Shown piece by piece: positions 1-64,000 of a stretch of 64,000 nucleotides of DNA. This DNA comes from Chlorobiaceae bacterium (GTDB lineage Bacteria > Bacteroidota > Chlorobiia > Chlorobiales > Chlorobiaceae). The notes under the pieces are model-generated. The model saw nothing but the letters and a program-made list of their open reading frames with translations. It made no database searches and was not told the origin of the DNA. The position numbers were made by a program, and so were the translations under genes. Each line of letters begins with the position of its first letter. Within the stretch, counting starts at the first letter, position 1. Where the stretch lies: contig JAAXWQ010000002.1 of the NCBI GenBank assembly GCA_013335115.1, positions 1 to 64,000 on the forward strand. The letters are read 5' to 3'.

Positions 1-138
1 TCCACGCATGGGTGCAAAATACCCATTAGTGCGAAAACTCGGGAATCAGAAAATATTAACTAACATAAATACAATAACTTATTTTTTCCCTACTGGTCAC
101 TTTCCCAAAAGTGGCGAAGTCAGGAAAAAAATCAAGCG

Positions 139-3100
139 GAAACACCCCCACGCGTGTGGGGAAGACCCGAGACCTTGACGGCGAACGTCGGCGGGATGTT
201 GAAACACCCCCACGCGTGTGGGGAAGACGACTCGTGCAGGATGTCGGCCGTCCTCTGGACGGAAACACCCCCACGCGTGTGGGGAAGACTCGCTGTACTG
301 CTTTTCTTCAGCGTCACAGTCAGAAACACCCCCACGCGTGTGGGGAAGACTAGCCCAGCGCCTCGGCGTCGCCGAACGCACTGGAAACACCCCCACGCGT
401 GTGGGGAAGACGAACCGCTCTGCCTGCTCGAGGGTCGGGAACCGGAAACACCCCCACGCGTGTGGGGAAGACTCGATACGTGCCGGGATCATGTCGAGGT
501 CCTCGGAAACACCCCCACGCGTGTGGGGAAGACGCTCTTTGGCCCTGTCGAGAAACCATTCCATGAGAAACACCCCCACGCGTGTGGGGAAGACAAGAGA
601 GGCTTCATGCATGCACCGAATGGCCCAGAAACACCCCCACGCGTGTGGGGAAGACCCGCGGACCTGCACCTCGACCGCTTTGAACGGGGAAACACCCCCA
701 CGCGTGTGGGGAAGACTGATGCGGTGGCGGGCTTGTCGAAGATGTAGAGGAAACACCCCCACGCGTGTGGGGAAGACAACTCGCCGGCAGCCTCCTTGAG
801 TTTGCCCTGGGAAACACCCCCACGCGTGTGGGGAAGACCACCCGCTACCGGAGTTCGAGCCTTCATTCTAGGAAACACCCCCACGCGTGTGGGGAAGACG
901 AGTACCGCGAGCCGCACCGGTCCATTATCCTGGAAACACCCCCACGCGTGTGGGGAAGACCTGTAAAGGTCGCGTGTGTCATCTCAGTCTCCGGAAACAC
1001 CCCCACGCGTGTGGGGAAGACCGTGCGTCGGTTGGGAAAGCACGGAAGCCGTAGGAAACACCCCCACGCGTGTGGGGAAGACGTTCCTCATTCTGGGGTA
1101 ACGCTTGGGTAGTCAGAAACACCCCCACGCGTGTGGGGAAGACGAAGAGTTTCATAGCGCATACGACAAGGATACAGAAACACCCCCACGCGTGTGGGGA
1201 AGACGTCGCTGATCGCGTCCATGGGTGCCCTCTGGTAGAAACACCCCCACGCGTGTGGGGAAGACGCCGCACGCATGATCTCGACAGCCTGTAAATCGGA
1301 AACACCCCCACGCGTGTGGGGAAGACAGAGTGGAGCTTGTGCGATCCTGCCTCATGGGAGAAACACCCCCACGCGTGTGGGGAAGACCGATCCCGGTGGT
1401 CCCGGTGCTCGGCAAGGAGGGAAACACCCCCACGCGTGTGGGGAAGACTTAAGATCAGCGACTTCGCGCTGATGAGCAGTAGAAACACCCCCACGCGTGT
1501 GGGGAAGACCCTCCTTATTTGAGAGCTTTCAGGAGCTCGATGGAAACACCCCCACGCGTGTGGGGAAGACAACTTCTCCATGTTGATCCACGCCTGCCCG
1601 CTGGAAACACCCCCACGCGTGTGGGGAAGACACCATGCAAAGATAAAGTACCAATAGCAGAAAGAGAAACACCCCCACGCGTGTGGGGAAGACACCTGTG
1701 GACGAATGTGCAGAAGGTCGCGGCTGGAAACACCCCCACGCGTGTGGGGAAGACGAGACCGGTGGAGCTTCCTGAATAAAAGTAGAAGAAACACCCCCAC
1801 GCGTGTGGGGAAGACCACTATGTGTGTATACCAGATTGGTGGTGTACGGAAACACCCCCACGCGTGTGGGGAAGACTCGCTGAGTTCCTCGGCGTCGCCG
1901 TCAAGGTCGGAAACACCCCCACGCGTGTGGGGAAGACTCTATCGTGTAGATGACGGACCATAGCCTGTCGGAAACACCCCCACGCGTGTGGGGAAGACTC
2001 AGGACCATCGCCCAAATCAACAAGAGATGAAGAAACACCCCCACGCGTGTGGGGAAGACGTTAAATCAGCATAAAGACCAGAGGTCCACGAAGAAACACC
2101 CCCACGCGTGTGGGGAAGACTTCCCCAAGACCACAGGGTTCCATCAGTCTTTGGAAACACCCCCACGCGTGTGGGGAAGACGACCGCGTAATGGCTCAAA
2201 AACAGCGGAGGGCGGAAACACCCCCACGCGTGTGGGGAAGACTCTTGATTGGGCTTCCGATTCTCGGCATACTTAGAAACACCCCCACGCGTGTGGGGAA
2301 GACGGTGCGCCCTCGCCGTCGGCCAGCAGCATGTAAGAAACACCCCCACGCGTGTGGGGAAGACTCTCCCTCTGGTGAGCTTATTCTGATAACCGTAGAA
2401 ACACCCCCACGCGTGTGGGGAAGACTTCAATCCTTGGCCGTCGGCATCGTTTCCGTAGGAAACACCCCCACGCGTGTGGGGAAGACCACCGGTAGCCGGG
2501 ACAACCCGACCGGAATCCAGAAACACCCCCACGCGTGTGGGGAAGACCGTAAAAGCCGCTTTCTTCGCTAAGTACGGCAGAAACACCCCCACGCGTGTGG
2601 GGAAGACGCCGGCGCCGGCTTCGGCGTCGACTCGGTTATGGAAACACCCCCACGCGTGTGGGGAAGACGAGTTCGCTATGGCGCGCGCCGGGCGCGACGT
2701 GGAAACACCCCCACGCGTGTGGGGAAGACGGTCGCGTTGCCCATAGCGCAGGCATCGATTGAGAAACACCCCCACGCGTGTGGGGAAGACCCGCACGTAC
2801 TCCCGAGTGGTGCGAGCACTCGGGAAACACCCCCACGCGTGTGGGGAAGACGGCGATCTCGGAGAAGTTCGACGAGGGGGACAAGAAACACCCCCACGCG
2901 TGTGGGGAAGACCGGTACTTCGTCCCTTGCCCTCACTGCGGGGAGGAAACACCCCCACGCGTGTGGGGAAGACCGGATGAGGAACAAAAGGAACGACAGG
3001 GAACAAGAAACACCCCCACGCGTGTGGGGAAGACTCGATGACGATGGTCTCAACGCCGTGCAAAAAGGAAACACCCCCACGCGTGTGGGGAAGACTCCTC

Positions 3101-3766
3101 TTCAACGATTGATGGCGGAACGTTCTAAGAAACACCCCCACGCGTGTGGGGAAGACTTTCTTTTTCTTTTTCTACATATCGGGAAATTAGAAACACCCCC
3201 ACGCGTGTGGGGAAGACAGCTCGGTCCCGTCTCGAAGCGGGACGAGGATGGAAACACCCCCACGCGTGTGGGGAAGACGCCATCAAGCGCAAGGATGACG
3301 ACGTCCATCCAGAAACACCCCCACGCGTGTGGGGAAGACCCGGTGACGGAGATCGCCGCCGGCCACCTGACGGAAACACCCCCACGCGTGTGGGGAAGAC
3401 TCCCCCGCTCCATCAAGCGCCTCCTCTGTCTCAGAAACACCCCCACGCGTGTGGGGAAGACCTCTCGGCCTTTGCCGTCAACGTCTGGCACACGGAAACA
3501 CCCCCACGCGTGTGGGGAAGACGACGACAGTGTATAACGCGTATCCCATTTACGAGAAACACCCCCACGCGTGTGGGGAAGACCTGGCTCCGAAAAAACA
3601 GAGCCTCAGCCGGGTGGAAACACCCCCACGCGTGTGGGGAAGACTTGCTGAGAAACGACTACTGGGGAAAAGGCCTAGAAACACCCCCACGCGTGTGGGG
3701 AAGACTTGCGGCCCTGATGGAGATCGGCGGCGAAGTCGGAAACACCCCCACGCGTGTGGGGAAGAC
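139..3766 (-). CRISPR. Type I-E CRISPR array: 60 repeats, 59 spacers. Repeat on the + strand is GAAACACCCCCACGCGTGTGGGGAAGAC; in inferred crRNA sense it is GTCTTCCCCACACGCGTGGGGGTGTTTC, with a 29th base supplied by the spacer/PAM
   Basis: Exact 28-nt repeat read in every line from 139 to 3766, period 61 nt. Spacers are 33 nt, except two of 34 nt (167-200, 1632-1665) and one of 32 nt (2548-2579). The repeat contains a CCCCAC/GTGGGG stem. On the minus strand the 3' handle GTGTTTCY resembles type I-E handles. Adjacent to cas genes on the minus strand. Confidence 0.98.
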
Positions 3767-3811
3767 ACTGGAATTTACAAGGGTTTGCCGGCGTCGGGCA
3801 AATTGTTGACA
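3767..3811 (-). promoter_or_regulatory. Candidate CRISPR leader overlapping the 3' end of cas2, with an IHF-like motif TGTCAACAATTTG at 3799-3811 (minus strand)
   Basis: Only 8 bp separate the cas2 stop from the first repeat. TGTCAACAATTTG differs from the IHF consensus WATCAANNNNTTR at one fixed position. Confidence 0.3.
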
Positions 3812-4098
3812 GGAATTTCTGCAGACTTTTCAATCACCAGCTGCAAGCCGGAGAGTTCGATGAGGCCTTTTCGCGTATCCCCCATTCCGTAAACTTCATA
3901 GCCTGGGGCCGTATTGGAGCTATTGAAAATCATGACGCCGCTCTTCGGCGGACAGTGCTTGTGAAGATAGTCCACAACCTTTTTTGCAAGACTGTCTTTT
4001 GCGCCAGAGACAAAGATGTTTGCCCTCGGCTCGATGAACCAGAGCTTCATTCTTCCGCGAACAGCGGGAGGAAGGTCATTGGCTATCACGACGAGCAT
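3775..4098 (-). CDS. cas2: CRISPR-associated endoribonuclease Cas2 (type I-E)
   Basis: MLVVIANDLPPAVRGRMKLWFIEPRANIFVSG matches the Cas2e N-terminal pattern; overlaps the cas1 end. Confidence 0.95.
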   Translation of the reverse strand: MLVVIANDLPPAVRGRMKLWFIEPRANIFVSGAKDSLAKKVVDYLHKHCPPKSGVMIFNSSNTAPGYEVYGMGDTRKGLIELSGLQLVIEKSAEIPVNNLPDAGKPL

Positions 4099-4979
4099 TG
4101 CTTTTTGCCGAGTATGGTTTCGATGTCAGGGCCGATTCTGCCGAGAAGGTCGATTTCGATGACGTTCTTCCTGAATGCCGTGGCGATTTTGTGCCGGTCG
4201 TAATAGCCGGCCATCTCGGCAGTCAGGGAAAATGCGAGTTCAATAGAGAGCTGTTGTTTGTAAAGATCGGCAAGGTCATAAATGAATGGTAGCGGACTTC
4301 CTGAGTGAATGAAGCCTATGTGTGGCGAGTAGCCCATGCTGTGTACCGCAGATGAAATGATGCTATACAATGCAGCGTTGGCGGCCGTCAGAATCCTGTT
4401 CGTGGTGTCGCTCATTTCAAATTGTCCTGGTACGAACCGCCTGCCTGTCCATCCGACGTTGTACTTTTCAGCCATCTGTTCGTAGAATTTCCGTACGCGT
4501 AACCCTTCCATGCCCATCATCTGCTGGAGCGATTTTTTCTGCAGGTCGGCATCGGGGAAGCGATAAGCAAAGAGCCTCCGAGCAACCTCAATGGATTTTG
4601 CCGGGTTGGCGGCAAGCATCATCTGATGGTGCATGTTCCTCGTATTGCTTGTCGGGGTTTGACCACTGGCATAAAACATCATGCTGTCATCGCCGACCCA
4701 GCAAATACCGCAATTGGCTGCCGCCATTACCTTTACCGCTTCATGTGTGACTGTGGTTCCCGGGCCTAACAGTATGCAATTCAGCATAGCAACGGGAATC
4801 CGAACCACATTACAGTCACAATCAATCCATTTTATACTGCTATCGTCGATTTCCATCCGGCCCCGCTCCAAATAGATAAACGGGTACTTCTCCTTAACCT
4901 GTGGCAGGGTATCTCGTGTTACTTTGATAAGAAGTCTTGCCGGATTTCCTTCGTTGGCAATCTGCTCATTCCTACCCAT
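4086..4979 (-). CDS. cas1: CRISPR-associated endonuclease Cas1 (type I-E)
   Basis: Cas1 motifs MMGMEGLRVRKFY, GFIHSG, FIYDLADLYK; 297 aa. Confidence 0.97.
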   Translation of the reverse strand: MGRNEQIANEGNPARLLIKVTRDTLPQVKEKYPFIYLERGRMEIDDSSIKWIDCDCNVVRIPVAMLNCILLGPGTTVTHEAVKVMAAANCGICWVGDDSMMFYASGQTPTSNTRNMHHQMMLAANPAKSIEVARRLFAYRFPDADLQKKSLQQMMGMEGLRVRKFYEQMAEKYNVGWTGRRFVPGQFEMSDTTNRILTAANAALYSIISSAVHSMGYSPHIGFIHSGSPLPFIYDLADLYKQQLSIELAFSLTAEMAGYYDRHKIATAFRKNVIEIDLLGRIGPDIETILGKKQCSS

Positions 4980-5670
4980 TGTTGTTGTAAATGATGGTTA
5001 CCCTTCGTTCGCGATACTTTTTTCTTGTACCGAACTGCACCGGAACATCGTTCAGTATGACAATCTCTCCGTCATGCACGCCATCAAGCACACAGAATGC
5101 TTCGACAAGCGATTTTCCGGCGGCAATATGTGCTGCTTCTTCTAAGGCTGCCGCCTCCGATGCGAAACAGCCCCGGAAAATCAAGTCAGTCGGCACACAG
5201 CATTTCCTGCCGAGATAGACATCCCAAACAGGAGCCTGAAGCGCTTCGGAGCATTCGCGACCCATTGATTCCGGGACTTCCATAGCGACAGCAAAGGTAG
5301 CGTCCTGTAAATAGTAGCGGTAGGTCATTTTGGTTCCGCCGCCTACCGCTTTATCTCCATCGCGTTTTTTCGGAATCAACATCGTTTCCCATGGGTCGCT
5401 ATCATCAAAGCTACTGCCGACCATCTGAAAATCCCGGAGCAGCGGCGGACGGTCATCGTTCTTCCTGAAGGCCCGCACGGTCTGGCGGAGAGGTGCCAAG
5501 GCCGCGAGGAGTTCCCGCTGCTCGCCGCCTGCACCGAGGGCGCAGCAGAGAAGCCCGAGCAGGCCTGATTTGGTCGGAAAGTCAAGCGTGTCCCTCCGCC
5601 CGAACCGGGAGTCGTTTCCCCACGATTGCAACGGGGCTTCAAGCCATAACAGAATGACTGGATTGCTCAT
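4972..5670 (-). CDS. cas5e: Type I-E Cascade subunit Cas5e (CasD)
   Basis: MSNPVILLWLEAPLQSWGNDSRFGRRDTLDFPTKSGLLGLLCCALG is a typical Cas5e N-terminus. Confidence 0.95.
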   Translation of the reverse strand: MSNPVILLWLEAPLQSWGNDSRFGRRDTLDFPTKSGLLGLLCCALGAGGEQRELLAALAPLRQTVRAFRKNDDRPPLLRDFQMVGSSFDDSDPWETMLIPKKRDGDKAVGGGTKMTYRYYLQDATFAVAMEVPESMGRECSEALQAPVWDVYLGRKCCVPTDLIFRGCFASEAAALEEAAHIAAGKSLVEAFCVLDGVHDGEIVILNDVPVQFGTRKKYRERRVTIIYNNNG

Positions 5671-6707
5671 GATTTCGCTTCGATAAAGTTCCTGATTTCC
5701 TCGACCAGCCGGTCGATGCTGAACGCCTCATCTTCGCCGAAGGTGAACTCCCGCTCCTTTCCGAACAGCGATCCAGCAAGCCTCTCTTTTTTGCGGAGAT
5801 ATTCGCCGAGTGCGACGATACTCGGCTGGAGGAATCCGCCATTTTCGGCTTTGACGGCAGTCTCGAAAGGAACCTGGAGTCGTTGGCCTTTGCGGATGTA
5901 AATTTTCGCAAACTCCCATGGCGATGCGCCCGACTGCGTAGCCTGGCGTGCACTCGGGACGGCGACGAAGAGCGCCATCGTAAAAGCATCAACAGCTTCA
6001 GCAAGATCCTGACCGCCAAGGTTCTCCCATAGCTGTCCAAGGTCGAGGCTGATGTAGCGATAGTAAGTTGCGGAATTGAACTCGAGGCTGCCCATGTGTG
6101 CCGAACCCGGCTCTTCGGCCCAATCGTCGAGGGCAGTAAAGAACTCGACCTCGTTGCTCACCTTGTGGGTAGAGAGAGCATGGGAGAACGACGAGGCGGC
6201 TTCGATGTTCAATTCGGCAGCCTGGGCGACCATCCGGCCGAAAAGGGCGATATCCAGACCATCTTTGGCGGGATTGAGCACTTTTTTCGAAATTTTCACC
6301 AATTCCTTGTCGCTGAGCTTTCCTGCGTCAAACTCTTTTTCCGCAGCGTATTGCGCCAGAGCGTTTGCTTCCGTTTCACTGAAGAAAAAAAGAGTATCGT
6401 TACTAAATGTTTCGGCAATCTTTTCTCCGCACGCTCTGGCAAGCTCATTGTCAGCTCCAAGTGCGACACAGGCGTTAGCCGTGTAACCGGCGATTTTTTT
6501 ACTCCGGATGCCAATCCTGACGCCGAGCTCGTGCATGGCAAGACGCACCTGCCGTTTCCAGCACTGAGAGCTGACCCGCGCACGGGTATTGCCCCCGATC
6601 ATGGCGGTTTTCGGAGCGCCGACATCGTCCCTGTTCAGGCAGGTGACGGGAAATGACTGGATGATGTGGAACTCGATACGATGGCCCTTGAATGGATTGT
6701 TGTTCAT
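5667..6707 (-). CDS. cas7e: Type I-E Cascade subunit Cas7e (CasC/Cse4)
   Basis: IEFHIIQSFPVTCLNRDDVGAPKTAMIGGNTRARVSSQCWKRQVRLAM is a Cas7e/Cse4 signature. Confidence 0.96.
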   Translation of the reverse strand: MNNNPFKGHRIEFHIIQSFPVTCLNRDDVGAPKTAMIGGNTRARVSSQCWKRQVRLAMHELGVRIGIRSKKIAGYTANACVALGADNELARACGEKIAETFSNDTLFFFSETEANALAQYAAEKEFDAGKLSDKELVKISKKVLNPAKDGLDIALFGRMVAQAAELNIEAASSFSHALSTHKVSNEVEFFTALDDWAEEPGSAHMGSLEFNSATYYRYISLDLGQLWENLGGQDLAEAVDAFTMALFVAVPSARQATQSGASPWEFAKIYIRKGQRLQVPFETAVKAENGGFLQPSIVALGEYLRKKERLAGSLFGKEREFTFGEDEAFSIDRLVEEIRNFIEAKS

Positions 6708-6719
6708 GGATAGTAGGGG

Positions 6720-7343
6720 TTAGTGGTTTGAAATATCTTTGATCGGTTCGATCTGCAAGAGCCCGAAGCCGAATGCCCGACCGCGGCCGATGCCTCTCCT
6801 GAAGCTCTCCATAAAGAGGTCGCGGTTGTTGACATGGAGCACTCCCGAAATCCTGGAGGCTCCATGGGTGAGTTGGTGGCTCTGCTTGGAGAATTGCCTG
6901 ACAGGCAGCATCCGGACATCAAGCCGTTCAGGGTCAACACTGAATCCCCACGACGTTAGCGACTTGCCACTGAACCATGTCGTCACCTCTTCACGGCTCT
7001 TGATGGGGACTCTTTTACCTTGACGATCTTTTTTCGTAGGGTTGAGCGTAACCTCGAACTTGTAGGACTGGTGCTTGAGGAACTCCTCGGGGACAGGCGA
7101 GGAGTTCAGCTCTCCATGCGCCGGCGGCAACGGGTGCCTGTCCGAAAGGATGAGGATTTTCCGGCTCATGGCATCACCGCCTTTGTCGGCGAAAAGAAAG
7201 CCGCTGGGAATGCTCGCCTGCTTCTCTTCGTCAGACCGGATATCTTCGAAGAGGCTATAGACAACACGGTGAAGCGAATAGTCGTCTGTCAGGCGCAATG
7301 CCATGATGTCTTTTCTGGTGAGGGTAAGAATGCTTGCGATCAT
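6720..7343 (-). CDS. cas6e: Type I-E crRNA endonuclease Cas6e (CasE/Cse3)
   Basis: MIASILTLTRKDIMALRLTDDYSLHRVVYSLF and C-terminal RGIGRGRAFGFGLLQIEPI (glycine-rich loop). Internal Met chosen as start. Confidence 0.93.
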   Translation of the reverse strand: MIASILTLTRKDIMALRLTDDYSLHRVVYSLFEDIRSDEEKQASIPSGFLFADKGGDAMSRKILILSDRHPLPPAHGELNSSPVPEEFLKHQSYKFEVTLNPTKKDRQGKRVPIKSREEVTTWFSGKSLTSWGFSVDPERLDVRMLPVRQFSKQSHQLTHGASRISGVLHVNNRDLFMESFRRGIGRGRAFGFGLLQIEPIKDISNH

Positions 7344-7876
7344 GCAGCCTCCCCTTCTTTCACGTTTTCGGAGGATTGTCGGTAGAAATCGAGTGCCCAC
7401 GCTGATTTGACCCGATTACTGTCGTAGCCAAAGCTCACAAGTTGCCTGAGCAGTCTGGCGTAGTCAATCGATATCTGGGTTTTTGTTTCGATTAGGCTTA
7501 AAATCGGGCGAAGGATACGGCACGCTTCCGGCACAGAATTGCAGGCAAGCAGCCTCCGGATCCTGGCTTTTGCCTGCTCGCTCTTGCATTTTTCATCATA
7601 GCAAAAGGCGATAGCCTTGCCGATGCCCGATGTGCCGTTGCTGTCGATTTTTGCTCTGGCAATGGCTGCGGCGATGGTGGCATAAGGAATCCGCTCGAAC
7701 CGGTTCTCAAGATTGATGGAAAAGCGTGCAAGATATTCCCAGCTCTGGTATTCAGTGGCAGGATTGTCGGCGCGGCGCAGCGCGGCAGCCGCCCCTTTGT
7801 CCTTCTGGCAAAGCCCTATCACATACTGCACGAAGGCTTCCGGCCTGCCGGTTTTCTTGTCGTTCTCACTGTTCAT
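7340..7876 (-). CDS. cse2: Type I-E Cascade small subunit Cse2 (CasB)
   Basis: Position between cse1 and cas6e, size about 178 aa, and CasB-like composition (WEYLARFSINLENRFERIPYATIAAAIARA). The ORF's longer N-terminus overlaps cse1 and is rejected. Confidence 0.88.
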   Translation of the reverse strand: MNSENDKKTGRPEAFVQYVIGLCQKDKGAAAALRRADNPATEYQSWEYLARFSINLENRFERIPYATIAAAIARAKIDSNGTSGIGKAIAFCYDEKCKSEQAKARIRRLLACNSVPEACRILRPILSLIETKTQISIDYARLLRQLVSFGYDSNRVKSAWALDFYRQSSENVKEGEAA

Positions 7877-7889
7877 GACCATTGAATGT

Positions 7890-9470
7890 TCAGTTGTTAA
7901 TGAAAGATCTCGACAGGTCCGGCCGGCATGCCGCCCACGCATCAATCTGACGCGCTGTCTCCTTCGGGCAGAATGCGTCGAATGACTGCAAGGCAAGTGC
8001 GGCAATGGTTTTCCCAATGGCAGGAAGCCTTGCTGGCTCATAGCAGGCATCAACCAGCTCCTGGAATCGCCGTTCGCTGAGTTGCCAGAAGAGAGCCGTC
8101 GCGTTGGAGGCTAGCGCGCCGCCATCCATATTTTGGCTGGCGAAATACTTTTTTGTCGCCGAATAGACCATTTTAGAGAATCGGTCGAGTCGCGCCATCT
8201 CTTGCTGGAACCGGGAGTACCAGAGTTCATCGATGGCGGTGGAATCGAAGAGGATGAGGGACTCGACAAAATCGTTGTCCTGTTTGACCGATTGGTCTCC
8301 TGCGTTTGCACTAACACGAAGCCCTCCTGACCAAATGCCGATCTGCTGATGGCGCTGTTTGGCCCGCGCAAGTCCGTATTTAATGAACTGGCATTCATAT
8401 CCACTGTTGGCATTGTTTCCAAGGAAGGCCAGCATTGAGGGAAGTTCACGCCATGGGCGTTTGTCTGGATCGACCCAGACCACCTTGGGCTGATTATCCT
8501 GAAACTGGACCATCATGCCTGGCTCTCTCCAGCCCTCCTTGTGGCTAGGATATTGAAGCCCTTCGACGTAGTAAATGCCCTCTCCTTCCAGGAGGACGAA
8601 ACGCGATAGAGCAACCAGCGTCGCCATGTAGGACCCATTCAGATTGGTGGCTACAGGGCACGTTTCACCTTCCGGCATCAGTTCCCAAGGGGGCGTACCG
8701 AGGCCAAATTTCCAGTAAGGGTTAGCGCTGATCTGTTCCCGTGAAAGCAGGTTCAGTAGAAGGGTGTCGAGCAAGGCTGGACCGGTAAGGAACGAGTGAA
8801 GGTAGCCAATGTAGTTGCCGATGCTCGGCCCCGCTTTGGCAGAAACCGATTTTCCCATAAATCCGGGACTGAGTGGGGTTAGGTTTTTTTCGATTCTCTT
8901 TCCACCTAAGGCGAAGTTCATGAGCGTAACGACAAAGAGCGCCATTCCGGCAGGATCGCTGGTTTCAGCAATCTGGAACTGGCTGAGGATTGTATTGTTT
9001 TCAGCTGGCATGTCGGGGTAGAAGCCCATGCCGATGGGCCGGGGAAAAGCGTTTAGCTCTGCCTGTTTCTCGGCAGCCTCCTTTTTCCTGACCGGAGCGG
9101 AAGGTGCGGATTTTAGTTCTCGTTGCTTTCTCTCCTCAATCAGCTTCTTGACGGACGGCATCTGCAGAAATGGCTTTTCTCCGTATAGCCAAAAGCGGTC
9201 GTACCACTTTTCGAGATAACGGAGACACTCTACGTGGAATGTCTCTACGTCGAGCTTTTCAAGCTCCTCCGTGCTCTCCGGCGTGCAGGCCGCCTGGCCG
9301 ATGGCCAGCAGAAGCTTGGTGAGGGCGATTTTCTGCACGGGGTTACCGCCGAGGGCAGGAAGGGTCGGATCGCTGAAAATCTCGCCGAGGCTTGCACGCC
9401 CTTTGCCAATGACCGGAATCCACGGTTCATCGATCAGGTTGAAACGATTTTGCATGGCTGTTTTTTCCAT
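7890..9470 (-). CDS. cse1: Type I-E Cascade large subunit Cse1 (CasA/Cas8e)
   Basis: RFNLIDEPWIPVIG N-terminus and GTPPWELMPEG; 526 aa. Confidence 0.95.
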   Translation of the reverse strand: MEKTAMQNRFNLIDEPWIPVIGKGRASLGEIFSDPTLPALGGNPVQKIALTKLLLAIGQAACTPESTEELEKLDVETFHVECLRYLEKWYDRFWLYGEKPFLQMPSVKKLIEERKQRELKSAPSAPVRKKEAAEKQAELNAFPRPIGMGFYPDMPAENNTILSQFQIAETSDPAGMALFVVTLMNFALGGKRIEKNLTPLSPGFMGKSVSAKAGPSIGNYIGYLHSFLTGPALLDTLLLNLLSREQISANPYWKFGLGTPPWELMPEGETCPVATNLNGSYMATLVALSRFVLLEGEGIYYVEGLQYPSHKEGWREPGMMVQFQDNQPKVVWVDPDKRPWRELPSMLAFLGNNANSGYECQFIKYGLARAKQRHQQIGIWSGGLRVSANAGDQSVKQDNDFVESLILFDSTAIDELWYSRFQQEMARLDRFSKMVYSATKKYFASQNMDGGALASNATALFWQLSERRFQELVDACYEPARLPAIGKTIAALALQSFDAFCPKETARQIDAWAACRPDLSRSFINN

Positions 9471-9475
9471 GGCGG

Positions 9476-12061
9476 CTATGGTTTAACGTATTGGTATCCC
9501 AAGCGGGAATTGTAGCTCAGTTCGTATGACTCCGACGCTCTGCCCATGCCCGGTAATTTCAGCCTGCCATCGTCACCCACGATGGCGACGCGCAGAATGC
9601 TTTCGCTCCGCGAGGGGTCGCCGAGGTAGAAGTATGGCTTGAGCCAAGAGAGCATGTTGCGTCCAAGCACGTCGGGCGCGGCGTACTCGGCGATCTGAAT
9701 GGTTTGCGTGGCGAGGATGGCGGCCAACTTCCGTTGCTCTGTTTTCGAATCCGCCGTGAATTGCCACGGGAGGTGGAGTGAGCGTCCATCGAGGAGCACC
9801 ACTGTGGTTGCGCCCGCTACGTGATCGTGGCTTACCGTTTTCAGCAAAAGCAACTCGATGGAGTCGATGTCGCTGTAACGAGTGCTGACCGTGGTATCGG
9901 GTTTGGCGCCAAGGTTCATCGATACGCCCTGAAGCGCAAAGCGTTCGAGCGTATCCTTTCGATTCTGGAGGTCGGCTTTGAGTTTTGACATCGCCTCGCT
10001 CTCCGCCCTCGGTTCGTAGGTGCGTTCGAGAAGCCCGCGAATATCGCCCGGCAGAGACAGTTTTTCCAAACAACTCCAGACCTGAAGGGTGCGCAGAAGC
10101 ACGTAAGGACTATAGACTTTTGCGGTTTTGCCGAATGCGTTGTCGGGGTCTTGCTCCGCTTTATCGAACACCGCACTGATAAGCCATGTTTCGCAAGTCG
10201 CGCCTGCCGGGCGTTGGTGGAAATCGTGCCGCCACAAGCGTCCGATGCGTTGCAGGAGCATGTCGGTCGGACAGAGGCGCGTAACGAGGAAATCAGCGTC
10301 GATGTCGAGGGATTGTTCAAGCACTTGTGTTCCGACAAGGATACGTCCTCTTTCGCCCCGGAACGCCGAGTCTTTTGCTCCGTATCGTGTAACCCAATAC
10401 TCTTCAAGCGCCTCACGGTCGGCATGAATGAAGCGCGAATGGAGGAGGCCGCACTCGATTTCCGTTCCATCGGATCTGGCGGCAAGAATTTTATAGGCCT
10501 GTTGTGCCTCGGCGACGGTATTTTCGATCCAGAGAACCTGTTGGCCGGCATCCGCCCGATCGAGTGCTGCTTCGTAAGCTACTTCGACGTCCAGAATTGA
10601 GCGGATACTTACCGTTTTCTCATCAAGGGATTCCGGAACGATTTCAATCGGTTCAAGCTTACCGGATGGCAGTGCGGAGATGACGGGGTATGGCGCCGCT
10701 GTATTTTTATTTATTCCAAGAAGCCTGCATCGGCGCTCATGGGTGAGCGTTGCGCTCAGAATAATAATGGTGCAATGCAGTTGCCGCAGTTCATCAACCA
10801 ATCGATCGAGGATGGTGCCTGTATAGGCGTCGTAGGCATGGACTTCGTCGAGGATGACGACCTTTCCGGCAAGTCCAAAAGTACGGACGAAGCCGTGTTT
10901 CACATTCATGGCAGCCATCAGCGCCTGATCGATCGTGCCGACGGCAAATGGCGCAAGCAAGCCTCTTTTGGCGGTGTTGAACCAAGCACCTCCGGGGGCG
11001 CCATCCTGACCGAGTTCAAATTCTTTCAACCTCGCATTACCGTGTAGCAGGAACGCTTCCCGGTGGAGGGAATGTGGCTCAAGCACTCTTTCAAGAAATT
11101 GATTCACCCGCAAATGAATGCGGTTTGAGGTCAGTTGTGTCGGCAGCGCGAAGTAAATACCGGTTGCCTGTCCGGACGAAACAATGGAGTAGGCCGCGTA
11201 AAGGGCTGCTTCGGTTTTGCCGATACCCATTGGGGCTTCAAGGATATAGGTGCCGGAAAGCGATGCCTGTTCGATAAGGCTCTGCTGGGTCCTCCTCGCT
11301 TCGAAATCGAAAATATCCCTGAACGAAAGGCCCTGGATTAATTTTGGGGAGATGAAACCTGCCGCATCAACAGCGGAGACGATCCTGTCTTTCCAGGATG
11401 CTTCGGGATTATCGAATGCCGAGCCTGAACCAATCCAGTCCGCAACGGAGGTGAGACCGGCAAGCACTCGGGCCTGAAGAAAATTCCGGATTAGGGGGAA
11501 ACGCTCGTCGAAGGACTTCCCGAGCATTTCCATCAACGCGTTCCTCTGATTTTGCCAAGCAGGGCCACCGAATTGCTCGGCATCAGCGGAACGGGCATTT
11601 GTGTTTGGAGAATAGCCGTGGTGACAACCGGCTATGGACGGGATGAATTTACCGGGGTTCAGTGCCTCCAAGGCGCATTGGCTAACTCCGGCATGACCAC
11701 CCCAACATTTATTTTCATCGAGTGATGGATCGACATTGTGAAGATTTTCAAGGATCGAAGGAGCGGCATTATCAATTGCTGAATGGATTTTCTTCTGGAA
11801 CGTCGGACTTACCTTGCCGAGATCATGGCAGGCAGCAACCAATGCGGAGCCTTCCGGAAAAAATGAATGCTGGAGGTAGTCGGGATATCGGGATATCATT
11901 TCTTTTGCGACCTCTCCGACAATGAGGCAATGATCGAATACTGTTCTGCCAGCAACAGAGCGCCCAAAATCATTTATCCTCGATTTCGCAAGGCAAAGAT
12001 TTAATGATAGTGTCGGATTTTCAGCTGGAGCAACCGGTTTTTTTACCGTGGGATATCGCAT
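9476..12061 (-). CDS. cas3: CRISPR-associated helicase/nuclease Cas3 (HD plus DExH)
   Basis: HD region FDHCLIVGEVAKEM...ACHDLGKVSPTFQKKIH; Walker A EAPMGIGKTEAAL; DEVHAYD; SATLT. Confidence 0.96.
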   Translation of the reverse strand: MRYPTVKKPVAPAENPTLSLNLCLAKSRINDFGRSVAGRTVFDHCLIVGEVAKEMISRYPDYLQHSFFPEGSALVAACHDLGKVSPTFQKKIHSAIDNAAPSILENLHNVDPSLDENKCWGGHAGVSQCALEALNPGKFIPSIAGCHHGYSPNTNARSADAEQFGGPAWQNQRNALMEMLGKSFDERFPLIRNFLQARVLAGLTSVADWIGSGSAFDNPEASWKDRIVSAVDAAGFISPKLIQGLSFRDIFDFEARRTQQSLIEQASLSGTYILEAPMGIGKTEAALYAAYSIVSSGQATGIYFALPTQLTSNRIHLRVNQFLERVLEPHSLHREAFLLHGNARLKEFELGQDGAPGGAWFNTAKRGLLAPFAVGTIDQALMAAMNVKHGFVRTFGLAGKVVILDEVHAYDAYTGTILDRLVDELRQLHCTIIILSATLTHERRCRLLGINKNTAAPYPVISALPSGKLEPIEIVPESLDEKTVSIRSILDVEVAYEAALDRADAGQQVLWIENTVAEAQQAYKILAARSDGTEIECGLLHSRFIHADREALEEYWVTRYGAKDSAFRGERGRILVGTQVLEQSLDIDADFLVTRLCPTDMLLQRIGRLWRHDFHQRPAGATCETWLISAVFDKAEQDPDNAFGKTAKVYSPYVLLRTLQVWSCLEKLSLPGDIRGLLERTYEPRAESEAMSKLKADLQNRKDTLERFALQGVSMNLGAKPDTTVSTRYSDIDSIELLLLKTVSHDHVAGATTVVLLDGRSLHLPWQFTADSKTEQRKLAAILATQTIQIAEYAAPDVLGRNMLSWLKPYFYLGDPSRSESILRVAIVGDDGRLKLPGMGRASESYELSYNSRLGYQYVKP

Positions 12062-12552
12062 GCCTGATTGCGTTTCAATTTAACATTCCCCTCTCCCCCA
12101 TCACCGTCGAATCCTGTCTGTCCATCTCACGCGGCCCGGTTGCTTCGAGAAGCCCGACCTGGGCTCCGGAGCGCACATAAAGCGGGACTGGACATGATTG
12201 AGCAAAGGGATCAATCATCCCATAGGTTGTGTCCATGCTTCTGTAAATGGATACAGCGACAATCCCAAAATGTTCAGAGTCCTGGGTGCCCTGATGGGCA
12301 GTGCTGAGTCGGGAGCGCGCCGGTCCAGGTATGTCCTGGCGCTCATGTTCGAAAAGGAACGGCAGCGGGTAAGGGGATTTGGCGATATCATTCCGCGGGT
12401 TGTCTGAGTTCCGAGGGTTAACTGCTGCAACTTACTACGGGACCCGGGACAAAAACCGTCCGACGTGGCAACTTTGTCATGCCGAACACACGGACAATTA
12501 TCCCGGTGATACTACTTCATCAAAATAGGGGAAAAATGGGCAAATACTGCAA

Positions 12553-12925
12553 TTATCGCAATCTTATACGGTCGCGTTCAGCGTATTCCCAGGGGATACG
12601 CCATCCTGCCGGCTTCATTTTTTCAAGTGAACCAAGCGCAAGCTTCCCATCGATGATTGCATGCTCAACCAGTTTCTGAAGAACCCATATCGCGCCCCTG
12701 TAATCCCGCTGCTGCAGATTCGGAGAGGCATGGTTAAGGCCGTATCAGCCATCCATCCATGGAGAGGCCGTATTCGTGCTTCAGCCGGTAGCATTCCTGC
12801 CCCCCCAGATTTTGAATCACGGCCTTTGCTGAAGCAAGGAATGCCCCGGCAACGCGATTGCATGCTTTTCCGCATCCAATCCGGACGCCTGTTCAAAGAA
12901 GTGGGCATCGTGAAATACAACCGCG
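12553..12925 (-). pseudogene. Frameshifted remnant of an unidentified protein-coding gene
   Basis: Reading the minus strand across frame changes gives coherent protein-like text: FHDAHFFEQASGLDAEKHAIALPG / AFLASAKAVIQNLGGQECYRLKHEYGLSMDGWLIRP / NLQQRDYRGAIWVLQKLVEHAIIDGKLALGSLEKMKPAGWRIPWEYAERDRIRLR*. Confidence 0.55.
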
Positions 12926-12979
12926 TTTTGAAAATGAGTGGTAAAATCTGTTCCTTACTTCAACAACGGATCTTTGCCG

Positions 12980-14167
12980 ATGGCTGCCCGTAGCGGCCTT
13001 GCTGCAGGTCCAATAATCCCTGAAACCGTGACTGCCGACCTCCACCACCTTTCCGAAGCGGTCATCTCGATCGACAACCTCCTGCACAACCTCGCCTGCA
13101 TCCGGGAGATTACGGGCAGTACTCACAGGATCATGGGCATCGTGAAGGCGAACGCCTACGGCCATGGGGCTCCTGAGGTCACGGCTGCGCTCGAATCGGC
13201 AGGGGTGAGGGATTTCGGCGTAGCGAACGTCCATGAGGCGATCGAGCTCCGACAGGCCCACCGGTTACAGGGCGATTCGAGGCTCCTCGCCTTTGCGGCC
13301 CCGCTACCACAGCATATCGGGCTCTATCTTGAACATGGGGTGGAGATGACCCTCTGCGACCTGGCAAGCATCGAGTCCGCCTCGGCAATCGCTGCGGCCG
13401 GCGGTGGGATGCTGCGGGTGCAGGTGAAGGTCGACACGGGCATGGGCAGGCTCGGGGTCAGTCCCGCAGATGCGGCGGCGCTCCTCGATGCCGTCGACCG
13501 TGCGCCAAACCTCGAACTGGCCGGCATCTACACCCATTTCGCCGAAGGGCACGACGCGAACGGCTTCACGGCGATCCAGCTGGAACGGTTCCTGGCGGTA
13601 ACGGGCGAGTATGAACGGAAAACGGGACGGCGCGTCCTGAAGCATGCCGCCAGCAGCGGGGCGATCGTTTCGAAGCCGTCGGCGCACCTCGACATGGTGA
13701 GGCCGGGCATCCTGCTCTACGGCTGCCATCCGGTGGACTCGAATCCCACGCCCCTGCCGGTGAAGCCGGTGATGCAGTTCCAATCCACCGTGATCTTCGT
13801 GAAGGAGGTTCCCGAAGGCGCGACCGTCAGCTACAATCGCACCTGGGCTGCGCCCGGACCAAGGAGGATCGCGACCGTCGCCGCCGGATATGCCGACGGG
13901 TTCCACCGCGCGCTGACGAACCGTGCGAAGGTCTCCATCGGCGGCCGGACCTTCGACCAGATTGGCACGGTCACCATGGACCAGATCATGGTCGATCTCG
14001 GCGAGGACCGTACCGTCCAGCCTGGCGACACGGCCGTGCTCTTCGGCTGGGACGGGCCGTCTGCCGGCCAGCAGGCCCTGGCCGCCGGCACGATCAGCTA
14101 CGAGCTCCTCTGCTCGGTCTCACGCAGGGTCCCGAGGCTCTTCCGGAATGGCTCGCCACGAAGTTGA
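12980..14167 (+). CDS. alr: Alanine racemase
   Basis: VISIDNLLHNLACIREI...IMGIVKANAYGHGA (PLP lysine motif); MDQIMVDLG; C-terminal SYELLCSVSRRVPR. Confidence 0.95.
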   Translation: MAARSGLAAGPIIPETVTADLHHLSEAVISIDNLLHNLACIREITGSTHRIMGIVKANAYGHGAPEVTAALESAGVRDFGVANVHEAIELRQAHRLQGDSRLLAFAAPLPQHIGLYLEHGVEMTLCDLASIESASAIAAAGGGMLRVQVKVDTGMGRLGVSPADAAALLDAVDRAPNLELAGIYTHFAEGHDANGFTAIQLERFLAVTGEYERKTGRRVLKHAASSGAIVSKPSAHLDMVRPGILLYGCHPVDSNPTPLPVKPVMQFQSTVIFVKEVPEGATVSYNRTWAAPGPRRIATVAAGYADGFHRALTNRAKVSIGGRTFDQIGTVTMDQIMVDLGEDRTVQPGDTAVLFGWDGPSAGQQALAAGTISYELLCSVSRRVPRLFRNGSPRS

Positions 14168-14250
14168 CGAACGGTCGGTATATCGCCGTTTTGTCCTATA
14201 TTATCCGTGCAGACCTGATACACCGGAAACCTTCACGGCCCCCCCAACCG

Positions 14251-14775
14251 ATGAAAGACTTCCTCCAGAACCTCTCGGTCCGGCTCGGCATCACCAGGGC
14301 CGAAATGACGGCGGTCACCGCCCTCCTCTTTTTCCTCGTCCTCGGCGGCATCATCCGCTACGGCAGCTCCGTCCAGGAGGCCGACCGGCTCATCCGGGAA
14401 GCCGAGCGTACGAAATTTTCGGAAGCCGAGGTCGACAGCCTCCTTCGGCTGGCCCCCGGCGTCGACCTTGCAACGGTTGCCGAGGAAGCGAATGCTCCCG
14501 GAACGGAAGCTTCGGCAGGCCATCAGGGGGACTCAGCGCCAAGGCACCAGGCAAGGCCCCCCAAGTCGCAGTTTACGGGCACCGTCGCCTTCAACCGCGC
14601 GACCGCGGCACAGCTGCAGCAGCTCCCAGGCATCGGGCCGGCCATCGCGAAACAGCTGATCGGGTTCCGGGAGGAAAAGGGTGGAAAAGTTCGACAATTT
14701 GACGATTTTCTGGAAGTCAAGGGAATCGGGAAGAAAAAGCTCGAAGTCCTGAAAAAGCACCTTACCCTCGAATAA
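14251..14775 (+). CDS. Membrane-anchored helix-hairpin-helix protein (ComEA-like)
   Basis: N-terminal TM segment, then FNRATAAQLQQLPGIGPAIAKQLIGFREEKG...VKGIGKKKLEVLKKHL. Confidence 0.85.
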   Translation: MKDFLQNLSVRLGITRAEMTAVTALLFFLVLGGIIRYGSSVQEADRLIREAERTKFSEAEVDSLLRLAPGVDLATVAEEANAPGTEASAGHQGDSAPRHQARPPKSQFTGTVAFNRATAAQLQQLPGIGPAIAKQLIGFREEKGGKVRQFDDFLEVKGIGKKKLEVLKKHLTLE

Positions 14776-15635
14776 TGAGCAGGAGCCTTATCGCCTGTGC
14801 GCTTGAAGCCCACACCACAACCATCGTCAGAGTCAAGTCGTCCGGAGGACCTTCCTGCACGGTGACCGCATGCCGGACGGTCGGTTACGGCCTTGAAGAG
14901 ATGCAAGGAACGAAAAGGAAGAAGTCGATGGCGAAAATCGCAAAGGTGATCGGAGCGTGGCCTGGCGAGCCGCTTGCCATCTCGATCTCCCCCTCGTCCA
15001 TCCTGACCCTCCCCGCATGGTTCCCTGCAGACGCATCGAAGGAGCAGCGCGTGGCCCTCGGGAAGGTCGAGGCTGCACATTTCGTCACGAACGTCGAAAA
15101 GTGGAACTGGCAGTCGATGCCGGTCGACCACGCGAGCAGTCGCCCGGAAGGGCTCGAACACCAGGTGATCATGTTCTCGGCGGCAGAGCCCGCAAGGAGC
15201 GTTATCAGTGAGTTGGGGCAGCAGTTCGGCATCGGCATGGCCGGCCTGCACTTCGAGCCGCTGGTCCGGCTGACGGCGGGTTCCGTCGAACCGACAGCCG
15301 TGCTCGAACTCGAGGAGGGCTACGCGGTGTTCTTCGTCTCGCGGAACGGGCGGGCCGAATACTTCCGCTACTGGCCGGTGAAGCATGCCAGCGAACGAGA
15401 GTACTTCGCCATCACGGAGCTCGGCGCATCCCCGGTCGACCGGGTATCGGTCACCGGCCTGGCTGCCGACGCGGCCACGCTGAAACGCATCGCCGCCGCG
15501 ACCTCGCGCACCCTGCAGCCACTGGGTGTGCCGCAACAAACCTCCACCGTCGAAGCCCGGGGCTGCCAGGCCTCGACCGGCATGGTCAGGGCCGTCGGCA
15601 TGGCCATGATGGCACTCGCCGACGGATATAAATAA
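14775..15635 (+). CDS. Hypothetical protein, 286 aa
   Basis: Intact ORF starting within one base of the upstream ComEA-like stop; coding-like composition. Confidence 0.75.
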   Translation: MSRSLIACALEAHTTTIVRVKSSGGPSCTVTACRTVGYGLEEMQGTKRKKSMAKIAKVIGAWPGEPLAISISPSSILTLPAWFPADASKEQRVALGKVEAAHFVTNVEKWNWQSMPVDHASSRPEGLEHQVIMFSAAEPARSVISELGQQFGIGMAGLHFEPLVRLTAGSVEPTAVLELEEGYAVFFVSRNGRAEYFRYWPVKHASEREYFAITELGASPVDRVSVTGLAADAATLKRIAAATSRTLQPLGVPQQTSTVEARGCQASTGMVRAVGMAMMALADGYK

Positions 15636-15670
15636 AGGGAACCTCTTGCCGGAAGCGCCGAGCTCCCGGG

Positions 15671-16690
15671 TTACAGCTTACCGACGAGCTCTTCGGCGAT
15701 CTGCACGGCGTTGGTCGCGGCGCCTTTGCGGAGGTTGTCGGCCACGACCCACAGGTTCAGCGTGCGCGGCTGCCAGTAGTCCGGGCGCAGCCTGCCGACG
15801 AACACCTCATCCTTCTCGTAGGAGGTCAGCGGCATCGGATAGAGCCTGGCGGAGGGATCGTCCTGCATCACGATTCCGGGAGATCCTGCGAGCAGCGCGC
15901 GAACCTCGTTGATATCGAAGTCGCTCCCGAGTTCGACGTTGAGTGATTCGCCGTGCCCGCCATAGACCGGGATGCGGACGGTCGTCGGAGAGACCTGGAT
16001 CGAATCATCGCCCATGATCTTCCTGGTCTCGTTGACCATCTTCATCTCCTCCTTCGTGTAGCCGTTGTCCGTAAAGGCGTCGATCTGCGGTACGGCGTTG
16101 AAGGCGATCTGGTGGAAGTGGGTGAACTCCTCCGGGACGTTGCCGGCCAACTCGCTCTCGAGCGCATCGCGCCCGGCCTTGCCCTTGCCGGTCACCGACT
16201 GGTAGGTCGACACCACCACGCGCCTGACGCCGTAGCAATCCTGCAATGGCTTGAGCACCACCACCATCTGGATTGTGGAGCAGTTCGGGTTGGCAATGAC
16301 CTTGTGCGCCTTGCCCTCGTCGTCGAAGATGGCCTCCGGGTTGACTTCAGGCACCACCAGCGGGATACCTTCTTCCATGCGGAAGGCAGAGGAGTTGTCA
16401 ATCACGACGGCCCCTGCCGCAGCGGCGACGGGAGCCCACTCCCTGCTGGCCGACGCGCCGGCGGAGAAGAGGGCGATGTCGACACCCTTGAAAATTTCAG
16501 CCGAAGGCACCTCGGTAAGGAACTCGCGCCCGTTGAAGGTGACCGGCTGGCCCTTGCTACGGGGCGAGGCCAGCGGAACCAGCTCGCTGACCGGGAAATT
16601 GCGCTCTTCGAGCACCTGGATCATGGTCCTTCCGACAAGGCCGGTCGCACCGAGGACGGCTACACGATAACCGGTTTCTGCACTGCTCAT
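15671..16690 (-). CDS. asd: Aspartate-semialdehyde dehydrogenase
   Basis: YRVAVLGATGLVGRTMIQVLEERNFPVSEL; IANPNCSTIQMVVVLKPL; STYQSVTGKGKAG. Confidence 0.96.
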   Translation of the reverse strand: MSSAETGYRVAVLGATGLVGRTMIQVLEERNFPVSELVPLASPRSKGQPVTFNGREFLTEVPSAEIFKGVDIALFSAGASASREWAPVAAAAGAVVIDNSSAFRMEEGIPLVVPEVNPEAIFDDEGKAHKVIANPNCSTIQMVVVLKPLQDCYGVRRVVVSTYQSVTGKGKAGRDALESELAGNVPEEFTHFHQIAFNAVPQIDAFTDNGYTKEEMKMVNETRKIMGDDSIQVSPTTVRIPVYGGHGESLNVELGSDFDINEVRALLAGSPGIVMQDDPSARLYPMPLTSYEKDEVFVGRLRPDYWQPRTLNLWVVADNLRKGAATNAVQIAEELVGKL

Positions 16691-17760
16691 ACGATAATCG
16701 ATGGTTTGGTATTGGATTGGTAATTCAGGATCAGTTTGGGCGAATGATCGTTCAGGAACTCGCCGGACCCGGTGAGCCGGCCATCCCGTTCGAGCGATTC
16801 GCACTGGGCTTCGAAGGCCCTGAGCTGCCCTTCGATGGCTTTCGGGTCAAGTTCGCGCACCAGTTCGTTGCGCACCTTCGACACCCCGGGCAGGCCTTTG
16901 AGGTAGGTCGAGTAGTGGCGCCGCATCTCGAGGATGCCGTACTTTTCGCCCTTGTACTCGACGGAGAGGCGCAAATGGTCGAGCGCCGCCCCGATCCGCT
17001 CTCGGTAGGTTGGCGCTGCAAGCCGGACGCCGTGCCTGACGAGGCTGATGGCGCGGGCGAAGATGAAGGGGTTGCCGATCGAGCCACGGCCGATCATGAT
17101 GCCGTCGGCTCCGGTTTCGGCGAACATGGCCACCGCATCGTCCTCGTTCCAGACATCCCCGTTGGCGATGACCGGAATGGAGCATGCGGCCTTGGCCTCG
17201 GCGATGCGTCCCCAGTCCGCCTTGCCCTTGTACATGTCGCTGCGGGTCCTGCCGTGCACGGCGACGGCCTGCATGCCGGCGTCTTCGAGCCGCCGGACGG
17301 TTTCGGTGATGTTGATGGAGTCGTGGTCCCAGCCGATGCGGGTCTTGGCGGTCACCGGGATGCTGACAGCCCGGGCGACGGCCGACGCGATGGCCGAAAG
17401 CTTCTCAGGCTCCCTCAGCAGGGCCGCCCCGGCACCGCGGCCGGCGACCTTCTTGACCGGGCATCCGAAGTTGATGTCGAGGTAGTCGGGTTCGTATGAT
17501 TCAGCGATGGCGGCCGCCTCGACCATCGATTCGACCGTGTTGCCGAAGATCTGCACCGCCACCGGCCGTTCGTGGTCGGCGATGGTGAGCTTCCGGATCG
17601 ACTTCTCGGCGCCGCGGCGGATCGCTTCGGCGCTGACGAATTCCGTATAGACGATATCAGCCCCATGGCGCTTGCACAGCTGCCTGAATGCCCGGTCCGT
17701 CACGTCCTCCATGGGTGCGAGGATGACCGGGCGGTCGATATCGATCTTGCCTATGCGCAT
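16687..17760 (-). CDS. dusB: tRNA-dihydrouridine synthase (DusB family)
   Basis: PVILAPMEDVTDRAFRQLCKRHGADIVYTEFVSAEA; DINFGCPVKKVAGRGAGAALL; AVHGRTRSDMYKGKADW. Confidence 0.94.
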   Translation of the reverse strand: MRIGKIDIDRPVILAPMEDVTDRAFRQLCKRHGADIVYTEFVSAEAIRRGAEKSIRKLTIADHERPVAVQIFGNTVESMVEAAAIAESYEPDYLDINFGCPVKKVAGRGAGAALLREPEKLSAIASAVARAVSIPVTAKTRIGWDHDSINITETVRRLEDAGMQAVAVHGRTRSDMYKGKADWGRIAEAKAACSIPVIANGDVWNEDDAVAMFAETGADGIMIGRGSIGNPFIFARAISLVRHGVRLAAPTYRERIGAALDHLRLSVEYKGEKYGILEMRRHYSTYLKGLPGVSKVRNELVRELDPKAIEGQLRAFEAQCESLERDGRLTGSGEFLNDHSPKLILNYQSNTKPSIIV

Positions 17761-17776
17761 ACGCTTCGAGCTGTCC

Positions 17777-18814
17777 TCACCCCGCGGCAGGTGTGGTGAG
17801 CATTTCGCGTACCTGCTGGCGGATCTTGTCGCGCAGCACGGTGTCTTCGCGGAGGAGCTTTTTGACGGCTTCGCGACCCTGTCCGAGCTTTTCGGTACCG
17901 TAGCTGAACCAGGCGCCGGCCTTCTTGACCACGCCGAACTCGACGGCCAGGTCGATCAGCTCGCCGAGCGTCGAGATGCCTTCGCCGTAGAGGATGTCGA
18001 ATTCAGCCACCTTGAACGGAGGGGCGACCTTGTTCTTGACCACCTTGACCTTGGTACGATTGCCGATGATCTCCTCACCGTCCTTGATCTGGGCGATCCT
18101 CCGGATATCGAGGCGGACCGAAGAGTAGAACTTCAAGGCCTTGCCACCGGTGGTGGTCTCGGGGCTGCCGTACATCACGCCGATCTTGTCGCGGAGCTGG
18201 TTGATGAAGATGCAGACGCCGCTGGACTTCGAGATGGCGCCGGTCAGCTTGCGAAGCGCCTGGCTCATGAGCCTGGCCTGCAGGCCGACGACGCTGTCGC
18301 CCATCTCACCTTCGAGCTCGGCCTGCGGCACCAGCGCCGCCACCGAGTCGACGACGACGATATCCACCGCGCCGCTGCGCACGAGCGTTTCGACGATCGA
18401 CAACGCCTGTTCACCCGACTCTGGCTGGCTGACGAGCAGGGCGTTGATGTCGACACCGAGCTTGCGGGCATATGCCGGATCGAACGCGTGCTCCGCATCG
18501 ACGATGGCGGCGATGCCACCCTCCTTCTGGGCTTCAGCGATGGCGTGCAAGGCGAGGGTGGTCTTGCCCGAGGACTCCGGGCCGTAGATTTCGGTGACCC
18601 TGCCGCGAGGCAGGCCTCCGACGCCGAGGGCGTAATCGAGGGCCATTGACCCGGTGGAGATCGCCTGCACGTGCATGATCGGGGAGTCGTCCCCGAGACG
18701 CATGATCGATCCCTTGCCGAACTGTTTTTCGAGCGACTCTATCGCAAGGTTGAGCTGTTTGAGCCTGGCGGGGTCGACTGCCGGCGGCTGCTGCTTGGTC
18801 ATCTCTTTCTCCAT
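17777..18814 (-). CDS. recA: Recombinase A
   Basis: [56 protein letters not shown]. Confidence 0.99.
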
Positions 18815-18845
18815 GGGGCGTGGTTGTTGATATGGTGTTGGGGGA

Positions 18846-19844
18846 TCACGAAATCACGTTTTTCAAAGTTTCCTCGAACGACCGGTAGCCCATGCCGAGC
18901 TCCTGCACCGAGCGCTGGTTGCTGTAAGTGGCTTGCCGCGAGGCCTGCCTGAGGCTTTCGATACTGATGAACGACGGCCGGCCGGTCATCCACGACCAGA
19001 GCTCGCCGCCAAACCCGGCGGCCGAAGCCAGGACCCCGGCGACCCTCACGGGCTTCTTCACGCTGCTGCCGGGAAGCGCCGCGATGCGGTCGAACAGCTC
19101 CCTGAAGGAGAGGTTCTCCCCCACGACGATGTAGCGCTCACCGGCGCAGCCGTGCTGCCATGCGGCGATATGGGCGTCGGCCACGTCGAGCACGTCGACG
19201 AAACCGGTGCCGCCGTCCGGGCAGAACGGGAGCGAACCGCGGTAAATCATCCGGAGCACCTCGTTGGACGAACTTCCCGGGGCACCCTTCCCTTCGCCTT
19301 TGCCGATTACCACCCCCGGGTTGACCATCACCACGTCGAGCCCTTCGGCCACGCCGCGGCGGCACTCGAGCTCGGCAAGGTGCTTGGACTCCATATAGGG
19401 GTTCCGGCGCTGCCACTCGCTGAACGACGAGCTTTCGTTCGATTCAAGGCCTTCATCCAGCTGTTCGGGCATGCCGACCGCAGCGATGGAACTGGTGGCG
19501 ACCAGCCTGCGGACACCGCCGGCAAGGCAGGCGTTGACCACGTTCCGCGTGCCGAGCACGTTGGTCTCGTAGAGGCGGTCCCGATAGTTCGAGGTGTAGG
19601 CGATCAGCCCCGCGCAGTGGAACACCACCTCCGCGCCAAGCACCGCTTCGGCGACGGCATGCGGATCGTGCATGTCCGCCGCAACGACCTCGACCGGCAG
19701 GCCCTTCAGGAACCCGGCATCCGATCCGGACCTGGCCGTAACGCGGCAGGCAACCCCGTCGCCGAACTTCCGCAGAAGGCCGAAAACGAGCTGCGCACCA
19801 AGGTAGCCTGTGGCACCGGTGATAAGGATCGGAATAGCTGACAT
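18846..19844 (-). CDS. NAD-dependent epimerase/dehydratase (extended SDR)
   Basis: [20 protein letters not shown]; Rossmann and YMESKHLAE motifs. Confidence 0.88.
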
Positions 19845-19870
19845 GAAAATGGCGCCCTCAATACTGGCTG

Positions 19871-21238
19871 TTGCGTCGATTTGCCCTGTATAATAATAAA
19901 AGAATAAAACTTACATTGCACTCAAATCCATCCCTGAGCGTGAGAAAAAATATCGTATCGACATCCGCCGGCGCCAGCCCGCCCGGTGAGCCCCTGTCGG
20001 CGGGCATCATCCGGTCCGCAACCCTTCCGAACGGCCTTCGCATCCTCAGCAACCATGTCCCCTACGTGCACAGCGTGACGCTCGGCGTCTGGATCGATGC
20101 CGGATCTCGCGAGGACCCGCAGGGGCTTGAAGGGCTCGCCCACTTCATCGAGCACGCCGTCTTCAAGGGGACCCGCAAGCGGGACTATGTCGAGATTGCG
20201 CGCTGCATCGAACAGACCGGAGGCTACATCGACGCCTGGACGACCAAGGAGCAGACCTGCATCTACGTCCGCTGCCTTCAGGAGCACCTGGCGCTCGCCT
20301 TCGACCTTCTGGCCGACCTTGTCCGCAATCCGGTATTCCCGGCTGGCGAGCTCGACAAGGAGAAGGATGTTGTGCTCGAGGAGATCGCCGGGGTCGACGA
20401 CACCCCCGAAGAGCTCATCTTCGAGGACTTCGACCGCCGTTCCTTTCCCGGCCACCCCCTCGCCACCCCCATCCTCGGTACCGGGGAGAGCGTCGGCCGT
20501 CTGGCCGAAGCCGACCTGCGCGGCTTCATGGCTCGGCATTATGTGCCGGGGAAGATGATCGTCGCTGCGGTAGGCAACATCAACCACGGGGAGCTGGAGA
20601 AGCTCGCGGACGCCTGTTTCGGCGACATGGCCCCGGCGACGGCCGATGTGCCGGCAAGGGCGCTGTTCGACGCCGGGTCCTACAAACCATTCAGGGCGAC
20701 GCTGAAGAAAAGCGTCTGCCAGGCCCAGATCCTGCTCGGCACGGTCATCCCCCGCACCGACCGCCACTATTGGGGCCTCATGGTACTGAACACCATGCTG
20801 AGCGGCGGCATGAGTTCGATCCTCAACCTCGAACTGCGCGAAAAGCGCGGGCTGGTCTACCAGGCATACTCTTCCATGACGTTCCTCGACGACATCACGA
20901 CCTTCAACATCTATGCCGGCACGGACAAGGGCAAGACCGCGACCACCCTCGAGACGATCGCGGAGCTGTTCTCGGCAAGTACCCTCAGGGAGCCCGACCC
21001 GGCTGAAATCGCTGCAGCGAAGTCGAAGATGCTCGGCTCGCTGATCATGGGCATGGAGAAGATGACCCGGCGCATGTCCAACCTGGCGCAGGACCTGCTC
21101 TACTTCGGCACGCTCATCACTCCCGCCGAAAAGGCGGAGCTGATCGAATCGGTGGACGCTGCCGCCGTCGCCGCCGCCACCGAATCGCTCGGCGTCCCCA
21201 CGCTCCTCTCGACGCTCGTCTACAAGCCTTCGAGATAG
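19871..21238 (+). CDS. M16-family zinc metallopeptidase
   Basis: GLEGLAHFIEHAVFKGTRKRDY (HxxEH); VVLEEIAGVDDTPEELI. Confidence 0.94.
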   Translation: MRRFALYNNKRIKLTLHSNPSLSVRKNIVSTSAGASPPGEPLSAGIIRSATLPNGLRILSNHVPYVHSVTLGVWIDAGSREDPQGLEGLAHFIEHAVFKGTRKRDYVEIARCIEQTGGYIDAWTTKEQTCIYVRCLQEHLALAFDLLADLVRNPVFPAGELDKEKDVVLEEIAGVDDTPEELIFEDFDRRSFPGHPLATPILGTGESVGRLAEADLRGFMARHYVPGKMIVAAVGNINHGELEKLADACFGDMAPATADVPARALFDAGSYKPFRATLKKSVCQAQILLGTVIPRTDRHYWGLMVLNTMLSGGMSSILNLELREKRGLVYQAYSSMTFLDDITTFNIYAGTDKGKTATTLETIAELFSASTLREPDPAEIAAAKSKMLGSLIMGMEKMTRRMSNLAQDLLYFGTLITPAEKAELIESVDAAAVAAATESLGVPTLLSTLVYKPSR

Positions 21239-21327
21239 GCACGGCACCGGCCTTTGTTTTAAAAACCGGCGAAAATATCGTATAATCCGAATCTTGTTTT
21301 TTTCAACCATTAACGGTCACGACAGCT

Positions 21328-22623
21328 TTGCAAAAGAACATCAGGAATGTCAGCGACATCGAGCAGGTACTTGAAATCGTTCTGACTGGCGATGAGTTCA
21401 AAACGGAACTCGAACAGGAATTCGAAGAGGCCCGCAGGTCCGTCAGGATCAAGGGGTTCAGGCAGGGACATGTTCCCGCAGGCATGCTCAAGCGTCTCGT
21501 CGGCCCCTCCATCGAGGCGTCCGTTGCGGAAAAGATGGCTTCGAAGCACTTTGGCGCAATCGCCGACGCCGAGAACATCAAGCCCGCCGGCAGGGCGCAG
21601 ATCGACAGCTACAAGCTCGAGGGCGACACGCTGACAATCACCATGTCCTACGAAGTCCACCCGGAATTCGAACTGAAGGATCTGTCCGCATACAGCTTCA
21701 CCCAGGATGAGTACACGATCGACGACGAGGTTGTCGACCGTGAGATCAACATGATCCTGAAAGGCCACGGCACGCTGGTCACCAGCGAAGAACCGGCCAA
21801 CGAGAACGACACCGTCATCGGCGATGTCGCAAAGCTCGATACCGAAGGCCAGCCGACTGAAGGCCCGCATAACGAAAACCACCACTTCAACCTCGACTAC
21901 CTGCCGAAGGACAACCCGTTCCGCCTTGCCCTGACCGGCAAGCAGGCCGGAGAGTCGGTCGACGTGGTCATCGAACCGAAGGAGGAGGGCGACGAGACGA
22001 CCCGCTTCCGCGTCGACATCAAGGAGGTCAAGCGCCTCGAACTGCCCGAGATGAACGACGAACTGGTCAAGGAGATTACCCATTCGCGCTTCGAGAACGT
22101 TGCCGACTTCAGGGCGGACGTTCGCCAGCAGCTCGAGCAGCACTTCACCGGCAAGGCTGAGCAGGACCTGCTCGAAGCCATTTCGGCGAAGCTCATCGAG
22201 GAGCACGAAGTACCAACCCCGAAAGCCATGGTCGAATCGTTCCAGAACATGCTCATCGAGAATGCCAAGCGCCAGATCGGCGGCAAGTTCCCGAAAGGCA
22301 TCGACGAACGCGAGTTCCGCGCAGCCATGAAGCCGAACGCCGAAAAGCATGCCCGCTGGCTCCTGGTCAGCCAGAAGATCGCCCAGGTCAACGACATCGC
22401 CGTGAACGACGAAGACGTCAAGGCTTATGCCGAGAAGGAAGCTGCAAAGAACCCCTCGCTGAAGGTCGAGGAGCTGGTCAACACCTACATGTCGACCGAG
22501 TTCAGGGACTACATCGCCGACACCATCATCAAGGAGAAGATCTACGACGTCATCAAGTCGAAGGTCGCCATCACCAAAGCGGCCAAGCCGGTACCGTCGC
22601 ACGAAGAAGAAGAAGAGGATTGA
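21328..22623 (+). CDS. tig: Trigger factor
   Basis: [28 protein letters not shown]; 431 aa; TTG start. Confidence 0.94.
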
Positions 22624-22644
22624 GCGCAAGGACGCGAAGGACAC

Positions 22645-22680
22645 ATCAAAAAGGGGCTCCCAACGGGGGCCCTTTTTGAT
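22645..22680. terminator. Bidirectional Rho-independent terminator between tig and acpS
   Basis: atcaaaaaggggctcccaacgggggccctttttgat, near-perfect hairpin with A and T tracts. Confidence 0.85.
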
Positions 22681-22693
22681 TAGTAATTCCCGG

Positions 22694-23044
22694 CTAGTCT
22701 ATCACTGCCATGGCAACTGCGGAATGCCGGTCGTGGGAGATGGAGATCTTTGCGGTGAACTCCTTGCCGGCCATACGGATGGTCGCCTGAGGTTTGCCGG
22801 CCTCGTCGTTGAGCACCACGATGGAGTGCCACGAAAGGCCGTGTGATATCCCGGTGCCAAGGGCCTTGGAGACCGCCTCCTTCGCGGCGAAACGGCCGGC
22901 GAGGCTGGCCACAGGGTCGGGCTTGGCGAGGCACAGGGCAATCTCCTCGCCGGTAAGGATCCTCCGCATGAAGCCCTCACCGTACTTCCCGTACAACCCC
23001 CGTATCCTTTCGATTTCGACGATGTCGACGCCGATCTCCATCAA
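22694..23044 (-). CDS. acpS: Holo-[acyl-carrier-protein] synthase
   Basis: MMEIGVDIVEIERIRGLYGKYGEGFMRRILTGEE; LAGRFAAKEAVSKALGTGI. Confidence 0.96.
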   Translation of the reverse strand: MMEIGVDIVEIERIRGLYGKYGEGFMRRILTGEEIALCLAKPDPVASLAGRFAAKEAVSKALGTGISHGLSWHSIVVLNDEAGKPQATIRMAGKEFTAKISISHDRHSAVAMAVID

Positions 23045-23934
23045 CAGAGTTCGATGTTCATGGAGAGGTCTAGCGCCTTGACGCTGTGGGTCAGTTCACC
23101 GACGGAGATATAGTCGACCCCGGTCATGGCGACCTCGGCCACGTTGTTCAGGTTGATGTTTCCGGAAGCTTCAAGCAGGATGTTGCCGTACCCGTTCCCT
23201 TTCACCCACCTGACCGCCTCGGCAAGCCCGTCGACCATGAAGTTGTCGAGAAGGATGATGTCCGGGTTGCTTGGGCATGCCTCCTTGAGTTCAGACACGC
23301 TCCGCACCTCGGTCTCGAGCTTGACCTTGATCCCGTGCTCCTGGCAGTAGGCCCTGGCCCGGGTGACGGCCTTCTCGACGCCTCCGGCAGCATCGATATG
23401 GTTATCCTTGATGAGGATCATGTCGAACAGGCCGAATCGGTGGTTCACCCCTCCGCCGATGCGCACGGCGTCCTTGTCGTAGAATCGCAGGCCGGGGGCG
23501 GTCTTCCTGGTGTCGAGGATGGCCGCGTTCGTGTGGCTCACCCGCTCGACGTACATGTTGGTCCTGGTGGCGATGCCCGACATCCGCTGCATGAAGTTCA
23601 GCGCCGTGCGCTCGCCGATCAGGATCGGTGCGATACGCCCCTTCACCTCCAGGATGCGCTCCCCCGGGTAGACCCGCTGACCATCGTTGGCAAGCACCGT
23701 GAACTCCAGGTCGGGATCGCAGGCCTGGAATACCTGGCTGGCCACGGCAACACCGGCGATAACGCCCTCGACCTTCGATGTAATGAACCCCGTACCCATC
23801 TGGCCAGGATCGATCGTGGAAAGCGTCGTGACGTCCCCCTCGTATCGGTCTTCCTCGAGGGCAAGCTGGAGGGCCCTGGTCCTGCAAGTTTCAAAAAATT
23901 CACGGAACGCGTAGTTTGACCTGTTATCTCCCAT
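23041..23934 (-). CDS. nadC: Nicotinate-nucleotide pyrophosphorylase (carboxylating)
   Basis: EDRYEGDVTTLSTI; ERTALNFMQRMSGIATRTN; DTRKTAPGLR; EASGNINLNNVAEVAMTGVDYISVGELTHSV. Confidence 0.96.
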   Translation of the reverse strand: MGDNRSNYAFREFFETCRTRALQLALEEDRYEGDVTTLSTIDPGQMGTGFITSKVEGVIAGVAVASQVFQACDPDLEFTVLANDGQRVYPGERILEVKGRIAPILIGERTALNFMQRMSGIATRTNMYVERVSHTNAAILDTRKTAPGLRFYDKDAVRIGGGVNHRFGLFDMILIKDNHIDAAGGVEKAVTRARAYCQEHGIKVKLETEVRSVSELKEACPSNPDIILLDNFMVDGLAEAVRWVKGNGYGNILLEASGNINLNNVAEVAMTGVDYISVGELTHSVKALDLSMNIELC

Positions 23935-24129
23935 GACTGCAATAAGTGAGAAGTTGGATAAAGCGAAACACGAAATGCCGAGACTCATGAAAAGTACCAT
24001 TTTTTCGGCATTTGCCACCGCATCCGCCATACCTTTCACGATTGCGGTCGCGGCCATTTTGCAATGCACAGCCGAAAGGAGTACATTCACTCCTCAGTGC
24101 GACTGCAACCATTTCCGGAACCGACGACC

Positions 24130-24507
24130 ATGAGCGCCAACCACAGCTCCTGCATCAGGCTGGTCAATGCCCAATTCTATGCCTGGCACGGCGTACACCA
24201 GGAGGAACAGCAACTCGGGGGGAAGTACGAGGTCGATGCCGAGCTCCGCTTCGACTTCGGGCCTGCGGCAGCAACCGACAAGGTCACGGACACCGTCGAC
24301 TACAGCCGAGCATACGACACGATCAGGGAAATCGTCACCGGCCAGAAGGCCTCGCTGATCGAGTCGCTGGCGTTCAGGATCGCCAAAGCCCTCATGGAGC
24401 GGTTCCCGTCACTCGACGGAGTCACGGTGAAGGTCCGCAAAAGGAACCTGCCGCTCGGCGGGCTCTGCGATTTCGCCGAAGCGGAATACCTGATCGACAG
24501 GTCCTGA
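24130..24507 (+). CDS. folB: Dihydroneopterin aldolase
   Basis: FYAWHGVHQEEQQLGGKYEVD; DTVDYSRAYDTIREIV; RNLPLGGLCDFAEAEYL. Confidence 0.93.
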   Translation: MSANHSSCIRLVNAQFYAWHGVHQEEQQLGGKYEVDAELRFDFGPAAATDKVTDTVDYSRAYDTIREIVTGQKASLIESLAFRIAKALMERFPSLDGVTVKVRKRNLPLGGLCDFAEAEYLIDRS

Positions 24508-24511
24508 TCGC

Positions 24512-25021
24512 ATGAACCCCGTCAGCGCGTACATCGGCATCGGATCGAACGTCGGCGACAGGTTCTCGAACCTGCAGGCAGCGGTCGACCTGCTTGCCGG
24601 AACGCCCCTCACCTCGGTATCCGCCGTCTCACGGGCCTACATCACCGAACCGGTCGGAAACATCGAACAGGCGGACTTCTTCAACGCTGTCGTCAAGATC
24701 GAAACCGACCTCGACCCGGCTTCGCTTCGTTCGCGCTGCAAGGAGATCGAGCAAAAACTCGGGCGTCCCCAGAGCTATCTCCGCTGGAGCCCCAGGACCA
24801 TCGACCTCGACATCCTGCTTTACGGCGACCTCTGCATGAAGGACGAGCTGCTGGTCATCCCGCACGCCGAGCTGCATCGCCGGAAATTCGTACTGGTACC
24901 GCTCCTCGACATCGACAACCCCGTCCACCCCCTTCTGCACCTCACGACCGCCGACCTCCTGAAATCCAGCGGCGACCACTCGACCCCGCTGCTCCTGACC
25001 CAAAAGCTCGTCATTCGATGA
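24512..25021 (+). CDS. folK: Hydroxymethyldihydropterin pyrophosphokinase
   Basis: AYIGIGSNVGDRFSNLQAAVDLL; RWSPRTIDLDILLYGD. Confidence 0.96.
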   Translation: MNPVSAYIGIGSNVGDRFSNLQAAVDLLAGTPLTSVSAVSRAYITEPVGNIEQADFFNAVVKIETDLDPASLRSRCKEIEQKLGRPQSYLRWSPRTIDLDILLYGDLCMKDELLVIPHAELHRRKFVLVPLLDIDNPVHPLLHLTTADLLKSSGDHSTPLLLTQKLVIR

Positions 25022-25068
25022 TGGACTGAGCGGACGTCCATTCCTACCGGATCCCGGGCATAAAAAAA

Positions 25069-25093
25069 GCGGGCCGCCTGTTGGGCGACCCGC
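25069..25093 (-). terminator. Rho-independent terminator downstream of the first ArsA-like gene
   Basis: gcgggccgcctgttgggcgacccgc flanked on the + strand by an A-run (U-run in the minus transcript). Confidence 0.65.
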
Positions 25094-25120
25094 ATTGAAA
25101 ATTATCTCTGCTGGAAACAA

Positions 25121-26275
25121 TCAGTTCGTGAAGGTGATGTTCAGCATTCCATGATCGAAATCGGCGCCTTCGGTCTTGCGGCCGACCAGCACGTTCGGCA
25201 GGATGATGCTCTTGCGGAAGTTGTTGATGTCCACCAGGAGCTCGTCGCCCTTGATGTTCACCGCGAGCTTGTCGACTTCGACGTTTGGCAGGTAGAGGCT
25301 GAGCACGTACTTGCCATTGATCTTCTCGAGGGTCTGGGTCCTGCCATCCGAGTAAAGGACATCAATAGGGTTCCTGCCGTCGAACATCTCCTTGCTGAGT
25401 TCATGCAGGTTATCCGGCTTGATCACCTCTTTCGGGGACTGCCTGGCCTTGAAGATCGGCACCGGGTAGAAGCAGTTGTCGATCACCCTGAGGTACTTGG
25501 CCTGCTGGTCGATGAGTGCCTGCAGGTACTGGTCTGTAGAGCTCGGCGGAAGCACCTTGTTGACGATGGCCGCATCGAGCTTGTAACCGAACAGGTTCAG
25601 GTAGGTCTGGACGCGCAGGGCCTCCTTGATCACCATGTTCTCGGGATTGAGCACGACCCTGAAAGTGGTGATGCTCTTGTCCTGCAGCATCCCGTGCAGC
25701 TCCTTCATGTGCTCGTTGATCTCGGGCATGAGCTTGAAGATATTCTTCTTCGGCATGAACCTGCTGAGGAGCGGGGCGGCAAAGCCGATCGCCTTCGAAT
25801 GCCAGCCGCCGATCTTCTCGGAGTACCAGCCGTAGGATTCGGGCATGCCGAGCAGGCGCATGGTTTCACCGGTCGGTGCGGCATCGACCACAACGCAGTC
25901 ATAAAGGCCGGATTTGGCAGCCTTCCAGATATAGCGGAGGCTGATCATCTCCTCCATACCGGGCACGATGGCCAGTTCCTCGGCCACGATCTCATTTGCG
26001 CCGTCGTGCATGAGGATCGACGAAAAGTACGAATAGAGCTCAGTCCAGTTCTCCCTGATCTCGGCAAGGACGTTCACCTCCATGGCGAAGAGATTTTTCT
26101 CGACCTCGACCGGACTTGAGCTGAGCTCGACACCCAGTGCGTCGGCAAGGCTGTGGGCGACGTCGGTGCTCATGATCAGCACGCGCTTGCCGCTACGGGC
26201 GATAGCTGTGGCGGTTGACGCGGAAACGGTGGTTTTTCCCACCCCGCCTTTGCCCAGGTACAGAATGATTCTCAT
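25121..26275 (-). CDS. ArsA/Get3-like ATPase with C-terminal alpha-crystallin (ArsA_HSP20-like) domain
   Basis: [26 protein letters not shown] deviant Walker [29 protein letters not shown]-terminus [38 protein letters not shown]. Confidence 0.93.
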
Positions 26276-26287
26276 GATGATAGGAGA

Positions 26288-28195
26288 CTATGGTGTAGGC
26301 TTTACTGAAACTGAATTCGTATCGGAGGCCCGTCCGGCATTATCGTCCTTCTCGCCACTTACGGGTTGTATACCTGCTGGCGCCTGTAGCGGAAGGTTGG
26401 ATTCGAGGGTCAGATAGCTCCCCCCCGATTCGCCGCCGCCTCTGGCTGCAAGCTCGTCGTCTTCGGAAATCTTGAATGAATCACGCGCTTCGTCGGCCTT
26501 GACCTGGATTTCCTTCCGGATCGGGGCTGCAGCTTCAGGTTCGGTGATCGCAACAGGCTCTGGCCGGATATCGGCCTGGAGCTCTTCGCCGGCCACCTCG
26601 TCGAAGCTCATCAGCTTGCGGGCGATCTCGTTGCCCCCGTCGCCATCGGCCCTGACCGAAAGCTTCTTCCTGCGTGGTGCAGGTTCGTCCTCCGCCTCAC
26701 CCCTCGGCTGGGCGACGGCGGCAGCCGGCGGTGCCTGTTCACGCTCCGACTCGTCGTAGCTCATCAGCTTGTGCGTAATATCGTCCGCATCATCGCCCTC
26801 GGTCCTGATCGAGAGCTTCTTCCTGCGCGGCGACGGATCGTCCTCCGCCTCACCCCTCGGCTGGGCAGGTTCGGCATCAGCGTCATCGTAGCCCATCATC
26901 TTGCGGGCGATCTCGTTGTCGGCATCGCCGTCAACCCTGATCGAAAGTTTTTTCTTGCGCGGCGCCGCATCGTAATCCTCATCCTCCGTCACCGGGCGGC
27001 GGGCGGCCGATGCCGGCCGCTCATCGCGAGCGGTCGGGGGCTCTTCGTCCCGGAAAGGATCGAAGGCGCCAGGATGGTCGTCATCGTCCCTGACGCTGAT
27101 CTTGCGGCGGCGGATGGTCGAGTCGTCCCCGGCATCCTCCATCCGGGAGGAACTCCGCTGCGGGCGGGAGGGGCGATCTTCCCTGGCAGGTGCCTGCGCA
27201 GGGCGGGACGGCTTTTTCGGAGAGCCGATTCCGGTCAGCTTGATGATCTTCCCGACGGAACCGATGAGTCCGTCGTTTTCGACCGCCGTCTTTATGGCGT
27301 TCATCACGAACCTCTCGGCCTGCGGATTTCCTGCGATGTTGGTCAGCAGCTCGTTGACAGCGGTCAACACGGTGGCAACATCGTTCGGCACATGCTGCAA
27401 GTCCTTCATCAGCTGGTCGCGGAACTTCAACGGGGCATCGCCCACCATACCCTTGAGCTGCCCGGCGATGCGCTTGATGGCGGCGGGGTCGGTCGGAAGA
27501 ATCCCCTCGAGGCCGCGGGGCATCTCGGGCGTCGGCGCGGAGGTGCGCTGGCGGGGCGGAGCTCCCGGCTGCTGCTGCTCCTGCTCATGGCTGTAGCCGA
27601 TGGAAGCTTTGTACTGTTCGAGCAGGTCCTGCCCGTAACCGATCCCGTCATCCGGCATCGGCATCCGGGGCGCCTCCAGGGCTATGGAGACCGTTCTCGG
27701 TGGACAGATGCTGTGCGCGCTCCGCACAATCATGTTGGCGATCTCCTGGGGAATCTCCTGCCTGAAATCGAGGCCGAGGTAATCCTCGACGGTCGACTCG
27801 ATGACCGTGTGGAGCTTGACAATCGTTGCGGCTTCGCGAATCTCGACCATGTCGAAAATCACATAGACCGGCTCCTTGCCTTCACGCTTGATCTTCAGGT
27901 TCATGGTAGCGAACGCGCTATCCTTGTTCCTGCTGTTAACCGAAACAGCGCCGAGGCTGAAACGATCAAGGAAATCTTTAGAGGTGCCCCTTGCCCAGAG
28001 GTAGATGGCCTTGTCGGTATAGACCAGGTAATCCTGAAACACGATGTTCCCGACCCGCTCCTGATGCGACTCGTAGAAGACTCCGTCGAAAAAAGCTATC
28101 GGGGTTTCGCCTTCGCCGATGAGCCGTTTCTGGAGAAACTCGGTGACATCGTTCAGTTCGGTCTGCCCTGAGACATAGAGAGAAATATTAGCCAT
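26288..28195 (-). CDS. Hypothetical 635-aa protein with four degenerate RRKKLSIR-containing repeats in a low-complexity acidic C-terminal half
   Basis: Intact ORF ending 12 bp before the ArsA-like gene. Repeats: RRRKISVRDDDD, RKKKLSIRVDGDADNEIARKMMGYDD, RRKKLSIRTEGDDADDITHKLMSYDE, RRKKLSVRADGDGGNEIARKLMSFDE. Confidence 0.85.
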   Translation of the reverse strand: MANISLYVSGQTELNDVTEFLQKRLIGEGETPIAFFDGVFYESHQERVGNIVFQDYLVYTDKAIYLWARGTSKDFLDRFSLGAVSVNSRNKDSAFATMNLKIKREGKEPVYVIFDMVEIREAATIVKLHTVIESTVEDYLGLDFRQEIPQEIANMIVRSAHSICPPRTVSIALEAPRMPMPDDGIGYGQDLLEQYKASIGYSHEQEQQQPGAPPRQRTSAPTPEMPRGLEGILPTDPAAIKRIAGQLKGMVGDAPLKFRDQLMKDLQHVPNDVATVLTAVNELLTNIAGNPQAERFVMNAIKTAVENDGLIGSVGKIIKLTGIGSPKKPSRPAQAPAREDRPSRPQRSSSRMEDAGDDSTIRRRKISVRDDDDHPGAFDPFRDEEPPTARDERPASAARRPVTEDEDYDAAPRKKKLSIRVDGDADNEIARKMMGYDDADAEPAQPRGEAEDDPSPRRKKLSIRTEGDDADDITHKLMSYDESEREQAPPAAAVAQPRGEAEDEPAPRRKKLSVRADGDGGNEIARKLMSFDEVAGEELQADIRPEPVAITEPEAAAPIRKEIQVKADEARDSFKISEDDELAARGGGESGGSYLTLESNLPLQAPAGIQPVSGEKDDNAGRASDTNSVSVKPTP

Positions 28196-28471
28196 TACTG
28201 CGTCCAGTCACGTTACCTGTGTTGCCTTTCGTTCATTTACGGAGCACTCAAGGCATTAAAATATGAAAACAAAAATAAATTACGTAACAAAGAACCGTCA
28301 AGTGGCGAGCGGCCCAGGCGTACGGACTCCAGCCCTTGCCTCATGCGGTGAATTCCCTGGCGATAGAGGGCACCCTGAAGATCCTGTTCCGGTACACGTT
28401 GGCCGCGTTGCCCTGGAAAATCGGTTTCACGACGTTTCGCAAGGCTTCCCGAAGATGGAAAAGGGGACAAA

Positions 28472-28508
28472 AAAAAGGCAGTGACTGCTTGAAGCCGTCA
28501 CTGCCTTT
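28472..28508 (-). terminator. Rho-independent terminator downstream of csmA
   Basis: aaaggcagtgactgcttgaagccgtcactgccttt with an A-run on the + strand. Confidence 0.85.
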
Positions 28509-28532
28509 ATGATTTCGATGGAACCAGTCTGC

Positions 28533-28772
28533 TTATTTCGCAAACTTGGATTCGACTTCCTTGGTCGGCACGGCATAGCCGGAGACCTCAGGCGAAGAAC
28601 CGCGAAGGCTGGAACCACCCATGCTGCCATAAGCATTGCGGTTGATCCTCATGGTACCTTTGCCAAGGGAATCGAAAAGCATACCGACGGTCTCCCAGTG
28701 ACCTTCGACCATAACCTCAAAAATACGGCCTGCGGCTGCTAAAATGTCGGTAAAGACGCCTCCTCCACTCAT
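28533..28772 (-). CDS. csmA: Chlorosome envelope (baseplate) protein A precursor
   Basis: [53 protein letters not shown] is the CsmA sequence. Confidence 0.98.
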
Positions 28773-28927
28773 AACTCCTCCTTTTGGATTGAATTGACAG
28801 AACTGAACAACATTCGATAAAATCGAGACTTTGGAATAAAAATAATCCAATTAACCACAAATCACAAATAAAAGATTTTGTCATGCATCCCTGCACCAGG
28901 CAAAAGTGCGCGGAATCCCGCGAAACC

Positions 28928-29347
28928 TTACTTCTTGACGGTCGTCTTCTGGAACGAACCCGCAATGTTCTTTACGGCATCCGAGGCAGAAGAGCCGACG
29001 TCGCCCACGGCCTTGGCCGCGTTGCCTGTCACGTTCTCGACGCTCTTGACGGCATCCTCGTAAAGATCGCCGGCGGAACGGGAGACGTCCTTGACGGTAA
29101 TCGCCACACGATCGATGGTCTCGCCGACCACGCCGCCGGTGCTGCCAAGCACTTTTCCGATGCCGGATGCGTCGACGAGCGAACCGAGCGTGCCGGTTAC
29201 GGTCTCGACGAGGCCACCAGCCAGCTCAAGGCCACCAACGATGGCGCTCTGACCGGTCAGCATGACGCTTTCGGCAAGAAAGGTGAGCCTGTCGGTGAAA
29301 TCGAGATCCTTGAAATCCTTACGGAGCTTCTGGTAGGATTCTGACAT
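28928..29347 (-). CDS. csmC: Chlorosome envelope protein C
   Basis: CsmC-like 139-aa protein immediately upstream of csmA, the arrangement known in Chlorobaculum. Confidence 0.9.
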
Positions 29348-29419
29348 ATGGTCCTCCTTTGTTGAGGCTGCTTGCGCAGCCGTCGGTTAGTAGTTTTACT
29401 GCAATCAAAAAAAATCTGG

Positions 29420-30637
29420 TCAGGCCTTATGCATCTCCCTGGTCCTCTGGTGCTGGCCCTGCCGCTCAAGGTCGAACGGAATATGGAGCCATTTGTCCTT
29501 GAAGACGGCATCGCCAGGTTCGAGGCCGGTGAGGCTGACGGGAAGGGTGATGATCTTCCTCTGGTTGCCGATCGACACGAACAGCTCGTCGCCCGTCACC
29601 CAGACATCGATATCCACCGGGTTGGCGAACATGAGCTTGAGCTGGACCTCGTAGATATCCCCATTGCGGACGAATTTGATCGGCGGCTCGTCGTGCATCA
29701 TCCGGGACGGGTCGGTATCGCCATAGATGTCGTGCGAGAACATCTCGAGCGCCTTGACGCCCACCACCTCCTGGTCGTACATCTTCAGTTTCTTCACTGG
29801 AAGCGGAGCAAAGCCCTCCTCGATCTCGCCGAGGTACTTCTGCTGGATACCTTTCCACTTCTCGAGGTAGCCGCTGTTCTCCTGCGTATCGAGCAACTTG
29901 TTGACCAGCACCATATCCACCTTGAAACCGTAAAGGTTCAGGTAGGTAAGCGCGCGCATGGTCTCCTTGATCGACATCTTCTCGGCATTCATGACCAGCC
30001 TTACGGTCGAGTTGGTCGTGTCGGTCAGTATCTCGCGGATGTCCTCGAGTTCGTCGAACACCTGGTCGACCGACTCGATGGCATCTTCCGGCGGAATATA
30101 GTAGGCGATCTTGTCCGACATCCTCGACAGCGGCTTGCTGAGCGGGCGGACAATATATTTGTTGACGTTCTTGACGGCCTTCATGCCCCACGAAAGGGTG
30201 TCGGGCAGGGAGAGCAGCCGTAAAGTCTCGCCGGTCGGCGCGGTATCGAGCACGAGTGCGTCGTAGAGGCCGGAATTCTTGTAACGCTTGATCCTGAGCA
30301 GGGAGAAAAGCTCCTCCATGCCCGGCAGGATGGTCATCTCATCGGCCATGATCCCGGAAACGCCCTGGGCCATGAAGATGCGGGTATAATATTTCTGCAC
30401 CGAATGCCAGTTCTGCTTGAGGTCAACGTAAGGGTTGACTTCGATGGCGTGCAGGTTCTCCTTGATCTTGGTGGGTTCAGCGCCCAGAGGAAGGTTGAAA
30501 GAGTCCGAAAGGCTGTGGGCGGGGTCGGTAGAGAGCACGAGCGTCCTGTGCCCCAATTCGGAAAGCCTGACAGCCGTGGCCGCCGAAACGCTGGTCTTTC
30601 CTACACCGCCTTTCCCTGTAAATGTCAAAATACGCAT
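29420..30637 (-). CDS. Second ArsA/Get3-like ATPase with C-terminal alpha-crystallin-like domain
   Basis: [60 protein letters not shown]-terminal beta-rich NPVDIDVWVTGDELFVSIGNQRKIITLP. Confidence 0.93.
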   Translation of the reverse strand: MRILTFTGKGGVGKTSVSAATAVRLSELGHRTLVLSTDPAHSLSDSFNLPLGAEPTKIKENLHAIEVNPYVDLKQNWHSVQKYYTRIFMAQGVSGIMADEMTILPGMEELFSLLRIKRYKNSGLYDALVLDTAPTGETLRLLSLPDTLSWGMKAVKNVNKYIVRPLSKPLSRMSDKIAYYIPPEDAIESVDQVFDELEDIREILTDTTNSTVRLVMNAEKMSIKETMRALTYLNLYGFKVDMVLVNKLLDTQENSGYLEKWKGIQQKYLGEIEEGFAPLPVKKLKMYDQEVVGVKALEMFSHDIYGDTDPSRMMHDEPPIKFVRNGDIYEVQLKLMFANPVDIDVWVTGDELFVSIGNQRKIITLPVSLTGLEPGDAVFKDKWLHIPFDLERQGQHQRTREMHKA

Positions 30638-30854
30638 GAACCGGGCATTGTAAATGTTTATACGGCCAAGTTTACTAAGATATACATCTCCCGAGATTCT
30701 GCAACTGATCAATCCTCCGACCTGCCGCATCCATAAGCGAAAACGACAAGGCAGGGCAAGGCGCTTGCAAAATCATCAGCCTTGCTCTTAATTAATGGTT
30801 TAACCCCTCCGCATACCGTTCGTGGAATCGGGGAAATCCATCTCATTTACCGTC

Positions 30855-31649
30855 ATGATCCCATCCAGCAAGATCGCCGACGTCAAGGCGAAGATCACCG
30901 AAACCCGCCCCATCGGAGCGGACGTCACCATCCTTACGCTGGAGTGCCCGGAGATTGCCGCGGCGGCAAGGCCTGGCAACTTCGTCAACATAAAGGTCAG
31001 CGACGCAAGCCATCCGCTGCTCCGGCGCCCGTTCTGCATCCACAATGTCAGCGGTGGCACGATCGATGTGATGGTCAAGAACGTCGGCAAGGGCACCACC
31101 CTGCTCTGCGACGCCGCCTGTGGCTCGAGCGTCATGGTGCTCGGCCCCCTCGGCAACTCCTTCGGGACCGGCACCGGCGATTTCGACACCGCCCTGCTCG
31201 TCTCGGGCGGCATCGGCACCGCCCCCATGCTTTTCCTCGAAAAAAAGCTCGCAGGACAGGGCATCCCCTTCATGAACCTGGTCGGCGGGAGAAGCCGCAC
31301 CGACCTCCTGACCCGGGGCCTGTCGAACTGCAACACAGCGACGGACGACGGCTCTGAAGGCTTTCAGGGCAACGTCGTCGAACTGCTCAGCCGCATCCTC
31401 GAAACCACGGCGGCAGGCCGGCGGCCGAAGGTGTTCGCCTGCGGACCGAACCCGATGCTGAAGGCGCTGGCGAAGTTCTGCGCCAAGCGCGCCATCCCGT
31501 GCGAACTGTCGCTCGAATCGGTCATGGGTTGCGGCATCGGCATCTGCTACGGCTGCATGGTCGAGCTCAACAACGCCGACGGCCAGTTGGAGACGGTCCT
31601 GCTCTGCAAGGAGGGGCCGGTTATCGACGGCTTCCGCTTCACCGCGTAA
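30855..31649 (+). CDS. pyrK: Dihydroorotate dehydrogenase electron transfer subunit
   Basis: NVGKGTTLLCDA; SGGIGTAPMLFLEKKL; ACGPNPMLKALAKFC; ESVMGCGIGICYGCMVEL [2Fe-2S] motif. Confidence 0.9.
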   Translation: MIPSSKIADVKAKITETRPIGADVTILTLECPEIAAAARPGNFVNIKVSDASHPLLRRPFCIHNVSGGTIDVMVKNVGKGTTLLCDAACGSSVMVLGPLGNSFGTGTGDFDTALLVSGGIGTAPMLFLEKKLAGQGIPFMNLVGGRSRTDLLTRGLSNCNTATDDGSEGFQGNVVELLSRILETTAAGRRPKVFACGPNPMLKALAKFCAKRAIPCELSLESVMGCGIGICYGCMVELNNADGQLETVLLCKEGPVIDGFRFTA

Positions 31650-31711
31650 AACGGCCGGAGCTTTGAGCCTTGAAGAATACCGATTATTCATGTAGCTTAG
31701 GTTTTTGACCC

Positions 31712-31741
31712 GACATGCACCCCGCCCCCGGGATGCATGTC
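31712..31741. promoter_or_regulatory. Inverted repeat upstream of ssb
   Basis: gacatgca-cccc-gccccc-ggga-tgcatgtc; 8-bp perfect outer stem, 33 bp before the ssb ATG; no clear T-tract. Confidence 0.4.
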
Positions 31742-31774
31742 AAAAGCGCACCAAACAAACCCCCGTATATTATT

Positions 31775-32275
31775 ATGGCTAAAGGCTTGAACAAAGTGAT
31801 GCTCATCGGACATCTCGGCAATGATCCGGAACGCCGCGAAACCGCATCGGGCCAGACCGTCGTCAACTTCACCCTCGCCACCAGCGAAAACTTCAAGGAT
31901 AGCGCTGGCAACCCCCAGGAGCGGACCGAATGGCACCGCATCGTCGTCTGGGGCCGCCTTGCCGACATCTGCAGCCAGTACCTCAAGAAGGGCCGCCAGG
32001 TGTACATCGAAGGCCGCATCCAGACCCGCTCGTGGGACGACAGCAAGACCGGCGAAAAGAAGTACGCCACCGAGATCGTCTGCAGCGAAATGCAGATGCT
32101 CGGCTCCGGACGCGACTCCGGCGGCGGCGCGGGCGACCAGGGATTCTCCGGCAGCCAGGATCGCCAGGCATTTTCCAAGCCTGCGCCCAGGACGGAACCC
32201 TCCGGCGGCGACTTCAGCCCCCGCCCTTCGGCCGGCGCCATGCCCGAGATCGAGAAGGACGACCTGCCCTTCTAA
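31775..32275 (+). CDS. ssb: Single-stranded DNA-binding protein
   Basis: [63 protein letters not shown]-terminal EIEKDDLPF acidic tip. Confidence 0.97.
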
Positions 32276-32305
32276 ACCATGACGCGTCCCCGGAGTAGTA
32301 CATGC

Positions 32306-33352
32306 ATGTCGGACCTGAAAAAGCAGATTGCGGCCGGCCGTATCGGGCCGGTCTATTTTTTGCACGGCCCGGAAAGCTGGCTGAAGGAGGAGCTTACGGC
32401 TCGGATCAGGTCGACCCTCTTCCCATCGGAAAACGAGGCCGCGCTGAACACACTTGTCCTGTACGGCCCGGACGTCAGCATCGGCGAAATCGTCGCGGCC
32501 GCATCGGAGTACCCGATGTTCACCGAAAAAAAGCTGGTGGTGGTCCGCCAGTTCGACAAGCTCAGGAAAGGCGGCACGAAAGAGCAGGCCCGGATACAGG
32601 AGGAGTCGCTCTCGCGATACCTCGCCGACCCGGCATCGTTCGCCGTGCTGGTGCTCGACGCCGAGGAGCTGGACAAGAAGGATCTCGAAAAAACGCACTA
32701 CAAGCTCCTCAAGCCCTTCCGGCACGACTTCCCGGCCATAAAACACGTCGACCTCTTCGCGACCGAACAGGCGAAGGCGTCCGGATGGGAATTCGAGCCC
32801 GACGCCCTCAAGGCCTTTTCCGCCTACATCGAGCCCAACTCGCGCCTGATCTCCCAGGAGCTTGAAAAGCTGACCCTCTTTGCAGCGGACAAACGCCCTG
32901 AAAAACGCATCACTCTCGACGACGTCTGCGAATGCGTCGGAATTTCAAAAAAGTACAACGTCTTCGAGCTTGAAAAGGCGCTGGCCGAAAAGAACCTCCG
33001 ACTCTGCAGTGGCATCGCCCTGATGATCATGGAGCAGGAGGGGCAGAAAGAGGGGCTGATGAACATCGTCAGGTACCTGACCACATTCTTCCTGCGCATC
33101 TGGAAGCTGCAGGCTCCCGGAATGCAGCAGAAAACCCCGCAGGAGACCGCCGTCCTGCTCGGCATGTACGGACGTCAGGAGTACTTCGTCAAGAACTACA
33201 CGGGTTACGCCAGGAAGTTCAAAACGACCGAAACCGAACGGGCCATCCTTGCCCTTCGCAACGCCGACGCCGCCCTGAAAGGCATCTCCCCTGCCGGAGA
33301 CGAAAAACTCGTCCTGCTCAGGCTGATGCAGGGGATTTTGGGAAACTCATAA
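32306..33352 (+). CDS. holA: DNA polymerase III delta subunit
   Basis: [45 protein letters not shown]. Confidence 0.9.
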
Positions 33353-33377
33353 TCCGCGGCAAGCCTCAAGGCCGGAG

Positions 33378-33399
33378 CCCGTCGACAAGCGTCGACGGG
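33378..33399. terminator. Perfect 9-bp hairpin between convergent genes; possible terminator without a strong T-tract
   Basis: cccgtcgac-aagc-gtcgacggg. Confidence 0.4.
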
Positions 33400-33402
33400 T
33401 TC

Positions 33403-34392
33403 CTACAGCCACCCTTTCTCCTTATACCACCTCAGCGTGCCCGCAACCCCCTCTCCGAGCGGGGTCTTCGCGGTAAAACCGAGCTCACTGGCGGCCTTCT
33501 CGGGGGAGCAGGTCCAGAAGTCCTGAGTCAGTTCGTTCGCCTTGTCGCGGTTGATCAGGGCCGGCTTGCCTGTCAGTCCGGCGGCGGCGCCGAAGAGGGC
33601 CCCAAGGCCGAACACAAGGGGCGACGGAAGGCCGATGCGCAGGAGGCGGCCAAATCCGAGCACCGGTCGCGCGGCTTCGATGACCTCGTCCCAACCATAG
33701 GGGGAGGGCGAGGTTACAAAATAGGCCTGGCCTGCGGCGGCATCCGAGCGGAGCGCCACGAGCATCCCTTCGACCAGGTCGTCGACGTGGATCATGCTGA
33801 AGCGCTGACGCCCGGCTGAACCTGCCGAAACGAGCACCCCTTTCCGCATCATCCGGAACACCTCGAGGATGTCCCGATCCCCCGGACCATAGACGGCAGG
33901 CGGGCGGACGATGGTCACCGGCACCTCGAGGGCGAAGCGCATGGCCACCTCCTCGCCGAGCAGCTTGCTACGCCCGTAGGCGCTGACCGGTCCGGGCCGG
34001 TCGCCTTCACGGACTCCCGGGGAAGGCGAGGGTGCCGGGCCCATGGCGGCAAGTGACGAAACGAGCAGGAACCGCTCCAGACCCGGGTTGCGCTCCCTGA
34101 CCGCACGAAGGAGGTTCTCGACGGGCGCGACGTTCCCCGCCATGAAGCCAGCCTCGTCGATGGCCCGGACGACGCCGGCGAGGTGGATGATCCGTCCCAC
34201 CCCTTCTACCGCCCTGCCGAGCGCCGCCTGATCGCCATAGGCGGCCCTGCACACCTCGACTCCGGCCATACCGGATGCGGCGCTCTCGGGCCGCAGAAGA
34301 ACACGAACCGGTACCCCCTGCCTTACGAGTGCACCAACCACCCGTGATCCTATGAACCCGGTCGAACCGGTAACCAGCACTTTTTCCGACAT
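33403..34392 (-). CDS. NAD-dependent epimerase/dehydratase (extended SDR)
   Basis: [36 protein letters not shown]. Confidence 0.9.
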
Positions 34393-34563
34393 GCTCCAGA
34401 CGATTGGTTTTGTTGCTCCTGCCGCCCTCGCCCGCCCCATTGGCCGAGAAAAAACGGACTCCCGTTTACCAAAAAAAGAAAAATTTCATACATTTCTGTT
34501 TCACCGTGCAATCCGTACCATCAATAGCCGCATCGCTGGCAGTCAAGAATTACAGGAGAGACC

Positions 34564-35815
34564 ATTGCCCACTCAAGCGCACAGCGAGAATACAGAAGTT
34601 AATCCCCAGATCGTGGAACAACCCAAAGACCTTTTTAAGAAGTGTTACGACTTCACGCTCGCCGATGAAGTGAAAGCGCAGGGTGTCTACCCGTTCTTCC
34701 GCCCCATCGACGACACCGACGGCCCCATCGTCTCGTTCGGAGGCAGGAAGCTGGTCATGGCAGGATCGAACAACTACCTCGGCCTTACCTCAGACGAACG
34801 GGTCAAGCAGGCCTCGATCGACGCCATCAGACGCTACGGCACCAGCTGCTCCGGCTCGCGCTACATGACCGGCACGGTCAACCTCCACGTCGAACTGGAG
34901 GAACAGCTCGCCGACTTCTTCGAAAAAGAGCGTTGCCTGCTCTTCAGCACCGGCTACCAGACCGGGCAGGGCATCATTCCGACCCTCGCACAGCGCGGCG
35001 AATACGTCGTTTCCGACCGCGACAACCACGCGAGCCTCGTGGCCGCTTCGATCATGGCCCAGGGCGCAGGCGCCAACCTCGTCCGCTACAACCACAATAA
35101 TATGGCCGACCTGGAGCGCGTCCTCCAGAAAATCCCCACATCGGCAGGCAGAATGATCGTCTCGGACGGCGTCTTTTCGGTCTCGGGCGAAATCGTCGAC
35201 CTCCCCGGCCTGGTCTCGCTTGCCAAGAAATACAACGCCCGCGTCGTCATCGACGATGCCCACGCCGTCGGCGTCATCGGGAAAGGTGGCCGCGGCACCC
35301 CGTCGGAGTTCGGCCTCGTCGACGAAGTCGACCTCATCATGGGCACCTTCTCCAAGACCTTCGGCTCGCTCGGTGGCTACGTCGTCGGTGAACGTGCAGC
35401 CATCAACTACATCAAGCACAACGCAGCATCGCTGATCTTCAGCGCCTCGCCGACCCCGGCAAGCGTCGCCGCAGTACTGGCGTCCCTCGAAATCATCAGG
35501 AACCACCCGGAGCTGATGACGCGCCTCGTCGCCAACACCGACTACGTCCGCCAGGGCCTGCTCAAGGCAGGGTTCACCCTCATGCCATCACGCACGGCTA
35601 TCGTCACCGTACTGATCGCCGACCAGATGAAGACCCTCATCTTCTGGAAAAAACTTTTTGAAGCAGGAGTCTACGTCAACGCATTCATCCGCCCCGGCGT
35701 CATGCCTGGCCACGAAGCGCTCAGGACAAGCTTCATGGCCACCCACGAAAAGGAGCACCTCGACAAAGTCATCACCGAGTTCTCCACGATCGGCCGCGAA
35801 CTCGGCGTCATCTGA
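34564..35815 (+). CDS. Alpha-oxoamine synthase-family PLP enzyme (serine palmitoyltransferase / 8-amino-7-oxononanoate synthase-like)
   Basis: [72 protein letters not shown]. Start uncertain (TTG proposed). Confidence 0.88.
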
Positions 35816-35838
35816 ACCCAACCACGCATCTGGCATTC

Positions 35839-35865
35839 GAAAGCTCCCAAACAAGGGAGCTTTCC
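35839..35865 (+). terminator. Rho-independent terminator
   Basis: cgaaagctcccaaacaagggagctttc. Confidence 0.75.
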
Positions 35866-36111
35866 TGTTTCCGGCCAAAACCGGGAAGCCGGGTCATACG
35901 CCTCACGATAAATGCATCTTATTGCTCTACATAGACTTAGCATTACCGGCGCCCGATACTTTATTTTGCTATGTTAACGTTTTCACGAACGTCCCCCATC
36001 CAGGGGATACATGCCCGCGCCGTTAGCCTCTTCATATAGCACCGCGATAAACATCTCGGACGGACGGCACCCAAGGCTAAGCCCGTATTCTACGGTGTTG
36101 TGCGTAAAATT

Positions 36112-36157
36112 TGCACTTTCGGCATTTTTGCACTACTATAAAAATGATATGCACTTT
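36112..36157. promoter_or_regulatory. Three direct copies of TGCACTWY upstream of the TonB receptor gene
   Basis: tgcacttt 36112, tgcactac 36129, tgcacttt 36150; spacing 17 and 21 bp, with an AT-rich TATAAAA between. Confidence 0.4.
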
Positions 36158-36314
36158 ACGTGACCAAACGTACACGATGAGGATTTATTCATATCGACGC
36201 CTTTCATCCAGTGCCCTCGCGCACAACCACTTCGGCAATGACGCCCGCAGGTCGGCTGCCGCACCGCTTTTTCTGTAACCACACACAGACCTCCAACAAC
36301 ACAACACTTCAATC

Positions 36315-38837
36315 ATGAAACAGCAACAGGCTATGGGTTCACTCCTGAAGCGTCTCGTACTGTCGGCATCGTTCCTGACGGCGTCGCTCGCCCCGGCAAC
36401 CATGTTCGGCGCGGAGCCGGGCGTCCTGCGCGGCCGCGTCGTCGACAAGACTGACGGCGAAGGCGTCGTCGGTGCATCGGTCTCCATCCCCGGCACCAAC
36501 GTCGGCACCTCGACCGACATCAACGGCAACTACGTGCTCAGGAACGTCCCGGCTTCTGCCAGCAAGGTAACCGTCTCCATCATCGGCTACGCCCCAGTGT
36601 CGCAGCAGGTCAAGGTCGCTGAAGGCCAGAGCGCCACGATGAACTTCTCCCTCGGCCAGACCACCATCATGGCCTCCGAGGTCGTCGTAGGCGCCACCCT
36701 TTACAAGCAGGACCGCCTCGAAGTCCCGGTGACCGTCAATGTTGTTTCCAAAGATGAGATCAAAAAAGCCCCGAACCCGACCCTCGCCGACGCCGTCGAA
36801 AATGTTCCCGGTGTCAATGTCAGCAGGGCAGGCGGCAACGCAACATCAACACTCCAGATCCGTGGATCGAGCGCCTTTCAGGGCGGAGCTATCGGCACTC
36901 GTGTCCAGGGCACTTACGACGGCTTCCCCATCAACAACCCGACAACCGGGGAAATCGCCTGGACGAACATCAACATGAATTCGGCCGATCGCGTCGAAGT
37001 ACTGAAAGGGGCTGCGGCGACCCTCTATGGCTCAGGAGCCATGGGCGGCGTGCTGAACGTCTACGGCAGCCTCCCTGAGAAAATGGAGGTCAAGGCAGGA
37101 ATGAGCACCGGTTTCTATGACAAAACCCCGCCATCGGACCAGAGCACGTACCGCAAAAGTTACACGCCATGGATATGGAACACGTATGCCGGCTTCGGCA
37201 ACAAGGATGGCCAGTGGAACTACAGCCTTCTTTATTCTCACTCCGAGGATGATGGGTACAAGGCGAACACCTCGACCAATGTGAACGACCTCAAGTTCAA
37301 GGCAAAATACACCATCGACTCGAGACAGTACATCCAGCTCACGACCTTCTTCAATCAGACCGATGGCGGCTATACCACACAGTGGCCGTTCATTGCACCC
37401 GCCAACATCTATGCGGACCTTGCACATCGTTTTGACGCCACGGGCCCTTCAAGGCTGGACGACACCGTCGCCCGCAAGAACATTCTGGCCGGCTTGAACT
37501 ACGTCAACCTTCTGAGCGACAACCTCAGTATCGACACCAAGGTGTACTACACCAGAAACGAGTCGACAATCAACTACAACTACTCGGCGGCGGCACAGGC
37601 ATCCCTTCCGTTCTTCTACTACCCCGGAATCAGGTTCCGCTTCCCCGGAGAGTTCAACAAGGATATCGCCGATCGTGGTGGAGTGGGCGTCAAGCTGGAC
37701 TGGAAGGTTAACGACCAGAACCGCGTGCTGTTCGGCATCGACGCTAACGTAGTCGACGTCAGGTCAACACAGTATACGGCCAACCTTCCGATATCCAGTA
37801 AGAGTTTGAATGCGTATGGGCCATTCTCGGTTCCCATGGCAGCAGCGCTTACCGACGATTGCCTGCAGAATGCCGGAGAAAAAAACTTTGCCGTGTTCCT
37901 GCAAGACGAGTTCAAGCCGACGGACAAGCTGACCCTGCTCGGGTCGATCAGGTATGACTGGAGCGGCATCAATGCTGATACCGTGACCTATAGAGATTAC
38001 TCTTCGGCGCCGTTCAGCGCAAGCTTCATTAACCCGACCGCGACAACCGCAGCAATCACGAACAAGTCCGTCGATGCCATCAGCCCGCGTTTGGCTGCAA
38101 ACTTAAAGGCTGCTGAGGACATGTCGTTCCGTGCCTCCGTAGGCAAGAGCTTCCGCGCACCTACCCTGGCGGAGCGGTTTGTCCGCGATGCAGGATTGTG
38201 GCCCGGCAACCCGAACCCCGGACTCGACAAGGAGACCATGACCGCCTATGAACTCGGAATGTTCAAGCAGTTCGGCGATCGGGTTTCGCTGGATGTTGCA
38301 GGTTTTGTCAACAACTACAACAACCTGATCGAGTCAAGGTACTTTCCGGTCGCAGTGTCAACAGGCTATTCTGTGACAGATGTGTTTCAGCAGTATTACA
38401 AGTACATGAACATCCAGAATGCAAGAATCTGGGGTATCGAAGCCAACCTGAACGTCAAGCCTACCAAGGAAATCTCTACGAACTTCGGCTACAGCTACCT
38501 GAATGCCAAGGATCTGTCGGACAACTCATGGTTGCCCGGAAGGCCGGAGCACACCGTCTTCGCCGGAGTCAACCTGCAGGCAACCAAAGCCATTTCATGC
38601 AACGCCAACGGCCGTTTCATGAGCAGGGTGAGGGCTACCAAATCGGTGAACGCCGGTGATTACGGTGCATACCCTGGCGATTTCGTGGTAGTCGATTTCG
38701 GATCGAAAGCCAAGCTCACCGAAAACGTGACGGCAACATTCAACTGCAAGAACGTGTTCAACGTGATGTATTCGGAGGCGGAAGGCTTCCCGGCAGCCGG
38801 CCGCATGTTCATGGCTGGTGTCGACCTGAGCTACTGA
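36315..38837 (+). CDS. TonB-dependent outer membrane receptor with N-terminal carboxypeptidase-D regulatory-like domain
   Basis: Signal peptide; GVLRGRVVDKTDGEGVVGASVSIPGTNVGTSTDINGNYVL; plug LADAVENVPGVNVSRAGG...RVEVLKGAAATLYGSGAMGGVLNV; C-terminal FMAGVDLSY. Confidence 0.95.
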   Translation: MKQQQAMGSLLKRLVLSASFLTASLAPATMFGAEPGVLRGRVVDKTDGEGVVGASVSIPGTNVGTSTDINGNYVLRNVPASASKVTVSIIGYAPVSQQVKVAEGQSATMNFSLGQTTIMASEVVVGATLYKQDRLEVPVTVNVVSKDEIKKAPNPTLADAVENVPGVNVSRAGGNATSTLQIRGSSAFQGGAIGTRVQGTYDGFPINNPTTGEIAWTNINMNSADRVEVLKGAAATLYGSGAMGGVLNVYGSLPEKMEVKAGMSTGFYDKTPPSDQSTYRKSYTPWIWNTYAGFGNKDGQWNYSLLYSHSEDDGYKANTSTNVNDLKFKAKYTIDSRQYIQLTTFFNQTDGGYTTQWPFIAPANIYADLAHRFDATGPSRLDDTVARKNILAGLNYVNLLSDNLSIDTKVYYTRNESTINYNYSAAAQASLPFFYYPGIRFRFPGEFNKDIADRGGVGVKLDWKVNDQNRVLFGIDANVVDVRSTQYTANLPISSKSLNAYGPFSVPMAAALTDDCLQNAGEKNFAVFLQDEFKPTDKLTLLGSIRYDWSGINADTVTYRDYSSAPFSASFINPTATTAAITNKSVDAISPRLAANLKAAEDMSFRASVGKSFRAPTLAERFVRDAGLWPGNPNPGLDKETMTAYELGMFKQFGDRVSLDVAGFVNNYNNLIESRYFPVAVSTGYSVTDVFQQYYKYMNIQNARIWGIEANLNVKPTKEISTNFGYSYLNAKDLSDNSWLPGRPEHTVFAGVNLQATKAISCNANGRFMSRVRATKSVNAGDYGAYPGDFVVVDFGSKAKLTENVTATFNCKNVFNVMYSEAEGFPAAGRMFMAGVDLSY

Positions 38838-38872
38838 GGCTCACCTCCTGCAAATCGAGCGGCTTGTCCGTC

Positions 38873-38899
38873 AAGGCCCCTCCCGACCGGAGGGGCCTT
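38873..38899 (+). terminator. Rho-independent terminator after the TonB receptor gene
   Basis: aaggcccctcccgaccggaggggcctt followed by tttatttt. Confidence 0.9.
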
Positions 38900-39037
38900 T
38901 TTATTTTCATGCGGTTTATCAAAACAGGATTTATTACATTGCGTAGTCCTGAAAAACCTCAGGGTGCGGGTGTTTATAGTCACAATTCGTAAATAGCCGC
39001 GGGGTACCTGTCAATCAAAGCACATCTTACGTCATCT

Positions 39038-42000
39038 ATGGGAGAGAAAATCCGGATTGCCGCCGTTGTCGGCATGGAGCAATGCAACCAGCGGGTATGG
39101 AGGGAAGTCAAGGAGTTGATCGGCCGGAATGCCGAGCTGACGCAGTGGACCGACCAGGACCTCGAGCATCAGAACCCCGAGGCGGCCAAGGCCATCCATG
39201 AAGCGGACTGCATCTTCACCACCCTGATCCAGTTCAAGGGCCAGGCGGACTGGCTGCAGGAGCAGATCGACCGGTCGAAGGTGAAGACCATCTTCGCCTA
39301 CGAGTCGATGCCCGAGGTGATGCACCTGACGAAGGTCGGCAACTACGTGGTCTCCGAAAACGGCAGCGGTATGCCCGAGATCGTCAAGAAGGTCGCCAAG
39401 ATGCTCGTGAAGGGGCGCGACGAGGATGCGCTCTACGGCTACATGAAGCTGCTTAAGATCATGCGGACGATGCTGCCGCTGATCCCGAAGAAGGCGAAGG
39501 ATTTCAAGAACTGGATGCAGGTGTACACCTACTGGATGCACCCGACGGCCGAGAACCTGGCCTCCATGTTCAACTATATCATGGCCGAGTACTTCGACGT
39601 GAACGTCAAGGCCGAGAAGGTGCAGGAGGTCCCGACGATGGGCTTCTACCACCCCGACGCTCCCGAATACCAGAAGGACCTGCACCACTACGAGAAGTGG
39701 CTGCACAAGCATAACAAGAATTCGGCGAAGCAGAACAACATCGGCCTGCTCTTCTTCCGCAAGCACCTGCTGCAGGAGAAGGAGTACATCGACAACACCA
39801 TCCGCGCCATCGAGGCCAAGGGGCTGAACCCGCTGCCGGTGTTCGTGATGGGCGTCGAGGGCCACGTCGCCGCGCGCGAGTGGTTCTGCCACACCAAGCT
39901 CGACATGCTCATCAACATGATGGGCTTCGGCTTCGTCGGCGGTCCCGCAGGCGCGACCACCCCGGGCGCCTCTGCCGCTGCCCGCGAGGAGATCCTCGGC
40001 AAGATCAACGCGCCGTACGTCGTCTCCCAGCCGCTCTTCATCCAGGACGTGGAGTCGTGGAAGAGCCAGGGCGTCGTGCCGCTGCAGTCCGCCATGACTT
40101 TCGCCCTTCCGGAGATGGACGGCGCGGTCTGCCCGGTCGTGCTCGGCGCGATCAAGGACGGCCGCCTGCACACGCTGCCCGACCGCCTCGACCGGCTCTC
40201 CACCCTCGCGAAGAAGTTCTCGGAGCTGCGCCACACCCCGAACCGCGACAAGAAGGTCGCCTTCGTGGTCTATGACTACCCGCCGGGCATGGGCCGCAAG
40301 GCCAGCGCCGCACTGCTCGACGTGCCGAAGAGCATCCATAAAATGCTCGTGAGGCTTAAGGCCGAGGGGTACAACGTGGGCGAGCTGCCGGACTCCCCGG
40401 AGGCCCTGCTCGCGATGCTCGACCGCGCGACCGATTACGAGATCCAGGCGCACGAGCCGGACTGCTTCACCATCGACCGCCAGACCTACAACGCCATCAC
40501 CACGGACCGCGAGCGCGAGCGCATCGAGGCCCGCTGGAGCGGATTCCCGGGTGACATCGCCCCGGTCGGCGTCGAGAGGCTCTTCATCGGCGGCGTCACG
40601 CTCGGCAACGTCTTCATCGGTGTGCAGCCGAGGCTCGGCATCCAGGGTGACCCGATGCGCCTGCTGTTCGACAAGGAGAACACGCCGCACCACCAGTATA
40701 TCTCCTTCTACCGCTGGATCAGCCGCGAGTTCGGCGCGCACGCGATGGTGCACGTCGGCATGCACGGCACGGTCGAGTGGATGCCCGGCCTCCAGCTCGG
40801 CGTCACCGGCGAGTGCTGGCCGGACGCGCTGCTCGGCGAGGTGCCGCACTTCTACATCTACCCGGTCAACAACCCGAGCGAGGCGAACATCGCCAAGCGC
40901 CGCGGCTACGCGACCATGATTTCGCACAACATCCCGCCGCTCTCCCGCGCTGGGCTCTACAAGGAGCTCCCGGCATTCAAGGAGATGCTGCTCGACTACC
41001 GTGAGCGCGGCCTCGAGAAGATCGTCGACGTGGAGACCGAGATGGCCATCGTCGAGAAGGCCGAGAACCTCAACCTGACTGACGATTGCCCGAGGATGGA
41101 GGGCGAGGCGTTCAGCGACTACATCAGCCGCCTCTACACCTACATGCTCGAACTCGAGAGCAAGCTCATCTCGAACGCCCTGCACGTCTTCGGCGAAACC
41201 CCGGAGCTCGCCACGCAGGTCACCACGATCTCGGAATACCTCAAGGTGCGCGGCAACGACCGCTCGCTACCATCGGTAATCCTCGAGGCGATCGGCGAGC
41301 GCCGCAACTGGGGCGATTATGCGACGCTGGCCACCAAGGCCCGCAAAGGCGACGCCAAGGCGCTGAAGCTCAGGGAGAAGGTGGACGACATCACCAGGGA
41401 GTTCATCGAGCAGACCATCTTCGGCAAGGTCAACCCCGGCACCGTCTTCGGCGTGCTGACCGGTAACGGCAAGGTCAACGAGGAGATGGCGACGGCCATC
41501 AACACCGCCCTGCAGGAAGGACTTGCCCTCAAGCAGGGGCTGAAGGACAACGGCCATGAGATGCAGAGCTTCGTGCGCGCCCTGAACGGCGAGTACCTCC
41601 CATCGGGACCCGGAGGGGACCTCGTGCGCGACGGCGCCGGCATCCTGCCGACCGGCCGCAACATCCACGCCATCGACCCGTGGCGGATCCCTTCGGAGCT
41701 CGCGTTCAAGCGCGGCAAGCAGATCGCCGACACCATCATCCGCCGCCACCAGGAGGAGAACAACGGGCAGTATCCCGAAACCATCGCCCAGGTGCTCTGG
41801 GGCCTCGACACCATCAAGAGCAAGGGTGAGGCCGTCGCGGTCATCATCGCCCTCATGGGTGCCGAACCGGCCTACGATGCGCAGAACAAGATCAGCCACT
41901 ACAAGCTCGTGCCGCTCGAAAAGCTCGGCCGCCCGAGGATCGACGTACTCATCCAGATCAGCTCGATCTTCCGCGACACCTTCGGCGTGCTGGTCGACCA

Positions 42001-42841
42001 CCTCGACAAGCTGGTGAAAGATGCCGCCAGGGCCATCGAGCCGGTTGAGATGAACCATATCCGCAAGCATGTCGAAGAGTCCATGAAGCAGGGCAAGGAC
42101 TTCGAGAGCGCTACCTCGCGCCTCTTCACCCAGGCCCCCGGCACCTACGGATCACAGATCGACGAGCTGGTCGAGGATTCGGCATGGGAGAACGAGGAGG
42201 ACCTCGACAACATGTTCGTCAAGCGCACCGGCTTCGCCTACGGCGGCAACCGCTACGGCGACGAGCAGACTGACATCCTGAAAGACCTGCTCGGCACGGT
42301 GGACCGCGTCGTGCAGCAGGTCGACTCGGCCGAGTACGGCATCTCGGACATCGACCGCTACTTCTCCTCGTCGGGCGCGCTGCAGCTCTCCGCACGTCGC
42401 CGCAACCCGAAGGGAGACAACGTGAAGCTGAACTACGTCGAGACCTACACGGCCGACATCAAGGTCGATGACGCCGAAAAGGCGCTCAAGGTCGAGTTCC
42501 GCACCAAGCTGCTCAACCCGAAATGGTTCGAGGGCATGCTGGCGCAGGGTCACAGCGGCGCCACCGAGATCAGCAACCGATTCACCTACATGATCGGATG
42601 GGACGCCGTCACCAAGGGCGTCGACGACTGGGTCTACAAAGAGGCAGCCCAGACCTACGCGTTCGACCCGGCCATGCGCGACAAGCTGATGAAGCTGAAT
42701 CCGAAGGCATTCAAGAACATCGTCGGACGTATGCTCGAAGCCAGCGGCCGAGGTATGTGGTCCGCCGACCCCGACACTATCGAGAAGCTCCAGGAGATCT
42801 ACTCCGACCTGGAGGATCGCCTCGAAGGCATCGAGGCCTGA
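39038..42841 (+). CDS. bchS: Magnesium chelatase H subunit paralog (BchS-like by gene order)
   Basis: 1267 aa; HVGMHGTVEWMPGLQLG; YVNNPSEANIAKRRGYATMISHN; second CobN/BchH family protein lies downstream. The bchS versus bchT/bchH distinction rests on synteny with Chlorobaculum. Confidence 0.8.
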   Translation: MGEKIRIAAVVGMEQCNQRVWREVKELIGRNAELTQWTDQDLEHQNPEAAKAIHEADCIFTTLIQFKGQADWLQEQIDRSKVKTIFAYESMPEVMHLTKVGNYVVSENGSGMPEIVKKVAKMLVKGRDEDALYGYMKLLKIMRTMLPLIPKKAKDFKNWMQVYTYWMHPTAENLASMFNYIMAEYFDVNVKAEKVQEVPTMGFYHPDAPEYQKDLHHYEKWLHKHNKNSAKQNNIGLLFFRKHLLQEKEYIDNTIRAIEAKGLNPLPVFVMGVEGHVAAREWFCHTKLDMLINMMGFGFVGGPAGATTPGASAAAREEILGKINAPYVVSQPLFIQDVESWKSQGVVPLQSAMTFALPEMDGAVCPVVLGAIKDGRLHTLPDRLDRLSTLAKKFSELRHTPNRDKKVAFVVYDYPPGMGRKASAALLDVPKSIHKMLVRLKAEGYNVGELPDSPEALLAMLDRATDYEIQAHEPDCFTIDRQTYNAITTDRERERIEARWSGFPGDIAPVGVERLFIGGVTLGNVFIGVQPRLGIQGDPMRLLFDKENTPHHQYISFYRWISREFGAHAMVHVGMHGTVEWMPGLQLGVTGECWPDALLGEVPHFYIYPVNNPSEANIAKRRGYATMISHNIPPLSRAGLYKELPAFKEMLLDYRERGLEKIVDVETEMAIVEKAENLNLTDDCPRMEGEAFSDYISRLYTYMLELESKLISNALHVFGETPELATQVTTISEYLKVRGNDRSLPSVILEAIGERRNWGDYATLATKARKGDAKALKLREKVDDITREFIEQTIFGKVNPGTVFGVLTGNGKVNEEMATAINTALQEGLALKQGLKDNGHEMQSFVRALNGEYLPSGPGGDLVRDGAGILPTGRNIHAIDPWRIPSELAFKRGKQIADTIIRRHQEENNGQYPETIAQVLWGLDTIKSKGEAVAVIIALMGAEPAYDAQNKISHYKLVPLEKLGRPRIDVLIQISSIFRDTFGVLVDHLDKLVKDAARAIEPVEMNHIRKHVEESMKQGKDFESATSRLFTQAPGTYGSQIDELVEDSAWENEEDLDNMFVKRTGFAYGGNRYGDEQTDILKDLLGTVDRVVQQVDSAEYGISDIDRYFSSSGALQLSARRRNPKGDNVKLNYVETYTADIKVDDAEKALKVEFRTKLLNPKWFEGMLAQGHSGATEISNRFTYMIGWDAVTKGVDDWVYKEAAQTYAFDPAMRDKLMKLNPKAFKNIVGRMLEASGRGMWSADPDTIEKLQEIYSDLEDRLEGIEA

Positions 42842-42865
42842 GCCTGCGATCCAGGACACGCGCTC

Positions 42866-42898
42866 AAAAGGCGGCACCGACACCGGTGCCGCCTTTTT
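42866..42898 (+). terminator. Rho-independent terminator after the bchS-like gene
   Basis: aaaaggcggcaccgacaccggtgccgccttttt. Confidence 0.9.
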
Positions 42899-43008
42899 CT
42901 TTTCCACCCCATCCCACCCGGGGTTCGTTTCACTTCACCCTGCGCTACCAACATCGGGCCCCGCCGGGGCCCAGGAATCGATATTTCGTAAGATTAAGCC
43001 CCGGGAGC

Positions 43009-43045
43009 GCCGAGCTCCAGCTCGGCATTGGAGCCGAACGGCTCC
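43009..43045. repeat. Two tandem hairpins in the bchS-bchH intergenic region
   Basis: gccgagct-cc-agctcggc (43009-43026) and ggagcc-gaac-ggctcc (43030-43045). Confidence 0.6.
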
Positions 43046-43166
43046 TGTCCCCTGCGCTTCCCTGCAAATCCGGTGTATCCCCGACGCACTTGCCGTATAA
43101 GCCAGCGCTGGAGCAAAACCATATCATAGATATTCTATTCAGTTTCGATATATTTATTAATTCATC

Positions 43167-43601
43167 ATGCACCATTCATCAATGAAAGCCCGAAAGAAAT
43201 CAGTTACGCGGGACCTCCTTCGCATCTTTGAGATTGCGCTCTTTTTCGCCATCTCGGTGCTCGGATACGGCATGTTGGCGAAAACGTCCACCTCCGGCTC
43301 AAAAACCAAGAGCCGCACCCAGCTTTCCGATACCAGGAACACCCTCATACCTGACAGCTTCGAACGAGCCCTGCGAGACCTCCGTGTCCTCGATGCGGCA
43401 CCGGCAAAAACCCGTCTGGACAGCGAAAATCCGCAGCAGGACTGCTTCCTCTCCGCCCTCGAAGCACCCGTCCACATCGAGCATCGCAAGCTCCACCTCC
43501 TGCCGGCCGACCTCGACAGGGGGCCGGCTTACGGCTTTGCTTCCTCCCCGCCATCCATTCCTTACAACCTCCTCCAGCAGAATCCTGTGCTTCTGGTATA
43601 G
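43167..43601 (+). CDS. Hypothetical small protein with N-terminal TM segment
   Basis: 144-aa ORF between the two Mg-chelatase H genes; MKARKKSVTRDLLRIFEIALFFAISVLGYGMLA hydrophobic N-terminus. Confidence 0.55.
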   Translation: MHHSSMKARKKSVTRDLLRIFEIALFFAISVLGYGMLAKTSTSGSKTKSRTQLSDTRNTLIPDSFERALRDLRVLDAAPAKTRLDSENPQQDCFLSALEAPVHIEHRKLHLLPADLDRGPAYGFASSPPSIPYNLLQQNPVLLV

Positions 43602-43775
43602 GCCAGGGCCCGGCAACCCGCCCAGCGACAACCGCCCCATCGAAACCGGCTCAACCCCGGCCACTGCTTTTTATTCAGGCAGGCGCATGACGGTGTATTG
43701 TCCTGGACCAAGCCGCCGACCCGGTGTCGGAGCCACCCTGAACTACCGAAACGAGTCCAAAACAGGATCTGATCC

Positions 43776-46700
43776 ATGCGATTTCTCTTCATCACGATGG
43801 AGCCCACGAACAACAGCGCCCTCAAATCGGCGGCGGCTGAACTGAATCGTGAGTTCCAGCTCGACCTCGAGGTGTCGATGTTCAACCTCGGGTTGAACCA
43901 CGGTGCGCAAGCCTGGGAAAGGCTGGAAAAAGAGGTGCCGCAAGCCGATTTCATCTTCGGGTCGATGCTTTTCAGCGAGGAGATCGTCAGGCCGCTCGAA
44001 CAGATCCTCGAAACCGCGGAGTGCCCGGTCTGCATGATTACCAGCAACCCGGCGCTGATCAACCAGACGCGGGTCGGCCGCTTTTCGCTGCTGAAGTCGA
44101 AGGAAGATGAGGCGGAGAAGCCGCAGGGCATCTTCAAGCAGTGGGCCGCCAAGCTCAGGCCGACCCACAGCAGCAGTGAGGGTGGGCGCCAGCTCGCGAT
44201 GGTGCGCAACGTCGGCAAGCTCATGAAGCATATCCCCGGCAAAGCCAGGGACATCCATACGTTCATCTCGGCACACCAGTTCTGGCTCAACGGCTCGAAG
44301 GAAAACATGCGCCGCTTCCTCTGCCTGCTGGTCGAACGCTACATCCCCGGCTACAAAGGGGTGCTCCCGCAGAAGGACCCGATCTTCTATCCCGACACCG
44401 CGCTCTTCCACCCGGACGCCGGAGCGCCGTTCGCCACGACCGCCCAGTACCGGGAATGGCACCAGTCGAACCGCCCCGAAACCACCAAGGGCACGGTGGC
44501 CATCCTCGTGATGCGCGCAACCCTGCTCTCCGAGAACATGCTGCACATCGGCCAGCTGGTTCGCGACATCGAGTCGCACGGCATCCGCTGCTGCGTCGCC
44601 TATAGCGGCGGCCTCGATTTCCGGCCGGCGCTCGAAGGGTTCTTCGATCCGGCCATGCCCGAATCGATCCCGGTCGACCTGCTCATCAACGCCACCGGCT
44701 TTTCCCTGGTCGGAGGGCCGGCGGAAACCAAGTCGGCCGAAGCCGTGGAGATCCTGAAGAAGATCGGTGTCCCCTGCTACAACATCATCCCGCTCGCCTT
44801 TCAGCCGATCGCCCAGTGGAGGGAGAGCCACCTCGGCCTCACCCCGCTGCAGACCGCCCTGAGCGTCGCCGTCCCGGAGCTCGACGGCACCATTGAACCA
44901 CACGTGTTCGCCGGACTCGAAGAGGGCAGTGAACGAACCCTGCCGCTGCCGGAGGAGAGCGCGTGGCTGTCGAGGCGTGTCGCCAGGCTGCTCAGCCTCA
45001 GGAAGAAGGCCCCGGCAGGGAAAAAGATCGCCATCGTGCTTTTCAACTTCCCGCCGAACCTCGGCAATGCCGGCACGGCCGCGTTCCTCGAGGTGTTCGA
45101 AAGCCTCTGGCGCCTGATGAAGAAGCTCAGTGACGACGGTTACCTGGTCGACCTGCCGAAGTCGTCGGAGGAGCTCCGCGACCGACTGCTTGAAGGCAAC
45201 CGCCTCATCTACGGAACGGACGGCAACGTCGCGGCACATTACCCCGTCGAACTCTACCGGAAGCAGTTCCCCGCCTATGAAAAGATCGAGCCGTTCTGGG
45301 GCGATGCTCCCGGCGAGATCCTGAACGACCGGACCCGGTTCCACATCCTCGGCACCCATTTCGGCAACCTGTTCATCGGCCAGCAGCCATCCTTCGGCTA
45401 CGAGCGCGACCCGATGCGGCTGCTTATGGCGAAGGACGCCGCGCCGAACCACGCTTTCGCGGCGTTCTACTCCTGGCTCGACAACGAGTTTGCTGCCGAC
45501 GCGGTACTGCACTTCGGCACCCACGGCGCCCTCGAGTTCATGCCGGGCAAACAGGTCGGCCTCTCGCTCGACTGCTGGCCGAAGCGCCTCATCGGCTCCT
45601 TGCCCCACTTTTACTGCTACTGCGTCAACAACCCGAGCGAAGCAGCCATCGCCAAACGCCGCGGCCTGGCAACACTGGTCAGCTATATGGCGCCGCCGCT
45701 CGAACATGCAGGCCTGTACAAGGGCATGCGGCAAATCAGGGACCTGGTCGGCGCATGGAGGAACCGCCCTTCGGACGAAGTGCTCCAGCAAATCCGCGAA
45801 CTGGCCGCCGGCATCGACCTGCATCCTCCGGGCGAGATGGAGGACGAAGCCTGGATCACCTGGCTGAACAACGAGATCTACCTCATCGAGGAGCGCATGA
45901 TCCCGCTCGGCCTGCACGTTCTCGGCCAGGCCGCCACGGTCGAGAGCCTGACGGACAACCTGACCCTGCTGGTCAGCCACGCACGCCCCGAACTGGACGA
46001 CCGCTCGCTTCCCGAACTGGTCAGCGCGGGGCTCGGCCTCGACTGCCGCATGATGGCTGAAATGCACGAGGAGGACATGGCGCTCCGGGACTCCTGGCAG
46101 CAGGTGATCTCAATCTGCCGCGAAGCGGTCCGCCTTTTCGTGGGCACCATCCCCGACAAGCTACCGCCCGGCCTCACCACGACGGCCCTGCTCGAAGGAA
46201 CGCTCGCGGTACGCATGGACGACGCCGACACCTGGCTGCAGAAATCCGCCGGCGTGAAACCCGTCCAGATGCACCGCCTCTGGCACTTCCTGAACGGCAT
46301 CCTGATCGGCATGGCCACCAACCACGAGATCGAGGCGGTCGCGAGCGCCCTTTCCGGCGGATACATCCCGCCCTCCCCCGGCAACGACCTGGTCAGGAAC
46401 CCGTCGATCGTCCCGACCGGCAGGAACATCCACAGCCTCGACCCGTTCAGCATCCCGACCCCGTTCGCCCAGAAGGAGGGCAAGCGATCAGCCGAAGCCC
46501 TGCTCGAGCAGCACCGCAGGGAGACCGGCGCCATCCCCGAATCGATTGCGCTGATCCTGTGGGGCACCGACAACCTGAAGAGCGATGGCGAAGGGGTGTC
46601 GCAAGCCCTGGCGCTGCTTGGCGCGAAGGTCAAGACCGACGAGCTCGGCAAGATCGGCGACGTCGAGCTGATCCCGCTATCGGAACTGGGAAGGCCGCGC

Positions 46701-47615
46701 ATCGACATCGTCGTGACGGTCAGCGGCATTTTCAGGGACCTGCTCTCGCACCAGGTCCGGCTGCTTGACCGCGCCGTGCGGCTTGCCGCCGCTGCGGACG
46801 AACCGGAGTCGATGAACTTCGTCAGGAAGCACGTCCGGCTCCAGGCGGCAGAGATGCAGGTTACGACCGAAGAGGCCGCCGGCAGGATCTACTCCAATGC
46901 CCCCGGCAGCTACGGATCGAACGTGAACCACCTCGTCGAGAGCAGCACCTGGGAAGAGGAGACGCAGCTCGCCGACGCATTCGTGAACCGCAAGAGCTTC
47001 GCCTACACCCCCGCCGGGGAGTGGCAGGAGAGCCCGGAAGTGTTACGTTCGGCACTGAAAAATGTTACATTGACGTTCCAGAATATAGACAGTTTCGAAA
47101 TCGGCGTGTCCGATATCGACCACTATTATGAGTATCTTGGCGGCGTCTCTAAATCGGTTGAGGTACTCAGCGGCTCGAAACCGAAGGTGATGGTGGGTGA
47201 CATGGGCGGGTTCGGCAACGGCCAGAAGATCCGGTCGCTCGAAAGCATGGTGGCGCTCGAAGCGCGCACCAAGCTCCTGAACCCGAAGTGGTACGAGGCG
47301 ATGCTCGAGCACGGCTACGAAGGGGTCAGGGAGATCGAGGCACACCTGACCAACACCTACGGGTGGAGCGCTACGGCTTCGGCGGTCAAGAACTGGACCT
47401 ACCAGCAGTTCTCGCAGACCTACCTGCAGGACAGGGAGATGCTCGAACGGCTCGCCGCCATGAACCCGAACGCCACCATGGCCATGACCAGGCGCCTGCT
47501 CGAAGCCCACTCGCGCGGCTTCTGGGAGGCCGACGAAGGCACCATCGAGGAACTGCAGGAACTGTACGAAGAGCTTGAAACGAGGATCGAAGGCGCCCAC
47601 AGCGGGCAGGCCTGA
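43776..47615 (+). CDS. bchH: Magnesium chelatase H subunit (BchH-like)
   Basis: 1279 aa; [53 protein letters not shown]; followed by bchM. Confidence 0.88.
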
Positions 47616-47680
47616 AAAAGTAATGACCACGAAACAGTATAAACAACGCCTGAACAGACCATGAACAGCTCATCATTCAA

Positions 47681-48359
47681 CGTCGAAGAACACAAGAAGA
47701 TGCTCCAGTCGTACTTCAATGGCCAGGGCTTCCAGCGCTGGGCGTCGATCTACGGCAGCGACAAACTCTCGACCGTCAGGTCCACCGTCAGGCAGGGCCA
47801 CGCGGTCATGATGGACAAGGCGTTCGAGTGGCTGCAGGGCACCGGGCTGAAAAAAGGCGCGAAGGTGCTCGACGCAGGGTGCGGCACCGGCCTCTTCTCC
47901 ATCCGCCTCGCCCGGAACGGCTACCTCGTCAAGGCGGCGGACATCGCCTCCCAGATGGTGAACAAAACCCGTGAGGACGCCGTGAAGGAGGGGGTCGACG
48001 GCAACATCGAGTTCGAGGTCAACTCGATCGAGTCGGTCTCGGGCAGCTTCGACGCCGTGGTCTGCTTCGACGTCCTGATCCACTACCCTGCCGAAGGGTT
48101 CGCCAACGCCTTCGCCAACCTCAGCGGCCTGACGCAGGGACCGGTGATCTTCACCTATGCCCCGTACAACAAGATCCTCGCCTTCCAGCACTGGCTCGGC
48201 GGCTTCTTCCCGAAGAAGGAGCGCCGCACGACCATCCAGATGATCAGGGACGAGGAGATGCAGCGGGTGCTGAAGAAACTCGGGCTGACGGTGGTCAACC
48301 GGCAGAAGATCAGCTTCGGCTTCTACCACACCATGCTGATGCAGGTGGCCCGGCGCTGA
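47681..48359 (+). CDS. bchM: Magnesium-protoporphyrin O-methyltransferase
   Basis: [43 protein letters not shown]; directly between bchH and bchE. Confidence 0.93.
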
Positions 48360-48505
48360 TGACGCGGGATTCTGGCTCTTGAATTTCCTTGAATATGTTG
48401 TAGATTAGGCCTTCTATATATTTTTCATGAGAAACACGCGCAAACGTAGCCGCGTGCAAAAAAAACCGAATTCGTACCAAAAACCTATCCGGAGGGTGGA
48501 GAAAG

Positions 48506-50146
48506 ATGAAGATTCTGATGATTCAGCCGAATTATCATTCAGGCGGTGCTGAGATTGCAGGCAACTGGACGCCCAGCTGGGTTGCCTATATCGGAGGTGC
48601 CCTGAAGCAGGCCGGCTTCACCCAGGTGAAGTTCGTGGATGCGATGGCCGACAACCTGCCCGACGAAACAATCGAGGAGATTATCCGCAAGAACAAGCCG
48701 GATGTGGTCATGGCCACCAATATCACCCCCTCGATCTTCAAGGCCCAGGATATCATGAAGGCCGCAAAAAGGGTCGATCCGAAGATCAGGACCATCATGG
48801 GCGGCATCCACTCCACCTTCATGTACCCGCAGGTGCTGACCGAAGCACCGGAAACCGATTACGTGGTCCGCGGCGAAGGCGAAGAGGTCACGGTCAACCT
48901 CATCAAATCGATCGCCGCCGGCACCGACCTGCAGGACCGCGCAGAGATCACCGGCATCGCCTATATCGATGAAAAAGGCGAGGTGTTCGCGACTCCTGCC
49001 CACCCCGTCATTGAAGACCTCGACACGCTGTCGCCCGACTGGAGCCTTTACGACTGGGACAAATACATCTATACGCCGCTGAACTGCCGCCTCGCCGTGC
49101 CGAACTTCGCACGAGGCTGCCCCTTCACCTGCACCTTCTGCTCGCAATGGCAGTTCTGGCGCCGGTACCGCGCCCGCAGCCCGAAGAATTTCGTCGACGA
49201 GATCGAAATCCTCGTCAAGAAATACAACGTCGGATTCTTCATCCTCGCCGACGAAGAGCCGACCATCAACAAGCAGAAGTTCGTCTCCCTCTGCCAGGAG
49301 CTCATCGACCGCAAGCTCGACGTCACCTGGGGCATCAACACCCGCGTGACCGACATCATGCGTGACGAGGACCTCCTCCCGTTCTTCCGCAAGGCAGGCC
49401 TGGTCCACGTTTCGCTCGGCACCGAAGCTGCCAGCCAGATGAACCTGAACCGCTTCCGCAAAGAGACCACGATCGAAGAGAACAAGTACGCCATCAAGCT
49501 GCTCCAGAAGAACGGCATCGTGGCCGAAGCGCAGTTCGTGATGGGCCTCGAGCACGAAACCCCGGAGAGCATCGAAGAGACCTACCAGCTCTGCAAGGAC
49601 TGGGACCCGGACATGGCCAACTGGACCATCTACACCCCGTGGCCCTTCTCCGACCTCTTCAAGGAGCTCGGCGACCGCGTCGAGGTCCGCGACTACTCAC
49701 GATACAACTTCGTGTCGCCGATCATCAAACCGGACAACATGGAGCGCGAGGACGTGCTGAAAGGCGTGCTGAAGTCCTACGCGAGGTTCTACGCCCGCAA
49801 GACCTTCTTCAGCTACCCGTGGATCAAGGACCCGTATGTGCGCAAGTACATGCTCGGTTGCCTCAAGGCTTTCGCGCAGACCACCATCACCAAGCGATTC
49901 TACGACATCGACCGCGTCAAGACCAAGAACCGCAAGATCGAGATCGACCTCGGGTTCGACCAGTCGAGGATCCTGACGCAGGCCGAGGTGAAGAACCTCA
50001 AGGAACTGAGACCCGAAATGGTCGCCGACATGAGCTTCGGCCTCAAGGAAGCAGGCTACCAGCGCGAGCACGACGAGCATAACTGGGACGAGTTCGACGA
50101 GACGACCATCAAGGACCGTACCTCCACGACCGTCCGCAACTGCTGA
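48506..50146 (+). CDS. bchE: Anaerobic Mg-protoporphyrin IX monomethyl ester oxidative cyclase (B12-binding radical SAM)
   Basis: N-terminal MKILMIQPNYHSGGAEIAGNWTPSWVAYIGGALKQAGF; FARGCPFTCTFCSQWQFWRRYR (CxxxCxxC); 546 aa. Confidence 0.95.
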   Translation: MKILMIQPNYHSGGAEIAGNWTPSWVAYIGGALKQAGFTQVKFVDAMADNLPDETIEEIIRKNKPDVVMATNITPSIFKAQDIMKAAKRVDPKIRTIMGGIHSTFMYPQVLTEAPETDYVVRGEGEEVTVNLIKSIAAGTDLQDRAEITGIAYIDEKGEVFATPAHPVIEDLDTLSPDWSLYDWDKYIYTPLNCRLAVPNFARGCPFTCTFCSQWQFWRRYRARSPKNFVDEIEILVKKYNVGFFILADEEPTINKQKFVSLCQELIDRKLDVTWGINTRVTDIMRDEDLLPFFRKAGLVHVSLGTEAASQMNLNRFRKETTIEENKYAIKLLQKNGIVAEAQFVMGLEHETPESIEETYQLCKDWDPDMANWTIYTPWPFSDLFKELGDRVEVRDYSRYNFVSPIIKPDNMEREDVLKGVLKSYARFYARKTFFSYPWIKDPYVRKYMLGCLKAFAQTTITKRFYDIDRVKTKNRKIEIDLGFDQSRILTQAEVKNLKELRPEMVADMSFGLKEAGYQREHDEHNWDEFDETTIKDRTSTTVRNC

Positions 50147-50166
50147 TACCCGGATTTACCAGAAAA

Positions 50167-50197
50167 GCAAAAAGGCTGCCGAGTGGCAGCCTTTTGC
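50167..50197 (+). terminator. Rho-independent terminator after bchE
   Basis: gcaaaaaggctgccgagtggcagccttttgc. Confidence 0.85.
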
Positions 50198-50294
50198 TTT
50201 TTTCAGGCAAGAACTGAAAGGAGAGCAGGGACCTCAGGGTAAAGAGAAATACGAATGGTTGTCCCTGAAGTCCATGCCCTCCTTTTCCTTTCTT

Positions 50295-50723
50295 TCAGCT
50301 GACGGCGATCTCCTTGCTCTTCTTCTCCTCGGCCTCCTTCTTTGGCACGACGATCTTGAGCACGCCGTTGTCATAGGAGGCTTTGATGTGCTCGCTGTCG
50401 ACGTTGTCGCCGATGGTGAAGCTTCTCGACAGGCTGCCCCAGGAGCGTTCGACCCGGTGGTAGTTCTTCTTCTTCTCCTCCTCCTCCTGCATTCTTTCGG
50501 CGGTGATGCAGAGCACGTCCTCTTCCATCATCACCTTGACGTCCTCCTTCTTCACCCCGGGAATGTCGGCTGAGAGGTAGAACGCCTGGTCATCCTCGCT
50601 GATGTCGACCTTGAAGGTGGGGGCCATCATCGAGCCCATCGAACTGAAGAACGGCGTCAGCCTTTCGTTGAACACATCTTCGAACATCTTCAGGGGATCC
50701 CTTCCGTAAAGCTTGAGATTCAT
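50295..50723 (-). CDS. Hsp20/alpha-crystallin small heat shock protein
   Basis: FKVDISEDDQAFYLSADIPGVKKEDVKVMMEEDVLCITAER; ASYDNGVLKIVVPKKE. Confidence 0.96.
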   Translation of the reverse strand: MNLKLYGRDPLKMFEDVFNERLTPFFSSMGSMMAPTFKVDISEDDQAFYLSADIPGVKKEDVKVMMEEDVLCITAERMQEEEEKKKNYHRVERSWGSLSRSFTIGDNVDSEHIKASYDNGVLKIVVPKKEAEEKKSKEIAVS

Positions 50724-50837
50724 GGCTGCCTCTTCTGTTTTTTCATGTTCTGGTAATCTGCAACAACACGGAACTGCTTTTTAGCAACATTGCCGACCCA
50801 CTCAAAATTCCATGACGGAACGCCCCTCCCGCTGTTT

Positions 50838-51740
50838 TCAGGATCTGGAGGAGGGTTTGCGAAGGGTGCCGATACCGAGCAGGTCTGCAATGTTGGCGTT
50901 CGGATCGAGTACCGGTCGGATACCGGGGGTCGCGCAGGTCATGAGTGTGGTGACTCCCGGGCCGTGGCCGGCTTCACGGCAGTCGCTGTGCACCACGATG
51001 CCGATGGAGACTGCACCCCTGCGGTAGGCTCGCCCGAAGCGGTTGTCCTGATCCATGAGTGCCACGAAATCGCCGAAGCGGATCTTGTCGATGCCGAACT
51101 CCCTGACGGCTTCGGCGTCGCTGGTAACGATATCATAGTCGCCCTTCGCGACATGCGCCGAACCGATGCCGGAGCCCATGCAGTAGGCCGGAACCATGGT
51201 CGTGACCGGGACTTCAAGTACGCCGTCGGCGGCAATCCTGATGCCCATGCGCTTCAGGAGCGAGGGGTCGAGGTTGAAGAGGGCCACGTCAGGGAAGGCG
51301 TCCAGTTTCAGCCCCTGGCCTTTCGAACGGATCATGATGGTGTCGCCGTAGGTCATCTTCTCCTTGGCCTCGCGCGGAAAATCGACGATGATATGCTCTG
51401 AGCCGCCGTGGTGGCCGATGACGGTGCCAGTCGCCCCCTTGGCCTCGCCGGAGACCACCGTGGCGGTGTTGCCGACGCAGGTCAGCAGCTGGACGGTGAC
51501 GTTGGGGTGCTCGTAAGGTTTGTGGGTGTCGGCCGTGCAACTCACGCCCGGCTCGATGTGGTCACCCTGCCAGCCGAACGCCGGGTCGCCGACCTGGATG
51601 TTGAGGGTAATCCCTCCGATGGATGGAAGAATGAACGGGGTACCCTGGTGGTCGACCTCCCAGGTGCCCCGGGTACGGGGATGGCCGGGCTGGCACTGGA
51701 GCAGGAGTTCGACCAGTCGGTCTTCGTTGGTTGCAAGCAT
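50838..51740 (-). CDS. DUF4438-type protein
   Basis: 300-aa [46 protein letters not shown]. Family name from memory. Confidence 0.75.
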
Positions 51741-51947
51741 TGCGTTCCTGTTTGGGTTGCGTTCTGGAAAAAGTTCGATGCCATATGCCCGGTATATAGC
51801 ACAATGGCAGCTTTTGCCAAAACCGGATACGGTAGCGCCTCGGAAAGGAGTGCTTTTATTTTAAAAGTTTTCATGGTAGATTGAGGCTCTTTTCTTTACA
51901 AAGCGCTCCAGGGAGCAGAGAGGTATTCCTGAACGAACGATGTCCCC

Positions 51948-52991
51948 ATGCTTTTTTTCAAGCCCCCGTATTTCAATATCCTGCAACGGTTTCAGCGTCC
52001 GACGCGTCATTTGCCGGCAACGGCTTTGCTGATCGTCGCCCTGCTGGCCGCACTCGCCGCCCTTGGCATCACCGATAAAGACGAATTCGGACTGGCGGGC
52101 CCTGCCGTCCCTGCCCGCATCATCGGGGGGGAGCATGAATCGGTAAGGCGGGTCGCGACGCTTGCCGGCACCATATCGACAACCTTTTCCGGGGAGATGT
52201 CGATGAAAAACAGGGGGGAGCTTGCCGAAAAGGTCAAGAGGTTACTTGCATCAAAGGTGAATCTCGACGGTGCTTCGACCAAGGGAGCGTCGTACCGTAT
52301 CCTCTATGAAGAGCAGCTCAACGGTCATGAAGCGGTCAGCACGGGCGACATCCTCTCCGTTGAGGTCGGCACAGGAAAGCAGCGCTTCAACGCTTACCGA
52401 TTCAGGGATGCGGAGGGCGGCATCAGCTATTATGACGAACGTGGACTTGCCGTCACGAACCGGCCACTTCTCCAGCAGCCCTGCATCTACCGGCGCGTCT
52501 CAAGCGAATTCGGCTACCGGAGGCACCCGATCAGCCGGATGATGCACTTCCACGGCGGCGTCGACTTTGCCGCACCGACCGGCACGCCGGTCAGGGCGGT
52601 GGCAGACGGCAACGTCACCTTTAGCGGAAGGAACGGAGGAGCGGGAAACATGGTCACGCTCGCCCATGGCGGGAGAATGCATACCCAGTACCTGCACCTC
52701 AGCCGCTTCGCCCCGGCCTTCGCTTACGGCAGCAGGGTCCGGCAGGGCGACATCATCGGTTACGTCGGCTCCACCGGATCATCGACCGGCCCCCACCTCG
52801 ACTTCCGGGTCATTGTGGACGGCATACTCAAGGATCCCCTGGTAGCGCTAAGGACGCCTGCCCCGAAACGCTCCCTTACCATGCCCGAACTTGCCGGGCT
52901 CCTGGCAAAGATCGACCTGTACAAGGCCGAGGTGGACAACAGCCTCTTCCGGGTAGCCGGCATCTCCGGACATCCGACCGTATCGCTTTGA
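51948..52991 (+). CDS. M23-family metallopeptidase (LytM-like, murein hydrolase)
   Basis: SEFGYRRHPISRMMHFHGGVDFAAPTGTPVRAVADGNVTFSGRNGGAGNMVTLAHGGRMHTQYLHLSRF; GSTGSSTGPHLDFRV. Confidence 0.95.
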   Translation: MLFFKPPYFNILQRFQRPTRHLPATALLIVALLAALAALGITDKDEFGLAGPAVPARIIGGEHESVRRVATLAGTISTTFSGEMSMKNRGELAEKVKRLLASKVNLDGASTKGASYRILYEEQLNGHEAVSTGDILSVEVGTGKQRFNAYRFRDAEGGISYYDERGLAVTNRPLLQQPCIYRRVSSEFGYRRHPISRMMHFHGGVDFAAPTGTPVRAVADGNVTFSGRNGGAGNMVTLAHGGRMHTQYLHLSRFAPAFAYGSRVRQGDIIGYVGSTGSSTGPHLDFRVIVDGILKDPLVALRTPAPKRSLTMPELAGLLAKIDLYKAEVDNSLFRVAGISGHPTVSL

Positions 52992-53027
52992 TCAGGTTCC
53001 GGCTCCGGGCGTTCCGGGGCCGGAAAT

Positions 53028-53447
53028 TCACCCATCCCCATCCCTTACCCTGCCCCGCATCGATTTTACCTCGCTCCGGCGTGTCTTGGATTCGAGTCGT
53101 TGACGCCTCGAGCTACCGGTCGGTGCCGTCGGTCGGCGTGGCTTCGGCTTCCTGAGCCCCTCAAGCAGCAGCTCCTTCAGCCGCAACAGGGCATCCGCCC
53201 TGTTTTTTTCCTGTGAGCGGAACCGTTGCGCCCTGATGACGAGCACCCCGTCCTTCGATATCCGACGGTCGGCGAGTTGCAGCAGGCGTTCCCTGAGTAT
53301 CTGGGGAAGCGATGACGATGCGATGTCGAATCGGAGGTGTACGGCCGTTTCGACCTTGTTGACGTTCTGGCCGCCAGCCCCCTGCGAACGCATGGTCGTG
53401 ATCTCTATTTCATCGTCAGGGACGGAGATGGTGCGGGTAATGATCAT
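53028..53447 (-). CDS. arfB: Peptidyl-tRNA hydrolase ArfB / YaeJ-like
   Basis: TTMRSQGAGGQNVNKVETAVHLRFDI (GGQ motif); Lys/Arg-rich C-terminus. Confidence 0.92.
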   Translation of the reverse strand: MIITRTISVPDDEIEITTMRSQGAGGQNVNKVETAVHLRFDIASSSLPQILRERLLQLADRRISKDGVLVIRAQRFRSQEKNRADALLRLKELLLEGLRKPKPRRPTAPTGSSRRQRLESKTRRSEVKSMRGRVRDGDG

Positions 53448-53620
53448 GATCGGCTCCTTCTTGTTTTCTGAAGGAAAGATACGGACCAAATGAAGGAAGG
53501 CAAACCGTGAAGTGGCCGGTCGGATGGAACTCTTTACCGGCTTCCGATGTCGGTTTTCATATGCATCGCCCCCTTTTCCGGCAGTCTGGACAGAGAACAC
53601 AACGCAACAGGAGGAACACC

Positions 53621-53869
53621 ATGGCAAACAGCGAACAGAAGCACCCGGCAAACACTCCCGGACCGTTCTACGTCACGAGCCCGGATGACCCCGAAGGCCA
53701 GGGCTGCACCGCCTGCACCATCTGCTACACGGCAGCGCCCGAATTCTTCTCGGAGGACAGTGAGGGATACGCCTACGTCTCGCGCCAGCCGGAAACCCAG
53801 GCAGAGGTCGATTTATGCAGGGAGCAGCTCGAAGCCTGCCCGCCAACGGCGATCGGCAACGACGGGTGA
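53621..53869 (+). CDS. Ferredoxin, single-cluster type
   Basis: GCTACTICYTAAPEFFSED (CxxCxxC) and LEACPPTAIG (CP). Confidence 0.88.
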   Translation: MANSEQKHPANTPGPFYVTSPDDPEGQGCTACTICYTAAPEFFSEDSEGYAYVSRQPETQAEVDLCREQLEACPPTAIGNDG

Positions 53870-54037
53870 GGAAGAAACTTCGGGGACGTTCCTGAAATCA
53901 TTAACTTAGCTTTTCAAAGAACAGAGCAAGAGGGGTCCCTGCTTCGCCATCTTTGCTCCGGACACTCCGCTCGCCAGTTCAAGAGGTGAACTGCGGGGGC
54001 TGAAGCCCGGAGCATCTCTATTTCCTTCCCCAACCCC

Positions 54038-54988
54038 TTACCTGATCCCCCAGAGCTTGATCTTGCGGTCGTCGCTGCCGCTGGCGATGATGCGGCCGTC
54101 GGGGGAGATGTCGACCGACTGGACTTCGAGGGTGTGCCCGCGGTAGGTGTGCAGCAGGGTGCCGGCCTTGACGTCCCAGAGGCAGACCCTCTCGTCGTTT
54201 GCGGCACTGGCGAGCACCGAACCGTCGGGGCTGAAGCAGACGCTGCGCACGGCATCCTCGTGACCTTCGAGCACTTTCAGGGTCTGGCCGGATGCGGCGT
54301 CGAGGATCTTGACCTTCGAGTCACGGCCGCACAGCACGATGAGGGTGTCGTCGGGACTGAAGCTGACGGAGTGCGAAAGGGTGTCGCCGGTCTGGTAGCT
54401 GGCGACGTTCTTCCCGCTTTCGACATCCCAGATCCTCACGACCGGCTCTTCGCCGCAGCTCACGAGCCGCTTGCCGTCATGGCTCCAGGCCAGGCACTCG
54501 ATGTAGGATTTGTGGCCGAGGAACCGTGAGGTCTCTTTGCCGGTCTCGACGTCCCACAGGCGGATGGTGGTATCGCGGGAGCAGGTGGCCAGCACTTTGC
54601 CATCCGGGCTGAAGGCGACCATGCGCACCGCCGTGTCATGCCCTTTGCAGACATGCAGGCAGGCCCCGGTCGCGGCGTCCCAGATGCGGGCCGTGCTGTC
54701 GGTACTGCCGCTGGCGAGCCGGTTGCCGTCCGGGCTGTAGTCGATGCACTCGACCCAGGTGTCGTGACCCTTCATGGTATGGATCGGTTTGCCGGACTCG
54801 ACGTCCCAAAGCATGACCAGTTCATCGAAGCCGCCGCTCACAAGCTTTTTGCCGTCGGGGCTGAACTTGACCCCGAGCACGCGGTCGAGGTGCCCCTCCA
54901 TGGTCTTGATGAGGTTGACGTCCTCTTTGACCGTCGGACGCTTCAGTTCCTCTTCCTTCTTCCCGAAAATCCTTGACAAGAAACCCAT
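54038..54988 (-). CDS. WD40-repeat protein, seven blades
   Basis: Seven GH...SPDG...WD repeats with 42-residue spacing. Confidence 0.95.
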   Translation of the reverse strand: MGFLSRIFGKKEEELKRPTVKEDVNLIKTMEGHLDRVLGVKFSPDGKKLVSGGFDELVMLWDVESGKPIHTMKGHDTWVECIDYSPDGNRLASGSTDSTARIWDAATGACLHVCKGHDTAVRMVAFSPDGKVLATCSRDTTIRLWDVETGKETSRFLGHKSYIECLAWSHDGKRLVSCGEEPVVRIWDVESGKNVASYQTGDTLSHSVSFSPDDTLIVLCGRDSKVKILDAASGQTLKVLEGHEDAVRSVCFSPDGSVLASAANDERVCLWDVKAGTLLHTYRGHTLEVQSVDISPDGRIIASGSDDRKIKLWGIR

Positions 54989-55135
54989 GGATGTATGATC
55001 ATTTTGATGGTTGATTCCAAACGGCGCCGCCGCTACCGGCATGCCTGCATATCCTGACTCGGAATTTAAGAAATTTTCCCGGCAACCCACAGGATCGGGC
55101 AGAACGTTTGCTGGCGGCCCGACTGCCGTCAAGCC

Positions 55136-56287
55136 TCACTCCTTCCGGAATCGGTAACTCCTCCCCTTCCAGACCGGTCCGCTGCCGAAAACGCCTTGCC
55201 GAAACGAGTTGAAGGCGATCAGGATCAGCACGACCTGTGATGCGGCATGCAGCAAGCCCGGCCATAAAGGTTGCCGGAATTTCAGGGAAACGATGATGCG
55301 GCTGCACACGGCGACAAGGATCTGGGCGGCCGGCAGCCAGAGCCCGGCTACCGTGATTTCGCCACGGAGCAGGGCGGCTGCGGCGAAACCCCACGGGGCA
55401 AGGTAGAGCATCGCCACCATGGCCATGAGGGCGAACAGGCCCGGGACGTTTTCCCCCAACCCGGCAAAGAGGTTCTTGGAAAAGCCTGACCATATATCAC
55501 CGAGCCCCCGGTACATCCGGCAGTTCACGGCGTCGGTGCCGTTGTAGGCAACGACCCTCCCTCCGGCGCCCTTCATTTTCTTGCAGAGCCAGACATCCTC
55601 GACGATGTTGCTGCAGACCGAACGGTGCCCCCCGATCGTCAGGTATGCCTCGCGCCGGAACAGTATGAACTGGCCGATAGCGTAACAGAAGGCAGGCGAA
55701 CCGCATCCGCTCACCAGCCCGATGGGCAGGTAGCTGAAGAGAATATGGTAGACGAGCGGCACGACAAGCCCCTCCCAGAAGGAGCCGAGCTCCTGGAAGG
55801 GCGTCAGGGAGAGCATGTCTGCACGGCTCGCGGACATGGCGGCCACGGCGCGGCGGAGGGCGTCGGGGCGGTGCCGGGTGTCGGCGTCGGTGAAAAGCAG
55901 CAGTTCCCCGGTACAGTTAGCGGAAAGCTGCTGGCAGGCCCATGCCTTGCCGTGCCAGCCGTCGGGCAGGGGCGCCCCCTTGATGAAACAGAGCTTCTGC
56001 CCTCCCGGTCCGGCGGCAAGCCGTTCGAGCTCGCGCCAGGTTTCGTCCGTAGAGTGGTCATCGAGCACGATGACTTCGAAATCCTGGTAATCCTGGGCGA
56101 GGAGCGAGGCGACGCAGCCACCGATGTTCGACTCCTCGTCACGCGCCGGCACGAGTAGCGAAACCCTCGGCCCGGAAGTGACGCAACCAGCCCCTGGAGG
56201 AAGGTCAGGCAGGTCGACGAGGTTCCTGAGGATGATACCGAGGAACACCAGCAGGCATCCGAGAATGAAAATCTGATAAATCACCAT
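55136..56287 (-). CDS. cruC: Family 2 glycosyltransferase (CruC-like chlorobactene glucosyltransferase by neighbourhood)
   Basis: VSLLVPARDEESNIGGCVASLLAQDYQDFEVIVLDDHSTDETW; LFTDADTRHRPDAL; membrane segments; lies near bchK as in Chlorobaculum. Confidence 0.65.
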   Translation of the reverse strand: MVIYQIFILGCLLVFLGIILRNLVDLPDLPPGAGCVTSGPRVSLLVPARDEESNIGGCVASLLAQDYQDFEVIVLDDHSTDETWRELERLAAGPGGQKLCFIKGAPLPDGWHGKAWACQQLSANCTGELLLFTDADTRHRPDALRRAVAAMSASRADMLSLTPFQELGSFWEGLVVPLVYHILFSYLPIGLVSGCGSPAFCYAIGQFILFRREAYLTIGGHRSVCSNIVEDVWLCKKMKGAGGRVVAYNGTDAVNCRMYRGLGDIWSGFSKNLFAGLGENVPGLFALMAMVAMLYLAPWGFAAAALLRGEITVAGLWLPAAQILVAVCSRIIVSLKFRQPLWPGLLHAASQVVLILIAFNSFRQGVFGSGPVWKGRSYRFRKE

Positions 56288-56407
56288 GGTAAAAAAAAGG
56301 CCGCACGAAGCGGCCTTGCGTAAAGATGCATTTCAGTCAGGAGCCAGCATCATATCCTTTTTGTCCTTGCTGTCCCTGCTGTCATTTCAGTCCTTTATTC
56401 TTATTTC

Positions 56408-57292
56408 TCAGTCAATCAGCTTGTTGATGTTATACTCGAAAATCCCCTCGGCGCCGGCGCGCTTCAGCTCGGGGATCAGTTTGCGCACGATCTTCTCGGC
56501 GACGATGACTTCCAGCGCCACCCACTTGCCATCGGCAAGGTCCGACACGGTCGGCTGGCGAAGCGCGGGAATGACCGACATGATGGTGTCGATCGACGAC
56601 TTCGGGGCGTTCATCTTCAGGCCGACCTTACCCTGTGCGTTGATGGCGCCCTGCAGGAGCAGTGCCATGCTTTCGATCTTCTCGCGCTTCCACGGATCTT
56701 CCCATGCTGCCCGGTTGGCGATGAGCTTGGTGTTGGATTCGAGGACGGTTTCGACGATCCTGAGCTTGTTGGCACGGAGCGACGAACCGGTCTCGGTCAC
56801 CTCGACGATGGCGTCGGCGAGCTCCGGCGGCTTGACCTCGGTAGCGCCCCAGCTGAACTCGACCGATGCGTTGACACCGTTGGCGGCGAGGTACTTCTTC
56901 GTGATGTTCACCACTTCGGTGGCGATGTGCTTGCCTTCGAGGTCCTTGACCGACTTGATGGACGAACTCTCCGGCACGGCCAGCACCCAGCGGACAGGAC
57001 GCATGGAGGCCTTGGAGTAGACCAGGTCGGCCACTTCGACCACATCGGCGTCGGTCTCGATGATCCAGTCCTTGCCGGTCAGGCCGGCGTCGAACGCACC
57101 CTGGGAGACGTAGCGGGCCATCTCCTGCGCACGGATGAGGATGGCTTCCAGTTCGTCGTCGTCGATCGACGGGAAGTAGGAACGGCTCTGGACGGAAAAC
57201 TTGAATCCGGCGTTGGCGAAAAGTTCGAGGGTCGAATCCTGCAGGCTGCCTTTCGGAAGGCCCAGCTTCAATACCTTGCTGCTATTGGTCAT
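56408..57292 (-). CDS. hisG: ATP phosphoribosyltransferase (long form)
   Basis: [39 protein letters not shown]-terminal regulatory domain. Confidence 0.95.
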
Positions 57293-57318
57293 TGGGTAGG
57301 TAATAGGTGATGGTTGAC

Positions 57319-58050
57319 TTAGAGTTCCCTGATCCGGAATTGTCCCTCGTCGTAGACGCCGTAGGGAAAGCGGCCTTCGATCCATGTCCCGAGGTTGACG
57401 TAGGTGGCGCCCGTTTCGTCGACAGGCTCCATCCGACCGGCATGGTTATGGCCGCAGACAAAATAATCAAAAACACGTTCCCGAGCGAGTGCTGCCGCGA
57501 ATTCGATCAGGCGCTTCGGTTCGTACTTCGTGTCCGCCGGCTTGTGGTAACGGCTGAGGCGCGAAAACTTCATCATCAGGGCGGTGGCGAGGTCGGGGTG
57601 GAACCCGGTGAGCAGCCCGAGGTTGAAGCGGTTCCTGACGAAACGGGCGAAGAGCTTGTAGCCAAGGTCACCCTCCCCGAGCCCGTCGCCATGCGCCACA
57701 AGGAAGAGCCGCCCGTCGTGCCGGACCTCCTGCATGCCGTAGCGTGTCTTCACGCCGAGCTCTTCGTCGAAATAGCGGCCCAGCTCGAAATCGTGGTTGC
57801 CCGCTAGGTAAGAGACCTCCACGCCGCTGCGGGCAAGCCCGGAGAGCATGCAGAGGAACCGGGTGAATCCTTTGGGGATGACGTGCCGGTATTCCATCCA
57901 GTAGTCGAGGATATCGCCCACCAGGTAGAGCGCCCCTCCATCATTCCGGATCATCGAGAACAGGGTTTCGAGGCGATCGAGCTTGATGCGCTCGGCCTGC
58001 GTGTCCTGCAGGCCGAGATGGATGTCGCTGACGAAATAGAGTGCCGGCAT
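57319..58050 (-). CDS. Metallophosphoesterase, UDP-2,3-diacylglucosamine hydrolase-like
   Basis: [48 protein letters not shown]. Confidence 0.9.
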
Positions 58051-58063
58051 CACGGGGCGGGTT

Positions 58064-58777
58064 TCACAGCACTGAGGCAAGGCCGATCACGGCCGCCGGA
58101 ATGAGCAGGTTGTCGACCTCTTTCGGGCTGGCGCCCTCGATGAGGGTACACACCAGGGCGATGATGCCGATCTTGACGGGATCGTAGGCTTCGGGCACGA
58201 TCAGCTTGACGAAGATGAGGCCGGCAAGGAAGCTGCCGAAGAAGAATGCGAGGCTGCCCTCGACACTCTTTTCGCTGAGAATCTTGTACTTGATGCGGCC
58301 CATCCTGGTGCCGACGATCGGCGCGAGGCCGTCGCCCCAGCCGAGCACAGCCATGGCGAGCACTCCGGCGAACTGCTTGTAGTAGAGCGTTCCGCAGATC
58401 ATGGCCACGACGACGAAATAGAGGGTCCCCTTGAGCAGCTCGCGCTTGTCGCCGGTCCTGGTCATGGTCTTGACCGCCTGGTCGTCCTCAGCCGCGAACA
58501 GCCCCTTCTGGATGAGCAGCAGGGTCCATACGGCGAACACGGTGATGTTCAGGTAGTGCGACCAGTCACCCTCGTGGAACAGGGGCAGGAAGATGATGGT
58601 CGATCCCGCGCAGATGTGGGTGATCTTGCGGCTGATGTCGCGTGGCAGGCCGTGGTTGGTCACCAGGTAGTCCATCAGCGGAGGGATGCTGAAGACGTAG
58701 ACGAAGGTGAGCAGGGTCACCAGGGCGTTGTGCCAGACAATGGGAAGTGAAAAAAATGTCGGTTCGCTCGGCATCAT
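58064..58777 (-). CDS. Membrane protein of the phytol/dolichol kinase-phosphatidate cytidylyltransferase superfamily
   Basis: ISRKITHICAGSTIIFLPLF; GVLAMAVLGWGDGLAPIVGTRMG; VEGSLAFFFGSF; multiple TM segments. Confidence 0.78.
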   Translation of the reverse strand: MMPSEPTFFSLPIVWHNALVTLLTFVYVFSIPPLMDYLVTNHGLPRDISRKITHICAGSTIIFLPLFHEGDWSHYLNITVFAVWTLLLIQKGLFAAEDDQAVKTMTRTGDKRELLKGTLYFVVVAMICGTLYYKQFAGVLAMAVLGWGDGLAPIVGTRMGRIKYKILSEKSVEGSLAFFFGSFLAGLIFVKLIVPEAYDPVKIGIIALVCTLIEGASPKEVDNLLIPAAVIGLASVL

Positions 58778-58842
58778 GGCTCCTCCAGGTTATGAGGGTT
58801 GGAAAGAAGAGGTCCGTTTGTGTTCCGGGTCGGCGCGGCGGG

Positions 58843-59841
58843 TCACATATACTTGATCCCGATGAGCGCGGCTGCGAACATCTGGTTGGTCAGGAACAGG
58901 AAGTTGTTGGCTACCTGGAACCGCAGGAATGCGTTGTGCTCGTGCACGTCGCTCTTACCGATGGCGTTGCCGAAGCCGTCATCAACGGCATGTTGCATGA
59001 AGGAGACGCCGGATTTCGGGTCGCGGTACAGCGGCACCTGGATGAACACGTTGAGAGAGAGGCCGGCAAGGACGCCCCAGAACAGCACCGTGAATCCCCA
59101 GGTCCAGGCAAGCCATGCGAAGACCGCAAAGACAATGTCGATGATCATGAACGCAACCAGGAAGGTACCCTTCGATCCGATCATGACGGCAAGTGACTTC
59201 ATGCCACCCTTGGCATCCCCCTCCTTCGACTTGAAGTCGTTCATGATGATCAGGGCGACGGCCATGAAGAAATTGAGCGTCCCGAGCCAGATCACTTCAG
59301 GCCGGATCTCGCTGAACAGGGCATTTGCGGAAACATAGGTGATGAAGCCGTAGGATAAGCCGACTGCCGGTGCCGAGAACAGGATATTCTTCTTCAGCTT
59401 GAGCGGCGGGGCCGAGTAGATGAATCCCACGACGAGGCCGGCAATCAGGGATCCGACGAAGACGATGCCTCGTTGCCCGCCGATATGCAGTCCGAGGAAG
59501 GAGCTCAGCACCACGGCGGTGACGAGCACGATGCTCCAGTTCCAGGCCGCCTCGGTTTCGGTCAGGCGTCCCGAGGGAATCGGACGGGTAGGTTCGTTGA
59601 TCCGATCGAGATCGAGGTCGTAGTAGTCGTTCACCGACTGGCTGAACCCGGTGCCGAGAGGGCCGTAGAGCAGGAACAGGGCGAACAGCAGCAGGTAGTC
59701 GTGCAGGGTCGGCTGCATGGCCCCGGAGGCCATCACCCCGCCGGCAAGGCAGGGAAATACGCTGATCCAGGTGACCGGGTCGAGCAGTTCGAGATGGGCT
59801 TTGACTTTGTCTGCAAATCCTGTTCGTGAGGCTCCTGACAT
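58843..59841 (-). CDS. bchK: (Bacterio)chlorophyll synthase, BchK-like UbiA prenyltransferase
   Basis: GTGFSQSVNDYYDLDLDRINEPTRPIPSGRLTETEAAW; NDFKSKEGDAKGGMKSLAVMIG; synteny with cruC. Could be bchG by sequence alone. Confidence 0.82.
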   Translation of the reverse strand: MSGASRTGFADKVKAHLELLDPVTWISVFPCLAGGVMASGAMQPTLHDYLLLFALFLLYGPLGTGFSQSVNDYYDLDLDRINEPTRPIPSGRLTETEAAWNWSIVLVTAVVLSSFLGLHIGGQRGIVFVGSLIAGLVVGFIYSAPPLKLKKNILFSAPAVGLSYGFITYVSANALFSEIRPEVIWLGTLNFFMAVALIIMNDFKSKEGDAKGGMKSLAVMIGSKGTFLVAFMIIDIVFAVFAWLAWTWGFTVLFWGVLAGLSLNVFIQVPLYRDPKSGVSFMQHAVDDGFGNAIGKSDVHEHNAFLRFQVANNFLFLTNQMFAAALIGIKYM

Positions 59842-59947
59842 AACAACTGCTTTTGGGAAAGGCTTCCTGCCGATTGATGGTAATGCTCTGTATGTTAAGG
59901 CAATTTACGAATCCCCGCCAAGATATGAAACATCAGGCATCGATCAT

Positions 59948-61273
59948 TTAGCCGACCGCCTCGCCGGCAAGGGTGGCCGACGTCGCATCGGTGATCCTGA
60001 CCCGGACAAGGTCGCCCGGATTAAAGCCTCCACGCTCGAACACCACCGCCCGGTTCGTGCCGGTCCGGCCCATGAGCCGGGAGCTGGCCCGACGGCTTTC
60101 GGATTCCGCGAGCACTTCGACCGTCCGGCCGACATCCTCGAGGTAACGCTCCAACGAAATCGCTTGCTGCCGTTCGATCACCTCCTGCAGGCGGGCTTTC
60201 TTGAGCCCCTCCGGCACGTCGTCGGGCAGGTTCCTGTCCGCCCAGGTGCCGGGCCGGACGGAGTAGTAAAACATGAACGATGAATCGAAACGGACCTCAT
60301 CCATGAGCGACAGGGTCTCGCGGTGCTCCTCGTCGGTTTCGGTGCAGAAGCCGGAGATGAGGTCGGTGGTAAGGGCGGCGTCGGGCATGATGGTGCGGAT
60401 CATGTCGATCTTGCGCAGGTACGCTTCGCGTGAATGGCCGCGACGCATCAGCTGGAGGATCCTCGTCGAGCCCGACTGCACGGGGAGGTGGATATGCCTG
60501 CAGATGTTCGGCATTCCGGCGATCACCCGAACGAGCTCCTCGGAGATATCCTTCGGATGCGAGGTGGTGAAACGGATGCGCATGCCGGGAACGGCGCGGC
60601 TGACAGCTTCGAGGAGCCCGGCGAAGTCCAGCCCCCGGACTGCGTCGAGGTACGAATTGACGTTCTGGCCAAGCAGGGTCACCTCGCGGAACCCCGAATC
60701 CGCAAGCTCCCGGGTCTCGTCTACGACCCGCTGCAACGGCACGCTCCTTTCGCGCCCCCTGGTTACGGGCACCACGCAAAAAGCACAGCTGTTGTTGCAG
60801 CCTCGCATGACCGGCAGGAACGCACTGATCTTTCCTGTCCGAACGGGATCGATGCCGGCATAAGTCTCCTGGTGGTCGTACTCGAGCCTCGACTGCCGGG
60901 CGCCCTGGCGGGCGTTGGCGATCATGGAGGGCAGCGAGCGGTAGTTGTCGGGTCCGGCGACGAAGTCAACCCAGGGATGGGCGTCGAAGAAGGGCTGCTT
61001 CTCGAACTGGGGGACGCAACCGATCACCCCGACGACCAGTGACCGGTGCTTCCGCTTTCGCCCCTTGAGCTGCTGCAGGAAATTCCCGATACGGTCGACG
61101 GCGTTTTCGCGGACAGCACAGGAGTTGAGCAGGATGATCCCTGCGGAATCCTCGTCCGGCGCAGGCTCGTAGCCCGAGGCCCCGAGCACTGAGGAGACGA
61201 TTTCGGTATCGGCCTGGTTCATCTGGCAGCCGAAGGTATGGATGAAAAACAATGTTGGATTGCGGTCGGCCAT
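59948..61273 (-). CDS. miaB: tRNA-2-methylthio-N6-dimethylallyladenosine synthase
   Basis: [50 protein letters not shown]-like C-terminus. Confidence 0.96.
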
Positions 61274-61302
61274 AAGGGAGGATCGATTCACGGTTGCAGT
61301 AC

Positions 61303-61746
61303 TCATCGGCGTTCTGGGCCTACGGCCGCATGAGCCAAAAGGAGGGAGAGCAGGCCGGTCAACGGCATTTGCAGCAGCGGCGCCAGTCCGACGCCGAACA
61401 GCGTCGGCATGTCCAGGGTGTATGCCCAGAGATGCAACCGGACGACCGCAACATACTCGACGGCCCATGCCGGCAAGGCTCCGGCAACGCAGAAGAGTGC
61501 GACGTTCCGCGTCGAAAAACCCCATCGGAGGTCCCGGGCGAACAGGGCGGTGCACAGCTGCATGCCGGCGACCGCCAGCGCATCGAGAAGCGCCATCTGC
61601 GTCATCATGGGGACATAGAGGGATGCAGGAATATCCTGGTGCGCCCGGTAGAGCAGGCCGTGCCAGGACTCCCAGCAGAAATTGAGCAGGAAGGCCGATG
61701 CCAGGAGCACCGGGTAGAGAATATGCAGGCGCCGGCCGCCGGTCAT
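61303..61746 (-). CDS. Hypothetical membrane protein
   Basis: 147-aa ORF with several hydrophobic segments ([31 protein letters not shown]). Confidence 0.65.
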
Positions 61747-61815
61747 AAGCAGTCCATCCTTCGGGTGCGGAGCCTTGCGCAGGAGTTGATGGTCATCTCC
61801 GTGGAAGCCTCGCGG

Positions 61816-62427
61816 TCAGATACCGAAATGCAGGTGCTTGAATTTCACCAGCAGCGCCTCGGCCTCATCCTTGCACTGGCCGCAGACCGTACCGAGCTTG
61901 GTGCGTTCCTGGAGCTCGTAGTAGCTCCTCGCCCCTTCGAGCACGGCATCCTCGATGTCGTGGTCCGTGACGTTCATGCACTGGCAGACGATCTTGACCT
62001 GCTCCTTCTTGACGCGGTCCTCCTTTCCGTTGCGGACGAAATAGTTGTTGATCGCGGCACGAAGCGCCTTGTCACCGAGCACCGAGCAGTGGATCTTGTG
62101 GTCCGGCAGTCCGCCGAGCTCCCTGGCCACATCCTTCGGGGAGACGTTGAAGGCCTGGTCGAGGGTCATCCCCTTGACCATCTCCGACAGGATCGAGGTG
62201 CTGGCAATGGCGCTGGCGCAGCCGTAGGTCTTCCACTGGCAATCGGTGATGACCTCCGTCTCCCTGTCGACCATGATGGCTACCAGCATCTGGTCGCCGC
62301 ACTGCAGGTTGCCCTCCATACCGACGCCGTCGAAGCTGTCGGGGTTGTCGCCCTGCATAATGTTCTTCGGTTTCTCGAAATGCTCCTTGAGCTTCTCCGT
62401 ATATGCCCATTCACCTGGCTGAAGCAT
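61816..62427 (-). CDS. nifU: NifU-like Fe-S scaffold (IscU-like domain plus Bfd-like [2Fe-2S] domain)
   Basis: YTEKLKEHFEKPKNIMQGDNPD; KTYGCASAIASTSILSEMVKG; HCSVLG; VKIVCQCMNVTD...TVCGQCKDEAE. Confidence 0.92.
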   Translation of the reverse strand: MLQPGEWAYTEKLKEHFEKPKNIMQGDNPDSFDGVGMEGNLQCGDQMLVAIMVDRETEVITDCQWKTYGCASAIASTSILSEMVKGMTLDQAFNVSPKDVARELGGLPDHKIHCSVLGDKALRAAINNYFVRNGKEDRVKKEQVKIVCQCMNVTDHDIEDAVLEGARSYYELQERTKLGTVCGQCKDEAEALLVKFKHLHFGI

Positions 62428-63613
62428 GGACTCCTCCTTTGATATAAGCTGTTGACATGTTCCTGATACGTTCGATGACCCCGGGGAGCACGTCGAGCAG
62501 GTATTCTACCTCCTCGAGGGTGTTCTGGCGGCCAAGGCTGATCCTGATCGAACCGTGTGCGCGCTCGGCGTCGACACCTGTGGCGAGCAGCACGTGCGAA
62601 GGGTCGAGCGAACCGGAGGCGCAGGCCGAACCGGTCGACACGGCGAGACCTGCAAGGTCGAGGTAGAGCAGGATCGCTTCGCCTTCCGCGCCCGGGAAAG
62701 AGACGTTGAGCGTGTTGGCGAGCGAGTCGGTCGGGTGGCCGTTGAACAGCGCCTCGTCGATCCTCTCCCCGATGCCCCTCCTCAGGATATCCTTGAGTCC
62801 CTGCAGGCGCGCCTCTTCCGCTGCCATTTCGGCGGCACGCATGTCGACCGCCATGCCGAGGCCCATGATGCCGAGCGTATTCTCGGTACCCGCCCGGCGG
62901 CCGCGTTCCTGGTGCCCCCCCCGGATGAAGGGGCAGTAGGGAATGCCCTTGCGGACATAGAGGGCGCCGATGCCTTTCGGTCCGTAGATCTTGTGGCCTG
63001 AGACGGTCAGGAAATCGACGCCGAGCTCATCGACGTCCACCGGGACCTTACCGAACGCCTGGACGGCATCGGTATGCATGAGCGCGCCGTATCGATGGGC
63101 CAGCCCCGAAATCGCCGGGATGTCCTGGAGTGTGCCGATCTCGTTGTTGGCCATCATCACCGAAACGAGCCCCACGCTGGTTGATTTCAGGATCTCCTCG
63201 AGTTGCTGCAGGTCGACCTTGCCATAGGCGTCCACATCGAGGTATCGCACATCGACGCCGCGGTGGGTCAGACACTGTGACGTCTCCAGCACGCAAGGGT
63301 GTTCGATGCTGCTGGTGACGATCGTCTGGCGCATGCCCGGGATGCACTGTGTGGTATGGCAGACGAAAAGGGAGAGCACCGTATTGTTGGCTTCAGATCC
63401 GCTTCCCGTGAAAACGATCTCGCTTTCGTCGGCGCCCATGCACCGGGCGACCCGATTGCGGGCATCCTCGACATTCGCGCGAGCCTCACGACCGAAAGCG
63501 TGCATGCTCGACGGATTGCCGTACATCTCCATCGCCGCCGCCATCTCCTTCTTCACCTCCGGATGAAGCGGAGTCGTGGCGTTGTTATCGAAATATATCT
63601 GTCTCGCTGCCAT
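62411..63613 (-). CDS. nifS: Cysteine desulfurase NifS
   Basis: IYFDNNATTPLHPEVKKEM; SGHKIYGPKGIGALYVRKG; STGSACASGSLDPSHVLLATG. Confidence 0.95.
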   Translation of the reverse strand: MAARQIYFDNNATTPLHPEVKKEMAAAMEMYGNPSSMHAFGREARANVEDARNRVARCMGADESEIVFTGSGSEANNTVLSLFVCHTTQCIPGMRQTIVTSSIEHPCVLETSQCLTHRGVDVRYLDVDAYGKVDLQQLEEILKSTSVGLVSVMMANNEIGTLQDIPAISGLAHRYGALMHTDAVQAFGKVPVDVDELGVDFLTVSGHKIYGPKGIGALYVRKGIPYCPFIRGGHQERGRRAGTENTLGIMGLGMAVDMRAAEMAAEEARLQGLKDILRRGIGERIDEALFNGHPTDSLANTLNVSFPGAEGEAILLYLDLAGLAVSTGSACASGSLDPSHVLLATGVDAERAHGSIRISLGRQNTLEEVEYLLDVLPGVIERIRNMSTAYIKGGVHASAR

Positions 63614-63831
63614 AACTGGTTGGTGAATTTCGGTGGTTCTTTCTGCAAGCAGGGGAATATAAGGTTATTCCACCTGAACAACCATCCCAAATGATGGGCC
63701 CATCTCACGCCTTAATTGTGACTAATTTAGTCTTATTTATCAAAAAAGACAAGAGGCATGTCTCATCTTTTATCGAAATCTACATCGGTATCGATTTCGA
63801 TGGCGGTTTGGATAACCATGATGACACTCGA

Positions 63832-64000
63832 TCAGAAAATACGAGAGAACAGCATGATGGCCAGGAGGAGGATGATGAGCGAGGAGAAGATCAGCAGCTT
63901 GCGGCGCCCACCACTGCCGCCAGCCCGAGGGGCAGCATCCTGCGTGGAGGTGGAACCGGAATGCCTGGATTCGGGCAGCAGGAGCTCCTTGCGGCAACTT
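63832..64000 (-). CDS. C-terminal end of a protein with terminal TM helix (5' part outside the window)
   Basis: Minus-strand frame gives SCRKELLLPESRHSGSTSTQDAAPRAGGSGGRRKLLIFSSLIILLLAIMLFSRIF*. Confidence 0.5.
   Translation of the reverse strand, partial: SCRKELLLPESRHSGSTSTQDAAPRAGGSGGRRKLLIFSSLIILLLAIMLFSRIF

Follow-up and report, generated by a model that had tools for sequence, protein, structure and literature searches.

The type I-E CRISPR array in the 64,000-nucleotide stretch of Chlorobiaceae DNA analyzed here (the window) is extensively directed against a prophage that resides in the same genome, and the cas genes beside it look intact, indicating from their sequence an apparently complete system. 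The original prediction for this DNA concerned two adjacent spacers of the array, 45 and 46, which it read as consecutive pieces of a GpA-type phage terminase large subunit. We consider it likely that spacer 46, and probably spacer 45, correspond to neighboring same-strand stretches of one GpA terminase gene, carried by a tailed phage that is absent from the collections searched. The self-targeting is the more useful of the two results, and it also yields the PAM of the system and two prophages of the host.

The host genome (2,097,405 bp in 29 contigs) contains a gene for the FMO antenna protein, which identifies the host as a green sulfur bacterium. As listed in Table 1, the array is followed by eight cas genes, all of them full length and each scoring above the curated cut-off of its family or domain model, the models being specific for type I-E. 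The spacers are 33 nt long in 56 of the 59 cases. In the crRNA sense the repeat reads GTCTTCCCCACACGCGTGGGGGTGTTTC, and the crRNAs are therefore read from the minus strand, with the leader end on the cas2 side. The locus resembles other type I-E CRISPR-Cas systems in its full cas3-cse1-cse2-cas6-cas7-cas5-cas1-cas2 set, its 28-nt repeat, its spacers of about 33 nt, and a PAM that adjoins the 5' end of the crRNA. The identical 28-nt repeat also occurs in unrelated genomes (Lysobacterales, Rhodanobacter, Mailhella, and a deltaproteobacterial bin; L325-L331), which suggests either horizontal transfer or a strong constraint on the repeat.

Table 1. Features of the CRISPR-Cas locus and of individual spacers, in window coordinates.
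Feature	Positions	Strand	Assignment and basis
Type I-E CRISPR array	139..3766	-	60 identical 28-nt repeats, 59 spacers; high-coordinate side is the leader side
Spacer 10	717..749	-	Exact match to C7 integrase gene, PAM AAC
Spacer 13	900..932	+	C7 integrase, 32/32 crRNA positions; sole mismatch at the PAM-derived base
Spacer 18	1205..1237	-	YQRAPMDAISD, GpA terminase N-terminal motif; profile, viral peptide matches
Spacer 19	1266..1298	-	C7, 1 mismatch
Spacer 23	1510..1542	-	C20 tail-sheath region, 1 mismatch
Spacer 24	1571..1603	-	C7 terminase, 1 mismatch
Spacer 35	2243..2275	-	Exact match to C7, PAM AAT
Spacer 36	2304..2336	-	Exact match to C7 terminase large subunit (phrog_9), PAM AAT
Spacer 39	2487..2519	+	C7 terminase, 1 mismatch
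Spacer 42	2669..2701	+	EFAMARAGRDV, GpA terminase nuclease region; C20 terminase has NFCTARAGRDV; 25/33 DNA identity to C20
Spacer 45	2852..2884	+	AISEKFDEGD(K/N), probable GpA terminase, covering the ten residues that immediately precede the zinc motif; PSSM, codon model
Spacer 46	2913..2945	+	RYFVPCPHCGE, GpA terminase zinc motif; peptide matches, profile score, DNA matches
Spacer 48	3035..3067	-	C20 tail sheath, 4 mismatches, identical peptide
Spacer 55	3462..3494	-	Putative C7 excisionase gene, 1 mismatch
cas2e	3775..4098	-	TIGR01873
cas1e	4086..4979	-	TIGR03638
cas5e	4972..5670	-	TIGR01868
cas7e	5667..6707	-	TIGR01869
cas6e	6720..7343	-	TIGR01907
cse2 (cas11e)	7340..7876	-	TIGR02548
cse1 (cas8e)	7890..9470	-	TIGR02547
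cas3, HD nuclease + helicase	9476..12061	-	TIGR01587, TIGR01596; Cas3e

The 3' end of cas2 (window positions 3775-3830) lies at most 8 nt from the first repeat, and within about 30 nt of it in relatives, a spacing so close that a leader, if there is one, must lie partly within the cas2 coding sequence. The junction between cas2 and the array, CCAGT followed by GTCTTCCCC, is near-universal among relatives with the same cas2. Since the array follows the cas2 stop codon almost directly in nearly all of these relatives, this arrangement is the normal layout of the locus and does not result from a deletion.

When all spacers were scanned against the host's own genome, 16 matches with six or fewer mismatches were obtained, and all 16 lie within two prophages, C7 and C20; the reversed spacers, which served as control, gave a best match with seven mismatches. 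C7 occupies positions 23,300-60,405 of a 263-kb chromosomal contig and is bounded on each side by the 13-bp direct repeat GCGTCCCCCCCAT. Prophage genes were called as simple ORF picks, and those of C7 include an integrase, an anti-repressor, a terminase (phrog_9), and a tape measure protein, in addition to the att-like repeat (loci L140-L142). Ten spacers match C7. Spacers 10, 35, and 36 do so exactly and spacer 13 is off only at the PAM-derived base, while spacers 19, 24, 39, and 55 have one mismatch, spacer 11 has two, and spacer 6 has four. With a limit of two mismatches, 10 of the 59 spacers match the host's own genome; a survey cited in PMC6990116 puts self-targeting spacers at 0.4%, under matching criteria that may differ from ours.

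The PAM of the system was derived from these own-genome targets. It is 5'-AA at 10 of 10 target sites in C7, the kind of defined protospacer PAM that is expected of a type I-E system. In 58 of the 59 spacers (window positions 167-3738) the first base of the crRNA is C or T, and hence the PAM-derived base is a pyrimidine and the PAM is AAY. The system differs in this respect from type I-E of Escherichia coli, the PAM of which is AAG.

The second prophage, C20 (loci L118-L120), is myovirus-like, adjoins an rtcB-like gene, and encodes a GpA terminase, a tail sheath, and a primase. Its closest match is to spacer 23 (one mismatch), followed by spacer 48 (four), spacer 59 (five), and spacers 2, 51, and 53 (six each); the matches of spacers 29, 9, and 42 are weaker. 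Four spacers fall on the C20 tail sheath, where mismatches are often found at third codon positions. The peptides encoded by spacers 48, 53, and 59 are identical to C20 proteins, and the sources of these spacers thus look like relatives of C20 that are drifting at silent positions. The same pattern was seen in 29 viral relatives recovered from IMG/VR with the C20 tail sheath as query, which match spacers 2, 9, 23, 48, and 53 at 4-7 mismatches. The two prophages are otherwise dissimilar and have one small protein in common (C7 42533-42853, C20 33276-33518), characterized by a GQKVGKY...YTEAG.. motif; it is possibly a regulator, and any helix-turn-helix signal is weak at best and limited to the C7 copy.

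An exact match to C7 next to a proper PAM implies that interference must be blocked or silent. Given the intact cas genes and the conserved leader context, survival of the cell would require a prophage-encoded anti-CRISPR, a system that is not expressed, or a mixed population. The reading that we prefer, and to which we give a nearly even chance, is that C7 or C20 encodes an undescribed type I-E anti-CRISPR, which would let the host keep prophages that its own spacers match exactly; C7 is a strong candidate for the carrier. Twenty small prophage proteins gave no match to the anti-CRISPR models in NCBIfam, 10 of these 20 gave none to the Pfam anti-CRISPR models, and phmmer searches with five small prophage proteins against the PDB returned nothing convincing; the absence of homologues is compatible with a new family. 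That none of the 20 scanned proteins belongs to a known anti-CRISPR family would also fit a system that is silent in this organism, either because it is not expressed, a property that is invisible from DNA, or because Cas3 or Cascade is weakened by substitutions, so that the prophages are tolerated without any anti-CRISPR. We regard such silence as somewhat unlikely, as the full-length cas genes with their above-cut-off scores and the conserved cas2/array junction speak against it, and the identical repeats and the length of the array suggest recent activity. Loss of the leader as the cause of self-tolerance was rejected, because the relatives have the same junction.

We turn to the terminase spacers. 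The letters and the coordinates of spacer 46 had been given correctly, CGGTACTTCGTCCCTTGCCCTCACTGCGGGGAG encoding RYFVPCPHCGE, and its assignment to a GpA-type terminase is well supported. When all synonymous codons were allowed, this peptide was found in 113 stretches of IMG/VR, with a GpA terminase context in those that were read. A blastn search against cultured phages returned mostly terminase genes (best match 26 of 30 bases), and the spacer scores 49.6 against a profile of 53 terminases. Its peptide is identical to the zinc motif of GpA-type terminases (Pfam GpA_ATPase PF05876; PHROG phrog_15), and the AA PAM fits this position well, as GAG-TTY encodes E-F, the residues found in 19 of the 113 homologues. 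It is very improbable that neither spacer is terminase-derived and that RYFVPCPHCGE arose by chance. The exact protospacer was not found and zinc ribbons also occur in other proteins, but the match extends over 11 residues of a family-specific motif, the top DNA matches are phage terminase genes, and spacers 18 and 42 match the same protein family.

An exact protospacer of spacer 46, flanked by the PAM and within a terminase gene, was not found in the collections searched. The best DNA match (31 of 33 bases) is to L044, L064, and L082, which are three copies of one phage. This phage was rejected as the target: the flank is AT and not TT (ATC replaces the AA PAM), the residues upstream differ, and the other tested spacers have no match in these records. 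Among 98 Chlorobiales genomes, no match with three or fewer mismatches was found apart from the array itself. With the wrong flank at the best match and nothing in the Chlorobiales genomes, the real target of spacer 46 should lie outside these collections. The host's own GpA terminase, in C20, is distant at the motif site, where it reads HCYLPCPHCGF, strongly different from RYFVPCPHCGE.

Spacer 45, GGCGATCTCGGAGAAGTTCGACGAGGGGGACAA, reads AISEKFDEGD in frame 2, as predicted for its first ten residues. The final lysine of that prediction is not fixed by the spacer, in which only AA is left of its codon; the G that completes the codon is the first base of the repeat, and the residue is accordingly K or N. 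We scored the ten residues with a PSSM built from 27 distinct terminase contexts over the ten columns that immediately precede RYFVPCPHCGE, a set that was selected for this exact peptide and holds few distinct terminases. The spacer 45 10-mer scores 12.0 bits and ranks first among 358 stop-free spacer 10-mers, the next of which scores 7.0; of 961,177 background viral 10-mers, 16 score as high or higher (1.7e-5). In other registers near the motif, spacer 45 scores below zero. A codon model that had C7 and C20 as its training set gives this frame 7.9 bits and the next one -0.06, and the frame and strand agree with those of spacer 46; among 17 spacers whose frame is known from homology, the model was right in 15 cases. 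The same layout as in spacers 45 and 46 together is present in a real viral terminase, LIWQEFLKGDKRRYFVPCP. The placement of spacer 45 just before the motif and on the same strand is thus probable from the position-specific score and the codon frame, although DNA carrying its protospacer was not found.

Some observations would instead fit a terminase origin of spacer 46 only, with spacer 45 coming from another gene or phage and its likeness a coincidence that was noticed because of the neighbor. When any register of the whole terminase is allowed, the score of spacer 45 is unremarkable and inside the null distribution (5.7% of null peptides equal it), so that the case for this spacer rests on the adjacency predicted beforehand. 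The AA PAM is a poor fit as well, for in the terminase register it requires N with F, L, S, Y, C, or W as the next residue, and the family nearly always has R there. Searches for spacer 45, exact or synonymous, returned nothing from phages, viral contigs, or the 98 Chlorobiales genomes, and a relaxed 8-residue version gave a single match, to an unrelated protein (L146), which was discarded. Against a coincidence stand the score at the predicted adjacent register, at which about 0.006 matches would be expected over the 358 array peptides, and the codon model, which independently selects the same frame and strand. We therefore judge a separate origin of spacer 45 to be unlikely.

On our reading that the two spacers derive from one terminase gene, spacer 45 would lie just upstream of spacer 46 and both would come from one phage, the second spacer having perhaps been acquired soon after the first by primed acquisition. 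The target phage is probably a relative of the myovirus-like prophage on C20: the C20-family spacers 42, 48, 51, 53, and 59 cluster around spacers 45 and 46 near the leader end, and on that basis the unseen target would belong to the C20 family. On this reading, the whole array records prolonged exposure to two families of temperate phage, both now resident as prophages. The stronger form of the original prediction, successive uptake from one phage, gained no direct support: neither protospacer turned up in the collections searched, and with them the single phage and the shared PAM are missing. No viral or genome contig, in scans several of which can omit records of this genome or its close relatives, holds both protospacers in one terminase ORF with a shared PAM; nor do the two spacers both match unrelated loci. 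Several candidate sources were rejected. Neither spacer 45 nor spacer 46 is carried by the host's own GpA prophage or by those of two relatives (G011 and G076), the 29 viral relatives of the C20 sheath match neither, and the C20 terminase as query retrieved distant relatives only.

Further blocks of the same GpA protein are fitted by spacers 18 and 42, and probably by spacer 45. Spacer 18 has a profile score of 30.3, compared with a maximum of 25.9 for 6,000 null peptides, and its exact peptide is present in seven viral contigs, in all seven within GpA terminase ORFs. The lineages to which spacers 18 and 46 point differ, and more than one phage may therefore be involved. The terminase of C7, which is unrelated to GpA, is targeted by spacers 24, 36, and 39 at the DNA level and by spacer 30 at the protein level. 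Terminase genes are seemingly over-represented among the assigned spacers, with four on the C7 terminase (C7 43571-45259) and three to four on GpA; this excess may reflect only a slower change of the gene.

A self-targeting array with intact cas genes is of a known kind. In Xanthomonas albilineans, which has extensively self-targeting type I systems, the anti-CRISPRs AcrIC11 and AcrIF12 blocked Cas3 (PMC10810201). Both organisms have many spacers that match their own genome alongside cas genes that look intact; the present case differs in being of type I-E, in having all of its targets in two prophages, and in that no anti-CRISPR was identified. For green sulfur bacteria, phages and prophages have been described both in Trout Bog Lake (PMC8163819) and in studies of single cells (PMC8226683). 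They resemble those found here in being temperate, in their high prevalence, and in the several array spacers per phage, and differ in that self-targeting of resident prophages was not found described in the text consulted. A limited literature search found no earlier report of self-targeting in green sulfur bacteria or the phylum Chlorobi.

The spacer pair had been put forward as a handle for finding a virus of green sulfur bacteria. It does provide a sequence handle, although the two prophages that the array targets already represent phages of this host. Spacers 18, 42, 45, and 46 together supply four terminase pieces with which to recognize an unseen green sulfur phage, or possibly more than one. 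Exact, PAM-flanked prophage targets that face a complete type I-E system form the pattern that yielded anti-CRISPR proteins elsewhere. If C7 or C20 does encode such a protein, the spacer pair 45 and 46 would be part of the trace left by a contest with C20-like phages.
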